Assembly (NCBI RefSeq): GCF_025460835.1
Contig: NZ_JAMXAY010000009.1
Location: 1 to 64,000 of the forward strand
DNA: 64,000 nt
Direction of reading: 5' to 3'
Source: Parapedobacter soli
GTDB taxonomy: Bacteria; Bacteroidota; Bacteroidia; Sphingobacteriales; Sphingobacteriaceae
In this document: positions 1 to 64,000 of the stretch, piece after piece
Layout of the letters: the number at the start of each line of letters is the position of its first letter
How positions within the stretch are numbered: position 1 is the stretch's first letter
Made by a program: the position numbers and the translations under genes
Notes under the pieces: model-generated
The model's database searches: none
What the model was told of the DNA's origin: nothing
Seen by the model: only the letters and a program-made list of their open reading frames with translations

Positions 1-200
1 CCCAATGCGCAATGGGAATGATGTGACTGTTAATTTATAGAGGAAAGTTACTAAAATCGGCCATTCCTTGGGAAGAGCTTAACCCACGTCCTTTCCTCCC
101 CTTTCGGAACATGAAAACTATAAAAAGGTAATACCGGGTTTTATCATACACCGGAATAGTTTGCGACATCGTTCCGATAAGGATCAGAAAAGCCATTGCA

Positions 201-232
201 TTACACGTACATATTCACTATATTTACACGTA
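201..232 (+). promoter_or_regulatory. Direct repeat upstream of antitoxin gene, probable autoregulatory operator
   Basis: Two identical 9-mers TTACACGTA lie at 201-209 and 224-232, about two helical turns apart, just before the antitoxin ATG at 246. A TATATTTA box at 219-226, close to the Bacteroidota -7 element, sits between and partly inside the second copy. Seen directly: the repeats and box. Inferred: that the antitoxin binds them to repress its own promoter, as is usual for toxin-antitoxin pairs. Confidence 0.4.
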
Positions 233-245
233 TAATGTTTTGAAC

Positions 246-503
246 ATGGACACCAAACTGACGTTAAAATTAAATGGGGCAGTGATTGAGCGCGCCAAAC
301 GTTACGCGACAACTAAGAAGCTAAGCCTCTCTCGGCTAGTTGAGAATTACCTAGATTCACTGACTACCGATACTGCAGGTAACGACCTTGATCTCTCGCC
401 TTTTGTAAAGAGCATAGCAAGCGGCAAGAGTATCCCTGTCGAAATCGACGAGAAAAAGGAATATGCCGATTTCCTTGAAAAAAAAATACCAATAGCATGT
501 TGA
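246..503 (+). CDS. Antitoxin, DUF6364-like, altered C-terminus
   Basis: Small protein of 85 residues beginning MDTKLTLKLNGAVIERAKRY, the ribbon-helix-helix type N-terminus seen in the DUF6364 antitoxins that accompany PIN-domain toxins in Bacteroidota. A TTG six bases upstream also opens the frame, but the ATG at 246 is the natural start. The usual family ending after DFLEKK is replaced by IPIAC, and the frame ends in the middle of what remains of the toxin gene. This suggests a deletion that joined the antitoxin's last codons out of frame to the toxin's interior. The N-terminal DNA-binding part looks intact, so autorepression may persist without a toxin to neutralise. Confidence 0.6.
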   Translation: MDTKLTLKLNGAVIERAKRYATTKKLSLSRLVENYLDSLTTDTAGNDLDLSPFVKSIASGKSIPVEIDEKKEYADFLEKKIPIAC

Positions 504-721
504 CCAGGCTGCTCTGCGAGATCTCGGTGATGGACAAAGAGGTGGTCGACAAGGCTATCCACGCTGATTTTCGCGATTTCGAGGACAGCATGCAATATTT
601 CAGCGCGCTGGCCACTAAGTGTGATATGATTATCACCAGAAATGAAAAGGACTTCAAGAACAGTCTTTTACCCGTAATGGACGCATCGCACTTCCTTACC
701 ATGTTCGGTAAACTTGATTAA
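497..721 (+). pseudogene. PIN-domain toxin remnant, N-terminal half missing
   Basis: The 74-residue frame matches only the C-terminal half of VapC-like PIN toxins: the stretch VDKAIHADFRDFEDSMQYF and the later IITRNEKDFKNS are the conserved FxDFEDalQ and TRNxkDF motifs. The N-terminal strand with the first catalytic aspartate (usually DTNVxLD) and roughly 60 residues are absent, and there is no room for them because the antitoxin frame overlaps at ATGTTGA. PIN nucleases need acidic residues from both halves, so this fragment should be inactive. Read as one gene pair collapsed by an internal deletion of about 190 bp around 478-497. Confidence 0.65.
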
Positions 722-776
722 AATCCAGAATGGGAAAATTTCGGCAAATGATGAAAGCTATTTCGATGATTATAAC

Positions 777-2555
777 GAGGCTGTCTCATAAAGGCAGTCT
801 CTTTTTTATATCTTTTTTGTAACCTTTAGTTTGTTTCTTGTTGCTTTATTCATCTGATTTACATATATTTACTGTTGTAAACATGAATATATGGCGAGAA
901 AGACACCTACATTTAAGCCCTATTACCAAGACCAATTAATGGCCATTCCTCCCAGTTTGGACGAGTTGGTTCGCAAGGGCCATCCGGCACGTGTGGTGAA
1001 CGATGTGATCAATCGAATCAATATCCAGCCTCTACTGGATGCCTATCACATCAAGGGGTCCTCCAGTTACCATCCGCAGATGCTATTGAAAGTGCTGGTT
1101 TATGGATACGTGAGCAACGTGTACAGTAGCCGCAAGCTGGAAGTGGCCTGTCGGGAGAATGTTAACTTCATGTGGCTGAGCGGAATGAGTTTTCCCGATC
1201 ACAATACGATCAATCGTTTTCGTGGCGCCCGTCTGAAAAACGCCCTGCGCAGTGTATTTGAGGAAGTGGTGAATCTGCTTTCAGACGAAGGATTGCTCAG
1301 TATTGAGGAAGTGTATACCGATGGTACCAAGATCGAGGCCAATGCCAACAAGTACACCTTTGTTTGGAAGAAAGCGATCCAGACCAATAAGGAAAAAATG
1401 AAGAAAGGCTTGCAGGATATCTGGGAATATGCCCAGAGCATTGCCAAGAGCGAGGATGAACTTCCCGAGCCTCCGGACCTTACCGATATCGATACGGAGA
1501 AGGTGCAGGCCACCGTGGACAAGCTGAATGCCGTGCTGGCCGATAAGCCTTCCGTGGACAAGAAAGTAAAGGCCAAGTTACGTTATGTGACCAAGGAATA
1601 TCCTGAAAAGATTGCCGAGTATGAGCGCAAGGAGCGGGTGCTGGGCGATCGCAACAGTTTCAGCAAGACGGATCCGGATGCCACCTTCATGCGGATGAAA
1701 GAGGACCACATGAAGAACGGGCAGCTCAAGCCGGGCTACAACGTACAGATATCCACCTCCAACCAGTTCATCGTCAACTATACCATCCACCCCAACCCGA
1801 CCGACACCCGGACACTTTCAGCCCACCTGGCCCAACACCGGGACAGTTATGGCAAGGCCCCGGCCAGCCTGACGGCCGATGCGGGATATGGCAGTGAGGA
1901 AAACTTCCAGCTGCTGGAAAACCTAGAAGTGGAAGCATTTGTCAAATACGGCCTGTTCGACAAACAGCAGAAAAGCAGCTTTAGAAACAAACACGGCTTT
2001 GCGGCCGATCAGCTTTTCTATAATGCCGAGCAAGATTGTTATATCTGCCCCATGGGACAGCAAATGGACTTTATCGGCACATTCAAACAGAAAACATCCC
2101 CGGGGTTTGTCCAGCACATCAAGAAGTACCGGGCCAGAAATTGCGCCGGATGTCCACTCAACGGAGCCTGCCACAAAGCCAAAGGTAACAGGGTTATCCA
2201 AATCAATGAAAATCTGGAAAGGTACAAGGCCCGGGCTTATCTCCTGTTGAACAGCGAGCGGAGCGTGGAAAAGCGAAAGCGACGGTGTCATGATGTTGAA
2301 CCGGTATTCGCAAACATCAAACAGAACCACGGGTTCCGAAGATTCATGCTCCGGGGTAAAGAAAAAGTGGCCATAGAGTGGGGATTATTGGCCATTGCGC
2401 AGAATATAAGGAAAAAAGCAGCCTAAAAACCGTGTTTTTTCGACCAAACCCAAAATATCCGCCAAAATAAACCAATCAAAGAGCCACTGTCCTTAAACCA
2501 TACCGTTTTCAAGGAAAATTAAAAAAGGCCGCCTCAATTAATATGAGACAGCCTC
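777..2555 (+). mobile_element. IS1182-family insertion sequence, complete
   Basis: The element is bounded by perfect 14-bp terminal inverted repeats: GAGGCTGTCTCATA at 777-790 and its reverse complement at 2542-2555. Inside is one intact transposase gene (891-2426). The flanks, TTATAAC on the left and TTACAAA on the right, are similar but not identical, so no exact target duplication is visible. The right inverted repeat contains an ATG (2543) that reads straight into the next gene. Length (1,779 bp) and ends fit the IS1182 group. Confidence 0.88.
891..2426 (+). CDS. IS1182-family transposase
   Basis: DDE-type transposase of 511 residues, full length. The N-terminus (PYYQDQLMAIPPSLDELV) and the helix SYHPQMLLKVLVYGYVSNVY are the IS1182 signature. 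Catalytic-core pieces are visible: VYTDGTKIEANANKY (first Asp), LTADAGYGSEENF (second Asp), and near the C-terminus VEPVFANIKQNHGFRRF, followed by the typical AIEWGLLAIAQNIRK tail. A Cys-rich segment (CPMGQQ, CAGCPLNGAC) lies between the second Asp and the C-terminal Glu region, as in relatives. No frameshift or stop is seen, so the element may still move. Confidence 0.93.
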   Translation: MARKTPTFKPYYQDQLMAIPPSLDELVRKGHPARVVNDVINRINIQPLLDAYHIKGSSSYHPQMLLKVLVYGYVSNVYSSRKLEVACRENVNFMWLSGMSFPDHNTINRFRGARLKNALRSVFEEVVNLLSDEGLLSIEEVYTDGTKIEANANKYTFVWKKAIQTNKEKMKKGLQDIWEYAQSIAKSEDELPEPPDLTDIDTEKVQATVDKLNAVLADKPSVDKKVKAKLRYVTKEYPEKIAEYERKERVLGDRNSFSKTDPDATFMRMKEDHMKNGQLKPGYNVQISTSNQFIVNYTIHPNPTDTRTLSAHLAQHRDSYGKAPASLTADAGYGSEENFQLLENLEVEAFVKYGLFDKQQKSSFRNKHGFAADQLFYNAEQDCYICPMGQQMDFIGTFKQKTSPGFVQHIKKYRARNCAGCPLNGACHKAKGNRVIQINENLERYKARAYLLLNSERSVEKRKRRCHDVEPVFANIKQNHGFRRFMLRGKEKVAIEWGLLAIAQNIRKKAA

Positions 2556-3409
2556 TTACAAACGCTAACGAAAAACCGGTACTGAAGTCGGGCGACCTGG
2601 TGGTTTGCGGCGACGACAAGGTACTCGTGTACGACGGGAAGGCCGCAAGGCAAGGCACCGCCACGCTTACCTGGTCATGGAAGGCCAGCGAAGCCAAGGG
2701 CCAGCTGCCCGAGGAATATTTCGGTATGCTCCGCTCGTTGGACGACTGTAAGCCTGTTCGTGGCAACAGCCAGCTGCTTATCACCTCCTCCTCAGGCGCC
2801 ACACTGCTATTGGACGTAGCCAGCAAGCAGGTGCTCTTTTACGCCAAAACACCCATGGCCCATTCGGCCGACCTCCTGCCCGATGGCCGCATCGCGGTAG
2901 CCAATTCCACCCACGCCGGGGGCAACAGCCTGGAGCTGTATGACGAGCGGATACCCGAAAAGGTATTGTACAAAGACTCCCTGTATTCGGGGCACGGTGC
3001 CGTATGGGTGGCCGAGCGGCAGGAACTTTTCGCGCTCGGATTCGACAGCCTGTTGGTGTACAAACAACGCGATTGGGATACCGATCATCCGTCGCTCGAA
3101 AAGGTGCGGGGTTACCCCCTGCCAGACGATGGCGGGCACGAGCTGTCGCCCACCGGTTCCGGCCAACTGCTCATAAGCACCCACCACCACGTGTGGCTTG
3201 CGGATATGCAAACAGGCGAATTCACGCCGTTCGAGCCACTGAAGGATCACCGTAACATCAAGTCGGCCAATTACGATACCTCAACCGGCGCTTTGGTCTA
3301 CACCATCGCTGAAGAAAGCTGGTGGACACACCATGTGTATGGCGTGAATCCCGACTTCCAAATCGACGTGCCGGATATCCGGGCTTATAAAGTGCGGGTG
3401 ATGAGATAA
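2543..3409 (+). pseudogene. DUF6528-like exported protein, 5' end replaced by IS
   Basis: From about 2556 the frame encodes a beta-propeller-like protein with repeated blocks such as KSGDLVVCGDDKVLVYD, GHELSPTGSGQLLIST and IKSANYDTSTGALVYTI, resembling the DUF6528 family of secreted Bacteroidota proteins. Relatives start with a signal peptide. Here the first residues MRQPLT are encoded by the right inverted repeat of the insertion sequence, so the original start and signal peptide are gone. About 284 residues of mature protein remain uninterrupted. If expressed it would stay in the cytoplasm. It lies tail to tail with the PUL genes. Family assignment is moderate; the truncation is seen directly. 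Confidence 0.6.
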
Positions 3410-3424
3410 AAAGAAAAAGGAAGT

Positions 3425-4006
3425 TCATTGGGCCCTTTTTTCCTTCAACCTCAGCTGCTGTTCCCGCTCGGCATCCCAATACGCGCAATCCAACTCGATG
3501 AAGATGGACGAATAGGGAATAATCGCTTCCGTTTTGATGACCAGCACGCCAAATAACTTAGCGGCCTCGTCCATTTTTTCAAAAACGGCTTCATGGGGCA
3601 ACGAGCGCACGGGGTGATCCTTCAACAGCGCATGAATCTGCTGCTTCAAATCGTCGGCTCCCGGCGCCAGCTGGTCATCAATCAACGAGATCTCGGCGTC
3701 TTGGTACACCATTGGTTTGATATGGGGTGAGTCCTGAATGGATCCTAACACGTGTTTAAGGGCTTCGGGCAGTGGTGCCTTACTATCCAGGTAAGTGATG
3801 CCTGAAGCCGCTTGGAAAGGGAACGCTTTATCGACCACCAATATCCAGTTCCTATGGCCATATAAGGGAAGCCGCGCCGCCAGCTCCCGTTTCCAGTCGA
3901 GTGAATGCTCGATGGATTGGTGTAGCTCACCTTCCGTCGGTGCCTGTCGGCATGAGCCCGCCACAAAGACACCAACCAACAACATAAAAAACCTGAATTT
4001 TACCAT
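3425..4006 (-). CDS. RbsD/FucU-like mutarotase family lipoprotein
   Basis: A protein of 193 residues with a lipoprotein signal ending in VAGSC, so it is probably anchored to a membrane outside the cytoplasm. The mature part resembles the RbsD/FucU fold: LPLYGHRNWILVVDKAFP corresponds to the GHGDEI...DAxFP segment holding the active-site His, and the end FGVLVIKTEAIIPYSSIFIEL matches the FAIVITGE..KYGNILLKKG segment. Known RbsD/FucU proteins interconvert anomers of ribose or fucose in the cytoplasm; an exported version is unusual. It follows the GH116 gene by 2 bp on the same strand, so it may act on the sugar that enzyme releases. Role inferred. Confidence 0.7.
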   Translation of the reverse strand: MVKFRFFMLLVGVFVAGSCRQAPTEGELHQSIEHSLDWKRELAARLPLYGHRNWILVVDKAFPFQAASGITYLDSKAPLPEALKHVLGSIQDSPHIKPMVYQDAEISLIDDQLAPGADDLKQQIHALLKDHPVRSLPHEAVFEKMDEAAKLFGVLVIKTEAIIPYSSIFIELDCAYWDAEREQQLRLKEKRAQ

Positions 4007-4008
4007 AT

Positions 4009-6777
4009 TTACGTAAATTTAACCGTTAGCGAATCATCTTCCTTAAGTGCGATGGGTGACGCGAACGTGAGGAGTACCTCGTTACCCTCTACTTCAGATT
4101 GCACACGTACGGCAACGCCATTAAGCGCAACATTGGCTGCGGATGCCAAGCGACCTACCGATAGCCGCAATTGCGTAAGTTGCAGCGAACCATGCCGCAC
4201 AACGACCGCGTGTTGCTCGCTGTCGGCATGCCTTTGCCGCTCGTAACTCCCCCAGCCTGCCGCTGCGGTGAATGCAGCCTTGAAATCCGATTGCCGGACT
4301 TTTGGTGCGAACGCCATGTATCCCTTCGGACCGTGGTACGAAAACCCACAGGCATTGATGAATGTCCCATAGCTGGCCATCGCCCGGGCGTAGTGGTCGC
4401 TGCATTCGATCTCGTTATACGGATTCCGTTTGGTGGCATGGTAGCGGTCGTGTATCATACGCGTTAGCGCCATACTTTCCTCCACCATGCCCTCCCCCAT
4501 CATATGTGCGGCTACTTGGTGTTCGAATCCACTCATACACTCATGGAAGTAGCCCATTTGCCAGGTAACGTTATCGCCAAACGGTTTTTCCTCATTGAGC
4601 GGATTCGTATTCATAACCATGCCCCCATCGCCCGCCACCGCGTAGGGCCGCCCACCAAGATGGGTTTTTATGTATGGCCCCACGTCCGGCGTGAAATTGT
4701 ATTTCCACAGGGCTTTCAGGGCCGAAAGCGTCTTATCTTTATCAAGCACCCTGGGTAACCCTACCTGGAACATCCACGCTTGGCCGTAAACCTGGTCGAT
4801 ATGGCATGTATTGTATGACCCCAGCTTGGAGCGGCCGGTCACCGGATCCGGCCTATGGATGAAATACTCGCCGTTGAAAAGTTCATTTTCCATATTCTTA
4901 CGGCCGCTGGCTACGTATTGGGCGCAGCGAGCCGCAAATTTTTCGTCACCAACCTCCTCGGCCATGGCCTGCCCCGCCCTTGCCGCCGCTATGCAAAGCC
5001 CTACAATCCAAGCGATCTCGCCCTCCCATACCGCATCCAGCGTATTTTCCATGGGGGTGTCGGTCATCCCGTCGTTGTTTTTGTCCTGTGCAAAGATAAA
5101 CTCCATCGCTTTCCTGATATTCGGCCAATTCCGATGGAGGAACTCGCTGTCAGTGCAGAGCTGATGCTCGCGATAACAACGCAAGATAATAGCGGCCTGC
5201 CCATCGATGGCTGGTCGGGTTTCGTTTTCGGCGCGGAAAATGACCGCTCCGTCTTCCTTGAACGCTATCCCTAGATCCACACGCTCGCGCAGGTCCCGCT
5301 CCAATTCCGGAAACAACCGCGCAACCGCCTGGGCGTATTGCCATACGTGGGTACACGTGCCCGCACACGCGCCCACACCTTCCCACCCCCAAAAGCGGCC
5401 GGAAGCGAACCGATACGTATTCGCCGTGGCCAGCGTACCGATATTCAATAGCGTACGTTCGAGGAACCAACGCGGCAGTGTTGAGTCCAGCCAGGTATCC
5501 CGCCAACGCTCGGTATCGGACGTCAGCCGATCAAAATGCGTTGACACATAATTACCAACCGCTAGTGCATCATCAAATCGGGTAGCGTAGTGATATCCGG
5601 CCTTGGCGTCAGGAACAATTTCCTTTAGTTTAGGGTGCGGGTTGTTGAAATGCCATCCAAGCGAAAAATCAACCTCGAATGTTCCGTCGGCCTCCACTGC
5701 GCCACCGGCGCGGATACCACCCACCAATACGGTGGGGGTTTCGGCCGACGCGGTTTCCGCCTTCGGCAGGCCAAACAGTTCGTTGTTCACGGGCCACGGG
5801 CGGATGCCTGCCAGTGGCTCAGCAGCGGGCGCATGCGCCATCAAGAACATACTCCCCGCGTCGGTTGCATCACGTAACGCTTCATCCGCACCTTCACAGG
5901 TGTATAGTAAGGCGGTATGATCTACCCCTGTCGTTGCCCGATTCCTGAGCATGCCCTTCCCTAACGGTTCCTCCCGCTGGGACGTACCGTGATTTCCCGG
6001 TCGTGGGTTTGAGGAAAGCTTGTTGACACCATTCTCCAGCCATCCAAGGACCGACACACGTAACTTCTTCAGGGATTTATTGATTACCTTCATCCGAAAA
6101 ATCGTTACCGGCAACGCCGAGTCTTCGGCATTCAACGGGATAAACGGTGAGTAGGCTGTCAGCACCACCTCAACGGGGGCGGAGTCGCTTTGATAGCGTA
6201 TGGTAGCCGTGGGGTATGCCGATTCAAATGTCACCTCATCCCAATCGTTGGCATCCAGTCTTTTTATCATTTCTTCCCCACCATCTTCGATGCGTAGGGC
6301 AAATCCCTGTTCCAATACCCGCCGGTTATCGGCGATAGTGGGTTCTATGTAAGCTGCTCCGTCACGCGGGCGGACGCGCCGCAGCGTCGTGCCGTCGTTC
6401 CAAAGAACCGTCTTGGGATCGATCCCTTCATGCGCACCCTCGATGGTTTCGTTGTAGATCTGCCAAAGCCATAACCGCCCATCGCCTCCCAAATACACGG
6501 TTCCCGCGTGGAAACCGCCAATCGGCATACCAATGTACTGGAGTTCGTTACGGCTTTTCGCGTAAATCACAGGGTTACCCGGTTGCATAATCGATTCCAA
6601 CCACCGTGGATCGAGGTTTTTATCCGTCGGTATATTGTGGATGGGATAGGAAGACGCGAATATGCTCCGCCCCCACACCGGAAACTTAGCCATCAGCAAA
6701 GAGGCAGAAAACATCCCGGTCGTCTTTAAAAATGTGCGCCGGCTATAGGTATCAATTTGAACGTTCTTCTTTGACAT
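4009..6777 (-). CDS. GH116 glycoside hydrolase, Tat-exported
   Basis: A 922-residue enzyme of the GH116 family (bile-acid beta-glucosidase/GBA2-like, acting on beta-glucosides or related glycosides). It begins with a twin-arginine signal (SRRTFLKTTGMFSASLLMA). The N-terminal beta-domain contains GMPIGGFHAGTVYLGGDGR; the C-terminal (alpha/alpha)6 barrel shows GTCTHVWQYAQAVARLFPELER, a candidate acid/base Asp near 581 in NTLDAVW (equivalent to DQTYDTW of GBA2), and QVYGQAWMFQVGLPRVL. It follows susD in the same direction with a hairpin between them, and is tightly followed by the FucU-like gene. Exact substrate cannot be told from sequence. Confidence 0.85.
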   Translation of the reverse strand: MSKKNVQIDTYSRRTFLKTTGMFSASLLMAKFPVWGRSIFASSYPIHNIPTDKNLDPRWLESIMQPGNPVIYAKSRNELQYIGMPIGGFHAGTVYLGGDGRLWLWQIYNETIEGAHEGIDPKTVLWNDGTTLRRVRPRDGAAYIEPTIADNRRVLEQGFALRIEDGGEEMIKRLDANDWDEVTFESAYPTATIRYQSDSAPVEVVLTAYSPFIPLNAEDSALPVTIFRMKVINKSLKKLRVSVLGWLENGVNKLSSNPRPGNHGTSQREEPLGKGMLRNRATTGVDHTALLYTCEGADEALRDATDAGSMFLMAHAPAAEPLAGIRPWPVNNELFGLPKAETASAETPTVLVGGIRAGGAVEADGTFEVDFSLGWHFNNPHPKLKEIVPDAKAGYHYATRFDDALAVGNYVSTHFDRLTSDTERWRDTWLDSTLPRWFLERTLLNIGTLATANTYRFASGRFWGWEGVGACAGTCTHVWQYAQAVARLFPELERDLRERVDLGIAFKEDGAVIFRAENETRPAIDGQAAIILRCYREHQLCTDSEFLHRNWPNIRKAMEFIFAQDKNNDGMTDTPMENTLDAVWEGEIAWIVGLCIAAARAGQAMAEEVGDEKFAARCAQYVASGRKNMENELFNGEYFIHRPDPVTGRSKLGSYNTCHIDQVYGQAWMFQVGLPRVLDKDKTLSALKALWKYNFTPDVGPYIKTHLGGRPYAVAGDGGMVMNTNPLNEEKPFGDNVTWQMGYFHECMSGFEHQVAAHMMGEGMVEESMALTRMIHDRYHATKRNPYNEIECSDHYARAMASYGTFINACGFSYHGPKGYMAFAPKVRQSDFKAAFTAAAGWGSYERQRHADSEQHAVVVRHGSLQLTQLRLSVGRLASAANVALNGVAVRVQSEVEGNEVLLTFASPIALKEDDSLTVKFT

Positions 6778-6800
6778 AACTTATTTCTATTGAGCCATAA

Positions 6801-6830
6801 AACCTGCCTGGGGTAATACCCAAGCAGGTT
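6801..6830 (-). terminator. Hairpin between susD and the GH116 gene
   Basis: AACCTGC and GCAGGTT pair around an inner TGGG/CCCA stem with a six-base loop, giving an 11-bp stem with one mismatch. On the minus strand it is followed by TTTTAT. It lies 9 bp after the susD stop, so it probably reduces transcription into the GH116 gene rather than fully ending it. Confidence 0.6.
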
Positions 6831-6839
6831 CCGCCTCCA

Positions 6840-8477
6840 TTACCAATTGGGATTCTGTGGGAGCAAGTTCGGATTCCGGTCTACCGCCGTTTGGGGGATG
6901 GGCCATAAATAATGCTTCTGGGCATCGAACACCCGCTGCTGGGCAACGAAGCTCGGCTTCGTCCAGTCCCCTATCGGGTCGTTTACGTTGCTGTTTATAC
7001 CGTAGGCAGGTTCGTCCAATACGGTTTCCGCAATCTTCCAGCGTAAGATATCGAAGTACCGTTTGTGTTCCGCAACGAATTCATGGCGGCGCTCTGCCCG
7101 GATGATTTCACGCACGGCACCTTGGTCGGTCAGCTGTGCCGGGCCAACCGGCTTCACGCCCGCACGCTCGCGTACCGCATTGATTGCTTCCGCGATTTCC
7201 ACGTTACCGGGTTCTGCTTCATTGAGCGCCTCGGCGATAATCAGGAATGTCTCCGCATACCGGTAGATGGGCCAGTTCGTAAAGCTTTCTGTCGGTTGTG
7301 TGAGCGTGGGCTCATTGAATTTGAGATACATAAACCCCGTGAGACCACCGCCTTCGTTATTCATCCGCTCGGGCATCCCGTATGAAGGATGAGGTTGGTA
7401 CGGCGTGTATTCGCCACTTGGCCGCAGCACCGGTACACCCGGCAGCATGAAGGTCTGTTTCAACCGCTCGTCGCGGTGTTCCCAAGGGTTATCCACGTCA
7501 TACAAGGGCGACTCCTGTATCGTCAGCCCATCGGTACACAGGTAAGAATCAACCAATGCGCGCGTTGGGCAGAAACTGGCCCAGCCGCTCCCGGTGATAC
7601 CTGTACCGGCCGGGGAGGCTAGCACCGGCGTCATATGCGTAATCATATCCTTAACATATTGGCGTGCTAGGATGACCTCATCATTGGCATGGTTAGACTC
7701 GCTCCGGAAAAGCGAACCGTAATCGTCTTCCAGCGAATACCCGAGCGTGGTTACCTGCTTGGCTGCCTGGTAGGCCTCCTTCCACAATTGAGCATCGTGT
7801 TGGTTTTCGTGAAATTTCTTGATGCTCGCCAGGTATAGGTAGACATTGGCTTTCAGCATATACGCCGCCCCTTTGGTTATCCGGCCGGCGTCGGCCCCTG
7901 CGTACGATATCGGGAGCCCTTCGATGGCGGTATCCACATTCTCGATGACGTAAGCCAGCACTTCCGCCCGTGTCGCCCGCGGCAGGTCTGACTCGTCCAG
8001 CGCTACCGGCTCTTCTTTGATGAGCGGAATATCGCCGAACAGCTGGGTCATGCGGAAATACCGCATAGCCAATATAAAACGTACTTCACTGACCAGGCGC
8101 TGCTTCAGTTCGCCGTCCATTTCCATGCCAGACAACTGGTCAAGGGCGTACAATGCACGCCTGATCAGGTCGTACTTCCACTCTTCGTTGATGTAGCCGT
8201 CCGCTGCGGTGTGGCTGCCCATACTGATGTATCCCATGCCCCCTTCGCCCCAAGCGTTGGTCATCACGGAATTATCACTGTGGCAATCCCGCCAAAAATC
8301 CCGCGCATCCGGCAGCGCCGTATAAACGGCATTCACTCCGGCAATGGCATCTTCTTCGGTATTCCAGAATGTGTTTTCGGCAGCCTGATCCAAGGGGTCC
8401 CTATCAAGGAACTTTTCACAACTGGTAGCGAGTACCAGAAAGGGTATGGTGATTAAAAACCGGTATAATGTGTTCAT
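6840..8477 (-). CDS. SusD/RagB-family nutrient-binding lipoprotein
   Basis: Surface glycan/nutrient-binding lipoprotein of 545 residues. The start at 8477 (MNTLYRFLITIPFLVLATSC) gives a signal peptide with a lipobox Cys at residue 20 followed by the standard SusD opening EKFLDRDPLDQAAENTFWNTEEDA. Upstream in-frame sequence lies inside the susC 3' end and is not coding. TPR-type helices (YFRMTQLFGDIPL, AAYMLKANVYLYLA) and the C-terminal WPIPQTAVDRNPNLLPQNPNW are typical. It starts 4 bp after the susC stop, so the two are co-translated and should form the SusCD lid-and-barrel importer. Confidence 0.95.
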   Translation of the reverse strand: MNTLYRFLITIPFLVLATSCEKFLDRDPLDQAAENTFWNTEEDAIAGVNAVYTALPDARDFWRDCHSDNSVMTNAWGEGGMGYISMGSHTAADGYINEEWKYDLIRRALYALDQLSGMEMDGELKQRLVSEVRFILAMRYFRMTQLFGDIPLIKEEPVALDESDLPRATRAEVLAYVIENVDTAIEGLPISYAGADAGRITKGAAYMLKANVYLYLASIKKFHENQHDAQLWKEAYQAAKQVTTLGYSLEDDYGSLFRSESNHANDEVILARQYVKDMITHMTPVLASPAGTGITGSGWASFCPTRALVDSYLCTDGLTIQESPLYDVDNPWEHRDERLKQTFMLPGVPVLRPSGEYTPYQPHPSYGMPERMNNEGGGLTGFMYLKFNEPTLTQPTESFTNWPIYRYAETFLIIAEALNEAEPGNVEIAEAINAVRERAGVKPVGPAQLTDQGAVREIIRAERRHEFVAEHKRYFDILRWKIAETVLDEPAYGINSNVNDPIGDWTKPSFVAQQRVFDAQKHYLWPIPQTAVDRNPNLLPQNPNW

Positions 8478-8481
8478 GATG

Positions 8482-11400
8482 TTAAAATTTGAGGTTAAAA
8501 CCAATCGAATACGTACGCGATAGCGGGTAATAACCCCCTTCGGGGTCGAATCCGGGATAGTTGGTGATGGTTGCCAGGTTCTGGCCAGAAACGAACACCC
8601 GCATCTGTTGTACATTCAGCCGATTCAATACGGCCGGCGTAAACGTATAGCCAAGCTGGGCATTCTGTATTTTCAAGTAGTCGGCCTTCCGCAACCAATA
8701 GTCGGAATAGCGGGTATCGTTTGATGTGTACTGGATGGTCAGCCTGGGGTACGAGCCGTCCAGATTATCTGGTGTCCAGCGATCGAGATGCATGGGCCTG
8801 GCATTCTGGGACAGGTAAAACGCCCAGCCCTCGTAACTTTGGATGTATCGATAGGTGTGCAAGGCACCGTAGATACTGGCCGCCACGTCAAATTGCTTCC
8901 ACCCGAATGTGAGGTTAGCGCCATAACGCACTACCGGCTTGTCGTTGAGCACAACGCGGTCATTGCCATCGATGAGGTTATTGCCGTCCTGGTCTCTGTA
9001 TTTGATATTACCAGGAAACACGTTGGCACCCTGGTCCGGGCTATTTTCCACATCGGCGTTATCTTCAAATAGGCCGATGGCCTGCAAACCATAGGGCAGC
9101 CCTAGCTGCATGCCCACATCGGTTATGCTGTTGCCTTCGATCCACGGCCCCGTGCCTGCGAGATCCATCACCTCGTTGCGGGCGTAGCTCATATTGGCAT
9201 CGAAGCTCCAGCGATAGTCGTTGGCACGGTCCTGATAGCCCGCATTAACTTCGAAGCCCGAATTACGCATGCGCAGCAGATTGTTGAGCGGGGCTGTCAA
9301 GCCGAATTCCGTGGGTGCTGGCGGGGCGTACAATATCTTATCGCGGTCGTTGACAAAATACTCGGCATTTACGTGTATGCGCTGTTGCAGAAAGCTGAGG
9401 TCTAGCCCAATGTTGGTCTGCTTGGCCTGTTCCCAACTGATGTTCGGGTTTACCGCTACGTTGTTATAGGCCCCCGGCACCACATCGCCATTGAACCCAT
9501 ACATCGAGGGGTTATAGGTAAGCACCTGTGCCGTTGCATAGTACCCTACTTTTTCGGCGTCGCCCAATATCCCCCACGATCCGCGTAGCTTCAGCTGTGA
9601 CAGCCACGGCACATCGAAAAACGATTCGTTATGGATATTCCATCCCACCGAGAACGACGGGAACACGCCCCATCGATTCCCTTGTGCAAAACGGGAAGAA
9701 CCGTCCGCCCGGATGTTGGCTTGGAACAAATAGCGGTCGTCGTAGGCATAATTCACCCTTCCGAATACCGATTGAATGGCAACGTCGCCGGCACTACCGC
9801 TATTTTGCATGTTTGCACTGCTTCCGGTATTCAGCACGTCGATCGCCGGAAAAGGCAGCCGGTCGCGGAATGCCGAAATGGTACTGGTTTGGTAGTATTC
9901 CTGCGAATACCCGGCCAGGAAGCGTGCTTGGTGCTTGCTGGCCTGGAGGTCGTAGGTACCCGTTAGCTGGAATAGGTTCCTGAAATCCGTGCCGTTCGTT
10001 TCCGTTAGGTTTGTCACGATATTCTGCCGCGATGCGAGGTCACCCTCCATATCAAACAGGCTGTAGGTCAGTGCCCGGTTCTTCACCCAATTATCGTGCG
10101 TCGTCCGCGAAAACATCCCCTGGAACTCCAAGTTATCCATGGGCCGGTACGTCAAGTCGAAGATGGCCATCATTTCTTTGTGCTTTTGGCGCTGGAAGCC
10201 ACCGTCGTTTACCGCAGCAATCGGATTGCCGGCCATCGCGGACCCCGCGGTATATTGGCCATTGGCGTTCTGGATATGCTCGAGGGGCGATACACGTGCC
10301 GCATTGGCCTGCCAGTTGGTGGTGCCACCATAGGGTTCCCTGATATAGGTTTCGGTATACTGGATATTCGCCCGGGTCCGGAGCTTTTCGCTCAGTTGGA
10401 TCTGGATATCGGGCCTTACGATGACCCGGTGGTAGTTGTTAAGCGGCAGCGTTCCGTCTTGGTAGTCGTATGACGCCGACAGTCGGTAATCGACGGCTTT
10501 CTCACTACCCGAAATCGCAAGGTTATGGTTGGTTATCGCCGCATTTTCGCGATATATATCGCGGTACCAGCGGTTGTCGGCATATTTTCCCGACCGAAGG
10601 TCGGCCAAGCCTTGTTCGCCATACACGGGATCTTTTCCATCGTTCACCAACGCCTCGTCCCACAACCGCATAAAATCCGCTGCCCCCACAAAATCGACCA
10701 TGAATTGCGGGTTCTGGAGACCGACGGACGAATTCACTTCGATTGCCGGCTTGTCTGACTTGACGGCCCGTTTGGTCGTGACCAGCAACACGCCGTTTGC
10801 CGCGCGTGAGCCGTAGATGGCTGCCGAGGCCGCATCTTTCAGTGTTGAAATGCTTGCGATATCATTGGGGTTTAATGTGTACAGGTTGCCGGGTACGCCA
10901 TCAATCAGCACCAACACCCCCGAGCTTCCACCGATGGTGGATGTTCCGCGGATATTGATGGACGCCCCCGAACCCACGGCGCCACTGCCCTTGGTTACGT
11001 TCAGGCCCGGAACCGCCCCGGCTAACAGTTCATGGACATTGGTTACTGGTCTGGCATTCAGCGCTTTTCCTACATCAACCGTTCCTACGGCTCCTGTGAG
11101 GTCGCTTTTGCGTTGTGTACCGTAGCCTACCACAACCACTTCCTCCAAATCCTTGAAGCCTTCTGTCACCATCCGCACGGCGATTTCGGCTTGGTCCGTA
11201 ACGGCAATCACCTGCGGCATATAGCCCAGGTAGGTTATCGACAATTCTTCGCCTGCATCCGCTTGGATGGCAAAGGCGCCTTGCTCATCCGTTGTCGTTC
11301 CCCGCGAGGTGTTGAGCACCTTGATTGTCACGCCCGCTAACGGCGTCCCTTCACTATCGGTGACACGCCCCCGGATGGATTGCTGGAACGTACTGTTCCA

Positions 11401-11772
11401 CTCTCGTTCCGAACCCTGCGGCTCGGACCGTAGAATGGTGATGTATTTGCCCTCCTGCCGGTAGGTCAGTGGGGTTTGGGCGAGCAGCATCTGGAGCGTT
11501 TGGGCTACCGTTCTCTTCCCCGCCGTTAGCGCCACACGGTCGTATTTCTGTATGGCCGCGGTTTGGTAAGCGAACAGGAAATCCGTCTTTTTCTCTATTT
11601 CCTTCAACGCCTGTATCAGGCTTGTTTGATTGGTCAGTTGGATGCGCGTGTTGGTCAGTTTCTGGCCGTTGCTCACCGACGCAACCAATACGCCCGAACA
11701 ACAAATCGATATACACCCAATTACTACACTTAGCCGCATAAGATATATGACTTTACTTCTAAAAAAATTCAT
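8482..11772 (-). CDS. SusC/RagA TonB-dependent transporter with STN domain
   Basis: Outer-membrane importer of 1,096 residues. After a signal region comes an STN (secretin/TonB N-terminal) domain (about 45-115, TSLIQALKEIEKKTDFLFAY), then a carboxypeptidase-regulatory-like domain (about 130-215, GRVTDSEGTPLAGVTIKV), the plug with the SusC motif VVVGYGTQRKSDLTGAV, and a long beta-barrel ending in SIGFNLKF. The STN domain means it can signal to the FecR anti-sigma factor encoded immediately upstream, so substrate binding likely induces its own operon. Partner SusD follows directly. Confidence 0.95.
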   Translation of the reverse strand: MNFFRSKVIYLMRLSVVIGCISICCSGVLVASVSNGQKLTNTRIQLTNQTSLIQALKEIEKKTDFLFAYQTAAIQKYDRVALTAGKRTVAQTLQMLLAQTPLTYRQEGKYITILRSEPQGSEREWNSTFQQSIRGRVTDSEGTPLAGVTIKVLNTSRGTTTDEQGAFAIQADAGEELSITYLGYMPQVIAVTDQAEIAVRMVTEGFKDLEEVVVVGYGTQRKSDLTGAVGTVDVGKALNARPVTNVHELLAGAVPGLNVTKGSGAVGSGASINIRGTSTIGGSSGVLVLIDGVPGNLYTLNPNDIASISTLKDAASAAIYGSRAANGVLLVTTKRAVKSDKPAIEVNSSVGLQNPQFMVDFVGAADFMRLWDEALVNDGKDPVYGEQGLADLRSGKYADNRWYRDIYRENAAITNHNLAISGSEKAVDYRLSASYDYQDGTLPLNNYHRVIVRPDIQIQLSEKLRTRANIQYTETYIREPYGGTTNWQANAARVSPLEHIQNANGQYTAGSAMAGNPIAAVNDGGFQRQKHKEMMAIFDLTYRPMDNLEFQGMFSRTTHDNWVKNRALTYSLFDMEGDLASRQNIVTNLTETNGTDFRNLFQLTGTYDLQASKHQARFLAGYSQEYYQTSTISAFRDRLPFPAIDVLNTGSSANMQNSGSAGDVAIQSVFGRVNYAYDDRYLFQANIRADGSSRFAQGNRWGVFPSFSVGWNIHNESFFDVPWLSQLKLRGSWGILGDAEKVGYYATAQVLTYNPSMYGFNGDVVPGAYNNVAVNPNISWEQAKQTNIGLDLSFLQQRIHVNAEYFVNDRDKILYAPPAPTEFGLTAPLNNLLRMRNSGFEVNAGYQDRANDYRWSFDANMSYARNEVMDLAGTGPWIEGNSITDVGMQLGLPYGLQAIGLFEDNADVENSPDQGANVFPGNIKYRDQDGNNLIDGNDRVVLNDKPVVRYGANLTFGWKQFDVAASIYGALHTYRYIQSYEGWAFYLSQNARPMHLDRWTPDNLDGSYPRLTIQYTSNDTRYSDYWLRKADYLKIQNAQLGYTFTPAVLNRLNVQQMRVFVSGQNLATITNYPGFDPEGGYYPLSRTYSIGFNLKF

Positions 11773-11852
11773 AATTTAGCATGATTTTGAGCTTGTTTGA
11801 GACACTTGTTCTAAATCCTGAAACCCTTCGTTTGCAGACGGAGGTTTCCGTT

Positions 11853-11878
11853 GCCGCTGTGGAACCAACCATAGCGGC
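11853..11878. other. Hairpin between fecR and susC
   Basis: GCCGCTGTGG and CCATAGCGGC pair (one mismatch) around a six-base loop. The T-rich run (TTCTTTTTTT) is on the plus-strand side, the wrong side for the minus-strand fecR transcript, so it is a poor terminator for its own operon; on the minus strand it could attenuate or stabilise the susC leader. Confidence 0.4.
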
Positions 11879-11942
11879 TTCTTTTTTTAAGATAAAAATG
11901 AGGTTACATGCCTATTGCTATTAAATGGGTCCAACAAATCAA

Positions 11943-12941
11943 CTACGGGCATCCTGCGCCCTGCAAATAAAAGGTGTTCTTTTCTTTTCTATAGGTCATT
12001 CCATTGGCCATGGTGATGACACGCAATACCTTGTCCAGCGACTCGCCCGGCTGAAACGACGCCGAGAACACACAGTTGCCAACAGCCGGATCGCCGAGCC
12101 GGAACGACGTGTCAAATCGGCGTGACAGCACGTCCAGCGCCTGAGCAACCGGTACGTCCCGGAAGACCAACCGATCTTCTACCCATGCAGCCTCATCTTC
12201 CGCATTCACCTCCTTCAGTTCCGTATGTGCATCGCTCAGCCAATGAACTGCCTGCTGGTTGCGGGAAAGGTACGCTAGGCTTTCCCTTTCTTTATCCACG
12301 CGCACTTTTCCCCGCAGTACCGTAACTACCACCCGATCGGCATTGTATGTATTGATATTGAAGGCCGTGCCCACAACCGTGGTTTCTATTCCGCCCGATT
12401 CAACGATAAAGGGTCTGTTTCCAATATGCACCACGTCGAAAAACGCCTCACCATCCAATCGCACAATCCGAGGCCCCTCCGCAAAATTTGCTGGATAGGA
12501 CACCACACTGCCCGCATTGACCCACATTTTGCTACCATCCGGCAACTGCACACTATCCAGCTGTCCGCGAAGCACCTCCTTGGTTACATAAGCCACATCC
12601 ACATCGGCCATACCTACCAAACCGGCACCGGTGAGGGTGGGCCACCAACCGAATACCCCTCCCACTAGCAAACCGGCAATCACCGCTGCAGCTGCGAGGG
12701 GAAGCCATAACGCCCTTTTTTTCGGGCGCTGCCCGATACCCGTGCGGCGCTGTACGATATCCCACGCCTGCCCCACAGATGCGTTAGGCAGGTCGCTCTC
12801 ATCTCCTTGGAGGTCTTCCGGAATATCATCACTATCTACCTCATGGCGCGCTATATGGTCCATCAGTTGGCTATACTCCGCACGGCTTATGGTGCCATCG
12901 GCCAGTTTCCTGAATAAGTGACGAAGGAATGCTTTTTCCAT
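11943..12941 (-). CDS. FecR-family anti-sigma factor
   Basis: A 332-residue single-pass inner-membrane regulator. The cytoplasmic N-terminus (about 1-75) has the usual FecR start motif (FLRHLFRKLADGTISRAEYSQL); one membrane segment is at about 78-100; the periplasmic FecR domain (about 120-215) includes LPDGSKMWVNAGSVVSYPANF and LDGEAFFDV; the C-terminal DUF4974-like part (about 260-330) has DVPVAQALDVLSRRFDTSF. It lies between the ECF sigma gene and susC in the same direction, and is expected to hold or activate that sigma factor in response to the STN domain of SusC. Confidence 0.93.
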   Translation of the reverse strand: MEKAFLRHLFRKLADGTISRAEYSQLMDHIARHEVDSDDIPEDLQGDESDLPNASVGQAWDIVQRRTGIGQRPKKRALWLPLAAAAVIAGLLVGGVFGWWPTLTGAGLVGMADVDVAYVTKEVLRGQLDSVQLPDGSKMWVNAGSVVSYPANFAEGPRIVRLDGEAFFDVVHIGNRPFIVESGGIETTVVGTAFNINTYNADRVVVTVLRGKVRVDKERESLAYLSRNQQAVHWLSDAHTELKEVNAEDEAAWVEDRLVFRDVPVAQALDVLSRRFDTSFRLGDPAVGNCVFSASFQPGESLDKVLRVITMANGMTYRKEKNTFYLQGAGCP

Positions 12942-13098
12942 TTTTCTTTCTCGTGTATCGCCGCACGTCTCTGTATTTGCAGCTGTTACTATACACTATA
13001 CACGCAAGGAAGAAAGAACAACTAGGTGGCAAGCATTTTTTTTGATTTATTGGTTTCGGAAGGTTGGTGGTGTTGGTACGTGGGGACCGGATGCGTGT

Positions 13099-13704
13099 TC
13101 AACGTTCGAAAATCGACAGCAAAAACACCAGGAACCAAGCACCCTTCAATGCGACCCTAAGTGTTTTCAAGGCTTGTACCATCAGGTTGTTCACGGTATG
13201 TTTCGAGATATTCAACGTATCAGCTATTTCTTCGTGTGATAGCCCCTCATACCTACTCAATTGAAAAACCTCCTGCTGTCTTTTCGGTAGCGCAGCGATG
13301 GCACGTTGGGCGAGCTGCATGGTTTCGGTGAATTGGAGTTGGTCATCGACAATATTCCTGGCAAGTTGGATCTCTTGCCAGAAATGCAAACGGGCCTTCC
13401 TATCGCAAGCCACCTTCCGTAGCTCATTCAGTGCCAACCGCTTGGCCATTGTTATTAACAACCCCTGTGGTGGCATGCCCGGGTCAAGGTTGGCGCGGGT
13501 TTTCCACAATCGTACGAATACATCCTGTGCGATATCTTCGCTCGCCTGTTCATCTTTCACCAGTTTATAGGTATAACTGGCAACGGCGGCATAATAACGG
13601 TCGAATAACTGGCCAAAAGCCTCTTCGTCGCCCCGTCTCACCCGCTCTAGCAACACGGGCTCGCGCTGTTGTATATCAGAGAACTCGATACGTTGGTTTA
13701 CCAC
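13099..13704 (-). CDS. ECF sigma factor (FecI-like)
   Basis: RNA polymerase sigma-70 factor of 201 residues. Region 2 (about 25-95) shows DRYYAAVASYTYKLVKDEQA and SEDIAQDVFVRLWKTR; region 4 (about 140-190) shows LPKRQQEVFQLSRYEGLSHE and ISKHTVNNLMVQALKTLR. A short hydrophobic tail (WFLVFLLSIF) ends the protein, common in Bacteroidota FecI-type factors. The frame opens with a GTG at 13704. It is transcribed toward fecR and susC, 157 bp ahead of fecR; that gap holds no gene. The 216 bp upstream to the ABC permease also hold no gene. Confidence 0.92.
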   Translation of the reverse strand: MVNQRIEFSDIQQREPVLLERVRRGDEEAFGQLFDRYYAAVASYTYKLVKDEQASEDIAQDVFVRLWKTRANLDPGMPPQGLLITMAKRLALNELRKVACDRKARLHFWQEIQLARNIVDDQLQFTETMQLAQRAIAALPKRQQEVFQLSRYEGLSHEEIADTLNISKHTVNNLMVQALKTLRVALKGAWFLVFLLSIFER

Positions 13705-13920
13705 GGATTAACGTACTAATTGATTATTACAGCTAATATCGTTATTTAGCACCAGAATCCATTCATCACGATTAACCAAACGATAATTTATTTTAGCATC
13801 AACCCGATTTTGCTATTCGATTACTTCATCAAATGTAACCGATATATTCACTTCTGCTGTACTGCGGTGCAATAGGCCTACGCTTGCCGCTTGCACAACA
13901 AGCCGGTCCAGGTAAAACCT

Positions 13921-16479
13921 TTAACTTTCTTTCCGCAGTATTTCCAGTGGGGGGCGCCCGGTTATCCCCCGGCTGTTGGCCAATCCAATCACCACGGTCA
14001 ACAATGTGACGGTGAGCGTTAATAGCAACAGCATCAAAATATTGGGGGTAAATGGGATTTCGAAACTGAATACCGCCAAGGCCCAGCTACCGCCCAGGGC
14101 CAGCAACACGCCGGTAAATGAGGCAATGATGCCCAAAAAGAAATATTCGAGTGCCGTGATTGCCAATATCTGTTTCCTTGTGGCCCCCATCGTACGCAGC
14201 AGCACACTTTCCTTAATCCGCTGGTACTTACTGATCATCACGGAGGCAATCAGTACCACAAAGCCTGTGAGGATACTGAAACCTCCCATGAACCGGATAA
14301 CGAAGCCTATCTTATCCAATATAGTGTCCAGCACCGAAAGGATCAACCCCAGGTCGATGATAGAGACATTGGGGAATTGCCTCACCACCGCCTGCTGCAT
14401 ACGGGCCGAAGTGGCTTCATCCGGCACACGGGTCATCAGCACATGGAATTGCGGTGCGTCGTCAATCACCCCTTCCGGGAATATTAACCTGAAGTTGGTC
14501 TGCACCCGGTTCCAATCGACTTCCCTGAAGCTGCCTACGATCGTGGGTACGCGTACCCCCTGCACATTGAACAGCAGTTCATCGCCGATGTCCACCCGGA
14601 TACGGCGGGCATAGCCCTCTTCCAACGAGACACGCGCGGTATCGCCGGCAGCCGTTTTGCCAATCCACTTACCCGCACTGATTTTTTCCGAATCGGAGAG
14701 TTCAGATCGGTAGGTCGAGCGCAATTCGCCCCCCAGTGCGCGGCGGGATACCTCGATGGTACTATCACGCCGGGCATCGTCGGCGGTAATGCCATTGATG
14801 GCCTCCAACTGCACCGTTACAATAGGCACCTCATCCAATACCGGCAAACCTTGGGCAGCAACCAACTCGGCCACTTCTTCCTGCTGTGACGACTGGATAT
14901 CAAACAGCACCATGTTCGGTTGGTGCTCGCTGGACGACAAAGCCACCCGCTCAACCAACATCCCCTGTACAGAAAACAGCGTGGCGATGAAAGCTGTGCC
15001 GAGGCCGATCGCTATAACCAAGATGACAGTCTGGTTGTTGGGCCTGAATAGGTTGGAAAGCCCCTGCCGCCACAGGTAACCCCATGATGACGGAAAAAAA
15101 CGCCGGACTAACCGCACCAACAGGTTTGCGGCACCATATAGCACCAGGAACGAAAGGGCCACGCCGGCGGTGAATAGGACCGTTTGCTTCACTCCGCCCA
15201 ACTGCAGGTACGCGTAAACGAAAATAAACAATGCGATAAGGCCGTATACAAACCAACTCCAACGATCTTTAACCGGGCTTGGGGCTTCCAACGATAGCCG
15301 TAAGGTATTCAACGGAGCGATGTTGCGGATGCCAATAAGCGGCAGCAGTGCGAATAGCACCGATATCCAGACACCCAACGCAATGCCCTGTACAACGGCC
15401 CACCACGATATATCGCTGCTGATAGCAACCGGCACGAAGTCGCGGAGTACCAAGGGCAGCAATTGCTGGATAAGCGTACCGATGAACGCACCAATGACGG
15501 AACCGGCCAACCCTACGCCCAATACCTGGATGAGGAATATCAGGAACGCCTGCCGCGAACTCACCCCCAAGCAGCGCAGTATGGCGATGGTATTGAGTTT
15601 TTCCTTGATGTAGATATGTATGGCGCTCGACACGCCGATGCACCCCAACAACAGCGCCACGAAACCCACTAACGACAGGAACTTGCTCAAATCAGTGAAC
15701 GACCGGCCCGTTTCCTGCTTGCGCGTGGCAATGGTATCATACCCCATGCGCTGCACTTCCAAGAGCGAATCGAGCCCATCGGCGAGCCGGTCTGCATCTA
15801 TCCCTCCTTCCAATTGGAAATAGTAACGGTAATTGATACGGCTACCTTTCTGGTTCAGCCCCGTGGCGGGGAGGTACTCCAGGGGGATGAATACGGCGGG
15901 CGCAATGGTGGTGGAAAGGCCACTTTGACCCGGGGCCTGTTCCAGGCGGCCGGCTATCTCGAACATCACCTCCCCTACTTTCACCGAATCACCTACCTCA
16001 GCGCCAAATTGGAGCATCAGGGTTTTATCCACCAGCGCCTGCCGGTTATTCCGGAAGGTACGCCCTGCCGCCTGCGGCACCGTCTCCAAGTTACCATAGT
16101 AAGGAAATTCGCCACCGAGTGCCCGTACGTCCACCAGGCGGGTACCACCGCTATTGGCAAACACCACCATGGAGGCAAAGCTCTGCTCTTCCGAATAGCT
16201 GGTGCTCAACCGCTGGACGGAGTCAATGATCGCCTGCCCGCCATCCGATAATTCGCGGTTGCTCTGGATCACCAGATCTGCCCCCACCAAGCCGGCGGCC
16301 TGCTTGTCGATATCCTTTGCCAGGTTGTCGCCAAACGAAAAAATAGCCACCAACGCCGCGATCCCCACAATGATGGATGAGATAAAGAGAAACAGCCGCG
16401 AACGGTTCTGGCGGCTATCGCGCCAGGCCATGCGGACAATCCAACGGAAGGCGATCTCTTGGTGCTCAGGCTTCATCAT
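13921..16479 (-). CDS. ABC transporter permease, FtsX/YbbP type
   Basis: Inner-membrane protein of 852 residues with two FtsX-like halves. A first membrane helix (about 28-48) is followed by a large periplasmic MacB-type domain, then helices at about 265-400, two extra central helices (about 410-450), a second periplasmic domain and a final set of helices (about 725-835) including MISKYQRIKESVLLRTMGAT, a classic FtsX coupling segment. This double layout is that of YbbP, the partner of YbbA, thought to drive export or membrane extraction rather than import. Its ATG overlaps the stop of the ATPase gene. Confidence 0.9.
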   Translation of the reverse strand: MMKPEHQEIAFRWIVRMAWRDSRQNRSRLFLFISSIIVGIAALVAIFSFGDNLAKDIDKQAAGLVGADLVIQSNRELSDGGQAIIDSVQRLSTSYSEEQSFASMVVFANSGGTRLVDVRALGGEFPYYGNLETVPQAAGRTFRNNRQALVDKTLMLQFGAEVGDSVKVGEVMFEIAGRLEQAPGQSGLSTTIAPAVFIPLEYLPATGLNQKGSRINYRYYFQLEGGIDADRLADGLDSLLEVQRMGYDTIATRKQETGRSFTDLSKFLSLVGFVALLLGCIGVSSAIHIYIKEKLNTIAILRCLGVSSRQAFLIFLIQVLGVGLAGSVIGAFIGTLIQQLLPLVLRDFVPVAISSDISWWAVVQGIALGVWISVLFALLPLIGIRNIAPLNTLRLSLEAPSPVKDRWSWFVYGLIALFIFVYAYLQLGGVKQTVLFTAGVALSFLVLYGAANLLVRLVRRFFPSSWGYLWRQGLSNLFRPNNQTVILVIAIGLGTAFIATLFSVQGMLVERVALSSSEHQPNMVLFDIQSSQQEEVAELVAAQGLPVLDEVPIVTVQLEAINGITADDARRDSTIEVSRRALGGELRSTYRSELSDSEKISAGKWIGKTAAGDTARVSLEEGYARRIRVDIGDELLFNVQGVRVPTIVGSFREVDWNRVQTNFRLIFPEGVIDDAPQFHVLMTRVPDEATSARMQQAVVRQFPNVSIIDLGLILSVLDTILDKIGFVIRFMGGFSILTGFVVLIASVMISKYQRIKESVLLRTMGATRKQILAITALEYFFLGIIASFTGVLLALGGSWALAVFSFEIPFTPNILMLLLLTLTVTLLTVVIGLANSRGITGRPPLEILRKES

Positions 16480-17168
16480 ATCGTTTTATCTACCGCCGAA
16501 TCCGACACAACCCGACCGCCTTTCATGCGGATAATCCGCTGGGTCTTTGACGCCAGCTCCAAATCATGGGTTACCAATACCAAGGTGGTCCCTGCATCAC
16601 TGTTGAGATCAAACAACAGTTTTTCCACGTTCTCGCTGGTTTCTGCGTCCAGGTTCCCGGTCGGTTCGTCGGCAAACAGGATACGCGGCGCGTTGGAAAA
16701 TGCGCGGGCGATGGAAACCCGCTGCTGCTCGCCCCCCGATAGTTGTAACGGATAATGATGGCCACGATCAGCCAACCCCACTTTATCCAACAGGTCAAGT
16801 GCCACCTGCCGGCTATTGCCGGCACCACGCAGTTCAAGCGGTACCATCACATTTTCCAATGCAGTCAAGGTTGGCAGCAGCTGGAAATTCTGGAACACGA
16901 AACCGACATACTGGTTGCGCACCCGCGCGCGTTCGTCTTCGGTGAGCGCATCCAGCGGCACCCCATTCAGCACAATACTTCCCGTGCTGGCACGGTCTAA
17001 TCCGGCACAGAGCCCCAATAAAGTGGTTTTACCACTGCCCGAAGGGCCTACGATGGCAACCGTTGACGCCGCCGCCACCTCGAAATCTATCTGGTGCAGC
17101 ACGGTAAGCGATTTACCCGCACTCTGGTAAGTCTTTCCAACTCCGCTCACACTTAATATAGCAGCCAT
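16476..17168 (-). CDS. ABC transporter ATP-binding protein, LolD/YbbA type
   Basis: ATPase of 230 residues when started at MAAILSVSGVGKTY (17168); an ATG at 17186 would add six residues. Walker A GPSGSGKT is at 41-48, the signature LSGGEQQRV and Walker B ILFADEPTG follow, with the H-loop in LVTHD. The QYVGFVFQNFQLLPTLTALENV segment is typical of the LolD/MacB/YbbA branch. It overlaps the permease start by four bases (ATGA), so the two form one exporter. Substrate unknown. Confidence 0.93.
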   Translation of the reverse strand: MAAILSVSGVGKTYQSAGKSLTVLHQIDFEVAAASTVAIVGPSGSGKTTLLGLCAGLDRASTGSIVLNGVPLDALTEDERARVRNQYVGFVFQNFQLLPTLTALENVMVPLELRGAGNSRQVALDLLDKVGLADRGHHYPLQLSGGEQQRVSIARAFSNAPRILFADEPTGNLDAETSENVEKLLFDLNSDAGTTLVLVTHDLELASKTQRIIRMKGGRVVSDSAVDKTI

Positions 17169-17301
17169 GTATTCGCTATTTTCCATCCGTAAAATCATTC
17201 GTCGCCGGCAATCGGACACATAGGCCCCAATCCGTACGTTGGTAAAAATAAGGTATTCAGGCCATATTGGAAGCCATACCGCAAATAAAACAAGAAATAC
17301 G

Positions 17302-17309
17302 TAGCTTTG
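17302..17309 (+). promoter_or_regulatory. -7 element of S9 peptidase gene
   Basis: TAGCTTTG matches the Bacteroidota -7 consensus TAnnTTTG. It places transcription start near 17315, which supports translation from 17406 rather than from the frame opening at 17307. No clear -33 element was found at the usual spacing. Confidence 0.45.
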
Positions 17310-17405
17310 ACCCCGGGTCTCGCGGCCTTGTTACACCGTAAACGTTTTGAAGATGAAGCGGTGCGCGCCGCTTTTAGTTCAATATCGCACCATTTTAATT
17401 GCACT

Positions 17406-20249
17406 ATGAATCTCCATACGATGACTGCTACACGCCGGGTTTTTATTTTTTTGTTGCTGGTTTCCACTTCCGCTATCGCGTGGGCACAAAAGAAGCCGCT
17501 GGACCACAGTGTCTACGACGGATGGGAGACCATCGACTCGGCTGCTATCTCTGACGACGGACGCTTTATCTATTACCTTGTTAGCCCCCAAGCGGGCGAT
17601 GGAAGGCTGGTAGTCACTGACCCGGACAACCGGCAACATGGCCGCATTGACCGGGGTACGCATGCGCGTTTTTCGGCAGACGGCAAGTACCTGATCGCAC
17701 GTATAAAACCCCGGTATGCGGAAACGCGCGAGGCTAAGATAAAGAAGAAAAAAGCAGACGAGATGCCCAAGGATTCGTTGGCGATATTCACGTTGGAAAC
17801 GGCGGCATTGCATAAGATACCCTTTGTAACCTCTTACAAAATACCTGAGGAGCCGAGTGAATATATCGCATACCTCACCGAGGAGCCTGCAGCGCCGAAA
17901 GACACCGCCACTGCCGACACCACCGCTCCGAAAAAACTAAACCACAAGAAAAACCAGCCTACCTTGCATATACGGCATCTCACCAGCGGTGCAGACACCA
18001 CAATCGACCGCGTGGGGTCATACGAATTCAGCACCAGCGGAAACGCGATTGTCTACGTTAGGAAAGCCGAAGAAAAGGACAGCCTCGGTACCGATGCAGG
18101 GGTGTATTATTACGATCTCGCCACCCGCCAATCCCGTCACATCAGCCGGGGGAAAGGCACATACAAAAACCTGGCTTTCGACGATGCATCGTCGCAGCTG
18201 GCTTTCACGGCCGACAAAAGCCCGGAGAAATCGCTCCAGAAAGCATTTGACCTTTATTATTATACGCCAGGGCAAGACAGCGCCATCATTATTGCCAGCC
18301 GCACCACCAACGGAGTACCGGATGGCTGGTATATCAGTGGTGATGGCGCTATACGGTTCAGTAAAAACGGCGAAAAACTATTCTTCGGCATCGCCCCTAT
18401 CCCACGGGTGAAAGATACCACGCTGGTGGAATTCGAACATGCAAAAGTCGATATCTGGCATTGGAAAGACGATTACCTGCAAAGCCAGCAGTTGGCCAAC
18501 CTCAAGCGGGAGCAAAACAGGAGTTACCTCGCAGTGACGTACCCGAAACAGGGGCGCAAGGTGGTTCCCCTGGCCGACGAGCAATTACCGGATACGCGGC
18601 TGACTGAAGACGCCGACAATACCTATGTGCTGGCGACCACCGATATAGGCCGCCGCATCGAGACCCAATGGCAGGCCGGGTCTTTCCAAGATGTTTACCT
18701 GGTCTCGACGATAGATGGTAGCCGCCGGAAAATTGCAAGCGACATCCGGGGCCGTATCAGCATATCACCCCAAGGCAAATATGTGGTTTGGTTTAACCGA
18801 ACCGACGGCAATTGGTATAGCTTTGCCACGGATGGCAACCAGGCGATCCAGCTGAATACAGACCTACCTGTTAGTTTTGCAAATGAAGACAATGACGTCC
18901 CGGACGAGCCGGGCGACTATGGCTTTGCGGGTTGGAGCGATGACGACGGGGAAATCTTCATTTACGACAAATACGACATCTGGGCGTTCCATCCCGACGG
19001 ATCCAAACGCCGACTGGTTACCAACGGTGCCGGACGGAGCAGCCAGGTGACATTCCGCTACCGGGATGCGGTAGAAAGCCGACGGAGCCGATACGGACGG
19101 AGGAGCAATGCCGGTATCATCGACACCAAAAAACGGATCTTGTTGTCGGCCTTCAATCACATCACCAAAGAACACGGCTGGTTCCACACCAGTGCAGACA
19201 AAAACCGCGACCCCAGGGAAATGGTGATGGGACCGTACAGCTACCGTACCATCAAACGTGCCGCCGACGCAAACACCTATATATATACGAAAGAAAATTA
19301 CGTTTCGGCCCCCGACCTCTATGTATCGGCAAATTTCACAAATGAAACCAAGCTGAGCAGCATCAACCCCCAGCAGCAGCAATACAATTGGGGTACCGCC
19401 GAACTGGTGAAATGGACAACCCCCCATGGCCACGATGCCGAAGGCATACTTTACAAACCTGAAGATTTCAATCCGGGTAAGAAATACCCCGTTATCGCTT
19501 ACTTTTACGAAGAGCTGTCCGACGGACTTTACAGCTATATCCCGCCCACCCCTACGCCATCGCGCCTCAACATCAGTTTCTTTGTGAGCAACGGCTACGT
19601 CGTGTTCGCACCGGATATCCACTATGAAATCGGCCATCCGGGCCGGTCGGCCGAAGAATACGTCAATTCGGGGATGGAAGAGCTGAAAAAACACCCTTGG
19701 ATAGACAGCACTCGCATGGGTATCCAGGGCCAGAGCTGGGGCGGATACCAAGTGGCCCACCTGATCACACGCACAGACATGTATGCCGCGGCGTGGGCCG
19801 GGGCCCCCGTGGTCAACATGACATCCGCTTATGGCGGCATCCGCTGGCAGAGTGGAATGAATAGGCAATTCCAATATGAGCGCACCCAAAGCCGTATAGG
19901 GGCTACCTTATGGGAAAAGCCCGAGTTATACATCGAAAATTCGCCCTTGTTCCATTTGCCAAATGTAACCACACCGGTGGTGATCATGCACAACGACCAA
20001 GACGGGGCCGTCCCTTGGTACCAAGGCATCGAAATGTTCACCGCACTACGGCGCCTGCAGAAACCCGTTTGGCTACTGAATTACAACGGCGACGCACATA
20101 ACCTCGTACAGCGCCAGAACAGGAAAGACATCCAACGACGCCAGCTGGAATTTTTTGACCATTTCCTGAAAGGAAAACCCGCAGCACCATGGATTGAGCA
20201 CGGGGTACCAGCTACCCTCAAAGGGATAGACTGGGGGTTCGGTGATTAA
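17406..20249 (+). CDS. S9 prolyl-oligopeptidase-family serine peptidase
   Basis: Exported peptidase of 947 residues. The start at 17406 gives a signal peptide with a cleavage site after AIAWA. A beta-propeller N-terminal domain of about 650 residues precedes an alpha/beta-hydrolase domain with the nucleophile in GQSWGG (Ser about 777), the Asp in HNDQDGAVPW and the His in NGDAHNL. Enzymes of this group cleave oligopeptides or act as dipeptidyl/acylaminoacyl peptidases in the periplasm. It is divergent from the ABC exporter genes and followed by its own terminator. Confidence 0.92.
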   Translation: MNLHTMTATRRVFIFLLLVSTSAIAWAQKKPLDHSVYDGWETIDSAAISDDGRFIYYLVSPQAGDGRLVVTDPDNRQHGRIDRGTHARFSADGKYLIARIKPRYAETREAKIKKKKADEMPKDSLAIFTLETAALHKIPFVTSYKIPEEPSEYIAYLTEEPAAPKDTATADTTAPKKLNHKKNQPTLHIRHLTSGADTTIDRVGSYEFSTSGNAIVYVRKAEEKDSLGTDAGVYYYDLATRQSRHISRGKGTYKNLAFDDASSQLAFTADKSPEKSLQKAFDLYYYTPGQDSAIIIASRTTNGVPDGWYISGDGAIRFSKNGEKLFFGIAPIPRVKDTTLVEFEHAKVDIWHWKDDYLQSQQLANLKREQNRSYLAVTYPKQGRKVVPLADEQLPDTRLTEDADNTYVLATTDIGRRIETQWQAGSFQDVYLVSTIDGSRRKIASDIRGRISISPQGKYVVWFNRTDGNWYSFATDGNQAIQLNTDLPVSFANEDNDVPDEPGDYGFAGWSDDDGEIFIYDKYDIWAFHPDGSKRRLVTNGAGRSSQVTFRYRDAVESRRSRYGRRSNAGIIDTKKRILLSAFNHITKEHGWFHTSADKNRDPREMVMGPYSYRTIKRAADANTYIYTKENYVSAPDLYVSANFTNETKLSSINPQQQQYNWGTAELVKWTTPHGHDAEGILYKPEDFNPGKKYPVIAYFYEELSDGLYSYIPPTPTPSRLNISFFVSNGYVVFAPDIHYEIGHPGRSAEEYVNSGMEELKKHPWIDSTRMGIQGQSWGGYQVAHLITRTDMYAAAWAGAPVVNMTSAYGGIRWQSGMNRQFQYERTQSRIGATLWEKPELYIENSPLFHLPNVTTPVVIMHNDQDGAVPWYQGIEMFTALRRLQKPVWLLNYNGDAHNLVQRQNRKDIQRRQLEFFDHFLKGKPAAPWIEHGVPATLKGIDWGFGD

Positions 20250-20299
20250 CCATGCGATTTTGAATAAAAGACCAATAACATCGGTGATTTAACATATTA

Positions 20300-20330
20300 G
20301 CCCGGCAATTCACAGTGCCGGGCTTCTTAT
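20300..20330 (+). terminator. Intrinsic terminator after S9 peptidase
   Basis: GCCCGGCA and TGCCGGGC form a perfect 8-bp stem with an 8-base loop, followed by TTCTTAT. It lies 50 bp after the peptidase stop. Confidence 0.7.
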
Positions 20331-20408
20331 TGATGCCATAAATACATATTATTTCAAATAATTTAATATTTTTTTGATTTTTTGATAAAAATTAAATGAA
20401 TTATCATT

Positions 20409-20416
20409 TATATTTG
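20409..20416 (+). promoter_or_regulatory. -7 element of glnN
   Basis: TATATTTG matches TAnnTTTG exactly, with TTTG at 20381-20384 upstream in an AT-rich tract (spacing 24, a little long). Transcription would begin near 20422, so the upstream in-frame ATG at 20396 cannot be used and the start at 20477 follows. Confidence 0.5.
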
Positions 20417-20476
20417 TCAAATATTAATCGAATAATTGAAAAAACTCACAAAACAATAAAAATAAACAGGAACCCA

Positions 20477-22663
20477 ATGTCAGAATTAAGATTTAAAGCG
20501 GTAGAAACTGCTGTTTCAAGACTAAATCGAACAGAAACCCACGAAAAAACCAAACCCTCCCTCCTTTTCGGCAAAAATGTATTCACGACGGCAAAAATGA
20601 AGGAATACCTTCCTAAGAATGCCTACGAAGAACTGCTGGAAACTGTTGAGAGCGGGAAATCCATTTCTCACGATCTCGCCGAGCATATTTCACAAGCGAT
20701 GAAAAGCTGGGCAATTAGCCACGGCGTAACGCACTACACCCACTGGTTCCAACCGTTGACCGGTGCCACGGCCGAGAAGCATGATGCGTTTTTCGAGCCC
20801 CTGCCCGATGGTACCGCAATCGACAAATTCACAGCGAGCGCACTGGTACAACAAGAGCCTGATGCATCCAGCTTTCCGAGCGGAGGTATACGCAACACGT
20901 TCGAAGCGCGGGGCTATACCGGCTGGGACCCCTCTTCGCCGGCGTTCATTTACGAAACCGGGGGGAGTAAGACACTCTGTATCCCGACAATCTTCATTTC
21001 TTATACCGGCGAGGCCCTCGACTACAAGGCTCCGTTATTGAAGGCGATCAATGCCCTTGACAAGGCGGCAGTCGACGTAGCTAATTTCTTCGATAAGTCG
21101 ATCACTAAGGTTAATGCTTCCCTGGGCATCGAACAGGAATATTTTTTGGTAGACCTTGCATTATTCAATGCCCGTCCAGACCTGCAGCTCACCGGCCGCA
21201 CGTTGTTCGGCCACATGTCGGCAAAAGGCCAGCAGCTCGAAGACCAATATTTCGGTGCTATCCCAGAACGGGTACTGGCATTCATGGTCGACCTTGAACA
21301 AGAAGCCCTTAAACTCGGGATTCCATTAAAAACCCGCCACAATGAGGTGGCCCCATCCCAATTCGAGTGCGCGCCTATGTTTGAGGAAATCAACTTGGCG
21401 ATAGACCACAACCAACTGCTACTCAACCTGATGGAACAGGTTGCACTCCGACATAAGTTCAAAGTGCTCATCCACGAGAAACCATACGCCGACATCAACG
21501 GCTCTGGCAAACACAACAACTGGTCGATGATCACCAATACTGGAGTAAACCTGCTCTCACCGGGCAAGACACCGAAGACCAACCTCATGTTTCTGACGTT
21601 TTTCGTCAATGTGATCAAGGCGGTCCACGAACACGCCGATCTGCTGCGTGCGTCTATCGCTAGTGCGGGCAACGACCACCGGCTCGGTGCTAATGAAGCG
21701 CCTCCAGCCATCATCTCCATCTTCCTCGGGAGCCAGCTCAATGCCGTGCTCGACGAAGTGGAAACGGCGAGGGTTGCGAAAAAAGTAAAAAACGAAGCAT
21801 TATTATGGCATGGGATCCCGAAAATACCCGAACTGCACCTGGACAACACCGACCGTAACCGCACGTCGCCGTTTGCGTTTACAGGCAACAAATTCGAGTT
21901 CCGGGCGGTAGGTTCAGCATCAAACAGTGCCAGCCCGATGACCGTACTGTCTGCAATCGTGGCCAACCAACTCATTGATTTCAAAACCGAGGTTGACAAA
22001 CAGATCAAGAAAGGCACAAAAAAAGACCTCGCGCTGCTTAATGTGGTCCGCAAATATATCAAAGAATCGAAACCCATCAGATTTGAGGGCAACGGATATA
22101 GCGCGGAGTGGGAAGAGGAAGCGCGCAAGCGGGGACTCTCAAACATCAAAACCACCCCGAAGGCGCTTGATGTATATGTGAGCGACGACACCATAGCGAT
22201 GTTTGAAAAGCTGGAGATATTCACCCGGCGGGAAAGTGAAGCACGCCATGAAATCCTGCTCGAAAATTACTTCAAGAAAATCCAGATCGAAGCCCGTGTT
22301 ATCGGCGAGATTGTAACCAGCCTGGTGGCTCCGGCAGCTTTCAACTACCAGAATGTGCTCATCAAAAACATAAAGGGTCTTAAAGAACTGGAACTGAACC
22401 CCGAAGCATACGGATCGCAGCTCAATTTGGTGGAACGTATCTCCAATCACATCAACACCATCCTGGTCGATGCCGAGGCAATGCGGCAAGAACGCAAAAA
22501 AGCGAATAAACTCGAAGACACATGCGAGAAAGCCGTTGCGTACGACACGAAGGTGAAACCGTATTTCGACAAAATACGCTACCACCTCAACAAATTGGAG
22601 CAAATCGTAGACGACCACCAATGGCCGCTGCCCAAACTGCGCGAACTCCTGTTCGTAAGGTAG
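20477..22663 (+). CDS. glnN: Glutamine synthetase type III
   Basis: Cytoplasmic enzyme of 728 residues making glutamine from glutamate, ammonia and ATP. The large size and the opening RFKAVETAVSRLNR with the segment FGKNVFTTAKMKEYLP are those of GSIII, not of the ~450-residue GSI. Catalytic-domain pieces include GIEQEYFLVD (metal ligands), RHNEVAPSQFECAPMFEE, NGSGKHNNWSM and the late FRAVGSASNSASP. The start at 20477 follows a weak AGGAA; the upstream ATG at 20396 precedes the likely promoter. The gene stands alone between two terminators. Confidence 0.95.
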   Translation: MSELRFKAVETAVSRLNRTETHEKTKPSLLFGKNVFTTAKMKEYLPKNAYEELLETVESGKSISHDLAEHISQAMKSWAISHGVTHYTHWFQPLTGATAEKHDAFFEPLPDGTAIDKFTASALVQQEPDASSFPSGGIRNTFEARGYTGWDPSSPAFIYETGGSKTLCIPTIFISYTGEALDYKAPLLKAINALDKAAVDVANFFDKSITKVNASLGIEQEYFLVDLALFNARPDLQLTGRTLFGHMSAKGQQLEDQYFGAIPERVLAFMVDLEQEALKLGIPLKTRHNEVAPSQFECAPMFEEINLAIDHNQLLLNLMEQVALRHKFKVLIHEKPYADINGSGKHNNWSMITNTGVNLLSPGKTPKTNLMFLTFFVNVIKAVHEHADLLRASIASAGNDHRLGANEAPPAIISIFLGSQLNAVLDEVETARVAKKVKNEALLWHGIPKIPELHLDNTDRNRTSPFAFTGNKFEFRAVGSASNSASPMTVLSAIVANQLIDFKTEVDKQIKKGTKKDLALLNVVRKYIKESKPIRFEGNGYSAEWEEEARKRGLSNIKTTPKALDVYVSDDTIAMFEKLEIFTRRESEARHEILLENYFKKIQIEARVIGEIVTSLVAPAAFNYQNVLIKNIKGLKELELNPEAYGSQLNLVERISNHINTILVDAEAMRQERKKANKLEDTCEKAVAYDTKVKPYFDKIRYHLNKLEQIVDDHQWPLPKLRELLFVR

Positions 22664-22691
22664 CCGTTCCGACGGCATAGCCGGCTTTTTA

Positions 22692-22745
22692 AGCCATAAG
22701 GGGCACCGAAAACGGTGCCCCTTATGGCTATTGGGAACCTTTTTT
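22692..22745 (+). terminator. Strong intrinsic terminator after glnN
   Basis: A perfect 17-bp stem starting AGCCATAAGGGGCACCG closes on an AAAA loop and is followed 8 bases later by TTTTTT. It separates glnN from the methionine locus. Confidence 0.75.
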
Positions 22746-22754
22746 AGAAAAAAC

Positions 22755-22785
22755 TTGCACAACCCGCTTGCACGGGCTATATTTG
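22755..22785 (+). promoter_or_regulatory. Promoter of the metY leader
   Basis: TTG at 22755-22757 and TATATTTG at 22778-22785 are spaced by 20 bases, a full match to the Bacteroidota -33/-7 layout. Transcription would begin near 22791, about 50 bases before the riboswitch. Confidence 0.7.
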
Positions 22786-22839
22786 CTGCGTTGCGTAGAG
22801 ACCACGCACAAATCAATTCCGCTTCAAAGCAGGTCTTGG

Positions 22840-22951
22840 TTTATAAAGAAGTGGCGAGAGACTGGCTCAATGACCCGCTGGCAACCATCCGCAAACAGCG
22901 GAAAAGGTGCCAATTCCTGTCCGAACCCACCCGTGGTTGGGAGCATATAAA
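22840..22951 (+). ncRNA. SAM-I riboswitch
   Basis: The conserved SAM-I (S-box) core can be read: AAGAAGTGGCGAGAGACTGG, then the GGCAACC segment near 22880, then GGTGCCAATTCC near 22907-22918, closing with GGGAGCA. The P1 stem pairs TTTATA (22840-22845) with TATAAA (22946-22951). S-adenosylmethionine binding to this RNA family lowers expression of methionine genes, and metY lies downstream. No terminator with a U-run follows closely, so control may be at translation or through the leader ORF that comes next. Confidence 0.85.
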
Positions 22952-22961
22952 TGATAAGACG

Positions 22962-23093
22962 ATGAACACGTACTCAGCAGGCTACATTCCTATACAGGCT
23001 ACCCGGAGAACCGGATATGCCCCCCTCCCATTCAGTGCCGTCAGACCATGCCGAATGCGTATGGGAACGACACAGCACCATAGTTGCTGCTAG
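22962..23093 (+). CDS. Putative 43-aa leader peptide ending Cys-Cys
   Basis: A short frame starting 11 bases after the riboswitch encodes MNTYSAGYIPIQATRRTGYA and ends HHSCC, with one more Cys in the middle (RPCRMRM). It lies wholly in the metY leader, 121 bases before metY. The last two codons before the stop are both TGC. A peptide that ends in tandem Cys codons could make ribosomes stall when cysteine is scarce, by analogy with known cysteine-attenuation peptides. No protein family is recognised. Function is inferred from position and composition only; it may be chance. Confidence 0.35.
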   Translation: MNTYSAGYIPIQATRRTGYAPLPFSAVRPCRMRMGTTQHHSCC

Positions 23094-23211
23094 TTCCACG
23101 ACACGCTGTTGCCTGCTTACGGCCATCTGCATGAAAAAGCGGACATATACCGGGCAACGCACACCCATTGAGCACACACAGTACATAAGTTAAGTTTATT
23201 AAACAATTTGA

Positions 23212-24519
<1,308 letters not shown>

Positions 24520-24530
24520 AAATCCCACTT

Positions 24531-24561
24531 CGCCGGGCGGGTAGCCGTCCGGCGTTTTTTT
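24531..24561 (+). terminator. Hairpin with T-run between metY and hom
   Basis: CGCCGGGCGG and CCGTCCGGCG pair (one G-T) around GTAG, followed by seven T. A good intrinsic terminator, 12 bases after metY; hom begins 39 bases later, so either read-through is intended or hom has its own promoter. Confidence 0.8.
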
Positions 24562-24599
24562 CCAACCCAAAAAAAGCAAAACAACATCAATAGCAAAGC

Positions 24600-25784
24600 A
24601 TGGACAACAAACTGACCTTGGGCATTTTTGGATTCGGCGTGGTAGGCCAAGGACTCTATGATATCATCAGCACCAAACACCTCAATCTGGCCATCAAGAA
24701 ATTCGTTATCAAACATCCTGAAAAGGAACGGAGCTTACCGGCTGCGTTGTTCACTACCGATGCGGGTGCCGTACTGGACGACCCGGAAATAAATACCGTC
24801 GTGGAGCTGATCGATGATGCGGACGCGGCCTTCGACATTGTGGCGCGTGCCCTACGCTCCGGCAAGAACGTGGTATCGGCAAACAAGAAAATGATTGCCA
24901 CGAACCTTGAGCAACTGGTAGCGATACAAAATCAATACGGCACCAGCCTCCTGTATGAGGGTGCGGTATGTGGAAGCATCCCGATCATCCGGAATCTGGA
25001 AGAGTACTACGACAACGAACTGCTGCACTCCATCTCCGGCATTTTCAATGGCTCGTCTAACTACATCCTCTCCAAGATATTCAACGAGAACTTGGCCTAT
25101 GATACCGCATTGCAGCAGGCGCAGGACCTCGGCTTCGCCGAGACGGACCCGACACTCGACGTGGGCGGTTTCGACCCCAAGTTCAAGCTAGCCATCGTTG
25201 CTTCGCACGCATACGGACTTTACATTGCGCCCGATGCCATACTCAATATCGGTATCGATAAGCTGCAGGCTGCAGATATCCGGTTTGCTAACGAGAAGAA
25301 TTACCGGATAAAACTGGTGCCCACTGCCCGGGAAATCAGTGATAACGCCGTTATCTTATATGTACTACCCAAATTGGTTACGCGCGACAACATCCTTTAT
25401 AATGTGGAAAACGAATATAACGGCGTATTGGTCAAAGCCGCATTCGCCGATGAACAGTTTTTCTATGGCAAAGGCGCCGGTGGCCATCCTACCGGGTCGG
25501 CCGTTCTTTCCGACATCGCGGCGCTGCGCTACGGGTACCGTTATGAATACAAAAAGCATATCGACGCCGGTGGGCTGCAGTACACCACCGATTGGGAGAT
25601 ATCGGTATACCTCCGCTATGAGGATGAGCAGGTGGTGGAAAAACTGCGATTCACATCAATCAGTGAGCGGTACTACGCGCAGGATTTCAAATATGTCATC
25701 GGTAGAATCAATTTGAGGCATATTTTAGAAAACAAAGAAGAGATAAGCCGCGATGGCGGATTTATAGCCGAAATCGAACAATAA
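24600..25784 (+). CDS. hom: Homoserine dehydrogenase
   Basis: Enzyme of 394 residues reducing aspartate semialdehyde to homoserine, the branch point to methionine and threonine. The NAD(P)-binding GFGVVGQG is at 11-18; KNVVSANKKMIA and the catalytic-domain segment GSSNYILSKI...GFAETDPTLDVGGFD are typical. There is no clear separate ACT domain. It follows metY in the same direction across a terminator-like hairpin. Confidence 0.93.
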   Translation: MDNKLTLGIFGFGVVGQGLYDIISTKHLNLAIKKFVIKHPEKERSLPAALFTTDAGAVLDDPEINTVVELIDDADAAFDIVARALRSGKNVVSANKKMIATNLEQLVAIQNQYGTSLLYEGAVCGSIPIIRNLEEYYDNELLHSISGIFNGSSNYILSKIFNENLAYDTALQQAQDLGFAETDPTLDVGGFDPKFKLAIVASHAYGLYIAPDAILNIGIDKLQAADIRFANEKNYRIKLVPTAREISDNAVILYVLPKLVTRDNILYNVENEYNGVLVKAAFADEQFFYGKGAGGHPTGSAVLSDIAALRYGYRYEYKKHIDAGGLQYTTDWEISVYLRYEDEQVVEKLRFTSISERYYAQDFKYVIGRINLRHILENKEEISRDGGFIAEIEQ

Positions 25785-25876
25785 GCACGGCCTCCACGCT
25801 GCCTCTGCAACGTATTTCAGTTTGTGTGTTTTAATTTGTATATTGTAGAAATTATAACACGTCAAAAAACTATGTC

Positions 25877-26059
25877 ATGCAGAGCATCGTTACGCTCTTT
25901 ATTTCATTATTCGGTGTCCCGGCGGTTGTTCAGCAACATGATACCACAGCTGTGGAAAACACCGGACGGGCTTATGGTTACATTGGATTCGCTGTAATCG
26001 TATTGATTGCCATCGTGGTGGTCCTCATCAGGAAGCAACACCGCAAATTCAATGAGTGA
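25877..26059 (+). CDS. Small membrane protein, unknown
   Basis: A 60-residue frame with a hydrophobic N-terminus (possibly a signal or first helix), a short polar stretch and a clear transmembrane helix AYGYIGFAVIVLIAIVVVLI, ending in a basic tail KQHRKFNE. No family recognised. It ends five bases before the convergent regulator gene, and there is a gap of 92 bp after hom. Likely real because of the clean membrane-protein composition, but unproven. Confidence 0.45.
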   Translation: MQSIVTLFISLFGVPAVVQQHDTTAVENTGRAYGYIGFAVIVLIAIVVVLIRKQHRKFNE

Positions 26060-26064
26060 ATGGG

Positions 26065-27486
26065 CTACGCTTCTCTCTTCAGCCCGAACTTTTCGATTTT
26101 GCTATACAGATGGCTACGTTGGATATCGATTTCGTCCGCGGTCTTCGATACGTTCCAACCGTTTTTCTCCAATTTATATTTGATGAATTCCCTCTCGGTG
26201 TAATCTTTAAAGTCCTGGAACGACGAAAATTCATCATAGTCCACGACCGGGGCCATCTCGGGGGCGACGAACTCCCTGACCACCGTAGTAACGCCTGGAT
26301 CCGGGCCTTCGGCGACGGCGGTTGTACTGGCAGGGTTGGCAAACGCCCTTACATCCCGGTCGGTAATCGACTTATCGCTTAGGATAATCAATCGTTCGAC
26401 CATATTGCGCAGCTCCCGGATATTGCCTGTCCACGGTAGCGTTTTCAAGGCTTCCATGGCATCGTCGGTGATTTTCTTAACCGGCATATTGTATTCGCCG
26501 CAAACCTCTTCACAGAAATGTTTTGCCAATACCGGGATATCATCCGTCCGTTCCACCAAAGGGGGAACGTGGATGATGATTACACTCAGCCGATGGTAAA
26601 GGTCCATACGGAAGTTGCCGGCATCGATCTCTTTCAGCAGATCCTTGTTGGTCGCCGCAATCACCCGCACATTTACGTTGATTTCCTTTTCACCGCCTAC
26701 GCGGGTCACCTTATTTTCCTGCAGCGCCCGGAGCACCTTGGCCTGTGCCGAGAGGCTCATATCGCCGATCTCATCGAGGAAAAGCGTGCCGTTGTCGGCC
26801 TGTTCAAACTTCCCAATCCGCTGTTTTATGGCCGACGTGAACGAACCCTTTTCGTGTCCAAAAAGCTCACTTTCAATCAATTCGGATGGTATAGCAGCAC
26901 AATTCACCTCAATCAGGGGTGCGTCGGCCCGCGCTGATTTCTCGTGCAGCCAGCGGGCTACCAGCTCCTTCCCACTACCGTTTGCACCGGTTATCAGCAC
27001 GCGCGCATCGGTGGGTGCTACCCGATCGATTGTCTCCTTGATACGTTGGATTGCTTCCGAATCGCCAAGGATATCACGCGTTTTACTGACCTTACGCTTC
27101 AACACCTTGGTTTCCGTTACCAGCGTACCACGCTCCAATGCATTCCTGACCGTGATCAGCAGCCGATTCAGGTCGGGCGGTTTGGAAATGAAGTCGTAGG
27201 CACCTTTCTTACTGGCCTCGACTGCGGTTTCTATGGTACCGTGCCCCGATATCATGATAAACGGTAAATCCGGCTTAATGGCCAGCGCTTCGGTAAGCAC
27301 CTCCATGCCATCCATTTTGCTCATCTTGATATCGCAAAGCACCAGACCGATGTTTTCCTTTTTGATGATGGCTAACCCATCGGCACCATTATCGGCGTCA
27401 ACAACCTTATAATCCTCGTATTCAAGAATTTCGCGCAATGTACTCCGGATAGCCCGTTCATCGTCGATGATTAATATTTTCGTCAT
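26065..27486 (-). CDS. Sigma-54-type response regulator, NtrC family
   Basis: A 473-residue regulator. The receiver domain (1-120) has the phosphate-accepting Asp at 52 (VLCDIKMSKMDG) and the Lys in FISKPP. The AAA+ domain has Walker A GANGSGKE (167-174) and Walker B GTLFLDEIGD. The loop that normally reads GAFTGA and touches sigma-54 is GSFTSA (214-219). A Fis-type helix-turn-helix ends the protein (WNVSKTADEIDIQRSHLYSK). The start at 27486 gives the natural MTKILIIDDE opening. No kinase gene is adjacent, so it is an orphan. The upstream region is a heptamer array. Confidence 0.9.
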   Translation of the reverse strand: MTKILIIDDERAIRSTLREILEYEDYKVVDADNGADGLAIIKKENIGLVLCDIKMSKMDGMEVLTEALAIKPDLPFIMISGHGTIETAVEASKKGAYDFISKPPDLNRLLITVRNALERGTLVTETKVLKRKVSKTRDILGDSEAIQRIKETIDRVAPTDARVLITGANGSGKELVARWLHEKSARADAPLIEVNCAAIPSELIESELFGHEKGSFTSAIKQRIGKFEQADNGTLFLDEIGDMSLSAQAKVLRALQENKVTRVGGEKEINVNVRVIAATNKDLLKEIDAGNFRMDLYHRLSVIIIHVPPLVERTDDIPVLAKHFCEEVCGEYNMPVKKITDDAMEALKTLPWTGNIRELRNMVERLIILSDKSITDRDVRAFANPASTTAVAEGPDPGVTTVVREFVAPEMAPVVDYDEFSSFQDFKDYTEREFIKYKLEKNGWNVSKTADEIDIQRSHLYSKIEKFGLKREA

Positions 27487-27515
27487 GTATACCGTTTTGA
27501 ACTTGTGAGCGGGTG

Positions 27516-27571
27516 TCTCAAATCTCACATCTCACATCTCATATCTCACATCTCATATCTCAAATCTAATA
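27516..27571. repeat. Heptanucleotide tandem array, TCTCAYA type
   Basis: Eight consecutive 7-base units: TCTCAAA, TCTCACA (x2), TCTCATA, TCTCACA, TCTCATA, TCTCAAA, TCTAATA. It fills the gap between the rnpB terminator and the NtrC-like gene, so it lies in that gene's upstream region. The same unit type recurs at 29521. Confidence 0.9.
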
Positions 27572-27580
27572 CCTAAAAAA

Positions 27581-27978
27581 GGCAAACCCTATAAGCCGGA
27601 TTCTGTACCCCGATCATCGGAGCCTCTATCATTTATCTGGGCCCACCATCACTGGTAGGCTCAAGCGGTCTACCCGTTGCGGTCTCCGTCACGCCTCCCG
27701 GCGTGGGCGGAATGGGAACGAGCCGCCCCCCATCCGCAACCTATTTGACCTTTCAACCCCCGGGGTTTACCGCGGTGCATGTCGCCATGCAAAGCCGTGG
27801 GCTCTTACCCCACGTTTTCACCCTTACCGCGCCGCTGGCGTGGCGGTATATTTTCTGTGGCACTTTCCGTATCACACCTCTCGGCATGACCCTTCCCGTT
27901 AGGAAGCGGGGTGCTCTGCGTTGTCCGGACTTTCCTCCCTCCCACCGTGGCAGAAGAGCGATAGAGCAGGTTTGCCTC
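27581..27978 (-). ncRNA. rnpB: RNase P RNA
   Basis: RNA component of RNase P, which matures tRNA 5' ends. On the minus strand the 5' part contains GGAGGGAGGAAAGTCCGGAC and the 3' part contains ACAGAATCCGGCTTATAG, both diagnostic of bacterial rnpB. The outer stem P1 is formed by GGCAAACC (27970-27977) and GGTTTGCC (27581-27588). The RNA ends in a T-run (TTTTTT, 27575-27580). About 398 nt, normal length. Confidence 0.93.
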
Positions 27979-27981
27979 GCG

Positions 27982-27989
27982 CAAAGGTA
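27982..27989 (-). promoter_or_regulatory. -7 element of rnpB
   Basis: On the minus strand TACCTTTG matches TAnnTTTG and lies five bases before the P1 5' strand of rnpB, the expected distance to the transcription start. Confidence 0.65.
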
Positions 27990-28041
27990 CATAATAAGTT
28001 ATTAAGTTTGAAGCACGTGGCGCACGTACGTCGTAAAACCG

Positions 28042-28049
28042 TATCTTTG
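28042..28049 (+). promoter_or_regulatory. -7 element of menG/ubiE
   Basis: TATCTTTG matches TAnnTTTG and ends only six bases before the ATG at 28056. The predicted transcript would start at or next to the start codon, so the message could be leaderless. Confidence 0.5.
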
Positions 28050-28055
28050 TCTACC

Positions 28056-28793
28056 ATGACAACTCCGCAAACAGTAAAGCCCTACAACGATACCGATGCA
28101 GACAAAAAGCAGCAGGTTGCCGACATGTTCAATAATATTTCGGGCACCTATGATTTCCTCAACCATTTCATGTCGTTGGGTATCGATATCATTTGGCGCA
28201 AAAAAGCGATCCGATTGTTGAAAGCGAGCAAGCCGCAACGACTGCTTGACGTGGCTACGGGTACAGGTGATTTTGCGCTGGAGGCCATCAGGATCCTCCA
28301 GCCTAAGAAAGTGATCGGCGTAGACATCTCGTCGGGGATGCTGGCCATTGCACGCGAGAAGATCACCAAGAAGGGTCTGAGCGACCAGTTTGAAGTGGTG
28401 CTGGCAGACTCGGAGAACCTGCCTTTCGCAGACAGCACATTCGACGCGGTGACGGTTGCCTTTGGCGTGCGCAACTTCGAAAACCTGGAAAAGGGCCTCA
28501 CCGATATCCACCGGGTGCTCAAGCCCGGCGGCAAGGCGGTTATCCTTGAGTTCTCGAACCCCAAAGGTTTCCCGGTGAAACAGCTTTACCGTTTTTATTT
28601 CAACCACATCACGCCGCTCATCGGGAAGGTGTTTTCGAAAGACCACCGGGCATACAGCTACCTGCCCGAGTCCGTTGCACAGTTCCCCGATGGGGCGCGG
28701 TTCACCGACATCCTCCAACGTGCGGGCTTCCACGGGGCAGTGGCTCGTCCGCAGACATTCGGCATCTGCACCATCTATATCGGAACGAAATAA
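28056..28793 (+). CDS. ubiE: Demethylmenaquinone methyltransferase (MenG/UbiE)
   Basis: SAM-dependent methyltransferase of 245 residues for the last step of menaquinone synthesis. The motif LLDVATGTGDFALEA binds SAM; LADSENLPFADSTFDAVTVA and NFENLEKGLTDIHRVLKPGG are family signatures, as is the opening VADMFNNISGTYDFLNHFMS. The start at 28056 is chosen because upstream codons run into rnpB. Menaquinone feeds the cbb3 oxidase branch further along. Its stop overlaps the porT start by one base. Confidence 0.94.
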   Translation: MTTPQTVKPYNDTDADKKQQVADMFNNISGTYDFLNHFMSLGIDIIWRKKAIRLLKASKPQRLLDVATGTGDFALEAIRILQPKKVIGVDISSGMLAIAREKITKKGLSDQFEVVLADSENLPFADSTFDAVTVAFGVRNFENLEKGLTDIHRVLKPGGKAVILEFSNPKGFPVKQLYRFYFNHITPLIGKVFSKDHRAYSYLPESVAQFPDGARFTDILQRAGFHGAVARPQTFGICTIYIGTK

Positions 28794-29506
28794 TGGGGTG
28801 GCGGTGCCTGCATATCGGTTGCTGCTTGGCGGTTTTCTTGTCCATTGCCATGGCCACGCATGGCCAACTGCGCTACCAGCGGTGGGGCGGCGGCGTAGAC
28901 GACGAGCCCCTGCATTTCGGTTTCAGCTTCCACTACATCAATGCGGACTATAAGTTTGACTTGAAGGAAAATTGGCGGGAACTGGGGTATACGCAGGTCA
29001 CGTCGCCTTTTTCCCATAATGTTGGTCTCGGATTGCTTGCCGATGCAAAACTGACGGAGAACCTCAACCTCCGGCTGCAACCTAACTTGAGATTTATGAA
29101 TATCCATGTGAAGATGTTTAATGGCGGAAATCTTGTAAATAAAGATCATTCTAACATACATCGCTCTGACATCGGCATCCCTTTGTTATTGAAGTTCAAG
29201 TCCGACCGGAAAACAAACATGCGGGGTTACCTCATCGGCGGTGGGGAATTAGCTTTCAACGCCTCCTCTGCGAAAAGATACGATCGCAGCAAGGATATCA
29301 TGACAACCCGGAGTTACCTCGCTTACACCGCAGGCATCGGTTTCGACATCTATTTCGAGTATTTCAAAATGTCGCCCGAAATCCGTTGGGTGCAAAGTAT
29401 CGGTAATATGCTGGATGACGATCCTAAAAACACATTTAATGTCAACGACTCCCCCATACAACGGCTCTACATGCGGAGCTTCCAGGTGAGTCTGTATTTT
29501 GAGTGA
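28793..29506 (+). CDS. porT: PorT-like outer-membrane protein of the type IX secretion system
   Basis: A 237-residue exported beta-barrel protein: signal peptide to about residue 24 (MATHGQ), then a family pattern with FGFSFHYINADYKFDLKENW near the start and NDSPIQRLYMRSFQVSLYFE at the end. PorT is needed for type IX secretion and gliding in Bacteroidota, and porT lies directly after ubiE in several of these genomes. It overlaps ubiE by one base (TAATG), consistent with co-translation. Identification rests on pattern and gene order. Confidence 0.8.
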   Translation: MGWRCLHIGCCLAVFLSIAMATHGQLRYQRWGGGVDDEPLHFGFSFHYINADYKFDLKENWRELGYTQVTSPFSHNVGLGLLADAKLTENLNLRLQPNLRFMNIHVKMFNGGNLVNKDHSNIHRSDIGIPLLLKFKSDRKTNMRGYLIGGGELAFNASSAKRYDRSKDIMTTRSYLAYTAGIGFDIYFEYFKMSPEIRWVQSIGNMLDDDPKNTFNVNDSPIQRLYMRSFQVSLYFE

Positions 29507-29520
29507 GGTGATGATGGAGG

Positions 29521-29618
29521 TCTCATATCTCATATCTCATATCTCATATCTCACATCTAATGTCTAGTGTCTAATATCTAATATCTAGTGTCTAATATCT
29601 CACATCTCATGTCTAAAA
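29521..29618. repeat. Heptanucleotide tandem array containing the SDR start codon
   Basis: Fourteen 7-base units, four TCTCATA followed by TCTCACA, TCTAATG, TCTAGTG, TCTAATA (x2), TCTAGTG, TCTAATA, TCTCACA, TCTCATG and TCTAAAA. It occupies the whole gap between porT and the next gene; the ATG at 29609 of that gene is inside unit 13, so the ribosome-binding region is repeat sequence. Confidence 0.9.
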
Positions 29619-30373
29619 ATAAAACAGCATTCATCACAGGAGCAAGTGCCGGTATCGGCGAAGCTTGCGCGCGGGTATTCGCCCGTGAGGGTTACGATTT
29701 GTTATTGGCGGCACGACGCATCGATCGCCTGGAAGCACTATCGGCAGAACTTACGGCGGCGTACGGCATACAAACCCATTTGCTGGCGCTCGACGTCCGG
29801 AATGCAGACGAGGTATTTGATGCGTTCAACAACATTCCTGAGCAATGGAAACAGATAGACGTGTTGGTAAATAACGCCGGCCTGAGCCAGGGACTCGACC
29901 CGATACATACGAGCGATATCGGCGACTGGGACCGGATGATTGACACCAACATCAAGGGCTTGCTGTATGTTACCCGTGCCGTGGCACCGGGCATGGCTGC
30001 ACGGAAACAGGGCCACATCATCAACATCGGCTCTATCGCCGGTAAGGAGGTATACCCAAACGGCAATGTGTACTGTGCCACCAAGCATGCCGTGGATGCA
30101 CTTACCAAAGGGATGCGGATCGATCTGCTAACCAAGCACATCAAAGTGACGGCCATCCATCCCGGCATGGTGGAAACCGAGTTTTCGGAAGTGCGCTTCA
30201 AAGGCGACAGGGAACGTGCTGCAGCGGTATACGACCGTATCGAGCCGCTTATAGCCGAAGATATCGCCGAAGCCGTCTGGTTTGTAACCTCTCGCCCCGG
30301 GCATGTCAACATTAACGACATGGTCATCATGCCCACCATGCAGGCTAGCGCAACCATCGCAATACGTGAATAG
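29609..30373 (+). CDS. Short-chain dehydrogenase/reductase (YdfG-like)
   Basis: NAD(P)-dependent oxidoreductase of 254 residues. The cofactor motif TGASAGIG is at 10-17, NNAG at about 87, and the catalytic Ser and YxxxK appear in GSIAGKEVYPNGNVYCATK. The pattern LAARRIDRLEALSAEL and MVETEFSEVRFKGD is that of the YdfG group, which oxidises 3-hydroxy acids such as L-allo-threonine. The ATG at 29609 lies in the heptamer array; an in-frame GTG at 29588 would only add repeat-coded residues. Confidence 0.9.
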   Translation: MSKNKTAFITGASAGIGEACARVFAREGYDLLLAARRIDRLEALSAELTAAYGIQTHLLALDVRNADEVFDAFNNIPEQWKQIDVLVNNAGLSQGLDPIHTSDIGDWDRMIDTNIKGLLYVTRAVAPGMAARKQGHIINIGSIAGKEVYPNGNVYCATKHAVDALTKGMRIDLLTKHIKVTAIHPGMVETEFSEVRFKGDRERAAAVYDRIEPLIAEDIAEAVWFVTSRPGHVNINDMVIMPTMQASATIAIRE

Positions 30374-30429
30374 CGACCTTTATTTCGTTTTCAATTAAAG
30401 TGGGTATTTTTTCCCTATTTTGCACCACC

Positions 30430-32229
30430 ATGAGAAGAATCCAACTAAATTTGCTCGTCCTTATGACTACCATCACCACCGCTGCATTCGCCGTGCCATC
30501 CATCCACTTCGAAGTATCGTTCAAGGAGCCTCAGGCCCACTACGCTGAGATCAAAATGGAAATCTCAGATTTCCGCAACGACTATATCGATGTGAAGATG
30601 CCGGTATGGACGCCGGGTTCGTACCTGATACGCGAATATGCCAGGCACGTTGAAAGCGTGGAAGCGTGTGACGCTGCCGGCACACACCTCACCGTGCAAA
30701 AAACAGCTAAGAACACGTGGCGCATCCACTCGAAAAAGGCAGAAAAAGTGACGTTCAGTTACCGCATCTATGGGTTTGAGGTTTCCGTGCGGACCAACTT
30801 CATCGACGACAGCCATGCCTTCCTTTCGCCCGCCGCCACCTTCATGTATGTCGACGGCATGCTAAACCTTCCGGCCGAGGTAACGGTCATCCCACATGCC
30901 AATTGGTCTACAATATCCACCGGATTGGAATCAGTAGCCGGCAAACCGAATACCTTCCATGCCGCCGACTTCGACATCCTGTTTGACTCGCCTATCGAAG
31001 TGGGTAACCAGGATGTATTTACCTTCGAAGCCGCTGGTGTGCACCATGAAATTGCCATGGTGGGGGGTGGCAATTATGACAAAGCACGGCTGACGGCTGA
31101 TTGCGCTGCCATTGTGGAGGAGGCGACCGCTATCTTCGGTGTTAACCCGAATAAGCGGTACGTATTCATTGTGCACAATTACCAGTCGGGCGGCGGCGGA
31201 CTGGAACACCTTAACTCTACCGTATTGGGCGCGAGCAGGAACGGCTACCAAAGCGAACGCTCCTACGTGGGATTCCTCGGCTTGGTGGCACACGAGTACT
31301 TCCACTTATGGCACGTGAAGCGCCTACGCCCCATGGAGCTCGGCCCGTTTAACTACGACGCGGAAAACTATACCTCCGCACTTTGGATTATGGAAGGTTT
31401 CACAGCCTACTACGACAACCTATTGCTCCGCCGATGTGGTTTCCTGAGCGAAGGCAGTTATTTGCAGGCACTCACCAGCGACATCAACGCGGTCGAGAAC
31501 CGCCCAGGCAGCCAAATCCAGTCGGCAGCACAGGCCAGCTTCGATGCTTGGATCAAGCAATACCGGCCCGACGAGAACTCCGTCAATACGAGCGTATCGT
31601 ATTATAATAAAGGAGCCTTGCTGGCTATGTTGCTCGACGTCAAAATTCTCGCCGCCACACGGGGCGAAAAACGACTGGATGACGTTTTAAAAGCAGCATA
31701 CGAGCAGTTCTATGTATCGGGAAAACGCGGTTTCGAAGAACAGGAGTTCCGGGCACTGGTCGAGCAGACCGCAGGCACTTCCGTAGCAGACATCTTCGAT
31801 GCGGCGCGCGCCGTGGGCCCGTTGGATTACAATAGTTACCTCAATGCAGTCGGTTATGAGTTGGTCGATAACAACCAAGGGCTGGAGCTGCCGGAACTTG
31901 GCTTCAACACTTCGGTAAACGACGGCCGCATAGTGGTGACCAGCGTAACACGTGGCACCGGTGCGTGGGACGGCGGGATAAATGTGAGGGATGAAATCCT
32001 CGCCATCGATGGCGAGCGACTGGACGCCAACGGCCGCGAGCTGAACCGCCTGATGCAAACCGCAAGTGTAGGTGACGTGCTCAACGTACTGTTAGCGCGT
32101 GACGGGAAAATCCGGGAGCTGGAAATCACCCTGGCAAAGGATACCAAAGGGTCATTCCGCATCATGCCGCTACAAAACGCGTCAGCGGAACAAATTGAAC
32201 TGGGAAAAATCTGGCTTTCGTTAAATTAA
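30430..32229 (+). CDS. M61-family glycyl aminopeptidase-like metallopeptidase
   Basis: Exported peptidase of 599 residues with a signal peptide ending near AAFA. An N-terminal beta domain precedes a thermolysin-like catalytic domain: zinc ligands H288 and H292 with catalytic E289 in HEYFHLWHVKRLRP, and third ligand E322 in WIMEGFTAYY. A PDZ domain closes the protein (GAWDGGINVRDEILAIDGER). Family members release N-terminal Gly or Ala. The start at 30430 gives the signal peptide; a near -7 box TATTTTG ends about 8 bases upstream. Its stop codon lies within the first unit of the next array. Confidence 0.93.
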   Translation: MRRIQLNLLVLMTTITTAAFAVPSIHFEVSFKEPQAHYAEIKMEISDFRNDYIDVKMPVWTPGSYLIREYARHVESVEACDAAGTHLTVQKTAKNTWRIHSKKAEKVTFSYRIYGFEVSVRTNFIDDSHAFLSPAATFMYVDGMLNLPAEVTVIPHANWSTISTGLESVAGKPNTFHAADFDILFDSPIEVGNQDVFTFEAAGVHHEIAMVGGGNYDKARLTADCAAIVEEATAIFGVNPNKRYVFIVHNYQSGGGGLEHLNSTVLGASRNGYQSERSYVGFLGLVAHEYFHLWHVKRLRPMELGPFNYDAENYTSALWIMEGFTAYYDNLLLRRCGFLSEGSYLQALTSDINAVENRPGSQIQSAAQASFDAWIKQYRPDENSVNTSVSYYNKGALLAMLLDVKILAATRGEKRLDDVLKAAYEQFYVSGKRGFEEQEFRALVEQTAGTSVADIFDAARAVGPLDYNSYLNAVGYELVDNNQGLELPELGFNTSVNDGRIVVTSVTRGTGAWDGGINVRDEILAIDGERLDANGRELNRLMQTASVGDVLNVLLARDGKIRELEITLAKDTKGSFRIMPLQNASAEQIELGKIWLSLN

Positions 32230-32344
32230 TTGTTAATTGTTAATTGTTAATTGTTAATTGTTAATTGTTAATTGTTAATTGTTAGTTGTTAGTTGTTAGT
32301 TGTTAATTGTTGGTTGTTAATTGTCAATTGTTGGTTGTTAGTGG
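32226..32344. repeat. Heptanucleotide tandem array, TTAATTG type
   Basis: Seventeen 7-base units: eight TTAATTG, three TTAGTTG, then mixed TTAATTG, TTGGTTG, TCAATTG, TTGGTTG and TTAGTGG. The M61 peptidase stop codon is inside the first unit. Read on the minus strand the unit is CAATTAA, i.e. AACAATT, one base from the AACCATT of the neighbouring array. Confidence 0.93.
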
Positions 32345-32371
32345 TCAAGTATTACCGTTCGGCTAAAAGGC

Positions 32372-32546
32372 ATTAACCATTGACCATTAACCATTGACCA
32401 TTGACCATTGACCATTGACCATTAACCATTAACCATTAACCATTAACCATTGACCATTAACCATTGACCATTAACCATTGACCATTAACCATTGACCATT
32501 AACCATTGACCATTAACCATTGACCATTAACCATTGACCATTAAAA
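32372..32546. repeat. Heptanucleotide tandem array, ATTRACC type
   Basis: Twenty-four 7-base units of ATTAACC or ATTGACC, largely alternating so that a 14-base higher-order unit appears, ending in a degenerate ATTAAAA. That last unit supplies the stop codon of the minus-strand gene that follows. A 27-base unique spacer separates it from the previous array; together they fill the space between two convergent genes. Confidence 0.93.
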
Positions 32547-33035
32547 CACGAACCGTATCGATAGGCCGATTCCGTCGAACCGCACCCCCGACTCGGGCGT
32601 CAGTTCCATTGTAGGTTTCCAGTCCAATGACAGGTTGATGGGTGCTTCGGGGATTTTGTAATCGGCCCCTACCACACCGTCAAAACTCCAGGCTAAGCCA
32701 CTCGAATCGGTGTCTTTATAGCGGTAATGTCCCAGTCCACCACCAAAACCGTAATACCAACGCAACCCTTCCACATCGATAAAATTCACAGGCTGGTGGA
32801 TTTCGTACAGCCCGAGCAACTTAAAAATGGTAAAATTCCGGTTGCCCTGGAAATTCAGAATCCCGTCGATGGCGTGGCTCTCGTTGAGAAAGTGCTTATA
32901 GGTAATCCCGTTTGCAACACCAAACCGCCCCCCTATCGCCCGGGTATAATCGCTTCCCTCCTGTGCCATAACGGGATGGCTAATAATTCCAAAAAATATA
33001 ACCGCAACGAATAAGGCCGATCGTTTTATTTCCAT
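32541..33035 (-). CDS. Small outer-membrane beta-barrel protein, unknown role
   Basis: Exported protein of 164 residues starting MEIKRSALFVAVIFFGIISH with a signal peptide cleaved near VMAQ. The mature part has alternating strands and glycines (GGRFGVANGITYKHF, WYYGFGGGLGHYRY) and ends in a C-terminal strand IGLSIRFVF, the outer-membrane signature. Upstream in-frame codons to 33392 are not part of it because the signal peptide sets the start. The stop codon lies at the edge of the heptamer array. No specific function recognised. Confidence 0.7.
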   Translation of the reverse strand: MEIKRSALFVAVIFFGIISHPVMAQEGSDYTRAIGGRFGVANGITYKHFLNESHAIDGILNFQGNRNFTIFKLLGLYEIHQPVNFIDVEGLRWYYGFGGGLGHYRYKDTDSSGLAWSFDGVVGADYKIPEAPINLSLDWKPTMELTPESGVRFDGIGLSIRFVF

Positions 33036-33185
33036 GCCACTACCTGCACAAAACAGATGCCAATATGCTATCCGATACCGGGGGACGGGAGCTATTTTTT
33101 CGAAAACTATGATTTCCTTGAAATTGTTATTAACTTTAGATGCGCTGGCATGGATTTCCGGCGATAGTATAAACCGATCAGATAA

Positions 33186-34955
33186 ATGGTTATGGAAAGA
33201 TCCACCCGTATTTTTGATATACTCACATATTACAAAAAACATTACGCCAAGCCGGTCATGGTTGCAGGGAAGGCAACCGGTAAATGGACGAATTACTCGA
33301 CAGACGATTTTCTGTCTATCGTAGACAACCTCAGTAAGGGGCTGGTAGCAAAGGGGGTCCGTAAAGGTGACAAAATAGCACTCATGTCGCACAACCGGCC
33401 CGAATGGAACTTCTGCGACTTCGCCATCAACCAGCTAGGGGCGGCGGTTGTGCCCCTCTACCCCACGCTTTCCAAACAAGACCTATCTTTCATTATCAGC
33501 GACGCCGAAGTCAAAATTATCTTGCTCAGCGATACCGAGCTTTACGAAAAGATAGCCGAAGCACTGGCAGAAAACAACTTGGACATCCCCATCTATACCT
33601 TCGACACCGTAGATGCCAAGCCTTCGTGGCAAACACTGGTGGATGAAGGCAAACAACTAGATATCGATTTGGCACCTTACCGTGACGCCGTGGTAGAAGA
33701 CGACTTGCTAACCCTGATTTACACATCCGGCACAACCGGCAAACCCAAGGGCGTGTGCCTCTCCCATAAAAATGTGTTGACGAATGTATATGATTGCTTC
33801 GAACTACTGCCCAGCTACTTCAAGAAGGCGCTGAGCTTCCTGCCACTATGCCATATTTTTGAGCGCATGGTAGTGTACCTGTATTTCGCCAAAGGTGTGG
33901 AAGTGCATTATGCGGAGAGTCTGGATACTATCGTGGCAGACATCAATGATGTGAAGCCGGATGGGTTTACCACCGTGCCCCGTGTTTTGGAGAAAGTCTA
34001 TGACAAAATTGTATTGAAAGGCAAAGCGCTCACCGGAGTGAAAAAGCAGATTTTTTTCTGGGCGCTCAACCTGGGGCTCAACAACAAAGAACCGGGCAAA
34101 AACAGCGGTTGGTTTGAGTTCCGGCTGGGTATTGCCCGCAAGTTGGTGTTCAAGAAATGGCAGGAAGCACTTGGCGGCAATATCAAGCTGATTGTTTCGG
34201 GTGGTGCCGCACTCCAACCCCGCTTGGCGCGTGTATTCTGGGCGGCCGGCATACCCGTGATGGAGGGTTACGGCCTCACAGAAACCTCGCCGGTAATCGC
34301 CGTGAATACGCTGGAAAAGGATGGCGTGAAATTCGGAACGGTGGGGAAAGTGCTTAAGAGTGTGGATGTAAAAATTGCCGACGACGGCGAAATATTGTGT
34401 AAAGGCCCCAGCATCTTCGAAAGCTACTACAAGAACGAGGCCGCTACCGCCGAAGTGATCGATAACGAGGGCTATTTACACACGGGCGATATCGGCGACC
34501 TGGATGCCGAGGGTTTCTTGCGCGTAACGGACCGTAAGAAAGAAATGTTTAAAACCGCCGGTGGCAAATACGTGGCACCCCAAGTGCTGGAAAACAAATT
34601 CATGGAGTCAACCATGATCGCCCAGGTGATGGTCGTCGGCGAAAACCGCAGATTCCCCGCCGCGCTTATTGTGCCCGCTTTCGATGTATTGGAACAATGG
34701 TGTGGGATCAAGGGGATTCCCTTCGGCTCGAACGAGGAAGCCGTAAAGAACCCGGCCGTCATTGAGAAATACCAACGGGAAATCGACCAGCTGAACCAAG
34801 GGTTCGGACAATGGGAAAAGGTGAAGAAATTCGTCCTGCTGCCCAACCAATGGACCATCGATGCCGGTGAGCTCACACCGAAGCTCAGCTTGAAGCGCAA
34901 GGTGATATTGAAGCGGCATGAAGAAGCCATAAACGGCATCTACGAAGAAAACTGA
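33186..34955 (+). CDS. Long-chain acyl-CoA synthetase
   Basis: AMP-forming ligase of 589 residues activating fatty acids to acyl-CoA. The phosphate-binding motif IYTSGTTGKPKGVCLSHKN is near 177-195; VMEGYGLTETSPV and LHTGDIGDLDAEGFLRVTDR are the later adenylation motifs. The insert and C-terminus (AGELTPKLSLKRKVILKRHE) match the FAA1/long-chain group. A second ATG two codons in (33192) could also serve. The yihY gene follows 16 bp later. Confidence 0.92.
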   Translation: MVMERSTRIFDILTYYKKHYAKPVMVAGKATGKWTNYSTDDFLSIVDNLSKGLVAKGVRKGDKIALMSHNRPEWNFCDFAINQLGAAVVPLYPTLSKQDLSFIISDAEVKIILLSDTELYEKIAEALAENNLDIPIYTFDTVDAKPSWQTLVDEGKQLDIDLAPYRDAVVEDDLLTLIYTSGTTGKPKGVCLSHKNVLTNVYDCFELLPSYFKKALSFLPLCHIFERMVVYLYFAKGVEVHYAESLDTIVADINDVKPDGFTTVPRVLEKVYDKIVLKGKALTGVKKQIFFWALNLGLNNKEPGKNSGWFEFRLGIARKLVFKKWQEALGGNIKLIVSGGAALQPRLARVFWAAGIPVMEGYGLTETSPVIAVNTLEKDGVKFGTVGKVLKSVDVKIADDGEILCKGPSIFESYYKNEAATAEVIDNEGYLHTGDIGDLDAEGFLRVTDRKKEMFKTAGGKYVAPQVLENKFMESTMIAQVMVVGENRRFPAALIVPAFDVLEQWCGIKGIPFGSNEEAVKNPAVIEKYQREIDQLNQGFGQWEKVKKFVLLPNQWTIDAGELTPKLSLKRKVILKRHEEAINGIYEEN

Positions 34956-34971
34956 ACGCAAAGCTGCCGCT

Positions 34972-35946
34972 ATGAGATTTTTACGCGCAGAATTTTATAA
35001 GGACATCTTCAAACTACTTAGCGATAGCGCCTCCGAATTCGCCAAAGACAAGGCAATGAAGATGAGTGCATCGCTCGCTTACTACACCATTTTCTCCATC
35101 GCCCCCCTACTGCTCATTGTTATCTGGCTGGTGGGGTTTTTCTATGGTGAGTTGCTCTCCGGACCCCAAGATGCCCAAACGGAGGTTTTCGACGAATTTG
35201 CAAACATATTCGGTCCGGAAACGGCAGCACAGATACAGCAGATCATCCAAAACATCAGCGTATCAAACAAATCCGGGCTGGGAATTGCCATTGGCATTGG
35301 TACGTTGGTCATCGGATCGACCACCATCTTCATCGAAATCCAGGACTCGCTCAATCGGATCTGGGGGGTCAGACCCAAACCCAAAAAAGGATGGTTGAAG
35401 TTACTGCTCGACCGCGCCTTATCCCTCTCGATGGTACTCGGTCTGGGCTTCCTGCTCATCGTATCGCTGATCGCCAATGGTATCGTGGTGGCCTTGAGCT
35501 CGCAGATTACCGCCTATTTCCCGGACATATCCGTCTTCGTTGTGCAATGGATCAATGTGGGGCTCACCTTCGTTGTGATTACTGCCCTCTTCGCGTTCAT
35601 TTTCCATTTCCTTCCCGATGCGCGGATGCGTTTCCGCGACGTGGTTGGCGGCGCATTGTTTACCGCCGCGCTGTTCATGCTGGGCCGGTACCTCATTGCG
35701 CTCTATATGCAATTTTCCGCTCCCGCCTCCGCCTATGGCGCCGCAGGTGCCATCATCGTCATGCTCCTATGGGTCTATTACTCGGCTGCCATCCTCTATT
35801 TCGGGGCTGAGTTTACCAAGGTCTATGCACTGAAATACGGCAAAGGCGTCTGGCCGTCGTCTTATGCGGTGAAAGTTGTGGTCACCGAACAGGAGGTGGA
35901 GGGTGAGCCCATCCGTATACCCGATGGTCAAAAGAGCGAAAGCTGA
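34972..35946 (+). CDS. YihY/BrkB-family inner-membrane protein
   Basis: A 324-residue protein with about six transmembrane helices. Family motifs are visible: AKDKAMKMSASLAYYTIFSIAP near the start, IGSTTIFIEIQDSLNRIW, and FLPDARMRFRDVVGGALFTA followed by YGAAGAIIVMLLWVYYSA. The family was once called RNase BN by mistake; its role is unknown. It is 16 bp after the acyl-CoA synthetase, and its 3' end overlaps the convergent dinB by 19 bp. Confidence 0.88.
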   Translation: MRFLRAEFYKDIFKLLSDSASEFAKDKAMKMSASLAYYTIFSIAPLLLIVIWLVGFFYGELLSGPQDAQTEVFDEFANIFGPETAAQIQQIIQNISVSNKSGLGIAIGIGTLVIGSTTIFIEIQDSLNRIWGVRPKPKKGWLKLLLDRALSLSMVLGLGFLLIVSLIANGIVVALSSQITAYFPDISVFVVQWINVGLTFVVITALFAFIFHFLPDARMRFRDVVGGALFTAALFMLGRYLIALYMQFSAPASAYGAAGAIIVMLLWVYYSAAILYFGAEFTKVYALKYGKGVWPSSYAVKVVVTEQEVEGEPIRIPDGQKSES

Positions 35947-36992
35947 GCCGATGCAAGCTTAACTCGGTCGAAATTACTGGCTGAAACCCCTAATAGCCGT
36001 ATCGGCATGGGGTCTCCCGCTGTTACGGCACGGAGCGAGCGGCATGCCAGCTCCATCACATCTTCAAATTCATCGGTGTAATGAGACAATGTGTGACTGC
36101 GGGTGACCAGCCTGAAATCAGCGAACCGGACTTTCAGCGTAAACGTACGCCCTTTCAGGTTGCGGTTCTTCAGCCGGTTTATGAGCTTAGCCGTTATTTT
36201 GCCCAGTTCTTCCTCCATCGTGTCTAAGCTCACCAGGTCTGTGGAGAACGTGTCTTCCACCGCTACGGATTTCAGCTCGCGGTTAGGTTGCACGACACGG
36301 TCGTCTATACCCCGTACGATACGGTAATAGAAACGGCCGCTCTTGCCAAACAACCGCACCAGCTCCGCTTCGGGCATCCGTTTGAGGTCTGCCCCGGTGA
36401 ATAATTGCAGCTTCCGCATTTTGGCGGCGGTGACCTTACCGACACCAAAAAATTTCTCGACGGGGAGCTGCTCCATGAACCGCTCCACGCGCGACGGCCC
36501 GATGAACGTAAGGCCATCCGGCTTGTCTATGTCAGAGGCTATCTTTGCCACAAACTTATTGATAGAGACACCGGCCGATGCCGTAAGCAAGAGCTCGCTG
36601 CGGATATCGGATTTGATACGCTTGGCAATTTCGATAGCAGATCCGATCCCCTGTTTATCGGTGGTTACATCCAAGTATGCTTCATCGAGCGATAGCGGTT
36701 CGATCAGGTCGGTATAGCGCCTGAAAACCGCACGTATCTGCGCGGAAACAGCTTTATACACATCAAATCTGGGGGGAACGAACAAGGCATGGGGACAAAG
36801 TCTGATGGCCCTGCTGGATGGCATGGCAGAATGTATGCCGAAACCGCGGGCTTCGTAACTGGCCGTTGCTACCACCCCACGGCTCGTGGGAGGACCGCCA
36901 ACCACGAGCGGTTTACCCCGGTATTCCGGAAAATCCCGCTGCTCTACCGACGCATAAAACGCATCCATATCGATATGGATGATCTTCCGCAT
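35928..36992 (-). CDS. dinB: DNA polymerase IV
   Basis: Y-family translesion polymerase of 354 residues. The opening IIHIDMDAFYASVEQRD carries the first metal-binding Asp, and SLDEAYLDVT (about 101-110) the catalytic Asp-Glu pair. A helix-hairpin-helix segment (GVGKVTAAKMRKL) and the little-finger domain (RNLKGRTFTLKVRFADF) follow. It begins 22 bp after the stop of the upstream surface-protein gene, so they may share a transcript. No LexA-like operator is obvious. Confidence 0.94.
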   Translation of the reverse strand: MRKIIHIDMDAFYASVEQRDFPEYRGKPLVVGGPPTSRGVVATASYEARGFGIHSAMPSSRAIRLCPHALFVPPRFDVYKAVSAQIRAVFRRYTDLIEPLSLDEAYLDVTTDKQGIGSAIEIAKRIKSDIRSELLLTASAGVSINKFVAKIASDIDKPDGLTFIGPSRVERFMEQLPVEKFFGVGKVTAAKMRKLQLFTGADLKRMPEAELVRLFGKSGRFYYRIVRGIDDRVVQPNRELKSVAVEDTFSTDLVSLDTMEEELGKITAKLINRLKNRNLKGRTFTLKVRFADFRLVTRSHTLSHYTDEFEDVMELACRSLRAVTAGDPMPIRLLGVSASNFDRVKLASAQLSLF

Positions 36993-37014
36993 GTCATTAA
37001 TCCCCTATTTTACA

Positions 37015-39759
37015 TCAGTTTACCGTATACCGGTATACTGCCCGCCCGATGTTGCCATGCATATCAACACCTTCTACCACTACCCGGTAGCTCCCCTTAC
37101 CATCGGAATTGTAATAGTCGAGCTGCACCCGGCCGTCTTCGCCCGTCTTCACATCGGGGTTCCAGTAAACGGTTGTGCGGATATCGTTCACCGCACGCCG
37201 CTCCGGTGTGTCGTATTTCGGCACGTAAAACTTACGTTCTTTCACGTAGCCCAACGGAGTCAAATCGATGATATTGCTTTTCGGCAACAGGCTTTCTATC
37301 TCGCTGAGCGACATACGCGGTGCTTTTTCAACTTTCTTCGTGTAGATAGATACCACGCCGTTATTCTGGTACATGCGGCTCACGGTTCCAAGCTCGTCAC
37401 GGAGGAAGATCTCGATGCCTTCCACATCAGACGGCATCACACCGTTCAGTCCGGGTACATCCATCGCCATGCCATTCACAAAAAACTGCACAGGGATGCG
37501 CCCTCCCGAATTGTAATCGCGGGTAATATAGAAAAGTTGGCTCTGCGCATCGTAGGTGATGCCCGTAAGGGCCGTTTGCAGGCACATGATGAGGTTATTG
37601 CACCCTTTCAGGCGGTCGCCGCTCAGCTGGTGGTCGGCCATACCCAATCCCGAAATTGCCGGATAGTCCTTGTGCGACATCGTCGGACGCACCGTGGCCG
37701 TAACTTCCACCTCTTCCAGCAACACCGAAGTACGGTATTCGTTGCGGCTATTGTCGAGGTACGAGGCCAGCCGCTCGTCGATATTCAGCACATCGTTGGC
37801 CCGGTAAGCGGAGGTATCGATACCCGGGAATTGTGAGGGATCCACATTGATGACCATATTCCGGTAATTGTCATTCCCGCGTGCATTGATCGTTACGCGC
37901 GATGAGTCTGTGAATTGCAGGTCTTTGAACACAAAGTGCCCCCTTTCGTCGGTATACACATCGGTCCTGAAGCTCCTATCGGGGATAGACAGCAGCAAGC
38001 CGCCGTTGACCACCGGCTTCCCGTTATTGAGGCGAAGGATACCGGATATCTCGATACCCTGTTCGGGAAAGAAATGCACGGGCGGATAATTATCGGCCAG
38101 CACATCGCTGTATGAAAATCGGCGGTAGCCCTGGGTAAGCAGCAGTGCATCCAGCGCATCCCGTTTTTCGTCATCCGGATCGGTAAAGTAGTAATTGGGG
38201 GCTTCCACATAGCCCTTGAGGTCTGACGTAAGCAGCAGGTTACTCAGAATCGTCGTTTCGTGATTCCCGTCGAAAGGCACCTTCGTTTCGTCGACCACCG
38301 ATATGGAGTAATTCCCAACAGTAGGCGTACCATTGTTGGCTACGGCGAGCCCCAGGTTGACCAGTTCTTTGGCGGCATATTCATTTTTGTTGCTCGTCAC
38401 GGTAATATCCAACGGCTCGATATTCTCCACGAAAACCAGCCTTTCGCTGAGTGGTTTTCCCGACGAGCTGAACAACGTGAGCTGCGCAATGCCCGTTGGG
38501 AAGCGGTCTTTGGGCAAATTCACCAATATAGCTTCATTGCGTAACAGGGCCTGCGCCGCATAGCAGAGGATTCCGTTTGACTGGGCTATCAAGTAAAATG
38601 CTTTTCCCTTATTCGAGTTAAAATAGCGGTTGTCCGCCACGATTGCCAGCTGCAATTGGGCGGTGTCCGACTTGAGTACCGTGACATTGATGCCCTGGCC
38701 TGCTACTGCCGGCAGCGGATACTCGCGGCTCTGGCCGTTTTCAAAACTCAGTTTCGCCATGTAACTATTGCCTGCTTCGGGAGTGAGCATGAAATAACCC
38801 ATCCCGAAATGCGAGTCGCCTATCTTAGCAACCTCATTCCCGCCCTGGTCTACAATACTTCCGGTTACAGAAAGCCCCCGCCCATCATTTCCCACTGCTT
38901 TAAACGCCACCTTCTTAGCTACACCGGCTAGGAGGTCGCCACCCTCCGGGAAAAATTGCACATCTGCATCCCATAGGGCACTACGCAACGGAAAGCTGCC
39001 AAGCATGGGGTCGCCACTTCCTACAGATTCCAATGAAACGTGGAGGTTGCCCTTGCGGAGTAAATCACGGTCTTTCCCGTTGATGTTGATAACGACGTTG
39101 CCCACTGCATCGGTCTTTCCTTTCCCATCGTCTATAGGCTCCCACCCCGCAACGGCAGCCCAGGTCAATTTGCGGTCTCCCAATGGCTTCCCTTCCCGGT
39201 CCTTGAATTGGATTACGGCCTGGGTACGCGCATTCTTACCGTTGCTCACATCGTTGAACGAAACAGTATAATGCAAGTTATTATTGAGCACATCGCCTAT
39301 GGGGATAATTTTATTGAAGAAATAAGCCGGGTCGAAATTGACCATCCATTTGGTATAGGCCCTGAACCGGTAATTCCCTTGGGTATACCACTCCTGGTCG
39401 AGCACCAGATGGCCATCGCCCGCATGGTCTGTGAGCGGAATCCGCATAGTCTGCATCAGTGAGTCCTTACCGTTCATTACTTCCACGTATGCCACTTTAC
39501 TCAATTCGTAGTTGTACATATTGCTGGTCAGGTAAACCTTAAACCACATGGTGTCGCCCACGGAGTAGTAAGGCTTATCAAAATGTATATGTACCTTTTC
39601 AATGGGATACGCTTCCAGCAGTTTCTGTGTTTTCTCGACAACAGTATTGATACTGATACTGTCTTGTTGCGCATGCAAATGGATGGATTGGCAACAGATA
39701 AAAAGTGCACAGCACAATAGCTTTATGGTACGGATCATTCCCATCATGTTTAGAATCAA
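37015..39759 (-). CDS. Surface protein with MG2-like and TonB-plug-like domains
   Basis: A protein of up to 914 residues with a signal peptide (IKLLCCALFICCQSIHLHAQ). The N-terminal part KVHIHFDKPYYSVGDTMWFKVY is the MG2 domain of alpha-2-macroglobulin-like proteins. A carboxypeptidase-regulatory-like segment (GILRLNNGKPVVNGGLLLS) and a plug-like segment (FFVNGMAMDVPGLNGVMPSD) follow, then SIYTKKVEKAPRM. There is no beta-barrel, so it is not itself a transporter. The frame has several ATGs at the start (39759, 39747, 39744, 39738); the signal peptide is compatible with each. Function unknown. Confidence 0.75.
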   Translation of the reverse strand: MILNMMGMIRTIKLLCCALFICCQSIHLHAQQDSISINTVVEKTQKLLEAYPIEKVHIHFDKPYYSVGDTMWFKVYLTSNMYNYELSKVAYVEVMNGKDSLMQTMRIPLTDHAGDGHLVLDQEWYTQGNYRFRAYTKWMVNFDPAYFFNKIIPIGDVLNNNLHYTVSFNDVSNGKNARTQAVIQFKDREGKPLGDRKLTWAAVAGWEPIDDGKGKTDAVGNVVININGKDRDLLRKGNLHVSLESVGSGDPMLGSFPLRSALWDADVQFFPEGGDLLAGVAKKVAFKAVGNDGRGLSVTGSIVDQGGNEVAKIGDSHFGMGYFMLTPEAGNSYMAKLSFENGQSREYPLPAVAGQGINVTVLKSDTAQLQLAIVADNRYFNSNKGKAFYLIAQSNGILCYAAQALLRNEAILVNLPKDRFPTGIAQLTLFSSSGKPLSERLVFVENIEPLDITVTSNKNEYAAKELVNLGLAVANNGTPTVGNYSISVVDETKVPFDGNHETTILSNLLLTSDLKGYVEAPNYYFTDPDDEKRDALDALLLTQGYRRFSYSDVLADNYPPVHFFPEQGIEISGILRLNNGKPVVNGGLLLSIPDRSFRTDVYTDERGHFVFKDLQFTDSSRVTINARGNDNYRNMVINVDPSQFPGIDTSAYRANDVLNIDERLASYLDNSRNEYRTSVLLEEVEVTATVRPTMSHKDYPAISGLGMADHQLSGDRLKGCNNLIMCLQTALTGITYDAQSQLFYITRDYNSGGRIPVQFFVNGMAMDVPGLNGVMPSDVEGIEIFLRDELGTVSRMYQNNGVVSIYTKKVEKAPRMSLSEIESLLPKSNIIDLTPLGYVKERKFYVPKYDTPERRAVNDIRTTVYWNPDVKTGEDGRVQLDYYNSDGKGSYRVVVEGVDMHGNIGRAVYRYTVN

Positions 39760-39833
39760 TAAGCCGCTAAGATATCTTTTTTCACGCGCTTATGCCAAAC
39801 GGCCGGTCAATTTTAACATTTGCGCCGGACGGG

Positions 39834-41324
39834 TCAAAGCAGTGGGGCAAGCAGGCGGCACACTGAATCCATGCCCCGTTTCAGTTTGGGCCGTTTGAGC
39901 CACTTATCCATCGTGAGGTGCGTGCTATCCAACTTATCAAGCTCAAATTGGCTACTCAACTCACCACAAAGTACATCATCGTGGATGATGGAACTGACTT
40001 CGAAGTTGATGTAGAAGCTGCGGATGTCAAGATTTACCGTACCTATATAGGCGAGCTTGCCGTCGATGCAGGCAGTTTTTGCGTGCAGGAATCCTTTTTC
40101 ATACAGGTATACGGACACTCCACGGGCCAGCAGCGGCTTCAGGAACGAGAAGGAAGCATGCTGCACAAAAAATGAGTCCGACCGGGCCGGCAACATCAGC
40201 TCCACCCTGACACCCGAACCGGCAGCAAGCTGGAGTGCCGTGCTCAGCTCGTCGCTCGGGATAAAATAGGGGGTGCATAGCTGAATGTACTCTTCTGCCT
40301 CGGCAATGCCGATCAGTAACGCTTCCATGTTGAACGGTGATACCGAGCCGGGATCGCAAAAAGCGAAACTTACCGCTGCACTACCTGTGGGCTTTATCGG
40401 GGTGGTGTAGAAATAGCCATCCCGAAGGTCGAAAGACGCCCCTTTCCCCAGGTGCCAATTTATCCAGAACTGGGCCTGCAACACATTCACGGCACCACCC
40501 TGGATCCGCACAGCTGTATCCCGCCAGAACAACTCCTGCTGCCCGTCGTTGATGTACCTGTCGCTGATGTTGATGCCGCCCACAAATGCCGTGCGGCCAT
40601 CGATAATGGCAATTTTGCGGTGATTACGGTAATTGCTATTGGCCAGCGATGTGAACCTCACGGGCAGGAAAGCGACAAACTCAATACCTGCCGCCGCTAA
40701 GCGGCCGCGATGCCGGTTGAGTTTCGGCGACCCGAAGTCGTCCACGATAACCCGGACGGTAACACCGGCTGATGCTTTTTTTGCAAGCAGTCCGATGATC
40801 TGATTGCCGATATTATCGGTGTCGAAGATATAATACTCCAAATGGATGTGGTGCTTTGCCGATTCGATAGCTTCAATCAATGCCGGGAATTTTTCCTCAC
40901 CATTGATCAGCAGTTTCACCTCGTTATGCAACGTCGGTAATGCCACCCGTTGTCTTTTCAAGAAGGTGAACACCCGGCTCAACTGACCAATGGATTGTTT
41001 CAAAACACGGAGATAGTCGTCCGTCAGGGGGCCAAGCTGATCCCAAAACCGCAACAAACGGGTGTGTTTCTCCCGGTCCTGTACTTGGAAAACCTTCACT
41101 TTCTGAAATTTCTGGCCAAAAAGATAATAGACTACAATCCCGATAACGGGCAGGAAAACGATTACTAAAATCCATGCGATGGTCTTTGCCGGATTACGGT
41201 TTTCGATGAGGATGGTTGCGATAACACCTACATATACCAATAAAAGCGGGACCCAATACCATTGGTACAAAAAGGCCCCTACATCACGGAGTATCTCAAT
41301 CGTGGTATTAGCCAGTACGGACAT
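39834..41324 (-). CDS. cls: Cardiolipin synthase, phospholipase D type
   Basis: Membrane enzyme of 496 residues that joins phosphatidylglycerol molecules to cardiolipin. Two N-terminal transmembrane helices (about 15-65) precede two HKD motifs, HRKIAIIDGRTAFVGGINIS and HAKTACIDGKLAYIGTVNLD. The ATG at 41324 is preferred over the TTG two codons earlier. It starts only 8 bp after the ATP-grasp gene stop, so it is the last gene of the four-gene operon beginning at 45051, although its link to the other three is unclear. Confidence 0.92.
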   Translation of the reverse strand: MSVLANTTIEILRDVGAFLYQWYWVPLLLVYVGVIATILIENRNPAKTIAWILVIVFLPVIGIVVYYLFGQKFQKVKVFQVQDREKHTRLLRFWDQLGPLTDDYLRVLKQSIGQLSRVFTFLKRQRVALPTLHNEVKLLINGEEKFPALIEAIESAKHHIHLEYYIFDTDNIGNQIIGLLAKKASAGVTVRVIVDDFGSPKLNRHRGRLAAAGIEFVAFLPVRFTSLANSNYRNHRKIAIIDGRTAFVGGINISDRYINDGQQELFWRDTAVRIQGGAVNVLQAQFWINWHLGKGASFDLRDGYFYTTPIKPTGSAAVSFAFCDPGSVSPFNMEALLIGIAEAEEYIQLCTPYFIPSDELSTALQLAAGSGVRVELMLPARSDSFFVQHASFSFLKPLLARGVSVYLYEKGFLHAKTACIDGKLAYIGTVNLDIRSFYINFEVSSIIHDDVLCGELSSQFELDKLDSTHLTMDKWLKRPKLKRGMDSVCRLLAPLL

Positions 41325-41332
41325 CCCCAAAT

Positions 41333-42340
41333 CTAAACATTTCGGACAATATCCGCTGTCTTTTTCTCGATTGCAGCGATAACCGCTGCCATGAAGTCTA
41401 CCCCATGGAACTCGCTGGCGTGGATAAGCCCACCGGGACTGAACACATTGATTTCCATTAACTTATTACCTACTATGTCTAAGCCTACCAAAAACATTCC
41501 GTCTTCGCGCAGCAGCGGACCCACGGTATCCGCAATCGCCCGCATCTCCTTGTTCATGGAAACCCGCTTCGCTTTTGCCCCCTGGTGGATGTTGCTCCTG
41601 ATTTCACCGGCCTGCTGCACGCGCTGGATTGCTGCTACCTTACCGGCTATCATAATGGGCTCGCCATCCATCAAAAAAAGACGTATATCGCCCTTTTTTG
41701 CTGCCGGAAGGTATTCCTGTGCGATCACGAACCCATCGCGGCATATCGCCTCGACAATCTGCTTGCGGTTTTTGTTGTCCTTCTTATCTACCAGGAAGAC
41801 ATTTTTGCCGCCGGATCCTTTGAGGGGTTTCAGGATGATCCGGTGGTGCTGGTCGCGGTAGAATGCCTCCACATCGTCCATATTCCGGGTAATTAGGGAT
41901 AACGGGCGCACGGACTCCGGAAAATACTGGAGGTACATCTTATTTGAGGCCTTTATCAGGCCGGTCGGGTTATTGAGCACCAGCACCCCCTGCTGGCTGG
42001 CCAGTTGGCCGAACAGGACGCCTGCGTCCTGGGCCCATGGCCGGTTTTCCATATCGGCGGCGGGGTCGTTCCGCAACCACAGCACATCCCATTTTTTTGC
42101 ACTTTTCAATATTTTCTCTTCAGCAACGACGGCCTCCAGGAAAGTATTCAGCGAGCGGAACTCCCGATCGGGTACTTGGCGGCAGTGTGCGCCCACGCTG
42201 CCGTTCGGCAGGTATACCAAGTCTCCTACACCGGCGTAATAAACGGTGTGGCCGCGCTTGTGCGCTTCGTATGCCAGCGCCGTGGTCGTGTACCCCGCGG
42301 CCTCCTTACGTACCTGATTGACAACGAATGTGATGGTCAT
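41333..42340 (-). CDS. ATP-grasp ligase, glutathione-synthetase-like
   Basis: A 335-residue enzyme with the GshB/RimK-type ATP-grasp fold: an N-terminal domain with VLWLRNDPAADMENRPWAQ, the ATP-binding IILKPLKGSGGKNVFLV, the QEYLPAAKKGDIRLFLMDGE strand and the metal-binding GLDIVGNKLMEINVFSPGG. Such enzymes make an amide bond between a carboxylate and an amine. No partner gshA is present, and the context (DUF1704 peptidase and FGase-like hydrolase) argues against plain glutathione synthesis. It follows the DUF1704 gene after one base. Substrate unknown. Confidence 0.85.
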   Translation of the reverse strand: MTITFVVNQVRKEAAGYTTTALAYEAHKRGHTVYYAGVGDLVYLPNGSVGAHCRQVPDREFRSLNTFLEAVVAEEKILKSAKKWDVLWLRNDPAADMENRPWAQDAGVLFGQLASQQGVLVLNNPTGLIKASNKMYLQYFPESVRPLSLITRNMDDVEAFYRDQHHRIILKPLKGSGGKNVFLVDKKDNKNRKQIVEAICRDGFVIAQEYLPAAKKGDIRLFLMDGEPIMIAGKVAAIQRVQQAGEIRSNIHQGAKAKRVSMNKEMRAIADTVGPLLREDGMFLVGLDIVGNKLMEINVFSPGGLIHASEFHGVDFMAAVIAAIEKKTADIVRNV

Positions 42341-42341
42341 T

Positions 42342-44195
42342 TTACCCTCCGATCATTTTAAATACGCTCCCCCCGCTTTTGATTTCATCGATGTTATCGA
42401 TATAAGGTTTTTCCAGAAACCGCGGCCGCAAGGGGGATGGCTTCAGCAATTGCCGATGCATGAGTTCTTCAATGATTGGCAAATAGTCTTGCCGGATTTT
42501 CCCCACCAGCAGCTGCGCAATGTCCTTGCCTTGCCTGACGTATTCGATAACATTCAGCAGTCCTTTAAGATACACCGCATCTTTGGTGAGCCCCCCGCCG
42601 CGGTACACACGCATAGCGATATGAAAGGCAGCCTCATGCTCGAATGCGTATTTGTCCACGAGCATTTCGAACGTATTGGCAAAGGAGTTGCCCGCCAGCA
42701 TATGGTGCACAACGATGACCCGGGCCGCCAATGTCCGCATGCGCAGGTTGGTGAGCCCCCCGGTGATGTATTCGCTGAGCACGGCCAGCCCTTCTTGGAG
42801 CTGCTCATAACCCGGCACCCCCACATAAAAAAGCCGGAACGGCTGCGCCTTTCCGTTATAGTAGGTAGCCACATGGGTTCCGACCTCATGCTGGAGCAGC
42901 GCGAAGGCACGTTTCCTAGATATGCGGTAGCGGCTGCTGATATTGAGCGTGCCACGCGACACCATGATGCCTTCCACATCATCGCGCACGCGCACTGCCG
43001 TAGACACCGGTTCGTATTGCTGTTTCAGGTAATCCAATTCTATCTTTGCCATTTCGGCAAATGCATCGGCGTCTATCATCTCCGCCTCGCCGGCGGGTTG
43101 GCCCGGCTGTGCAGAGGCCACCAATATCGCTTGGGCAGTCTCCAGCAGCTCCTCTTCGATGTTGCCGAAAAGCTGTTGGCTGCTGTATACAAAATCAGGC
43201 TTCTCACGATCGCTCAGCATGTTGAGCATCCGGTCTACCTCTTTCCGTTTATCACGGAAAAGATAAGCTATGGTAGGGTCCGAAATATCCTCTATCGGGA
43301 GGTTATACAGTTTACGCTTGATGAGTTCCGGATCTATCGGCATCGGCCGGTAGTGGAACACCGGGTTGCTGCTATATTTACTTTTCTGAAAGCGATGCCA
43401 GGCATCCTGCGTGTTGATGGGCGTCACCAGCAGCAGGAAGTCAAACAGGTTGCTGTATTCGGCCAATTTTTCGTCGATATCCCACACGCCCTCCTGCAAT
43501 TCAGTTGTGCCCAGCATTTGGAAATGTGCAGCACTATACGACGTTTTTATCCGTACGAACTCAAAGAAGCTTTTCCGGAGTGCCTTTCCGAAACTTTCAC
43601 GTAAGTCCCTGATAAATATCGGGTATGGCGCACCCGTCTGTTCGTTGATATAAACCGGAGCAATAGCCAGCCCGATAACGATTATCTCGCTCTTGCGCGC
43701 CTCTTCTGCGCCGAAAAGCTGGCCATAGTAAGGCGGTGCGGGCAACTGCTTCCCTTTGACCAACCCCACATCGACACCCGGCAGCTGCTTAAGGTTTATC
43801 TCCTGCAGTTCCGAGCGGAGCTTCTCGGCCACTTCCAATGCGCTTTTCTGGCCGACGTGGACGGTGAAAGTCGGCGATCCGGCCTCCTCGGATAGCCATA
43901 CTTCCAGCAGCATGAACGCGCCGAATTTATCAGCCAATGTAGTGGCTATTTCACGTACAATCGGCGTAACGGGGCATCCGGCCGTGTCTGGTGCTACGAG
44001 GTAGGCCGATTCGGTTTTCCCTAACGTGGATGTAAACTCATCTTCGCCATCCGGTGGCACCCGGTATACCAAGAGGTAGGGAACCGCGCGGTCGATATGG
44101 AGCGCCCCCCCACAGGGCAACACCATATGAAGAGGCTTGCCTGTCTTCAACATGGAGCGGATGCGACTGATATGTTTTTTGGTATCAGCGGCCAT
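42342..44195 (-). CDS. DUF1704 (QEGLA motif) metallopeptidase
   Basis: A 617-residue protein of the family annotated 'flavohemoglobin expression-modulating QEGLA motif protein'. The zinc motif HEVGTH is at 436-441 and the naming motif QEGLA at about 467-471, whose Glu is the likely third ligand. Eukaryotic members of DUF1704 (MATCAP) are carboxypeptidases that remove the C-terminal tyrosine of tubulin, so a carboxypeptidase activity is the best guess. The start at 44195 (MAADTKKHIS) leaves an 11-bp overlap with the upstream gene; the frame itself opens at 44225. Substrate unknown. Confidence 0.85.
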   Translation of the reverse strand: MAADTKKHISRIRSMLKTGKPLHMVLPCGGALHIDRAVPYLLVYRVPPDGEDEFTSTLGKTESAYLVAPDTAGCPVTPIVREIATTLADKFGAFMLLEVWLSEEAGSPTFTVHVGQKSALEVAEKLRSELQEINLKQLPGVDVGLVKGKQLPAPPYYGQLFGAEEARKSEIIVIGLAIAPVYINEQTGAPYPIFIRDLRESFGKALRKSFFEFVRIKTSYSAAHFQMLGTTELQEGVWDIDEKLAEYSNLFDFLLLVTPINTQDAWHRFQKSKYSSNPVFHYRPMPIDPELIKRKLYNLPIEDISDPTIAYLFRDKRKEVDRMLNMLSDREKPDFVYSSQQLFGNIEEELLETAQAILVASAQPGQPAGEAEMIDADAFAEMAKIELDYLKQQYEPVSTAVRVRDDVEGIMVSRGTLNISSRYRISRKRAFALLQHEVGTHVATYYNGKAQPFRLFYVGVPGYEQLQEGLAVLSEYITGGLTNLRMRTLAARVIVVHHMLAGNSFANTFEMLVDKYAFEHEAAFHIAMRVYRGGGLTKDAVYLKGLLNVIEYVRQGKDIAQLLVGKIRQDYLPIIEELMHRQLLKPSPLRPRFLEKPYIDNIDEIKSGGSVFKMIGG

Positions 44196-45051
44196 ACGGA
44201 TAAACAGGTTTAACGAAATCATCAAGCTTATCCCACAAGAACGGTATGCAACCTCCGAGGATTGACTTCAGTTTGTTGAGGTGCCCGATGTTTACCCGGC
44301 CCGTCCACTCGTCCATGAACGTCTTTTTGAACTCCAATGACAACACACACCCATATTCGCCATAGTTGCGATTGATCCATTCCGAAAAACCGCCGCCTTT
44401 GAATTTGACATTCTCCCTTACATCGATAAACATGCCGTCGATCTGGTGATGGGCCAGGAAGCGCGTGAGCTGTTGGCCCAGCCATTTCCACTTTTCGTGG
44501 TTATGTCCGGTACCTATATTGACCTCCGGGTTTTCACCAATGCTGGCCACTGCCAGTGGCGTTTCGCGCCGATGGTTGTAACTGTGTATATCCAGTACGA
44601 CGAACTTGCCAAACCGGGCTATCGTCCATTGAAGCAATTGCCCCACATCCGCATAAAAACGGTCGTAGTCAGCCAGCAGCTGGTTTATGATTACCTCCGG
44701 CAGCATCGGCTCCCACACGGACAACCCCCACGCATCTGCTGGCCTCCGGTATATCGCTTCCTCCCGCCTGCGGTTCAAATCCACCTGAAACCGTGAGGTT
44801 TCCACCAGGATGCGGCTCGCGGATACTCCTGCCATATAGGCCGTATAGGGGTCTTCCTCACGGAACCGCTCGTGTTCTTGCAGATGCATATAGCTTAGCA
44901 AGGGCGTTGCAATCAGGTGCCCGTCGTGGATGGCCGTCCCAATGATGGGGCTGTGTGCCTTATGTACATGATATACCAACTCCATGTCGAAATCAATAAC
45001 AGTGGGACGTGTGGAAATGTTTGCGAAGGGCCGTTGCCGGACTTTTGGCAT
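44185..45051 (-). CDS. N-formylglutamate amidohydrolase family protein
   Basis: A 288-residue zinc hydrolase of the FGase family. Recognisable parts are SPIIGTAIHDGHLIATPLLS, RFQVDLNRRREEAIY and VVLDIHSYNHRRE. The family includes the last enzyme of one histidine-degradation route, but no hut genes are here. It opens the operon FGase - DUF1704 - ATP-grasp - cls. A box TAAATTTC close to the -7 consensus lies about 9 bases upstream of its ATG, so the message may have almost no leader. Its fold is related to carboxypeptidases, so a peptide or amide substrate is plausible. Confidence 0.85.
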   Translation of the reverse strand: MPKVRQRPFANISTRPTVIDFDMELVYHVHKAHSPIIGTAIHDGHLIATPLLSYMHLQEHERFREEDPYTAYMAGVSASRILVETSRFQVDLNRRREEAIYRRPADAWGLSVWEPMLPEVIINQLLADYDRFYADVGQLLQWTIARFGKFVVLDIHSYNHRRETPLAVASIGENPEVNIGTGHNHEKWKWLGQQLTRFLAHHQIDGMFIDVRENVKFKGGGFSEWINRNYGEYGCVLSLEFKKTFMDEWTGRVNIGHLNKLKSILGGCIPFLWDKLDDFVKPVYPYGR

Positions 45052-45076
45052 ACAATCTGAAATTTATCAGGCACGG

Positions 45077-45101
45077 GGCTATCACAAACAAAACGATAGC
45101 C
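45077..45101. promoter_or_regulatory. Inverted repeat in divergent FGase/RND promoter region
   Basis: GGCTATC and GATAGCC, perfect 7-base arms, are separated by 11 bases in the 102-bp region between the FGase operon (minus) and the RND efflux operon (plus). The position suits an operator for a regulator acting on one or both. No regulator gene is adjacent. Confidence 0.4.
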
Positions 45102-45153
45102 GGACAATAACAACAGGTAACAAGTCGATACTGGAACAACAAAATAATAGAAC

Positions 45154-46329
45154 ATGAACACATCCATCAGATTTAACGCTAAAACTCTCATAGCCATAAT
45201 TTTAATAGCTATTTTACTACTGGCCATCTTCAGCTGTTCCACTGGTTCGTCCAAAACGGCCGACGGCGAAAACAATGCTATCGCACTTCCTGTGCAGGCC
45301 ATCGATACCACAACAGCTGTAACCGTAAAAGATTATTTGGGCACCATCGAAGGCAAGGTCAATGTAGAAATACGTCCACAGGTTGAGGGCATTCTGGAAG
45401 AGATATATGTAGATGAAGGAGCATTCGTAAGCGAGGGCCAAAAACTTTTCAAGATCAGTCCACAGCCTTACCAAGAACAATTGAACAACGCATTGGCTAA
45501 CGAAAATGTGGAGAAGGCCAAACTGGAGAATGCTAAATTGGAAGTGGAACGGCTGAAACCGCTGGTTGAGAATGACGTGATATCCGAAGTTCGGTTGCGT
45601 ACGGCGAAATCCGATTACGATGTGGCCAAAGCCTCGCTCGACCAAGCGTCCGCCGCAGTGGCCAGTGCCCGCATCAATCTCGAATTCACTACCATCAAGG
45701 CCCCGGTGAGCGGGTTTATCGGCCGCATACCCAAACGTATCGGCAATCTGGTTAGCAAAAGCGATCCACTCACCGAGCTCTCCGACATCAGCGAGATATA
45801 CGTTTATTTCGCCATGAGTGAGTCTGATTTCCTTTACTTCCGCAAGAAATATGGTAAACAAGACTCAACCAAGCAATCGACCGACACGACCCAGCTCATA
45901 CCCAATGTATCATTGGTGATGGCAGATGGGTCTATCTATGCCGAACAGGGTGTGGTAGACGCCATCAACGGCCAGGTGAACCGGACAACGGGGTCCATCA
46001 GCCTCCGTGCCACGTTCCCCAATCCGGACAATGCACTCCGGTCGGGAAACACCGGCACCTTAAAAATGGAGGAACGCCAGCCCGGCGTACTTACCGTACC
46101 CCAGGTAGCCACCACCGATTTGCAAGACAAGGTTTTCGTTTACACCCTCACTCCCGACAATACGGTAAAAAAGCAGGCCATCGAAGTAACAGGCAAAAGC
46201 GGGAACCGCTATATCGTGGCAAGCGGGGTGAGCATAGGCGACCGGATTGTCCTTTCGGGAGTCGACAAACTATCTGATGGAATGGAAATCAGGCCCCTGA
46301 ACGTCCCCGTTGCTGCGACAGCCGAATAA
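45154..46329 (+). CDS. RND efflux periplasmic adaptor (AcrA-like lipoprotein)
   Basis: Membrane-fusion protein of 391 residues. The N-terminal hydrophobic segment ends with a lipobox Cys (C28 in LLAIFSCST). The lipoyl half-motifs VEIRPQVEGILEEIYVDEGA and FTTIKAPVSGFIGRI flank a coiled-coil hairpin (about 105-165), followed by beta-barrel and membrane-proximal parts. It links the AcrB-like pump and TolC-like channel encoded next. Confidence 0.94.
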   Translation: MNTSIRFNAKTLIAIILIAILLLAIFSCSTGSSKTADGENNAIALPVQAIDTTTAVTVKDYLGTIEGKVNVEIRPQVEGILEEIYVDEGAFVSEGQKLFKISPQPYQEQLNNALANENVEKAKLENAKLEVERLKPLVENDVISEVRLRTAKSDYDVAKASLDQASAAVASARINLEFTTIKAPVSGFIGRIPKRIGNLVSKSDPLTELSDISEIYVYFAMSESDFLYFRKKYGKQDSTKQSTDTTQLIPNVSLVMADGSIYAEQGVVDAINGQVNRTTGSISLRATFPNPDNALRSGNTGTLKMEERQPGVLTVPQVATTDLQDKVFVYTLTPDNTVKKQAIEVTGKSGNRYIVASGVSIGDRIVLSGVDKLSDGMEIRPLNVPVAATAE

Positions 46330-46410
46330 GTACTTCCGCTACAATCCATTGAACTTCATGGCACCACGCAACAGCTGTTTGCCACGTGCCATCCTTTTAG
46401 AACGATTGCA

Positions 46411-49400
46411 ATGCTCAAAACATTCATCAATAGGCCAGTATTGGCTACCGTAGTCTCCACGCTGCTTGTTATTCTCGGGCTGGTATCCATGTGGCAGTTG
46501 CCCATCACCCGTTTTCCCGAAATCGCACCACCAAGCGTAACAGTTTCGACATCATATCCCGGTGCCAATGCCGAAACCGTGGCCGCCGCCGTGCTCCTCC
46601 CCATCGAAGAGGCCATCAACGGTGTCCCCAACATGACCTACATCCGGTCATCTGCCACCAATTCGGGGTCGGGCAAAATCAACGTGTTTTTCAAGACGGG
46701 GACCAATCCCGACCAAGCATCGGTAAACGTCCAGACACGGGTATCGAAAGCCAATGCCAACATCCCTGCCGAGGTTATCGAATCGGGCATCACGGTAGAG
46801 CCACGGCAAAGTGGCATCATCATGACCATCGACATATTCAGCGATCACCCCGATACGCTATACGACGAAACATTCCTCCAAGCATACGCCCAGATCAACC
46901 TCATGCGTGAGCTATCGCGTGTGGATGGCGTGGGCGAGGTACGCCGTGTGGGTGCCCGCGACTATTCCATACGCACATGGCTCAATCCGGAAAAGATGGC
47001 CGCATATGGGCTGGTGCCCCAAGACGTCCGTAGCGCAATACGCGACCAGAACTTCGAGATTGCGCCGGGTAAATTCGGCGAAACCTCAAACGAGGCCTTT
47101 GAAACCATCCTCCGACATAAAGGCCGGTTCACGCTGCCCGAGGAGTTTGAACAGATTGTCATCAAAACCAACCCCGACGGCTCCGTGCTATATCTCAAAG
47201 ACATTGCCCGCACCGAACTCGGGGCCACCAACCTCGGCAGCGACAACAAAGTAAACGGATACCCCGGGCTCACGCTCAATATCCTGCAAACAAGCGGGTC
47301 CAACGCACGGGAGATCGATATCCACATCCGTGACGTACTGGAGCGCCTCGCAAAAGACTTTCCCGATTACGTGCACTACGAAATATCCTATAGCGTACGC
47401 GACCAAATCGATGAATCCATAAACCAAGTAAAACACACCATCTTCGAAGCGGTTATCCTGGTATTCATCATCGTGTTCATCTTCCTGCAGAACTTCCGCT
47501 CCACGTTGATACCGGCCATTGCCATCCCCGTATCCCTCATCGGTACGTTTTTTTTCCTGCAACTATTCGGATTTTCAATCAACGTATTGACCATGTTCGC
47601 GCTAGTACTGGCCATCGGTATCGTGGTAGACGACGCCATTGTGGTGGTTGAGGCCGTACACCAGAAAATGCATACCACGAATCTGGGGCCCCGCAAAGCG
47701 ACACATGCCACCATGAGCGAAATTACCGGTGCCATCGTTTCCATCACGCTGGTGATGGCGGCGGTATTCTTCCCGGTGGGCTTTATGACCGGGCCATCGG
47801 GCGTATTCTTCCAGCAATTTGCCTACACACTTGCAACGGCCATCCTGATTTCGGCCCTGAATGCGCTGACACTCACCCCTGCCCTATGCGCCCTATTGCT
47901 GAAGAAGCCGGAGGGCGATGGGCTGGAAGCCACGGTAGACAACCATCCGGCAGCAGGCAAGAAGGGCCGCAACTTCCTCTCGCGGCTATTCGGTGCCTTC
48001 AACACGGCTTTCGACACCATGACACATAAATACGTTGGTGCCATACGGTTCCTCATCGGCCGCAAAGGGGTGGCCATTGGCGGACTCTCGTTGGTGACCG
48101 CTATCGGTATATGGCTGATGAACCGGACCCCCACGAGTTTCATTCCCACCGAAGACGACAGTTTCGTTACGTATTCCATGTCTATGCCTCCTGGGGCATC
48201 ACTGGCACGTACCACAGAAGCACTTGCAAAAGCCGACAGCATTCTGGAAAAACGGGAGGCTATTGCCGGCATGACCACCGTTTCGGGTTATAATGCAATA
48301 GACGCCAGTGCCAGTTCGGCTTTCGCCGTGGGTTACATCCAGCTGAAGCCCGCTGGTGAGCGGGGTGAAATCCGTAACATCAATGCCATTATGGATACCA
48401 TCCGTGCCGACCTGGAACAAATTACCGACGCGAAATTCAGCGTCTTCCCCCGGCCCACCATCCAGGGGTTCGGCGACTTCTCTGGCCTTGAGTTTGTTCT
48501 GCAAGACCGTATGGGCGGGTCCATGTGGGACTTCGGGGCCGTGGCCGATACGTTTATCGCAGAATTGGAAAAAAGACCGGAAATCGCTTCGGCATATACC
48601 ACGTTCAATGCGAATTTCCCCCAGTATATCCTAGAGGTAGACCCCATTAAGGCCAAAGCGCTGGGGGTAAGCATCAACGAAATGATGCGCACCATTCAAG
48701 GGTATTATGGCCGTGTGCGCGTGAGTGATTTCAACCGCTTCGGGCGGCAATACCGGTTGTATATGCAAGCCGATTTCGACTACCGCACCGACCCCGAGTC
48801 GTTCAATTCGATTTTTGTCCGCAACAGCAAAGGTGAAATGGTACCCGCCAATACCATCATTAAACTACGGAAAGCGATGGGCCCAGAAATCGTGAACCGA
48901 TACAATCTTTACAATGCTATCGCCATAAATGCCATCCCGGCCGAGGGGCATAGCACGGGAGAGGCCATGCAGGCGATGGAAGAAACGGCTACGGCGTATC
49001 TGCCCGGCAACTACAGCTACGAATGGACCGGGATGAGCTTGGAGGAGCGGCAATCGGGCAATGAGATGTTCCTCATCTTCGCGTTGAGTATTATTTTTGT
49101 CTATTTTCTCCTGGCTGCCCAATACGAAAGCTATATCTTGCCCTTGGCGGTCATGCTGTCAGTGCCGGTAGGGCTGATTGGCGTGTACGCCGTTGTCAAT
49201 CTGGTTGGATTGGAAAACAACATCTACGTTCAGGTCGGGCTGATCATGCTCATCGGCCTGCTGGCAAAAAACGCAATCCTCATTGTGGAATTTGCCATAC
49301 AACAGCGTAATGCAGGCCTAAGCATCGTGGAGTCTGCCCTCGAAGGTTCCCGTATGCGTTTACGGCCTATCCTGATGACCTCGCTGGCCTTCATTGCTGG

Positions 49401-49587
49401 CTTAGTGCCCCTCATGTGGACGGTGGGGCCATCGGCACAGGGCAACCATTCCATCAGTTTCGGTGCAGCGGGCGGAATGCTCTTCGGGGTTACACTGGGT
49501 ATTTTCATCATCCCCGTTCTGTACGTTATTTTCAAACACTTGGACGAGATCGTTAAGAATAAGTTGACCACGAAAGAAGAAGAATAA
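46411..49587 (+). CDS. RND efflux pump inner-membrane subunit (AcrB/HAE1-like)
   Basis: A 1,058-residue proton-driven multidrug pump with twelve predicted helices. HAE1 motifs are visible: MLKTFINRPVLATVVSTLLV at the start, the proton-relay segment in FALVLAIGIVVDDAIVVVEA (two Asp on helix 4), and GLIMLIGLLAKNAILIVEFA on helix 10. Full length. It lies between the adaptor (81 bp before) and the channel gene (overlapping by one base). Confidence 0.95.
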   Translation: MLKTFINRPVLATVVSTLLVILGLVSMWQLPITRFPEIAPPSVTVSTSYPGANAETVAAAVLLPIEEAINGVPNMTYIRSSATNSGSGKINVFFKTGTNPDQASVNVQTRVSKANANIPAEVIESGITVEPRQSGIIMTIDIFSDHPDTLYDETFLQAYAQINLMRELSRVDGVGEVRRVGARDYSIRTWLNPEKMAAYGLVPQDVRSAIRDQNFEIAPGKFGETSNEAFETILRHKGRFTLPEEFEQIVIKTNPDGSVLYLKDIARTELGATNLGSDNKVNGYPGLTLNILQTSGSNAREIDIHIRDVLERLAKDFPDYVHYEISYSVRDQIDESINQVKHTIFEAVILVFIIVFIFLQNFRSTLIPAIAIPVSLIGTFFFLQLFGFSINVLTMFALVLAIGIVVDDAIVVVEAVHQKMHTTNLGPRKATHATMSEITGAIVSITLVMAAVFFPVGFMTGPSGVFFQQFAYTLATAILISALNALTLTPALCALLLKKPEGDGLEATVDNHPAAGKKGRNFLSRLFGAFNTAFDTMTHKYVGAIRFLIGRKGVAIGGLSLVTAIGIWLMNRTPTSFIPTEDDSFVTYSMSMPPGASLARTTEALAKADSILEKREAIAGMTTVSGYNAIDASASSAFAVGYIQLKPAGERGEIRNINAIMDTIRADLEQITDAKFSVFPRPTIQGFGDFSGLEFVLQDRMGGSMWDFGAVADTFIAELEKRPEIASAYTTFNANFPQYILEVDPIKAKALGVSINEMMRTIQGYYGRVRVSDFNRFGRQYRLYMQADFDYRTDPESFNSIFVRNSKGEMVPANTIIKLRKAMGPEIVNRYNLYNAIAINAIPAEGHSTGEAMQAMEETATAYLPGNYSYEWTGMSLEERQSGNEMFLIFALSIIFVYFLLAAQYESYILPLAVMLSVPVGLIGVYAVVNLVGLENNIYVQVGLIMLIGLLAKNAILIVEFAIQQRNAGLSIVESALEGSRMRLRPILMTSLAFIAGLVPLMWTVGPSAQGNHSISFGAAGGMLFGVTLGIFIIPVLYVIFKHLDEIVKNKLTTKEEE

Positions 49588-51050
49588 TGAAGTATATAAC
49601 CTGGCATACCGGGCTATTTGCAGTGGTTTGTTCGCTGCTGATATCGTCATGCAAAGTAGGGCGCGACTATGTACGCCCCGAAACGGGTATCACCGATACA
49701 TTCCGCGGTGACGCAGTAACCGATGGTACTGCTGATACGGCAAACATCGCCGACATTCCCTGGTCCGATTTTTTTACCGACAGCATGCTGACCATGCTCA
49801 TCGATAGCGCTATCACCAATAACTTCGATATGCGGACAGCATTGAAAAACATCGACATCGCCAACCAATATGTGAGGCAATCGCGGGCTGCTTTTTTACC
49901 GAAGGTCGGAGCTGATCTCGCAGGCACAAACCATCAATGGCGGTCCAGCGACTTTTATTCGTCGCCTTCTTCCGGTTGGTATGATCGCGGCGACCGCGGC
50001 ACCCCGCCCGACGACCTCTACCTGTACCAATCCCAGTATTTTTCTTCTGTGAGCATGAGCTGGGAGCTGGACATCTGGGGGAAGCTGCGCCGCCAGAAAG
50101 AAAGTGCCCTGGCAGAGTACCTACAAACGTTCGAGGTCCAAAAGGCGATACAGACCGGATTGGTGGCAGCCATTGCCGAAGGGTACTACAACCTGCTCAC
50201 ATTAGACGCCCAGCTGGAAGTAGCCCAGCGCAACCTGCTGCTCAACGACAGTACCCTGCAGATCGTGAAGCTGCAGCGTGACGCCGGGGAGGTCAGCTCG
50301 TTGGCCATCCAACAGACGGAGTCGCAAAAGCTGGTGGCGGCAGCGCTCATCCCCGAATTGGAACAGCAGATTGCTCTCCAGGAAAATGCGTTGATGGCCC
50401 TGACGGGGCGTATGCCCGATGGCATATACCGATCGTCGGCCCTCACCGACTGGCACATGCAGGCGACCTACGATAGCGGGGTGCCGCTGCAGCTGCTGGC
50501 CAACCGGCCCGATGTGCGCGAAGCAGAACTTGCGCTGCGCGCGGCAAACGCCGAGGTGGGCGTGGCCCAGGCCTACCGATACCCTACGCTCACCATCGAA
50601 GCGTCAGGCGGTCTCAACGCCATGCTGCCACAAAACTGGTTCAACATACCCGGAGCACTATTTGGCGGACTGATCAGCGGTGTTACACAACCGATATTCA
50701 ACGGCAGGAGACTCAAAACGCAGCATGAGGTGGCCAAACTGGAACGCGACAAGGCCGAAATCGGCTTCCAGCAGGTGGTTATGGACGCCGTGCACGAGGT
50801 GACCAATGCCTTGGTGATGATCGATAAGCTCAACGAGCAGCTCGCCATTGCGCAACAACGCGTTGCCACGGCTCAGCTTGGCGTCAAAAATGCCAACTTG
50901 TTGTTCAAAGCCGGTGAGGCGACCTACCTCGAGGTGATTACGGCCCAGAGTAATGCCCTCAAGAGTGAGTTGGACCTGGTCAGTGTGAAACAACAGCAAC
51001 TCAACGCCAAGGTAACGCTTTATAAGGCGCTGGGTGGCGGATGGCGGTAG
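49587..51050 (+). CDS. TolC-like outer-membrane efflux lipoprotein (NodT family)
   Basis: A 487-residue channel protein with a lipoprotein signal (LLISSC, Cys 22). The paired OEP repeats show long helices, e.g. AEGYYNLLTLDAQLEVAQRN and NALMALTGRMPDG, then LLANRPDVREAELALRAANA, the NodT signature, and VTQPIFNGRRLKTQHEVA. It overlaps the pump gene by one base (TAATG) and completes the tripartite efflux system. Confidence 0.94.
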   Translation: MKYITWHTGLFAVVCSLLISSCKVGRDYVRPETGITDTFRGDAVTDGTADTANIADIPWSDFFTDSMLTMLIDSAITNNFDMRTALKNIDIANQYVRQSRAAFLPKVGADLAGTNHQWRSSDFYSSPSSGWYDRGDRGTPPDDLYLYQSQYFSSVSMSWELDIWGKLRRQKESALAEYLQTFEVQKAIQTGLVAAIAEGYYNLLTLDAQLEVAQRNLLLNDSTLQIVKLQRDAGEVSSLAIQQTESQKLVAAALIPELEQQIALQENALMALTGRMPDGIYRSSALTDWHMQATYDSGVPLQLLANRPDVREAELALRAANAEVGVAQAYRYPTLTIEASGGLNAMLPQNWFNIPGALFGGLISGVTQPIFNGRRLKTQHEVAKLERDKAEIGFQQVVMDAVHEVTNALVMIDKLNEQLAIAQQRVATAQLGVKNANLLFKAGEATYLEVITAQSNALKSELDLVSVKQQQLNAKVTLYKALGGGWR

Positions 51051-51082
51051 AATCCTACGCGGGCGATGTGTTCTACGGCCAC

Positions 51083-51787
51083 CTACCCGCACGTAATCGC
51101 TCCTTCTGGGTAAACCAGTGGGCTTAAAAACGGAATATCGAGGTTAGCACCCCGCAACAGGAACCAGCCGCCCATCAATATCGAAATGATGGGCAGCCAA
51201 AAAGCGAAATTGAACCGGAGACGGGCTTTGGCGAAGGCACCTAACAGGGCCACCGACAACATCGCCGGCCAGGTACCTACCCCAAACGACACCATAAAAA
51301 GTGCGCTCCCCTGCACGGAGTCGGCACTTAGCGCGGCTGCCAGCGCCATATAAACCATCCCGCAGGGCAGCAGGCCGTTGAGCATACCCACCATAAGGTG
51401 CCCCCCGGGCCGGTAAAGCCAATAACCTACCCAGCGGGTCAGCGGTGTGACAAAACGCTGCTGCAGGCGGGAAAACCGACGGGATTGCTTTCCGAAAAGC
51501 GATAATAACCCCACTCCGATAAGCAGGAAACCGGTAAACAGTGTGATCCCCCGCTGCCAGTCTTTTATTTCAAGCAGCAGGTGGCCCACAAGGCCGATGA
51601 CGACGCCAAGCACACCATACATCGCCACACGGCCAACCTGATAAAGTATCGTATTCATCAACACCCGCCAAGACCGGGTGCGCTTATCGGCTGTAAACGC
51701 CAGCACCAACGGCCCACACATGGCCACGCAGTGGAGGCTACCGAAGAGCCCCATAAAAAATGCTAGCGTTAGGTAACTCATATCCAC
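51083..51787 (-). CDS. SafE/TauE-family membrane protein of the cbb3 cluster
   Basis: A 234-residue protein with about six transmembrane helices and the motif GLFGSLHCVAMCGPLVLA (His and Cys residues in helix 1) plus GLLPCGMVYMALAAALSADS. Proteins with this HCxxMCGP motif accompany cbb3 oxidase genes and are related to those proposed to move copper or reductant for oxidase assembly. It starts 3 bp after the short ccoH gene and is the last gene of the cco operon. Convergent with the RND channel gene. Confidence 0.85.
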   Translation of the reverse strand: MDMSYLTLAFFMGLFGSLHCVAMCGPLVLAFTADKRTRSWRVLMNTILYQVGRVAMYGVLGVVIGLVGHLLLEIKDWQRGITLFTGFLLIGVGLLSLFGKQSRRFSRLQQRFVTPLTRWVGYWLYRPGGHLMVGMLNGLLPCGMVYMALAAALSADSVQGSALFMVSFGVGTWPAMLSVALLGAFAKARLRFNFAFWLPIISILMGGWFLLRGANLDIPFLSPLVYPEGAITCG

Positions 51788-51790
51788 ATT

Positions 51791-51991
51791 TTATTTCGGC
51801 ACGACACGGGTGGTATCGGTAAGCTCGTGCACACTGTCCGCGGCACGCAACTGGTCATAATTCAACCCACGTTCGTAATAATCCTCAGCCACCAACGAGT
51901 CGGTATCCATGTTTACCATATAAACACCAAACGACACGATCAACACCATAAAAGATGCCAGCGCAATCACTATTTTTACTCCCCAGTTCAC
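51791..51991 (-). CDS. ccoH: FixH/CcoH, short form
   Basis: A 66-residue protein with one helix (KIVIALASFMVLIVSFGVYM) followed by DTDSLVAEDYYERGLNYDQ, the FixH signature just outside the membrane. Other Bacteroidota FixH proteins run to roughly 145 residues with a periplasmic beta domain; here the frame stops after RVVPK, so most of that domain is missing. The next gene begins 3 bp later, leaving no room for it. The start codon is GTG at 51991. FixH aids assembly of the cbb3 oxidase together with the copper ATPase FixI. Confidence 0.75.
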   Translation of the reverse strand: MNWGVKIVIALASFMVLIVSFGVYMVNMDTDSLVAEDYYERGLNYDQLRAADSVHELTDTTRVVPK

Positions 51992-52010
51992 GTTTTCAAT
52001 TATCGATTTT

Positions 52011-52088
52011 CAATTGTTAATTGCTAATCCACCTTGACCATTAACAATTAACCATTAACCATTAACAATTAACCATTAACCATTATTT
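52011..52088. repeat. Heptanucleotide tandem array, mixed ATTAACC/ATTAACA
   Basis: Units ATTAACA, ATTAACC (x2), ATTAACA, ATTAACC (x2) occupy 52040-52081 and are followed by ATTATTT, which contains the ccoG stop codon. Just before, 52011-52027 holds degenerate copies of the complementary form (CAATTGTTAATTGCTAA). It fills the gap between ccoG and ccoH and combines the two unit types seen at 32.2-32.5 kb. Confidence 0.88.
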
Positions 52089-53450
52089 AACCGGTGCTAC
52101 AAATGTTGTTTTCAATGTTTCCACCGCCTTTCCATCAGCCATCACGCCGATTTTCACATCCGTTTTATATGTTTTCACCGATTGTTGCGGAGTAATAAGG
52201 AAAAAGGTCATTTGCGCTGTCGCACCCGCTTTCAGTACGGTGAGCTGGTTAACCATGCGGATGGCCATATCTTCATCTAACACTTCGAGGTTGAACGGGA
52301 TATCATTGCTCGTTTTGTTAATCAATTCCAAACTATAAAGGTTGCTTACGGTTCCATCATCGAGGACCTGGTAGGTACTGCCCCTGGCGCGGAGAAGCGT
52401 GCCATCCACTTGCGACCTACTGAACATGAGCCACCCGAACACGGCAACCAACGCGGCCAGCACCACGGTATATGCGATGGCGCGGGTGTTCCCTTTCGCC
52501 TTGGGCTGCCCTTCGATTTCACTTACCGAGTAAAAACCGATAAGGTTCTTGGGCCGGTCGAGCTTTTCCATTACGGTGTCGCATGCGTCGATACATGCCG
52601 TGCAGCTCACACATTCCATCTGCAGTCCGTTGCGGATATCAATGCCCGTAGGGCATACCTGCACGCACAAGTTGCAGTCTACACAGTCGCCCACCAATTG
52701 TTCCACGTCTTTTTTCCGATGTCCACGCGGTTCTCCCCTGCGGTGATCATAGGCTATGGTAACGCTCTTATCGTCCATCAGCACGCTCTGCAACCGCCCA
52801 TAAGGGCAAATCGTGGTGCACACAATCTCCCGTACATAGGCGAATACACCGTAAAACACCAATGTGAACAAAACAATGGCAACAAACCCACCGATATGCT
52901 GGCTGATGGGATCGGTCATGATTTTCCAAAGCTCCTCGATACCGATAATGTAAGAAAGGAAGAGGTTTGAAATCACAAAGGAAATAAGCAGGAAAATAGT
53001 ATGTTTAAGGATTTTTTTTGCATACTTGGCCGTGGTATTGGGGGCCTTGTCCAACTTTTTCTGCTGCAACCAATCGCCCTCGATCAGAAATTCGATACGG
53101 CGGAACACAAGTTCCATGAAAATGGTCTGGGGGCACGCCCATCCGCACCATACACGGCCATACACCACGGTGAATAGGACGATGCATACCATGGCAATCA
53201 GCATCCCGAAGACGAAGATATGCAGGTCCTGCGGCCAGAAAACGCTTCCGAAAATAACAAACTTGCGCTCAATGATGTTGAATAACAAAAGCGGCTCACC
53301 GCCGATTTTGATAAACGGGGCCACAATCAAAAAGGCCAACAGCGTATAACCCACCCATTGCCGCCGATTGAACCACTTTCCACCGGGCTTCTTTGCATAG
53401 ATCCATTCGCGTTTCGGCTTTACTGCGCCCGCTACCGTTGCTGTTGCCAT
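52083..53450 (-). CDS. ccoG: CcoG/FixG, cbb3 oxidase accessory ferredoxin
   Basis: A 455-residue membrane protein with about five helices and two 4Fe-4S clusters, seen in CVDCNLCVQVCPTGIDIRNG and CVSCTACIDACD. An earlier CGWACPQTIF motif is typical of the NapH/CcoG group. The C-terminal part is an immunoglobulin-like periplasmic domain. Required for maturation of cbb3 oxidases, with evidence in other bacteria for copper reduction. It follows ccoP after 60 bp. The stop codon is in the heptamer array. Confidence 0.94.
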   Translation of the reverse strand: MATATVAGAVKPKREWIYAKKPGGKWFNRRQWVGYTLLAFLIVAPFIKIGGEPLLLFNIIERKFVIFGSVFWPQDLHIFVFGMLIAMVCIVLFTVVYGRVWCGWACPQTIFMELVFRRIEFLIEGDWLQQKKLDKAPNTTAKYAKKILKHTIFLLISFVISNLFLSYIIGIEELWKIMTDPISQHIGGFVAIVLFTLVFYGVFAYVREIVCTTICPYGRLQSVLMDDKSVTIAYDHRRGEPRGHRKKDVEQLVGDCVDCNLCVQVCPTGIDIRNGLQMECVSCTACIDACDTVMEKLDRPKNLIGFYSVSEIEGQPKAKGNTRAIAYTVVLAALVAVFGWLMFSRSQVDGTLLRARGSTYQVLDDGTVSNLYSLELINKTSNDIPFNLEVLDEDMAIRMVNQLTVLKAGATAQMTFFLITPQQSVKTYKTDVKIGVMADGKAVETLKTTFVAPVK

Positions 53451-53509
53451 GTATTCTTCACTCCTTTACCTTATTGGTTTTACCTCAATTATCTTCAATC
53501 CCCATGCTT

Positions 53510-54361
53510 CTACTCACCAACAGATGCCACCTCCGGCTCGGGCGTGGCGGCCGCATCCTGGTATTCAACTTTTTCGCCTTGTGGCTCCTTGGCATTCGGC
53601 GGGTTATTGCCCCGCAATGTAATGATATAATTGCTCACCTCGGCGATCTGCGCCGGCGTCAGGCTTTGCTCCCAGGGAATCATCCCCTTATCCAGCACAC
53701 CGTATTTGACTACCCTGAAAATATCCTGCACCTCACCGCCGTGTAGCCAATACTCATCGGTGAGGTTGGGTCCGATTCCACCCTCACCCACGCCGCCGTG
53801 GCAGGCAGCACAGTTCTGGGTGAAGATTGCTAGTCCGGCCGCCACCGTCTCCGGGCTGGTGTCTACCGTCACGGTATTCTCGTCGATGTTGTTGGCGGCC
53901 TGGGACAGCCATTCCTGCCGGGCTTGTTCGGCACGTGCCATCTCCCGCGTATACTCCTCGTCTTGGGTGGGGCCCCAGCCGAATACATGATACACACACA
54001 GGTACACCACCGCAAATGCGATGCTACCGTAGAACATGACATTGAACCACGCCGGCACGGGGTTATCAAGTTCCTTTATGCCGTCGTATTCATGGTCGAT
54101 GACCAAATCCTTTTCCTCTGACATCGGCCGGAGCCCCATCAACTTGTTCCACCAGTGCGCCCAGCGGCTGCCGCGGGCGTGCGCCACTTCCGTTTTGGCA
54201 GTAGCCGCGTTGGCCAGTGCCTGTGGCATGGTAACCCGTACCATCACCCGCAACGCGCGTAAAACCACCAATGCAGACAGCAGGATGACCACCATCACTA
54301 CCACCAGGGCAATGATGAGTATATTGTGGCTGAGATTTACTTGCATGAAGATTGTGTTCAT
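53510..54361 (-). CDS. ccoP: cbb3 oxidase subunit III, single heme
   Basis: A 283-residue membrane-bound cytochrome c. Two N-terminal helices are separated by a polar loop with WWNKLMGLRPMSEEKDLVID and the CcoP-type YDGIKELDNPVPAWFNVMFY, followed by one heme motif CAACH in FTQNCAACHGGVGEGGIGPN and an axial Met region (MIPWEQSLTPAQIAEVSNYI). Proteobacterial CcoP has two hemes; a single one is seen here. It passes electrons toward CcoO. Confidence 0.93.
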   Translation of the reverse strand: MNTIFMQVNLSHNILIIALVVVMVVILLSALVVLRALRVMVRVTMPQALANAATAKTEVAHARGSRWAHWWNKLMGLRPMSEEKDLVIDHEYDGIKELDNPVPAWFNVMFYGSIAFAVVYLCVYHVFGWGPTQDEEYTREMARAEQARQEWLSQAANNIDENTVTVDTSPETVAAGLAIFTQNCAACHGGVGEGGIGPNLTDEYWLHGGEVQDIFRVVKYGVLDKGMIPWEQSLTPAQIAEVSNYIITLRGNNPPNAKEPQGEKVEYQDAAATPEPEVASVGE

Positions 54362-54378
54362 GGTTTGCTATATTTAAT

Positions 54379-54564
54379 TTAGTTTACCGGTTCGTCGTCA
54401 GACGTTGCCTCATCATCCATCGGAATGCCTTTCATATAATCGATATCGGCTTTCCGCATCCGGAAAAGTCTGATGCCTACGATAATGAAAAACAGCAGGA
54501 ATATCCACAGCGATGCAATGAGATACCACTCATTACCGCTCAAATCTGTTATTTGCTTAAACAT
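54379..54564 (-). CDS. ccoQ: CcoQ/FixQ, small cbb3 subunit
   Basis: A 61-residue single-helix protein, NEWYLIASLWIFLLFFIIVG followed by IRLFRMRKADIDYM and an acidic tail. Size, topology and position between ccoNO and ccoP identify it as the small stabilising subunit. It starts 18 bp after the ccoNO stop. Confidence 0.85.
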   Translation of the reverse strand: MFKQITDLSGNEWYLIASLWIFLLFFIIVGIRLFRMRKADIDYMKGIPMDDEATSDDEPVN

Positions 54565-54582
54565 GTCATTCGTTTACGTACG

Positions 54583-56712
54583 TTAGTTGTTCGTTGCGCT
54601 GGCCGGTAACGGTGCATTAATATCTGTGCCCAGCCGTTGCAGATAGGCTATCAGAGCGATAATCTCGCGGTCTGATTTTACACTCACCCCCTGATCGTTC
54701 AGGTCGGCAGCAATCGTTTCGGCCTGTTTCCGGAGGTCTTCATCGGCGTTGTCGATATGCTCGTCGGTGTAAGGTACGCCCAGTATCCGTAAGGCGTTCA
54801 ACTTGCCTTTTGTCGTGCTTACGTCGAGTGTCTGCTCGATGAGCCATGGGTATGGGGGCATGATACTACCCGGTGAGGTGATCGTGGGGTCAAGCATGTG
54901 GTCGAAATGCCATTTGTTCGGGTATTTCTTGCCGATGCGGTGAAGGTCGGGCCCGGTGCGCTTAGATCCCCATAAGAACGGGTGGTCATACACGAACTCG
55001 CCTGCTTTGCTATACTCGCCATAGCGCACGGTTTCCGAACGGAACGGGCGGACCGTCTGCGTATGGCAGTTCACACACCCCTCACGGATGTACAGGTCGC
55101 GCCCCTGGATCTCCAGTGCGGTATAAGGCTGTACGCTGGCAATGGTGGGTACGTTTGACGAAATCATGAAGGTCGGCATCATTTGCACAATACCGCCGAT
55201 CAGAATGGTAATCAACGCCAATACGAGGAACAGCACGGGCTTCCGCTCCAGCCTGCGGTGGGCGGACCGCTCGTTTACCACCACCGGTGTTAGTTCGGGG
55301 GCCTCGGCGGGCTCATTGGCCAGCAAGCGGCCTTTCCTCATGGTCTTCACCAGATTGTACGTCATCATGATGGCGCCCGACAGGTAAAGTGCGCCCCCGA
55401 TGGCGCGGAGCATGTGCATGGGGATGATCTGCAGGGTGGTAGCCAGGAAATTGGGGTACTTCAAAACACCCTCGGGCGTAAACTCCTTCCACATAAGCCC
55501 CTGCACCACCGCAGCCCAGTACATCGGAATCGCATAGAAAAGGATACCCAGTGTGCCAATCCAGAAATGCGCCGATGCCAGCTTTTTAGAATAAAGCTCT
55601 GTCTTATAGATACGCGGTATCAACCAATAGAGGATAGCGAAGGTCATGAAACCGTTCCACCCCAAAGCGCCTACGTGCACGTGCGCCACAATCCAGTCGG
55701 TAAAGTGTGCGATGGCGTTCACCTTTTTCAGTGACAGCATAGGCCCCTCGAATGTAGCCATACCGTATGCGGTGAGTGCCACCACCATAAATTTCAATGT
55801 GGGTTCGGTACGCACCTTATCCCACGCACCGCGCAGCGTAAGCAATCCGTTGATCATACCTCCCCAGCTGGGGGCGATGAGCATGATGGAAAATGCCACG
55901 CCCAGCGATTGCACCCACTCGGGCAGGGCCGTGTACAACAAATGGTGCGGGCCAGCCCAGATATAGATAAAAATCAACGACCAGAAATGGAGGATACTAA
56001 GCTTATAGGAGTAGATGGGACGGTTGGCCATCTTGGGGAGGAAATAATACATCATCCCCAAGTAGGGTGTGGTGAGGAAAAAGGCCACGGCATTATGCCC
56101 ATACCACCATTGTACCAGCGCATCCTGCACACCTGCGTAGAGGTAGTAGCTCTTCCACATGGAAACGGGCAGCTGCACAGAGTTGACAATGTGCAACACG
56201 GCAACAGTGACAAAGGTGGCAATATAAAACCAAATGGCTACGTACATATGGCGCTCGCGCCGCTTGATGATGGTGCCGAACATGTTGATACCAAATACCA
56301 CCCATATAATGGTAAGGCCAACGTCGATGGGCCATTCCAGCTCGGCATATTCGTGGGAGGTGGTAATGCCCAGGGGCAATGTGATGGCCGCGGCCAGGAT
56401 GATGAGCTGCCAGCCCCAGAAATGTACCCGGCTCAGGAAATCACTGAACATCCGGGCTTTAAGCAAACGCTGCAAGGAATAATACGCCCCCATGAAAATC
56501 GCATTACCCACAAAGGCGAAAATCACTGCATTGGTATGCAATGGCCGTATCCTGCCGAATGTGGTGTATTGCAAATCAAAGTTCATGAATGGCCAGACGA
56601 GCTGTACGGCGACCAATAGGCCTACCGACATGCCGACGATGCCCCATACGATGGTGGCAATGCCGAAGTTGCGGACAATTTTGTTGTCGTAGTTGAATTT
56701 AGTTAGCTGCAT
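54583..56712 (-). CDS. ccoNO: cbb3 oxidase subunits I and II fused
   Basis: A single 709-residue protein joining the catalytic heme-copper subunit CcoN (about 1-470, twelve helices, with the copper/heme ligands in VQWWYGHNAVAFFLTTPYLG and DWIVAHVHVGALGWNG) to the monoheme cytochrome CcoO (about 500-700, heme motif CVNCH in YIREGCVNCHTQTVRPFRSE). Fusion of these subunits is common in Bacteroidota. The enzyme reduces oxygen at low concentration and pumps protons. It opens the operon ccoNO-Q-P-G-H-SafE. Confidence 0.95.
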   Translation of the reverse strand: MQLTKFNYDNKIVRNFGIATIVWGIVGMSVGLLVAVQLVWPFMNFDLQYTTFGRIRPLHTNAVIFAFVGNAIFMGAYYSLQRLLKARMFSDFLSRVHFWGWQLIILAAAITLPLGITTSHEYAELEWPIDVGLTIIWVVFGINMFGTIIKRRERHMYVAIWFYIATFVTVAVLHIVNSVQLPVSMWKSYYLYAGVQDALVQWWYGHNAVAFFLTTPYLGMMYYFLPKMANRPIYSYKLSILHFWSLIFIYIWAGPHHLLYTALPEWVQSLGVAFSIMLIAPSWGGMINGLLTLRGAWDKVRTEPTLKFMVVALTAYGMATFEGPMLSLKKVNAIAHFTDWIVAHVHVGALGWNGFMTFAILYWLIPRIYKTELYSKKLASAHFWIGTLGILFYAIPMYWAAVVQGLMWKEFTPEGVLKYPNFLATTLQIIPMHMLRAIGGALYLSGAIMMTYNLVKTMRKGRLLANEPAEAPELTPVVVNERSAHRRLERKPVLFLVLALITILIGGIVQMMPTFMISSNVPTIASVQPYTALEIQGRDLYIREGCVNCHTQTVRPFRSETVRYGEYSKAGEFVYDHPFLWGSKRTGPDLHRIGKKYPNKWHFDHMLDPTITSPGSIMPPYPWLIEQTLDVSTTKGKLNALRILGVPYTDEHIDNADEDLRKQAETIAADLNDQGVSVKSDREIIALIAYLQRLGTDINAPLPASATNN

Positions 56713-56743
56713 GGATGAACATATTTTCTGGCTGTAAAATTAC

Positions 56744-56770
56744 TGTCATCGCAGTGTCAGCCGAATGACA
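56744..56770. promoter_or_regulatory. TGTCA/TGACA half-sites upstream of ccoNO
   Basis: TGTCA at 56744-56748, TGTCA at 56755-56759 and TGACA at 56766-56770 are spaced exactly 11 bases. The last two form a perfect inverted repeat TGTCA-N6-TGACA with the geometry of CRP-family sites, 43 bases upstream of the ccoNO start. A TAATTTTA box (minus strand, 56735-56742) could be the -7 element. The rest of the 308-bp gap to 57021 shows no gene. Confidence 0.45.
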
Positions 56771-56996
56771 AACATCGGGTTTAAAAGTAATGGTGGTCAC
56801 TATTTACCACACCCGATCGTTACCTGTGCTTCAGCCGTGTCTTATCCCTGTCTCATCCCTGTCCTATCCCGGTTATATCCCACCATACCTCGGTAAAAAC
56901 GCCAAAACACGGCGTTTCATCGGGACACCATCGGAAAGGTATCGGCAAAAACGATGCAATGAGCGGGTAACGGACGGGGGTTAGCCACGAATTTAC

Positions 56997-57004
56997 TACC
57001 TTTG
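56997..57004 (+). promoter_or_regulatory. -7 element of the 93-aa gene
   Basis: TACCTTTG matches TAnnTTTG and lies 16 bases before the ATG at 57021. No clear -33 element at the usual spacing. Confidence 0.5.
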
Positions 57005-57020
57005 GAGTAGGATAATCATT

Positions 57021-57302
57021 ATGGATATTTTCGACTTCAAAGACTCGTTAAAACACGACGCCCCACCTATTGGCCTCACCGTGCAATTAGAGGCGCTGTG
57101 GTATGATGGCAAAGGCGATTGGGAACGGGCCCATGAGCTGGTAAACGATTTGGACGACCGGCAGTCAGCCCATGTGCACGCCTACCTCCATCGCAAGGAG
57201 GGTGACCTGTGGAATGCCGATTACTGGTACCGGCGGGCGAAGCGCCAGCGGTTTAGCGGCACATTGGAGGAAGAATGGGAAGAACTAGTTAAAATCATGT
57301 AG
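57021..57302 (+). CDS. Conserved-looking small protein, unknown function
   Basis: A 93-residue soluble protein starting MDIFDFKDSLKHDAPPIGLT. The core (LEALWYDGKGDWERAHELVN, then HAYLHRKEGDLWNADYWYRR) looks like one or two TPR-like helical hairpins. I recognise the pattern as a small family of uncharacterised proteins but cannot name a function. It is divergent from ccoNO and overlaps the 3' end of ccoS by 8 bp. It has a good -7 promoter element. Confidence 0.65.
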   Translation: MDIFDFKDSLKHDAPPIGLTVQLEALWYDGKGDWERAHELVNDLDDRQSAHVHAYLHRKEGDLWNADYWYRRAKRQRFSGTLEEEWEELVKIM

Positions 57303-57477
57303 CCCGGTCCTGTCCTTCTTCCGCCTCCGCATTTTCCACCTCATCATCAAACAGCATCCGGATAGACGGTGTGTATGTATCGTCGTGCTGGCCGGTTTTA
57401 TTGGCCCAAAAGAAAGCAGCCAGGAAAATCAGGGCTATAAACACACTGCAACCGATAAGAAAGAAAATAGCGCTCAT
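57295..57477 (-). CDS. ccoS: CcoS/FixS, cbb3 maturation protein
   Basis: A 60-residue single-helix protein, MSAIFFLIGCSVFIALIFLA followed by AFFWANKTGQHDD, the CcoS signature (xxFxWAxxxGQxDD). CcoS is needed for insertion of cofactors into the oxidase. The gene overlaps the 3' end of the ATPase gene by four bases, the usual fixI-fixS arrangement. Confidence 0.9.
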   Translation of the reverse strand: MSAIFFLIGCSVFIALIFLAAFFWANKTGQHDDTYTPSIRMLFDDEVENAEAEEGQDRAT

Positions 57478-59888
57478 GATACATTGTGGGTTAATTGTCT
57501 TTTTGTCGCAAATATACGGGTGGCCACCGTGGTAAACCCGATGATGGTAACAGTACTCAACGGCATCAGTATAGCGGCAAACAGGGGAGACATCGTGCCC
57601 ATAACCGCGAAGCTCAACCCCACCGCATTATAGACCAGGGAAATACCGAAACTCATATGGATGACCTTCCGCACATCTTTCGCAAACCCGAAGAAGCGCG
57701 GGAGCAAACCGAATGAGCGGCCATCCAGTACGGCATCGCAGCCCGGCGAGAAGTTATTGATATCGTCGCTCACGGCGACCCCCAAATTAGCTTGCTTCAA
57801 TGCTCCGGCGTCGTTAAGTCCATCGCCGAACATGCACACCGCCCCACCTTGCGCCTGCAATGAACGGATATATTCCAGCTTTTCGATAGGCAACCGATTA
57901 AACAGCAATTCTGAGGTACCGGGGAAAACGGCTCGTAACTCCTCCCTATCTTTGTCATGATCGCCAGAAATCAGGTTAAGTGCATAATCATTCCCCAAAC
58001 TATCGATCACCGCTTTTAGTTGCGGCCGCCACGGTTGCGTAGCCACAAAGCAGCCCCGCACCTCGCCATCGATAGCTACATAGACACGGCTACCCCGTGC
58101 CGTGCCACTGGTTGTATCGGTTATGCCGACAAACATCCCGCTGCCCAGACGCACATTGCGGCCTGACACAGTGGCCTCGATGCCTTTGCCTGTTACCTCC
58201 CGGAAATCCACGGCACCCATCGGGGTCACCACTCCGGCCCAATTGACCAATTCGCGACTCAGCGGGTGGCTGGAGTTTTGCGCTACCGCCACCACCATAG
58301 CCAGTTCGGTCGGTGTCAGCTCACCATCGAAATGGATCCGGGACGCATTGGGCGAGGAGATGGTGCCCGTTTTGTCAAACACCAGGCAGTCGATTGCCGC
58401 CAACTGTTCGATGGCTGCCGTATTTTTGATGTAAAAATGGTTGCGGTCGAAGATACTCAGGGCCGCAGATAAGGTAAAAGGCCCGCTCAGCGCCAACGCA
58501 CACGGGCAGCCGATAATCAGAACGGCGGTGAACGCCCCCCAAGCTTTTACAGGGTCGCCCTGGAAAAACCAATACGCCATGGCCGAAATGGCAATGGTGA
58601 GCAATGCTACCGTAAAATACCGGCTCACCACGTTGCTGAATGTACGGAATTTCCGCTCATAAGGCTTAAAAGCGTCGTTGTTCCACAGCTGCGTCAGGTA
58701 GCTTTGCGACACCGCCTTCACCACCTCCAGCTCGATGGCTCCGCCGAGCTGCCGCCCTCCGGCATAGATGATTTCCCCCAGTACTTTGGACACGGGTTCG
58801 GACTCTCCGGTGACGAAACTGAAATCGATGTTGGCATCTCCTTTCAGGAGGATGGCATCGGCGGGAACGATTTCACCATTGCGGACAAGCAACCGGTCGC
58901 CGACACGGATATCTGCCAAAGGGACGGGTTTCCTATTGTCTTCTATGATACGCGTTACGGCAACGGGGAAATATGAGCGGTAATCGCGCTCAAACGATAT
59001 GTGGTGGTAGGTACGTTGCTGCACCCACCGGCCCACCAGCAGGAAGAACACCAGCCCGCAGAGGGTGTCGGCAAATCCGGGGCCACTGCCGGTAAAGACT
59101 TCCCAACCCGTGCGGATAAACAGCACGGCAATGCCGAGTGCCAGCGGTACATCGAGATTGAGCCGGCGGTGGCGAAGGCTTTGCCAAGCCGACGTAAAGT
59201 AATCCCGCCCGCTATAGAGCAACACCGGCAGTGAGAAGGCGAAATTCATCCACCCGAAGAACATCGAGTATTTAGCCTCAAAAGCAGCCATTCCGAAATA
59301 CTCGGGGAAGCTCAGCATCATGGAGTTTCCAAAACAGAACCCGGCAACGGCGATTTTGGCAATCAGTCCTTTCTGCGAAAATTTGCGCCCGGCCTTCACC
59401 ACGTCCTGCAACGTGATCTTAGGCGCATAGCCGAGGTCGTCCAATAGCTCAACCAGTCCGCGTATGGATAGCTCCTGGTGCTTGATCGTGATATTGACGT
59501 GTTTTTTCATGAAATCAGTCTGCGATCTCACAATGGCAGGATTCAGCTTATAAAGGTGTTCGAGCAGCCATATACAGGAGCTGCAGTGGATGGCTGGGAT
59601 GTAGAAAGTGACGACGGTTAGTCCATCGTTTTTGAAATCGATAAGTTTGTCGGCGATTGCCGCCTCATCGAGGTATTCGTACCGCTCGCTATGTTCCGCC
59701 TTCTTCTTTCCAGGGTGGTTATTGTAGCGGTAGTATTGATGCATGTTGTTACCGCTCAGTATGCGGTATACACTTTGGCATCCGAGGCAACAAAAGGTAT
59801 GGCCATCGGTCTCGTAGACCTCGTGCAAAACGGCATCTCCGCAATGGAAACATCTTGTATTTCTCGACGCTTTGGTCTCTAAAGCCAT
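57474..59888 (-). CDS. ccoI: Copper-translocating P-type ATPase FixI/CcoI
   Basis: An 804-residue pump supplying copper for cbb3 oxidase assembly. The N-terminus has a Cys-rich DUF-type domain (CFHCGDAVLHEVYE, CCLGCQ) and a metal-binding domain with HCSSC. Membrane CPC motif in IIGCPCALALSGPF, phosphorylation site DKTGT, and the hinge GDGLNDAGALKQANLGVAVS are present. It belongs to the operon LDH-like - hemN - ccoI - ccoS. Confidence 0.94.
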   Translation of the reverse strand: MALETKASRNTRCFHCGDAVLHEVYETDGHTFCCLGCQSVYRILSGNNMHQYYRYNNHPGKKKAEHSERYEYLDEAAIADKLIDFKNDGLTVVTFYIPAIHCSSCIWLLEHLYKLNPAIVRSQTDFMKKHVNITIKHQELSIRGLVELLDDLGYAPKITLQDVVKAGRKFSQKGLIAKIAVAGFCFGNSMMLSFPEYFGMAAFEAKYSMFFGWMNFAFSLPVLLYSGRDYFTSAWQSLRHRRLNLDVPLALGIAVLFIRTGWEVFTGSGPGFADTLCGLVFFLLVGRWVQQRTYHHISFERDYRSYFPVAVTRIIEDNRKPVPLADIRVGDRLLVRNGEIVPADAILLKGDANIDFSFVTGESEPVSKVLGEIIYAGGRQLGGAIELEVVKAVSQSYLTQLWNNDAFKPYERKFRTFSNVVSRYFTVALLTIAISAMAYWFFQGDPVKAWGAFTAVLIIGCPCALALSGPFTLSAALSIFDRNHFYIKNTAAIEQLAAIDCLVFDKTGTISSPNASRIHFDGELTPTELAMVVAVAQNSSHPLSRELVNWAGVVTPMGAVDFREVTGKGIEATVSGRNVRLGSGMFVGITDTTSGTARGSRVYVAIDGEVRGCFVATQPWRPQLKAVIDSLGNDYALNLISGDHDKDREELRAVFPGTSELLFNRLPIEKLEYIRSLQAQGGAVCMFGDGLNDAGALKQANLGVAVSDDINNFSPGCDAVLDGRSFGLLPRFFGFAKDVRKVIHMSFGISLVYNAVGLSFAVMGTMSPLFAAILMPLSTVTIIGFTTVATRIFATKRQLTHNVS

Positions 59889-59901
59889 CTGATATCAGGT
59901 A

Positions 59902-61284
59902 TTAAACAGCACTGCTGAACAACGGTTCTGTGTATTGCTTTTCGTGGAGGCGTATATCGAACGCCATGCAGATATTGCGCAAGAATGACGACCCCGTGGC
60001 CGTCACTGAGATATGCATATCGTCGACCACCACCAAGCCATCGGCCACCAATGGCTTCAGGCGCCGCAGTATTGGCTCGGCGTGTTCCATGGATACATCT
60101 AGCGTGGTACGGCCCCGGCACATGAGGTCGAGGACATGCTTCCGGATCTGCAGGTCCAAACTGGAAAGCACATGCCCTTTGAACACGGGGAGCTCTCCCC
60201 TATCCACCCTCGATTGGTACGCTTCGACGGTCTTTTCATTCTGTGCGAAAGCCGTCCATGAATCGCTGATGGATGATACGCCAAGTCCGATAAGCAGCGG
60301 TGAATACCTATCGGTATAACCCATGAAGTTGCGGTGCAGCCCGCCGGTTGCTGCGGCAATGCAGAGGGCATCCTGTGGTGTTGCGAAGTGGTCCATCCCG
60401 ATATCCTGGTAACCTGCATCGGTGATCAGGGCTTTGCCGAGGCTATAGAGTGCGAGTTTCTCTTTGCCCTTGGGGATATCGGCTTCGGTATAATGGCGCT
60501 GGCCGGGCTGCATCCACGGCACGTGGGCATAGCTATAGAAGGATATCCGATCGGGCAGCATGGCGAGCGATTTCGTGACGGTGGCCTGCACGCTTTGCAA
60601 CGTTTGCAGGGGCAGGCCATAGATCAGGTCGAAGTTGATGGAAGTATAGCCGATGCGGCGGGCGTCTAACATCACCCGCTGCACATCGGCTTCGGTTTGC
60701 CACCGGTTGATAACACGCTGCACCTTCGGGTCAAAATCCTGTATACCCAAGCTAAGCCGCCTGAAGCCTGCATCAAAAAGTGTTTCCAGATGGGCTTCGG
60801 TAGTATTTGCCGGATGGGCCTCGAAAGAAAACGATGGGTTTGGCAATACGTTGCACCCCCCCAGCAGTCCATCCATGAGCCGCTGGAGCTGCACCGGGCT
60901 GAAGAAGGTGGGCGTGCCGCCTCCGAGGTGTATTTCGCTGATCGGTACGTCTGCGGGGCCGAGCAACCTGCGATACAACTGCCATTCGGCCAGTACGGCG
61001 TCTATATATGGTGCTTCCACACCATGGTTTTTCGTGATACGTTTATTGCAGCCGCAATAGGTGCATAGGCTCTCACAGAAAGGGAGGTGCACATACAGCG
61101 CCACACCTTGCGCCGACGATGCCGATAACCGTGCCCGCACATGGTCGGTCCAACGGCTGGTATCCCATGTCGTCTCGTCCCAGTACGGCACGGTGGGGTA
61201 GCTGGTGTACCTCGGTGCTGCCACATTATAGCGTGCTATCAGTTCTGCAATATCAGTTTCCCGTTCTACCATATTGATAATCAT
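59902..61284 (-). CDS. hemN: Oxygen-independent coproporphyrinogen III oxidase
   Basis: Radical-SAM enzyme of about 460 residues making protoporphyrinogen IX precursor without oxygen. The cluster motif CESLCTYCGCNK contains CxxxCxxC, followed by EIHLGGGTPTFFSP and SFYSYAHVPWMQPGQR, typical of true HemN rather than HemW. The frame opens at 61284; MVERETDIAEL at 61272 is an alternative start. It overlaps the upstream LDH-like gene by about 30 bp and supplies heme for the cbb3 oxidase under low oxygen. Confidence 0.94.
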   Translation of the reverse strand: MIINMVERETDIAELIARYNVAAPRYTSYPTVPYWDETTWDTSRWTDHVRARLSASSAQGVALYVHLPFCESLCTYCGCNKRITKNHGVEAPYIDAVLAEWQLYRRLLGPADVPISEIHLGGGTPTFFSPVQLQRLMDGLLGGCNVLPNPSFSFEAHPANTTEAHLETLFDAGFRRLSLGIQDFDPKVQRVINRWQTEADVQRVMLDARRIGYTSINFDLIYGLPLQTLQSVQATVTKSLAMLPDRISFYSYAHVPWMQPGQRHYTEADIPKGKEKLALYSLGKALITDAGYQDIGMDHFATPQDALCIAAATGGLHRNFMGYTDRYSPLLIGLGVSSISDSWTAFAQNEKTVEAYQSRVDRGELPVFKGHVLSSLDLQIRKHVLDLMCRGRTTLDVSMEHAEPILRRLKPLVADGLVVVDDMHISVTATGSSFLRNICMAFDIRLHEKQYTEPLFSSAV

Positions 61285-61732
61285 TGACTATGCGGCGATC
61301 GCCCCCCGCTTTCACTTTTTTTTTATCCATTTCACACACCTTTTGGCAGCAGCAAGCTTCGCCCACACACTTCCCAGCCCCCCAGGCATTCAGATTGCGT
61401 ATCGTCTGCTTGGCGAGATTCGGAACCGATTGGTCCTCATCCGGTACGTTAGCGATTTTGAAATCCATGCGTGTTGCCTCACCCAGATCGATATGTGTGG
61501 TAATCTTGGACCGGGTGATGATCTTGGTTACTCCGGCGTGCTTCAATTCCCATAGCATCTCGCGGTCCAATATATCGTATGGTGAGATGATCACTGCTTC
61601 TTTCCCCAAGGCATACGACACTGTTCTGGCATTCAATTCATTGGAGATCAATGTCAAATCGTGTCTCTTCCCATTAGCTATTGCCAAGCATTCTTTTTCT
61701 TCTGGCTTTATATTGTAAGCGATTGCTTTCAT
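61253..61732 (-). CDS. Half-length D-lactate-dehydrogenase-like protein with Cys-rich tail
   Basis: A 159-residue protein. Residues 1-100 resemble the N-terminal part of D-2-hydroxyacid dehydrogenases (LISNELNARTVSYALGKEAV, then IITRSKITTHIDLGEA). The NAD-binding Rossmann domain and catalytic residues are missing. In its place is a Cys cluster at 122, 127, 128, 129 and 133 (KCVGEACCCQKVC) that could bind metal or an Fe-S cluster. It is first in the operon with hemN, ccoI and ccoS and has a good promoter. I recall similar short LDH-like proteins near hemN in Bacteroidota; function unknown. Confidence 0.6.
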   Translation of the reverse strand: MKAIAYNIKPEEKECLAIANGKRHDLTLISNELNARTVSYALGKEAVIISPYDILDREMLWELKHAGVTKIITRSKITTHIDLGEATRMDFKIANVPDEDQSVPNLAKQTIRNLNAWGAGKCVGEACCCQKVCEMDKKKVKAGGDRRIVNDYQYGRTGN

Positions 61733-61782
61733 CCGTACGTATGCGTATCACTAGGTAAATAATTTCCCTTGTTCATTATTTC

Positions 61783-61813
61783 CAAAGCTACAACGGTACG
61801 TTGCCGGCGGCAA
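61783..61813 (-). promoter_or_regulatory. Promoter of the LDH-like/hemN/ccoIS operon
   Basis: On the minus strand, TTG (61811-61813) and TAGCTTTG (61783-61790) are spaced by 20 bases, a full match to the Bacteroidota promoter layout. Transcription should start near 61777, about 45 bases before the ATG at 61732. Confidence 0.65.
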
Positions 61814-61820
61814 TGCATGG

Positions 61821-61840
61821 TGTCAGTCTAAAAAGTGACA
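61821..61840. promoter_or_regulatory. TGTCA/TGACA inverted repeat upstream of the hemN operon
   Basis: TGTCA (61821-61825) and TGACA (61836-61840) are inverted with a 10-base spacer, just upstream of the -33 element. The half-sites are the same as those before ccoNO, but spacing differs (10 rather than 6), so they may not be bound by the same protein in the same way. Confidence 0.35.
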
Positions 61841-61877
61841 TCGGTTACTTCTTACACTGGTGCGGATGTAGGCGTGG

Positions 61878-62948
61878 TTATTGTTTGATATGCTGCAATT
61901 TATTGATGGAGAGGATCCGGATTGCGTTTCCTTCCTTCGCGATGAGTTTTTCGTCTTTGAAGTCGGCAAGCATACGGCTGATGGTTTCGTTGGCCGTGCC
62001 GGCCAGCGATGCCAGGTCATCGCGCGATATACGGATGAGGCATTCGTCGTCCGTGGCACCTGCGAGTGTCTTCTCGGCCACGTGGATGAGTGCGTTGGCT
62101 ACGCGCTTCCGAACCGAATCGTATGCGAAAGCCAGCAATTGGACTTCCTTACCGCGGATATTGCCCGAGAGCAGCTTGATGAATTTATTGGCTATCCCGG
62201 GCTTCCGGTAAAGTAATTCAAAGAAATTGTCACGGTCTACCAATGCCAACTCAGTGTCTTCCAGAGCTTCGGCATTGTCTGTATAACGTTGTTGGAGCAG
62301 CAATGCCCCATAACCGAAAAATGAGTTATCCACATGGATATCGGTAGCCAGCTCCCGACCATCCAAATAATGCAGGAAACGGCGCACTTTGCCTTTCTTC
62401 ACGAAATACACATACAGTGGTGTATCCCCCTCTTGGTAGATGAATTGCTTTTTCTTATAGGTTTTAGTCCGGGAGCGCTGGACGAGCTCCTGCAAGAGGG
62501 TGTCTTGCTCTTCCTCGCTTAGGCGGAGGTCCTTGTTGATTTCCTTTTCCGGGCCCAGTTGCTTACGTTTCTTCAGCCGGGTTTCTATGGCGTTGAGCAG
62601 TTCGATATCATCAAAAGGCTTGGTCAGGTAGTCATCTGCACCCAGTTCCATCGCTTTCCGCATATCTGCGCGCTCGGCCTTTGCCGTTAGGAAAATAAAA
62701 GGTATGGTGGCGGCCTGCGGGTGCTTGGACAACATATACAGCACGCCATATCCATCCAGCTCGGGCATCATGATATCGCACAGGATAACACTGGGTAAGT
62801 GCTTGATGGCCAGCTCCACCCCCGTTTTCCCTTCGGGGGCTTCAAAAACCTGATAACCCGTCAGCTCCAGGATTTCCTTCGTGCTTTCACGGATATCGTC
62901 GTTATCCTCGATAATGAGTACGGTTGTTTGTTTAGTTGCTGTTGACAT
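61878..62948 (-). CDS. Response regulator fused to CRP/FNR-type transcription factor
   Basis: A 356-residue protein joining a receiver domain (1-125; phospho-Asp D58 in LCDIMMPELDG, Lys in LTKP) to a cyclic-nucleotide-binding-like domain (about 150-265; FIYQEGDTPLYVYFVKKGKV) and a CRP-type helix-turn-helix (about 300-345; DDLASLAGTANETISRMLAD). The recognition helix ETISR resembles FNR. Only two scattered Cys are present, so there is no FNR-type iron-sulfur cluster; input should come by phosphorylation. It overlaps the kinase gene by 17 bp. Confidence 0.9.
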   Translation of the reverse strand: MSTATKQTTVLIIEDNDDIRESTKEILELTGYQVFEAPEGKTGVELAIKHLPSVILCDIMMPELDGYGVLYMLSKHPQAATIPFIFLTAKAERADMRKAMELGADDYLTKPFDDIELLNAIETRLKKRKQLGPEKEINKDLRLSEEEQDTLLQELVQRSRTKTYKKKQFIYQEGDTPLYVYFVKKGKVRRFLHYLDGRELATDIHVDNSFFGYGALLLQQRYTDNAEALEDTELALVDRDNFFELLYRKPGIANKFIKLLSGNIRGKEVQLLAFAYDSVRKRVANALIHVAEKTLAGATDDECLIRISRDDLASLAGTANETISRMLADFKDEKLIAKEGNAIRILSINKLQHIKQ

Positions 62949-64000
62949 GGCTGGTATTGTGGAATGTAAGCGTAAACACGGTTCCTTTGTCCTGCGCGCT
63001 CTGGCACGTGACCTCCCCCCCCATCAGCGACACGTACCGCCTCACGATATTGAGGCCTAAGCCGGTGCCCGGGATGTTGCCCGTGTTATGCGCACGGAAA
63101 AACGGCTCAAACAGGCTCTTCTGGTCTTCTGCCGGGATCCCGATGCCGTCGTCTTTGACTACAATCTGGCATGTATCGCCATTGATCTCGGTATTGAACT
63201 CGATAAAGGTGTTCTCACCTGAATATTTGATTGCATTGGATATCAAATTGATGACACTGTTTTTGAGTAAGTTGGCATCCAGTTTAAATTTGCCCTCCGA
63301 CCCGGTGTGTTGGTATACAATATGCTGGTTTGCCTTACATATCAGCTGCATTTCTTCGGTAATTTCTTCGGCCACTTCCACGAGATTAATCTCTTCGTTG
63401 TCGGCGAGTACCTTCCCGGCCTCAAGCCGTTCCAGCGACAGGAAATCGTTCAGGATGCTGGTAAGCAACTGTACCGAACCTTTTATCCGGCCTGTATGTT
63501 TCAACACATTGGGCAAGTCGGGCTTTGCTGCATATTTTTCTATCAGTGAGGCCGAAAGCTGGACCGCGCTGAGGGGTGTGCGGAATTCGTGGGATGCCAT
63601 GGACACGAAGCGCGATTTGAGTTGGTTGAGCTCCTTCTCCTTCTCCAGCGATTGGCTGACGTCAGCCTTAGTCTTTTCGAGCTCAGACACCAATTTAATC
63701 AGGTCTTTGGTCCGGTTGCTCACCGTCGCCTCCAGCTCTTCCATGTGGTGCAGCAGTTTCTCTTCAGCCTCCTTTTCTTTCGAGAGGTCGTGCACGAACC
63801 CGGTGAACGCGATTTTATTTTCGTAGTGCACCTCACTTACCGCAAGCCGGAATGGGAATGTTGTCCCATCTTTACGCAAGCCCCGTACCTCCCTGCCTAT
63901 ACCGATTATTTTTTTCACACCGGTGGTGAGGTAGTTGTGGATGTACTGGTCGTGCCGGCTTTGGTCGGGCTCGGGCATCAGCATCGATACGTTGTTGCCG
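62932..64000 (-). CDS. FixL-like PAS sensor histidine kinase, 5' end outside window
   Basis: The visible 355 or so residues begin inside a PAS domain (MLMPEPDQSRHDQYIHNYLT, then GIGREVRGLRKDGTTFPFRL) and continue through a coiled coil to a histidine kinase: phospho-His in SMASHEFRTPLSAVQ, N-box NLISNAIKYSG, G-boxes DDGIGIP and GTGLGLNIV. The PAS segment keeps the heme-ligand His of Bradyrhizobium FixL (His200, here in SRHDQY at 63952-63954), Ile215 and Arg220; Arg206 is Asn and His214 is Lys. Likely an oxygen or redox sensor for the next gene. The N-terminus is not visible. Confidence 0.88.
   Translation of the reverse strand, partial: GNNVSMLMPEPDQSRHDQYIHNYLTTGVKKIIGIGREVRGLRKDGTTFPFRLAVSEVHYENKIAFTGFVHDLSKEKEAEEKLLHHMEELEATVSNRTKDLIKLVSELEKTKADVSQSLEKEKELNQLKSRFVSMASHEFRTPLSAVQLSASLIEKYAAKPDLPNVLKHTGRIKGSVQLLTSILNDFLSLERLEAGKVLADNEEINLVEVAEEITEEMQLICKANQHIVYQHTGSEGKFKLDANLLKNSVINLISNAIKYSGENTFIEFNTEINGDTCQIVVKDDGIGIPAEDQKSLFEPFFRAHNTGNIPGTGLGLNIVRRYVSLMGGEVTCQSAQDKGTVFTLTFHNTSHVNSN

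Follow-up and report, generated by a model that had tools for sequence, protein, structure and literature searches.

The window, the whole stretch of 64,000 nucleotides from Parapedobacter soli (Sphingobacteriaceae) that was analysed, ends within a sensor kinase gene on the minus strand, of which it holds the C-terminal 355 of 401 amino acids (62932-63999; the gene continues to L011:4138). Its reading frame overlaps by 17 nt that of a regulator on the same strand (61878-62948), and both genes lie where the initial annotation had placed them. A predicted operator (AAGTAACCGATGTCACTT, 61833-61850, minus strand, one mismatch to AAGTGAY-N4-RTCACTT) stands upstream of two further minus-strand genes. 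One of them had escaped the initial annotation and encodes a D-lactate-dehydrogenase N-terminal-like protein with a cysteine-rich tail (61253-61732), located between the regulator and hemN and termed ldh-like in the following; its 2-Hacid_dh score of 23.3 bits is just below the Pfam cut-off of 24.6. The other, hemN (59902-61284), specifies an oxygen-independent coproporphyrinogen III oxidase and scores above the cut-off of TIGR00538. Reading frames fitting ccoI (57474-59888, a P-type ATPase with homologues found in relatives by blast), ccoS (57295-57477), a fused ccoNO of the cbb3 oxidase (54583-56712) and ccoQ, ccoP, ccoG and ccoH (51791-54564) continue on the regulator's strand; these cco names are those of the initial annotation and not of family profiles. 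A second predicted operator (TAGTGACCACCATTACTT, 56785-56802, minus strand, two mismatches) precedes ccoNO. The intergenic region that holds this palindrome is shared by ccoNO and a divergent reading frame of 93 aa (57021-57302, plus strand), which is present in six other Parapedobacter genomes and gave no Pfam or NCBIfam match.

When completed from the contig, the 401-residue kinase consists of PAS, HisKA and HATPase_c domains as defined by Pfam, and no membrane stretch is apparent by eye. Its PAS domain is 48% identical to the heme domain of BjFixL, which is also the best match among solved structures (E 4e-34), followed by FixL entry 1d06 (7.8e-28) and DosP (1.5e-18). The initial annotation had pointed to equivalents of the FixL heme histidine, Ile215, Arg220 and Leu236, and all four (BjFixL H200, I215, R220 and L236) are present in our alignment, while I238 is replaced by V, R206 by N and H214 by K; all of these are positions which we take to have roles in the heme pocket. 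Across the 55 loci with a FixL-type kinase described below, a number that excludes the window and three duplicates, R220 and L236 occur in 55/55, H200 in 54/55 and I215 in 53/55. All four residues come together in 52 of these loci versus none of 57 loci with an adjacent kinase of another kind. H200 alone is not diagnostic because other-sensor PAS domains of the same regulator family often have it too, namely in 43 of the 46 loci among the 57 that have a PAS match. The FixL-type kinase of Dyadobacter sp. CECT 9623 (L117) carries Q at the heme-histidine position and has retained both its partner regulator and the ldh-like gene. For an AlphaFold model of the relative from P. composti (L090; mean pLDDT 79, pTM 0.69) the 28 best fold matches were all FixL or DosP heme domains, with LOV domains coming after. 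A FixL-type PAS appears to be combined here with a kinase core of another kind, because the NCBIfam FixL model NF041777 gives the protein 175 bits, under the whole-protein cut-off of 850, and matches best at residues 6-135, that is the PAS. The rest of the protein is not FixL-like by this test, and heme binding by the PAS is predicted.

The regulator contains Response_reg (residues 10-122), cNMP_binding and HTH_Crp_2 domains in Pfam, which bears out the earlier proposal of a receiver joined to a CRP/FNR-type DNA-binding protein, here abbreviated REC-CRP. Receiver residues D15, D58, T88 and K110 do not vary among the 25 sequences aligned. The absence of an FNR-type N-terminal cysteine cluster from the regulator sequence likewise agrees with the earlier reading, the only cysteines being C57 and C303. 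The recognition helix of the window protein is ETISR, and the pattern E-x-x-S-R was read in 46 of 57 regulators of the FixL group (11 not read, none E-x-x-I-R), compared with E-x-x-I-R in 40, E-x-x-S-R in 3 and 27 not read among 70 other REC-CRPs; all 26 FNR-type proteins read have E-x-x-I-R. The same genome encodes two other proteins above the HTH_Crp_2 cut-off (proteins labelled C57 and C93) and one below it (labelled C78), whose helix TPETLSR also conforms to E-x-x-S-R.

REC-CRP proteins were found in 39 of 60 relatives and in 42 of the 296 genomes of a phylum-wide sample, all 42 within the class of the window. After removal of three duplicates of our G-numbered genomes (L090, L099, L110), which were left out of the counts and of the REC-CRP tree, 124 of 127 REC-CRP loci remained: 55 with an adjacent FixL-type kinase, 57 with another kinase and 12 for which none was found. 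As in the window, the kinase gene adjoins or overlaps that of the regulator in this Bacteroidia type of two-component system (overlap by aligned start in 42 of the 55 FixL-type loci), and the arrangement is not due to chance because it recurs across Bacteroidia. In a REC-CRP tree of 124 rows, calculated by a quick method with no bootstrap, the FixL-type rows fall within one clade of 57 with an SH-aLRT support of 99; its three remaining rows are a paralogue in G013 (L061) and two loci that are short or truncated at contig ends (L101, L111). On these sequences the predicted heme-PAS/REC-CRP pair is a defined clade nested in the Bacteroidia REC-CRP family. Rows from Flavobacterium and Dyadobacter nest inside the FixL-type clade, which suggests that the pair has been transferred. 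The other kinases of the family carry, as judged by eye, an 'R.MG.G' PAS, a receiver-like domain or others, and non-FixL loci such as L065 and L082 combine different N-terminal sensors with the same kinase core and REC-CRP. Since core and regulator stay the same while the N-terminal sensors differ, the sensor part seems to have been exchanged within the family. We found no description of a FixL-type kinase/REC-CRP pair in the open-licence literature.

The hemN/cco neighbourhood emphasized in the initial annotation recurs in 38 of the 55 FixL-type loci within the flanks examined (8-10 kb, shorter at some contig ends): hemN is present in 38, any cco gene in 33, either of them in 38 and the ldh-like gene in 47, compared with hemN in 4, cco in 16 and ldh-like in none of the flanks of the 57 other-kinase loci. 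The ldh-like gene shares the regulator's strand in 47 of 48 cases and begins a median of 90 nt, at most 1530, behind it. Since the ldh-like frame at L056 reaches 325 aa, the copy in the window may represent a shortened enzyme. Among 37 Sphingobacteriaceae of the relatives set, ccoNO occurs in 19 of the 24 genomes with a FixL-type pair and hemN in the same 19, compared with 5 and 4, respectively, of the 13 genomes without the pair (Fisher p 0.03 for ccoNO and 0.006 for hemN, uncorrected for shared ancestry). Five of the 24 pair genomes, one of them 71% complete, are devoid of both ccoNO and hemN; these genes are therefore not the only targets of the pair. Parapedobacter G008 is without the pair, ccoNO and hemN alike. 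In the phylum sample, ccoNO is present in 38 of 42 REC-CRP genomes versus 204 of 296 overall, a co-occurrence that we judge weak because all 42 belong to one class, where ccoNO is frequent in any case.

Both the ldh-like/hemN unit and ccoNO are preceded by a conserved palindrome, AAgTGAy-N4-rTCAcTT, and this also holds for the window. In an exact gapped-palindrome search, registers of AAAGTGA-N6-TCACTTT ranked at the top both for ldh-like genes and for ccoNO, exact copies being few (best register 6 of 47 and 7 of 26, respectively). With up to two mismatches, AAGTGA-N6-TCACTT precedes 36 of 47 ldh-like genes versus 0.25 expected and 19 of 26 ccoNO genes versus 0.45 expected, in sets that still contain the duplicates L090, L099 and L110 plus several near genomes; in most cases it is located 85-110 bases ahead of the aligned start. 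Upstream of comparison genes it was found for 1 of 21 ccoI, 1 of 39 hemN itself and 2 of 20 ccoG genes and, at up to two mismatches, for none of 14 abcF and none of 11 clpC genes. It also precedes the kinase gene in 13 of 54 cases (1.15 expected), which hints at self-control of the pair in some genomes, and is present in six of seven cases for the reading frame at 57021, which borders on the same intergenic region as ccoNO. A search of the window's own genome with the pattern yielded 46 matches per strand versus 42 for the control, that is no enrichment, and a wider regulon defined by this pattern was rejected. Of the 46 match places 15 were read, among which only the ldh-like site both scored high with the weight matrix and stood in front of a gene. 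No clear shared palindrome emerged upstream of cco/hemN in the other-sensor REC-CRP group. On the other hand, AAAAACTGATAAAAATCAGTTTTT precedes hemN in G011, a genome that has no REC-CRP, and a similar site occurs in G035, which has an other-sensor pair. This C-form is therefore not unique to pair genomes and may be used by another CRP/FNR protein.

FNR was detected at E<=1e-50 in six Sphingobacteriaceae of the relatives set, none of which has a FixL-type pair; five of these FNRs show the cysteine spacing CxxC-N8-C and that of G015 CxxC-N10-C. At the same threshold no FNR orthologue was found in any of the 24 pair-bearing Sphingobacteriaceae, in two further ones or in 26 named ones. The 24 Sphingobacteriaceae genomes with ccoNO thus comprise 19 with the pair only and five with FNR only and no FixL-type pair (G015 being 76% complete), a split with a Fisher p of 2e-5 that is uncorrected for shared ancestry. 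In a ccoNO tree, which included only three FNR-only rows, all but two of the 28 pair rows (26) group in a single block; the counts within Sphingobacteriaceae thus largely reflect one ancestral event, and the p-values therefore overstate independence. An FNR with CxxC-N8-C adjoins the ccoI-like gene in G017 as well as in G011 and G035, both without a FixL-type pair, and in G035 ccoNO lies about 156 kb from this locus. Where pair genomes gave weaker FNR matches (1e-35 to 1e-43), these have either no cysteines at this place or a C-x4-C-x2-C arrangement (L256-L261 and L306), of which the G019 copy L257, CRDCCDVQSCFLC, also fits a loose CxxC...C. Several Sphingobacteriaceae harbour such a second cysteine-rich Crp-type regulator that starts with C-x4-C-x2-C (L256-L261, L266, L267, L306) and might be another metal or redox sensor.

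The operator appears to have changed along with the regulator. The half-base of the ccoNO palindrome, that is the base before TGA, was read with the specificity columns masked in 34 pair-bearing Sphingobacteriaceae (31 of the main set and three named ones; L057, in which ccoNO starts at the end of the stretch, is represented by L194, L192 and L193 are omitted as duplicates of L052 and L051, and L296 and L104 are one genome). A site is present in 32 of the 34, and G stands before TGA on at least one side in 30; the remainder have no site (L160, L293) or other bases (C/C in L149, A/C in L195). By comparison, the site is present in each of the 18 genomes that encode an FNR homologue but no FixL-type pair; 15 of them have A on both sides, and none has G. 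Six of these homologues have CxxC-N8-C (G011, G017, G030, G035, G038, G041), those of G040 and 11 Flavobacterium only CxxC. In the Flavobacterium homologues (14 genomes, 15 proteins) CxxC is kept and the third cysteine at FNR spacing is missing, as it also is in G040, so that they may or may not be Fe-S FNR proteins. These Flavobacterium proteins (L309, L311-L326), encoded beside or near cco, have six to eight cysteines in all. Five of the six Flavobacterium with the pair have kept the FNR homologue, and in all five genomes with both systems the ccoNO palindrome has A on both sides. Taken together, the pair has probably stepped into the place of FNR as the direct input of oxygen, for the most part through a single evolutionary event.

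The metagenome-assembled Flavobacterium sp. BFFFF1 (L144; G349) carries the pair near its cco cluster, and a search for FNR at 1e-30 gave no match in this genome. Where the FNR homologue of Flavobacterium G078 is divergent from ccoI, a different reading frame is present in G349 on an unbroken contig. The ccoS-ccoNO palindrome (AAAACGTGACACCCGTCATATTTT) occupies the same place as in other Flavobacterium, has one half of the pair type (GTGAC) and falls within the final codons of a ccoI tail missing from G078. With BFFFF1 as the single example of a second exchange, it is quite conceivable, the balance tipping slightly to the other side in view of the missing third cysteine of the Flavobacterium FNR homologues, that the pair displaced FNR from cbb3 control with operators being rewritten at least twice, namely in an ancestral core member of the Sphingobacteriaceae and, after horizontal transfer, in a Flavobacterium.

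Viewed from domain architecture, heme-site residues, gene overlap, palindrome conservation and the pattern of exchange with FNR, the pair is likely to constitute a two-protein oxygen switch that acts on the ldh-like/hemN unit and ccoNO and took over from FNR in Sphingobacteriaceae. The cytoplasmic kinase would bind heme b in its FixL-type PAS, and oxygen on the heme would hold the kinase off. At low oxygen, the kinase would autophosphorylate on the HisKA histidine and pass the phosphate on to D58 of REC-CRP. The phosphorylated regulator would then bind A(g/c)TGAy-N4-rTCA(c/g)T in front of ccoNO and the ldh-like/hemN unit and switch on the cbb3 oxidase and the anaerobic route of heme synthesis, a role that the pair would have assumed from FNR in Sphingobacteriaceae.

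Three other explanations have to be weighed against such a switch. The absence of FNR could be a coincidence of lineage, with one loss in core Sphingobacteriaceae for unrelated causes. We regard this as rather unlikely: the block of 26 out of 28 pair rows in the ccoNO tree fits it, as it turns the split of 19 versus 5 into mostly one event, but the ccoNO half-base has shifted too, in step with the recognition helix, and in Flavobacterium BFFFF1 a pair near cco coincides with the lack of an FNR match at 1e-30, a taken FNR place and a GTGAC half-site. It is unlikely that the pair senses oxygen and has targets of its own, such as the ldh-like gene or itself, while the palindromes are bound by a different CRP/FNR protein. 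The genome of P. soli does offer other HTH_Crp_2 proteins (those labelled C57 and C93) plus the sub-cut-off protein C78 with its E-x-x-S-R helix, G011 has a C-form site upstream of hemN and no REC-CRP, and five pair genomes are without cco or hemN. In G028, however, REC-CRP is the sole protein above the HTH_Crp_2 cut-off, yet palindromes precede the ldh-like gene and ccoNO, an argument qualified by ccoNO half-bases that are A/C and not G; furthermore, the ccoNO half-base follows pair versus FNR across genomes.

The remaining alternative concerns the ligand. A PAS that is FixL-like by sequence might be free of heme or read NO, CO, redox state or another ligand, and the replacement of BjFixL R206 by N and H214 by K, the frequency of a position-200 histidine in other-sensor PAS domains (43/46) and the Q at this position in Dyadobacter L117, where pair and ldh-like gene persist, would all be compatible with this. 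We nevertheless consider it quite improbable, because H200, I215, R220 and L236 are jointly near-invariant in the FixL-type clade only, the 28 nearest folds of the L090 model are heme-PAS domains and the genes linked to the pair are related to oxygen.

A FixL-type PAS kinase with one-step REC-CRP output that probably replaces FNR at cbb3 genes is the label that describes the predicted oxygen switch best. A member of the Bacteroidota seems to sense oxygen by a FixL-like heme protein whose signal goes directly to the DNA-binding regulator of low-oxygen respiration genes. If true, a FixL-type heme sensor would reach cbb3 genes via a single regulator outside Proteobacteria, and promoters would have passed from one class of oxygen sensor, FNR, to another, a heme kinase. 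As the half-base switches together with the recognition helix, co-evolution of regulator and operator becomes directly testable. Natural variants are available for comparison: the Dyadobacter protein with its replaced heme histidine, genomes that have the pair but no cco, and Flavobacterium with both systems.

The initial annotation regarded the pair as a two-protein version of FixL/FixJ/FixK in which the FixJ and FixK steps are merged. This describes how the system may work and not its descent, because both kinase core (175 versus 850 bits with NF041777) and output differ, the regulator belonging to the Bacteroidia REC-CRP family. FixJ consists of a receiver and a LuxR-type HTH output, whereas the output of the window regulator is cNMP_binding plus HTH_Crp_2; FixK is a stand-alone CRP/FNR protein without receiver, whereas the window regulator carries Response_reg at residues 10-122. 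Like the rhizobial system, the pair retains the FixL heme-site residues and is predicted to control cbb3 genes from a FixL-type kinase via a CRP/FNR-type protein. Unlike it, it has neither a LuxR-type output nor a separate FixK step, the receiver resides on the CRP-type protein, and the kinase has one PAS and a core that is unmatched by the FixL model. A variant FixL wiring that ends in FixK, hFixL-FxkR-FixK of Rhizobium leguminosarum, places two regulators in series (PMC7888657), while the window system has one. The FixK anaerobox given there, TTGAT-N4-ATCAA (PMC7888657), is related to but different from the predicted palindrome A(g/c)TGAy-N4-rTCA(c/g)T.

Within Bacteroidia, other REC-CRP pairs share with the window the regulator architecture, an adjacent kinase gene and, in 16 of 57 cases, cco genes in the flanks, and they differ in a sensor that is an 'R.MG.G' PAS, a receiver-like domain or another. 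FNR, which the pair has apparently replaced, is a more telling comparison than FixL/FixJ/FixK. Bacteroidota FNR belongs to the same regulator superfamily, probably acts on the same targets and is encoded beside ccoI in G011, G017 and G035, as is the CxxC homologue in Flavobacterium G078. In contrast to the pair, it is predicted to sense oxygen via its own cysteines without any kinase, its recognition helix is E-x-x-I-R, and its half-base is A where that of the pair is G or C.
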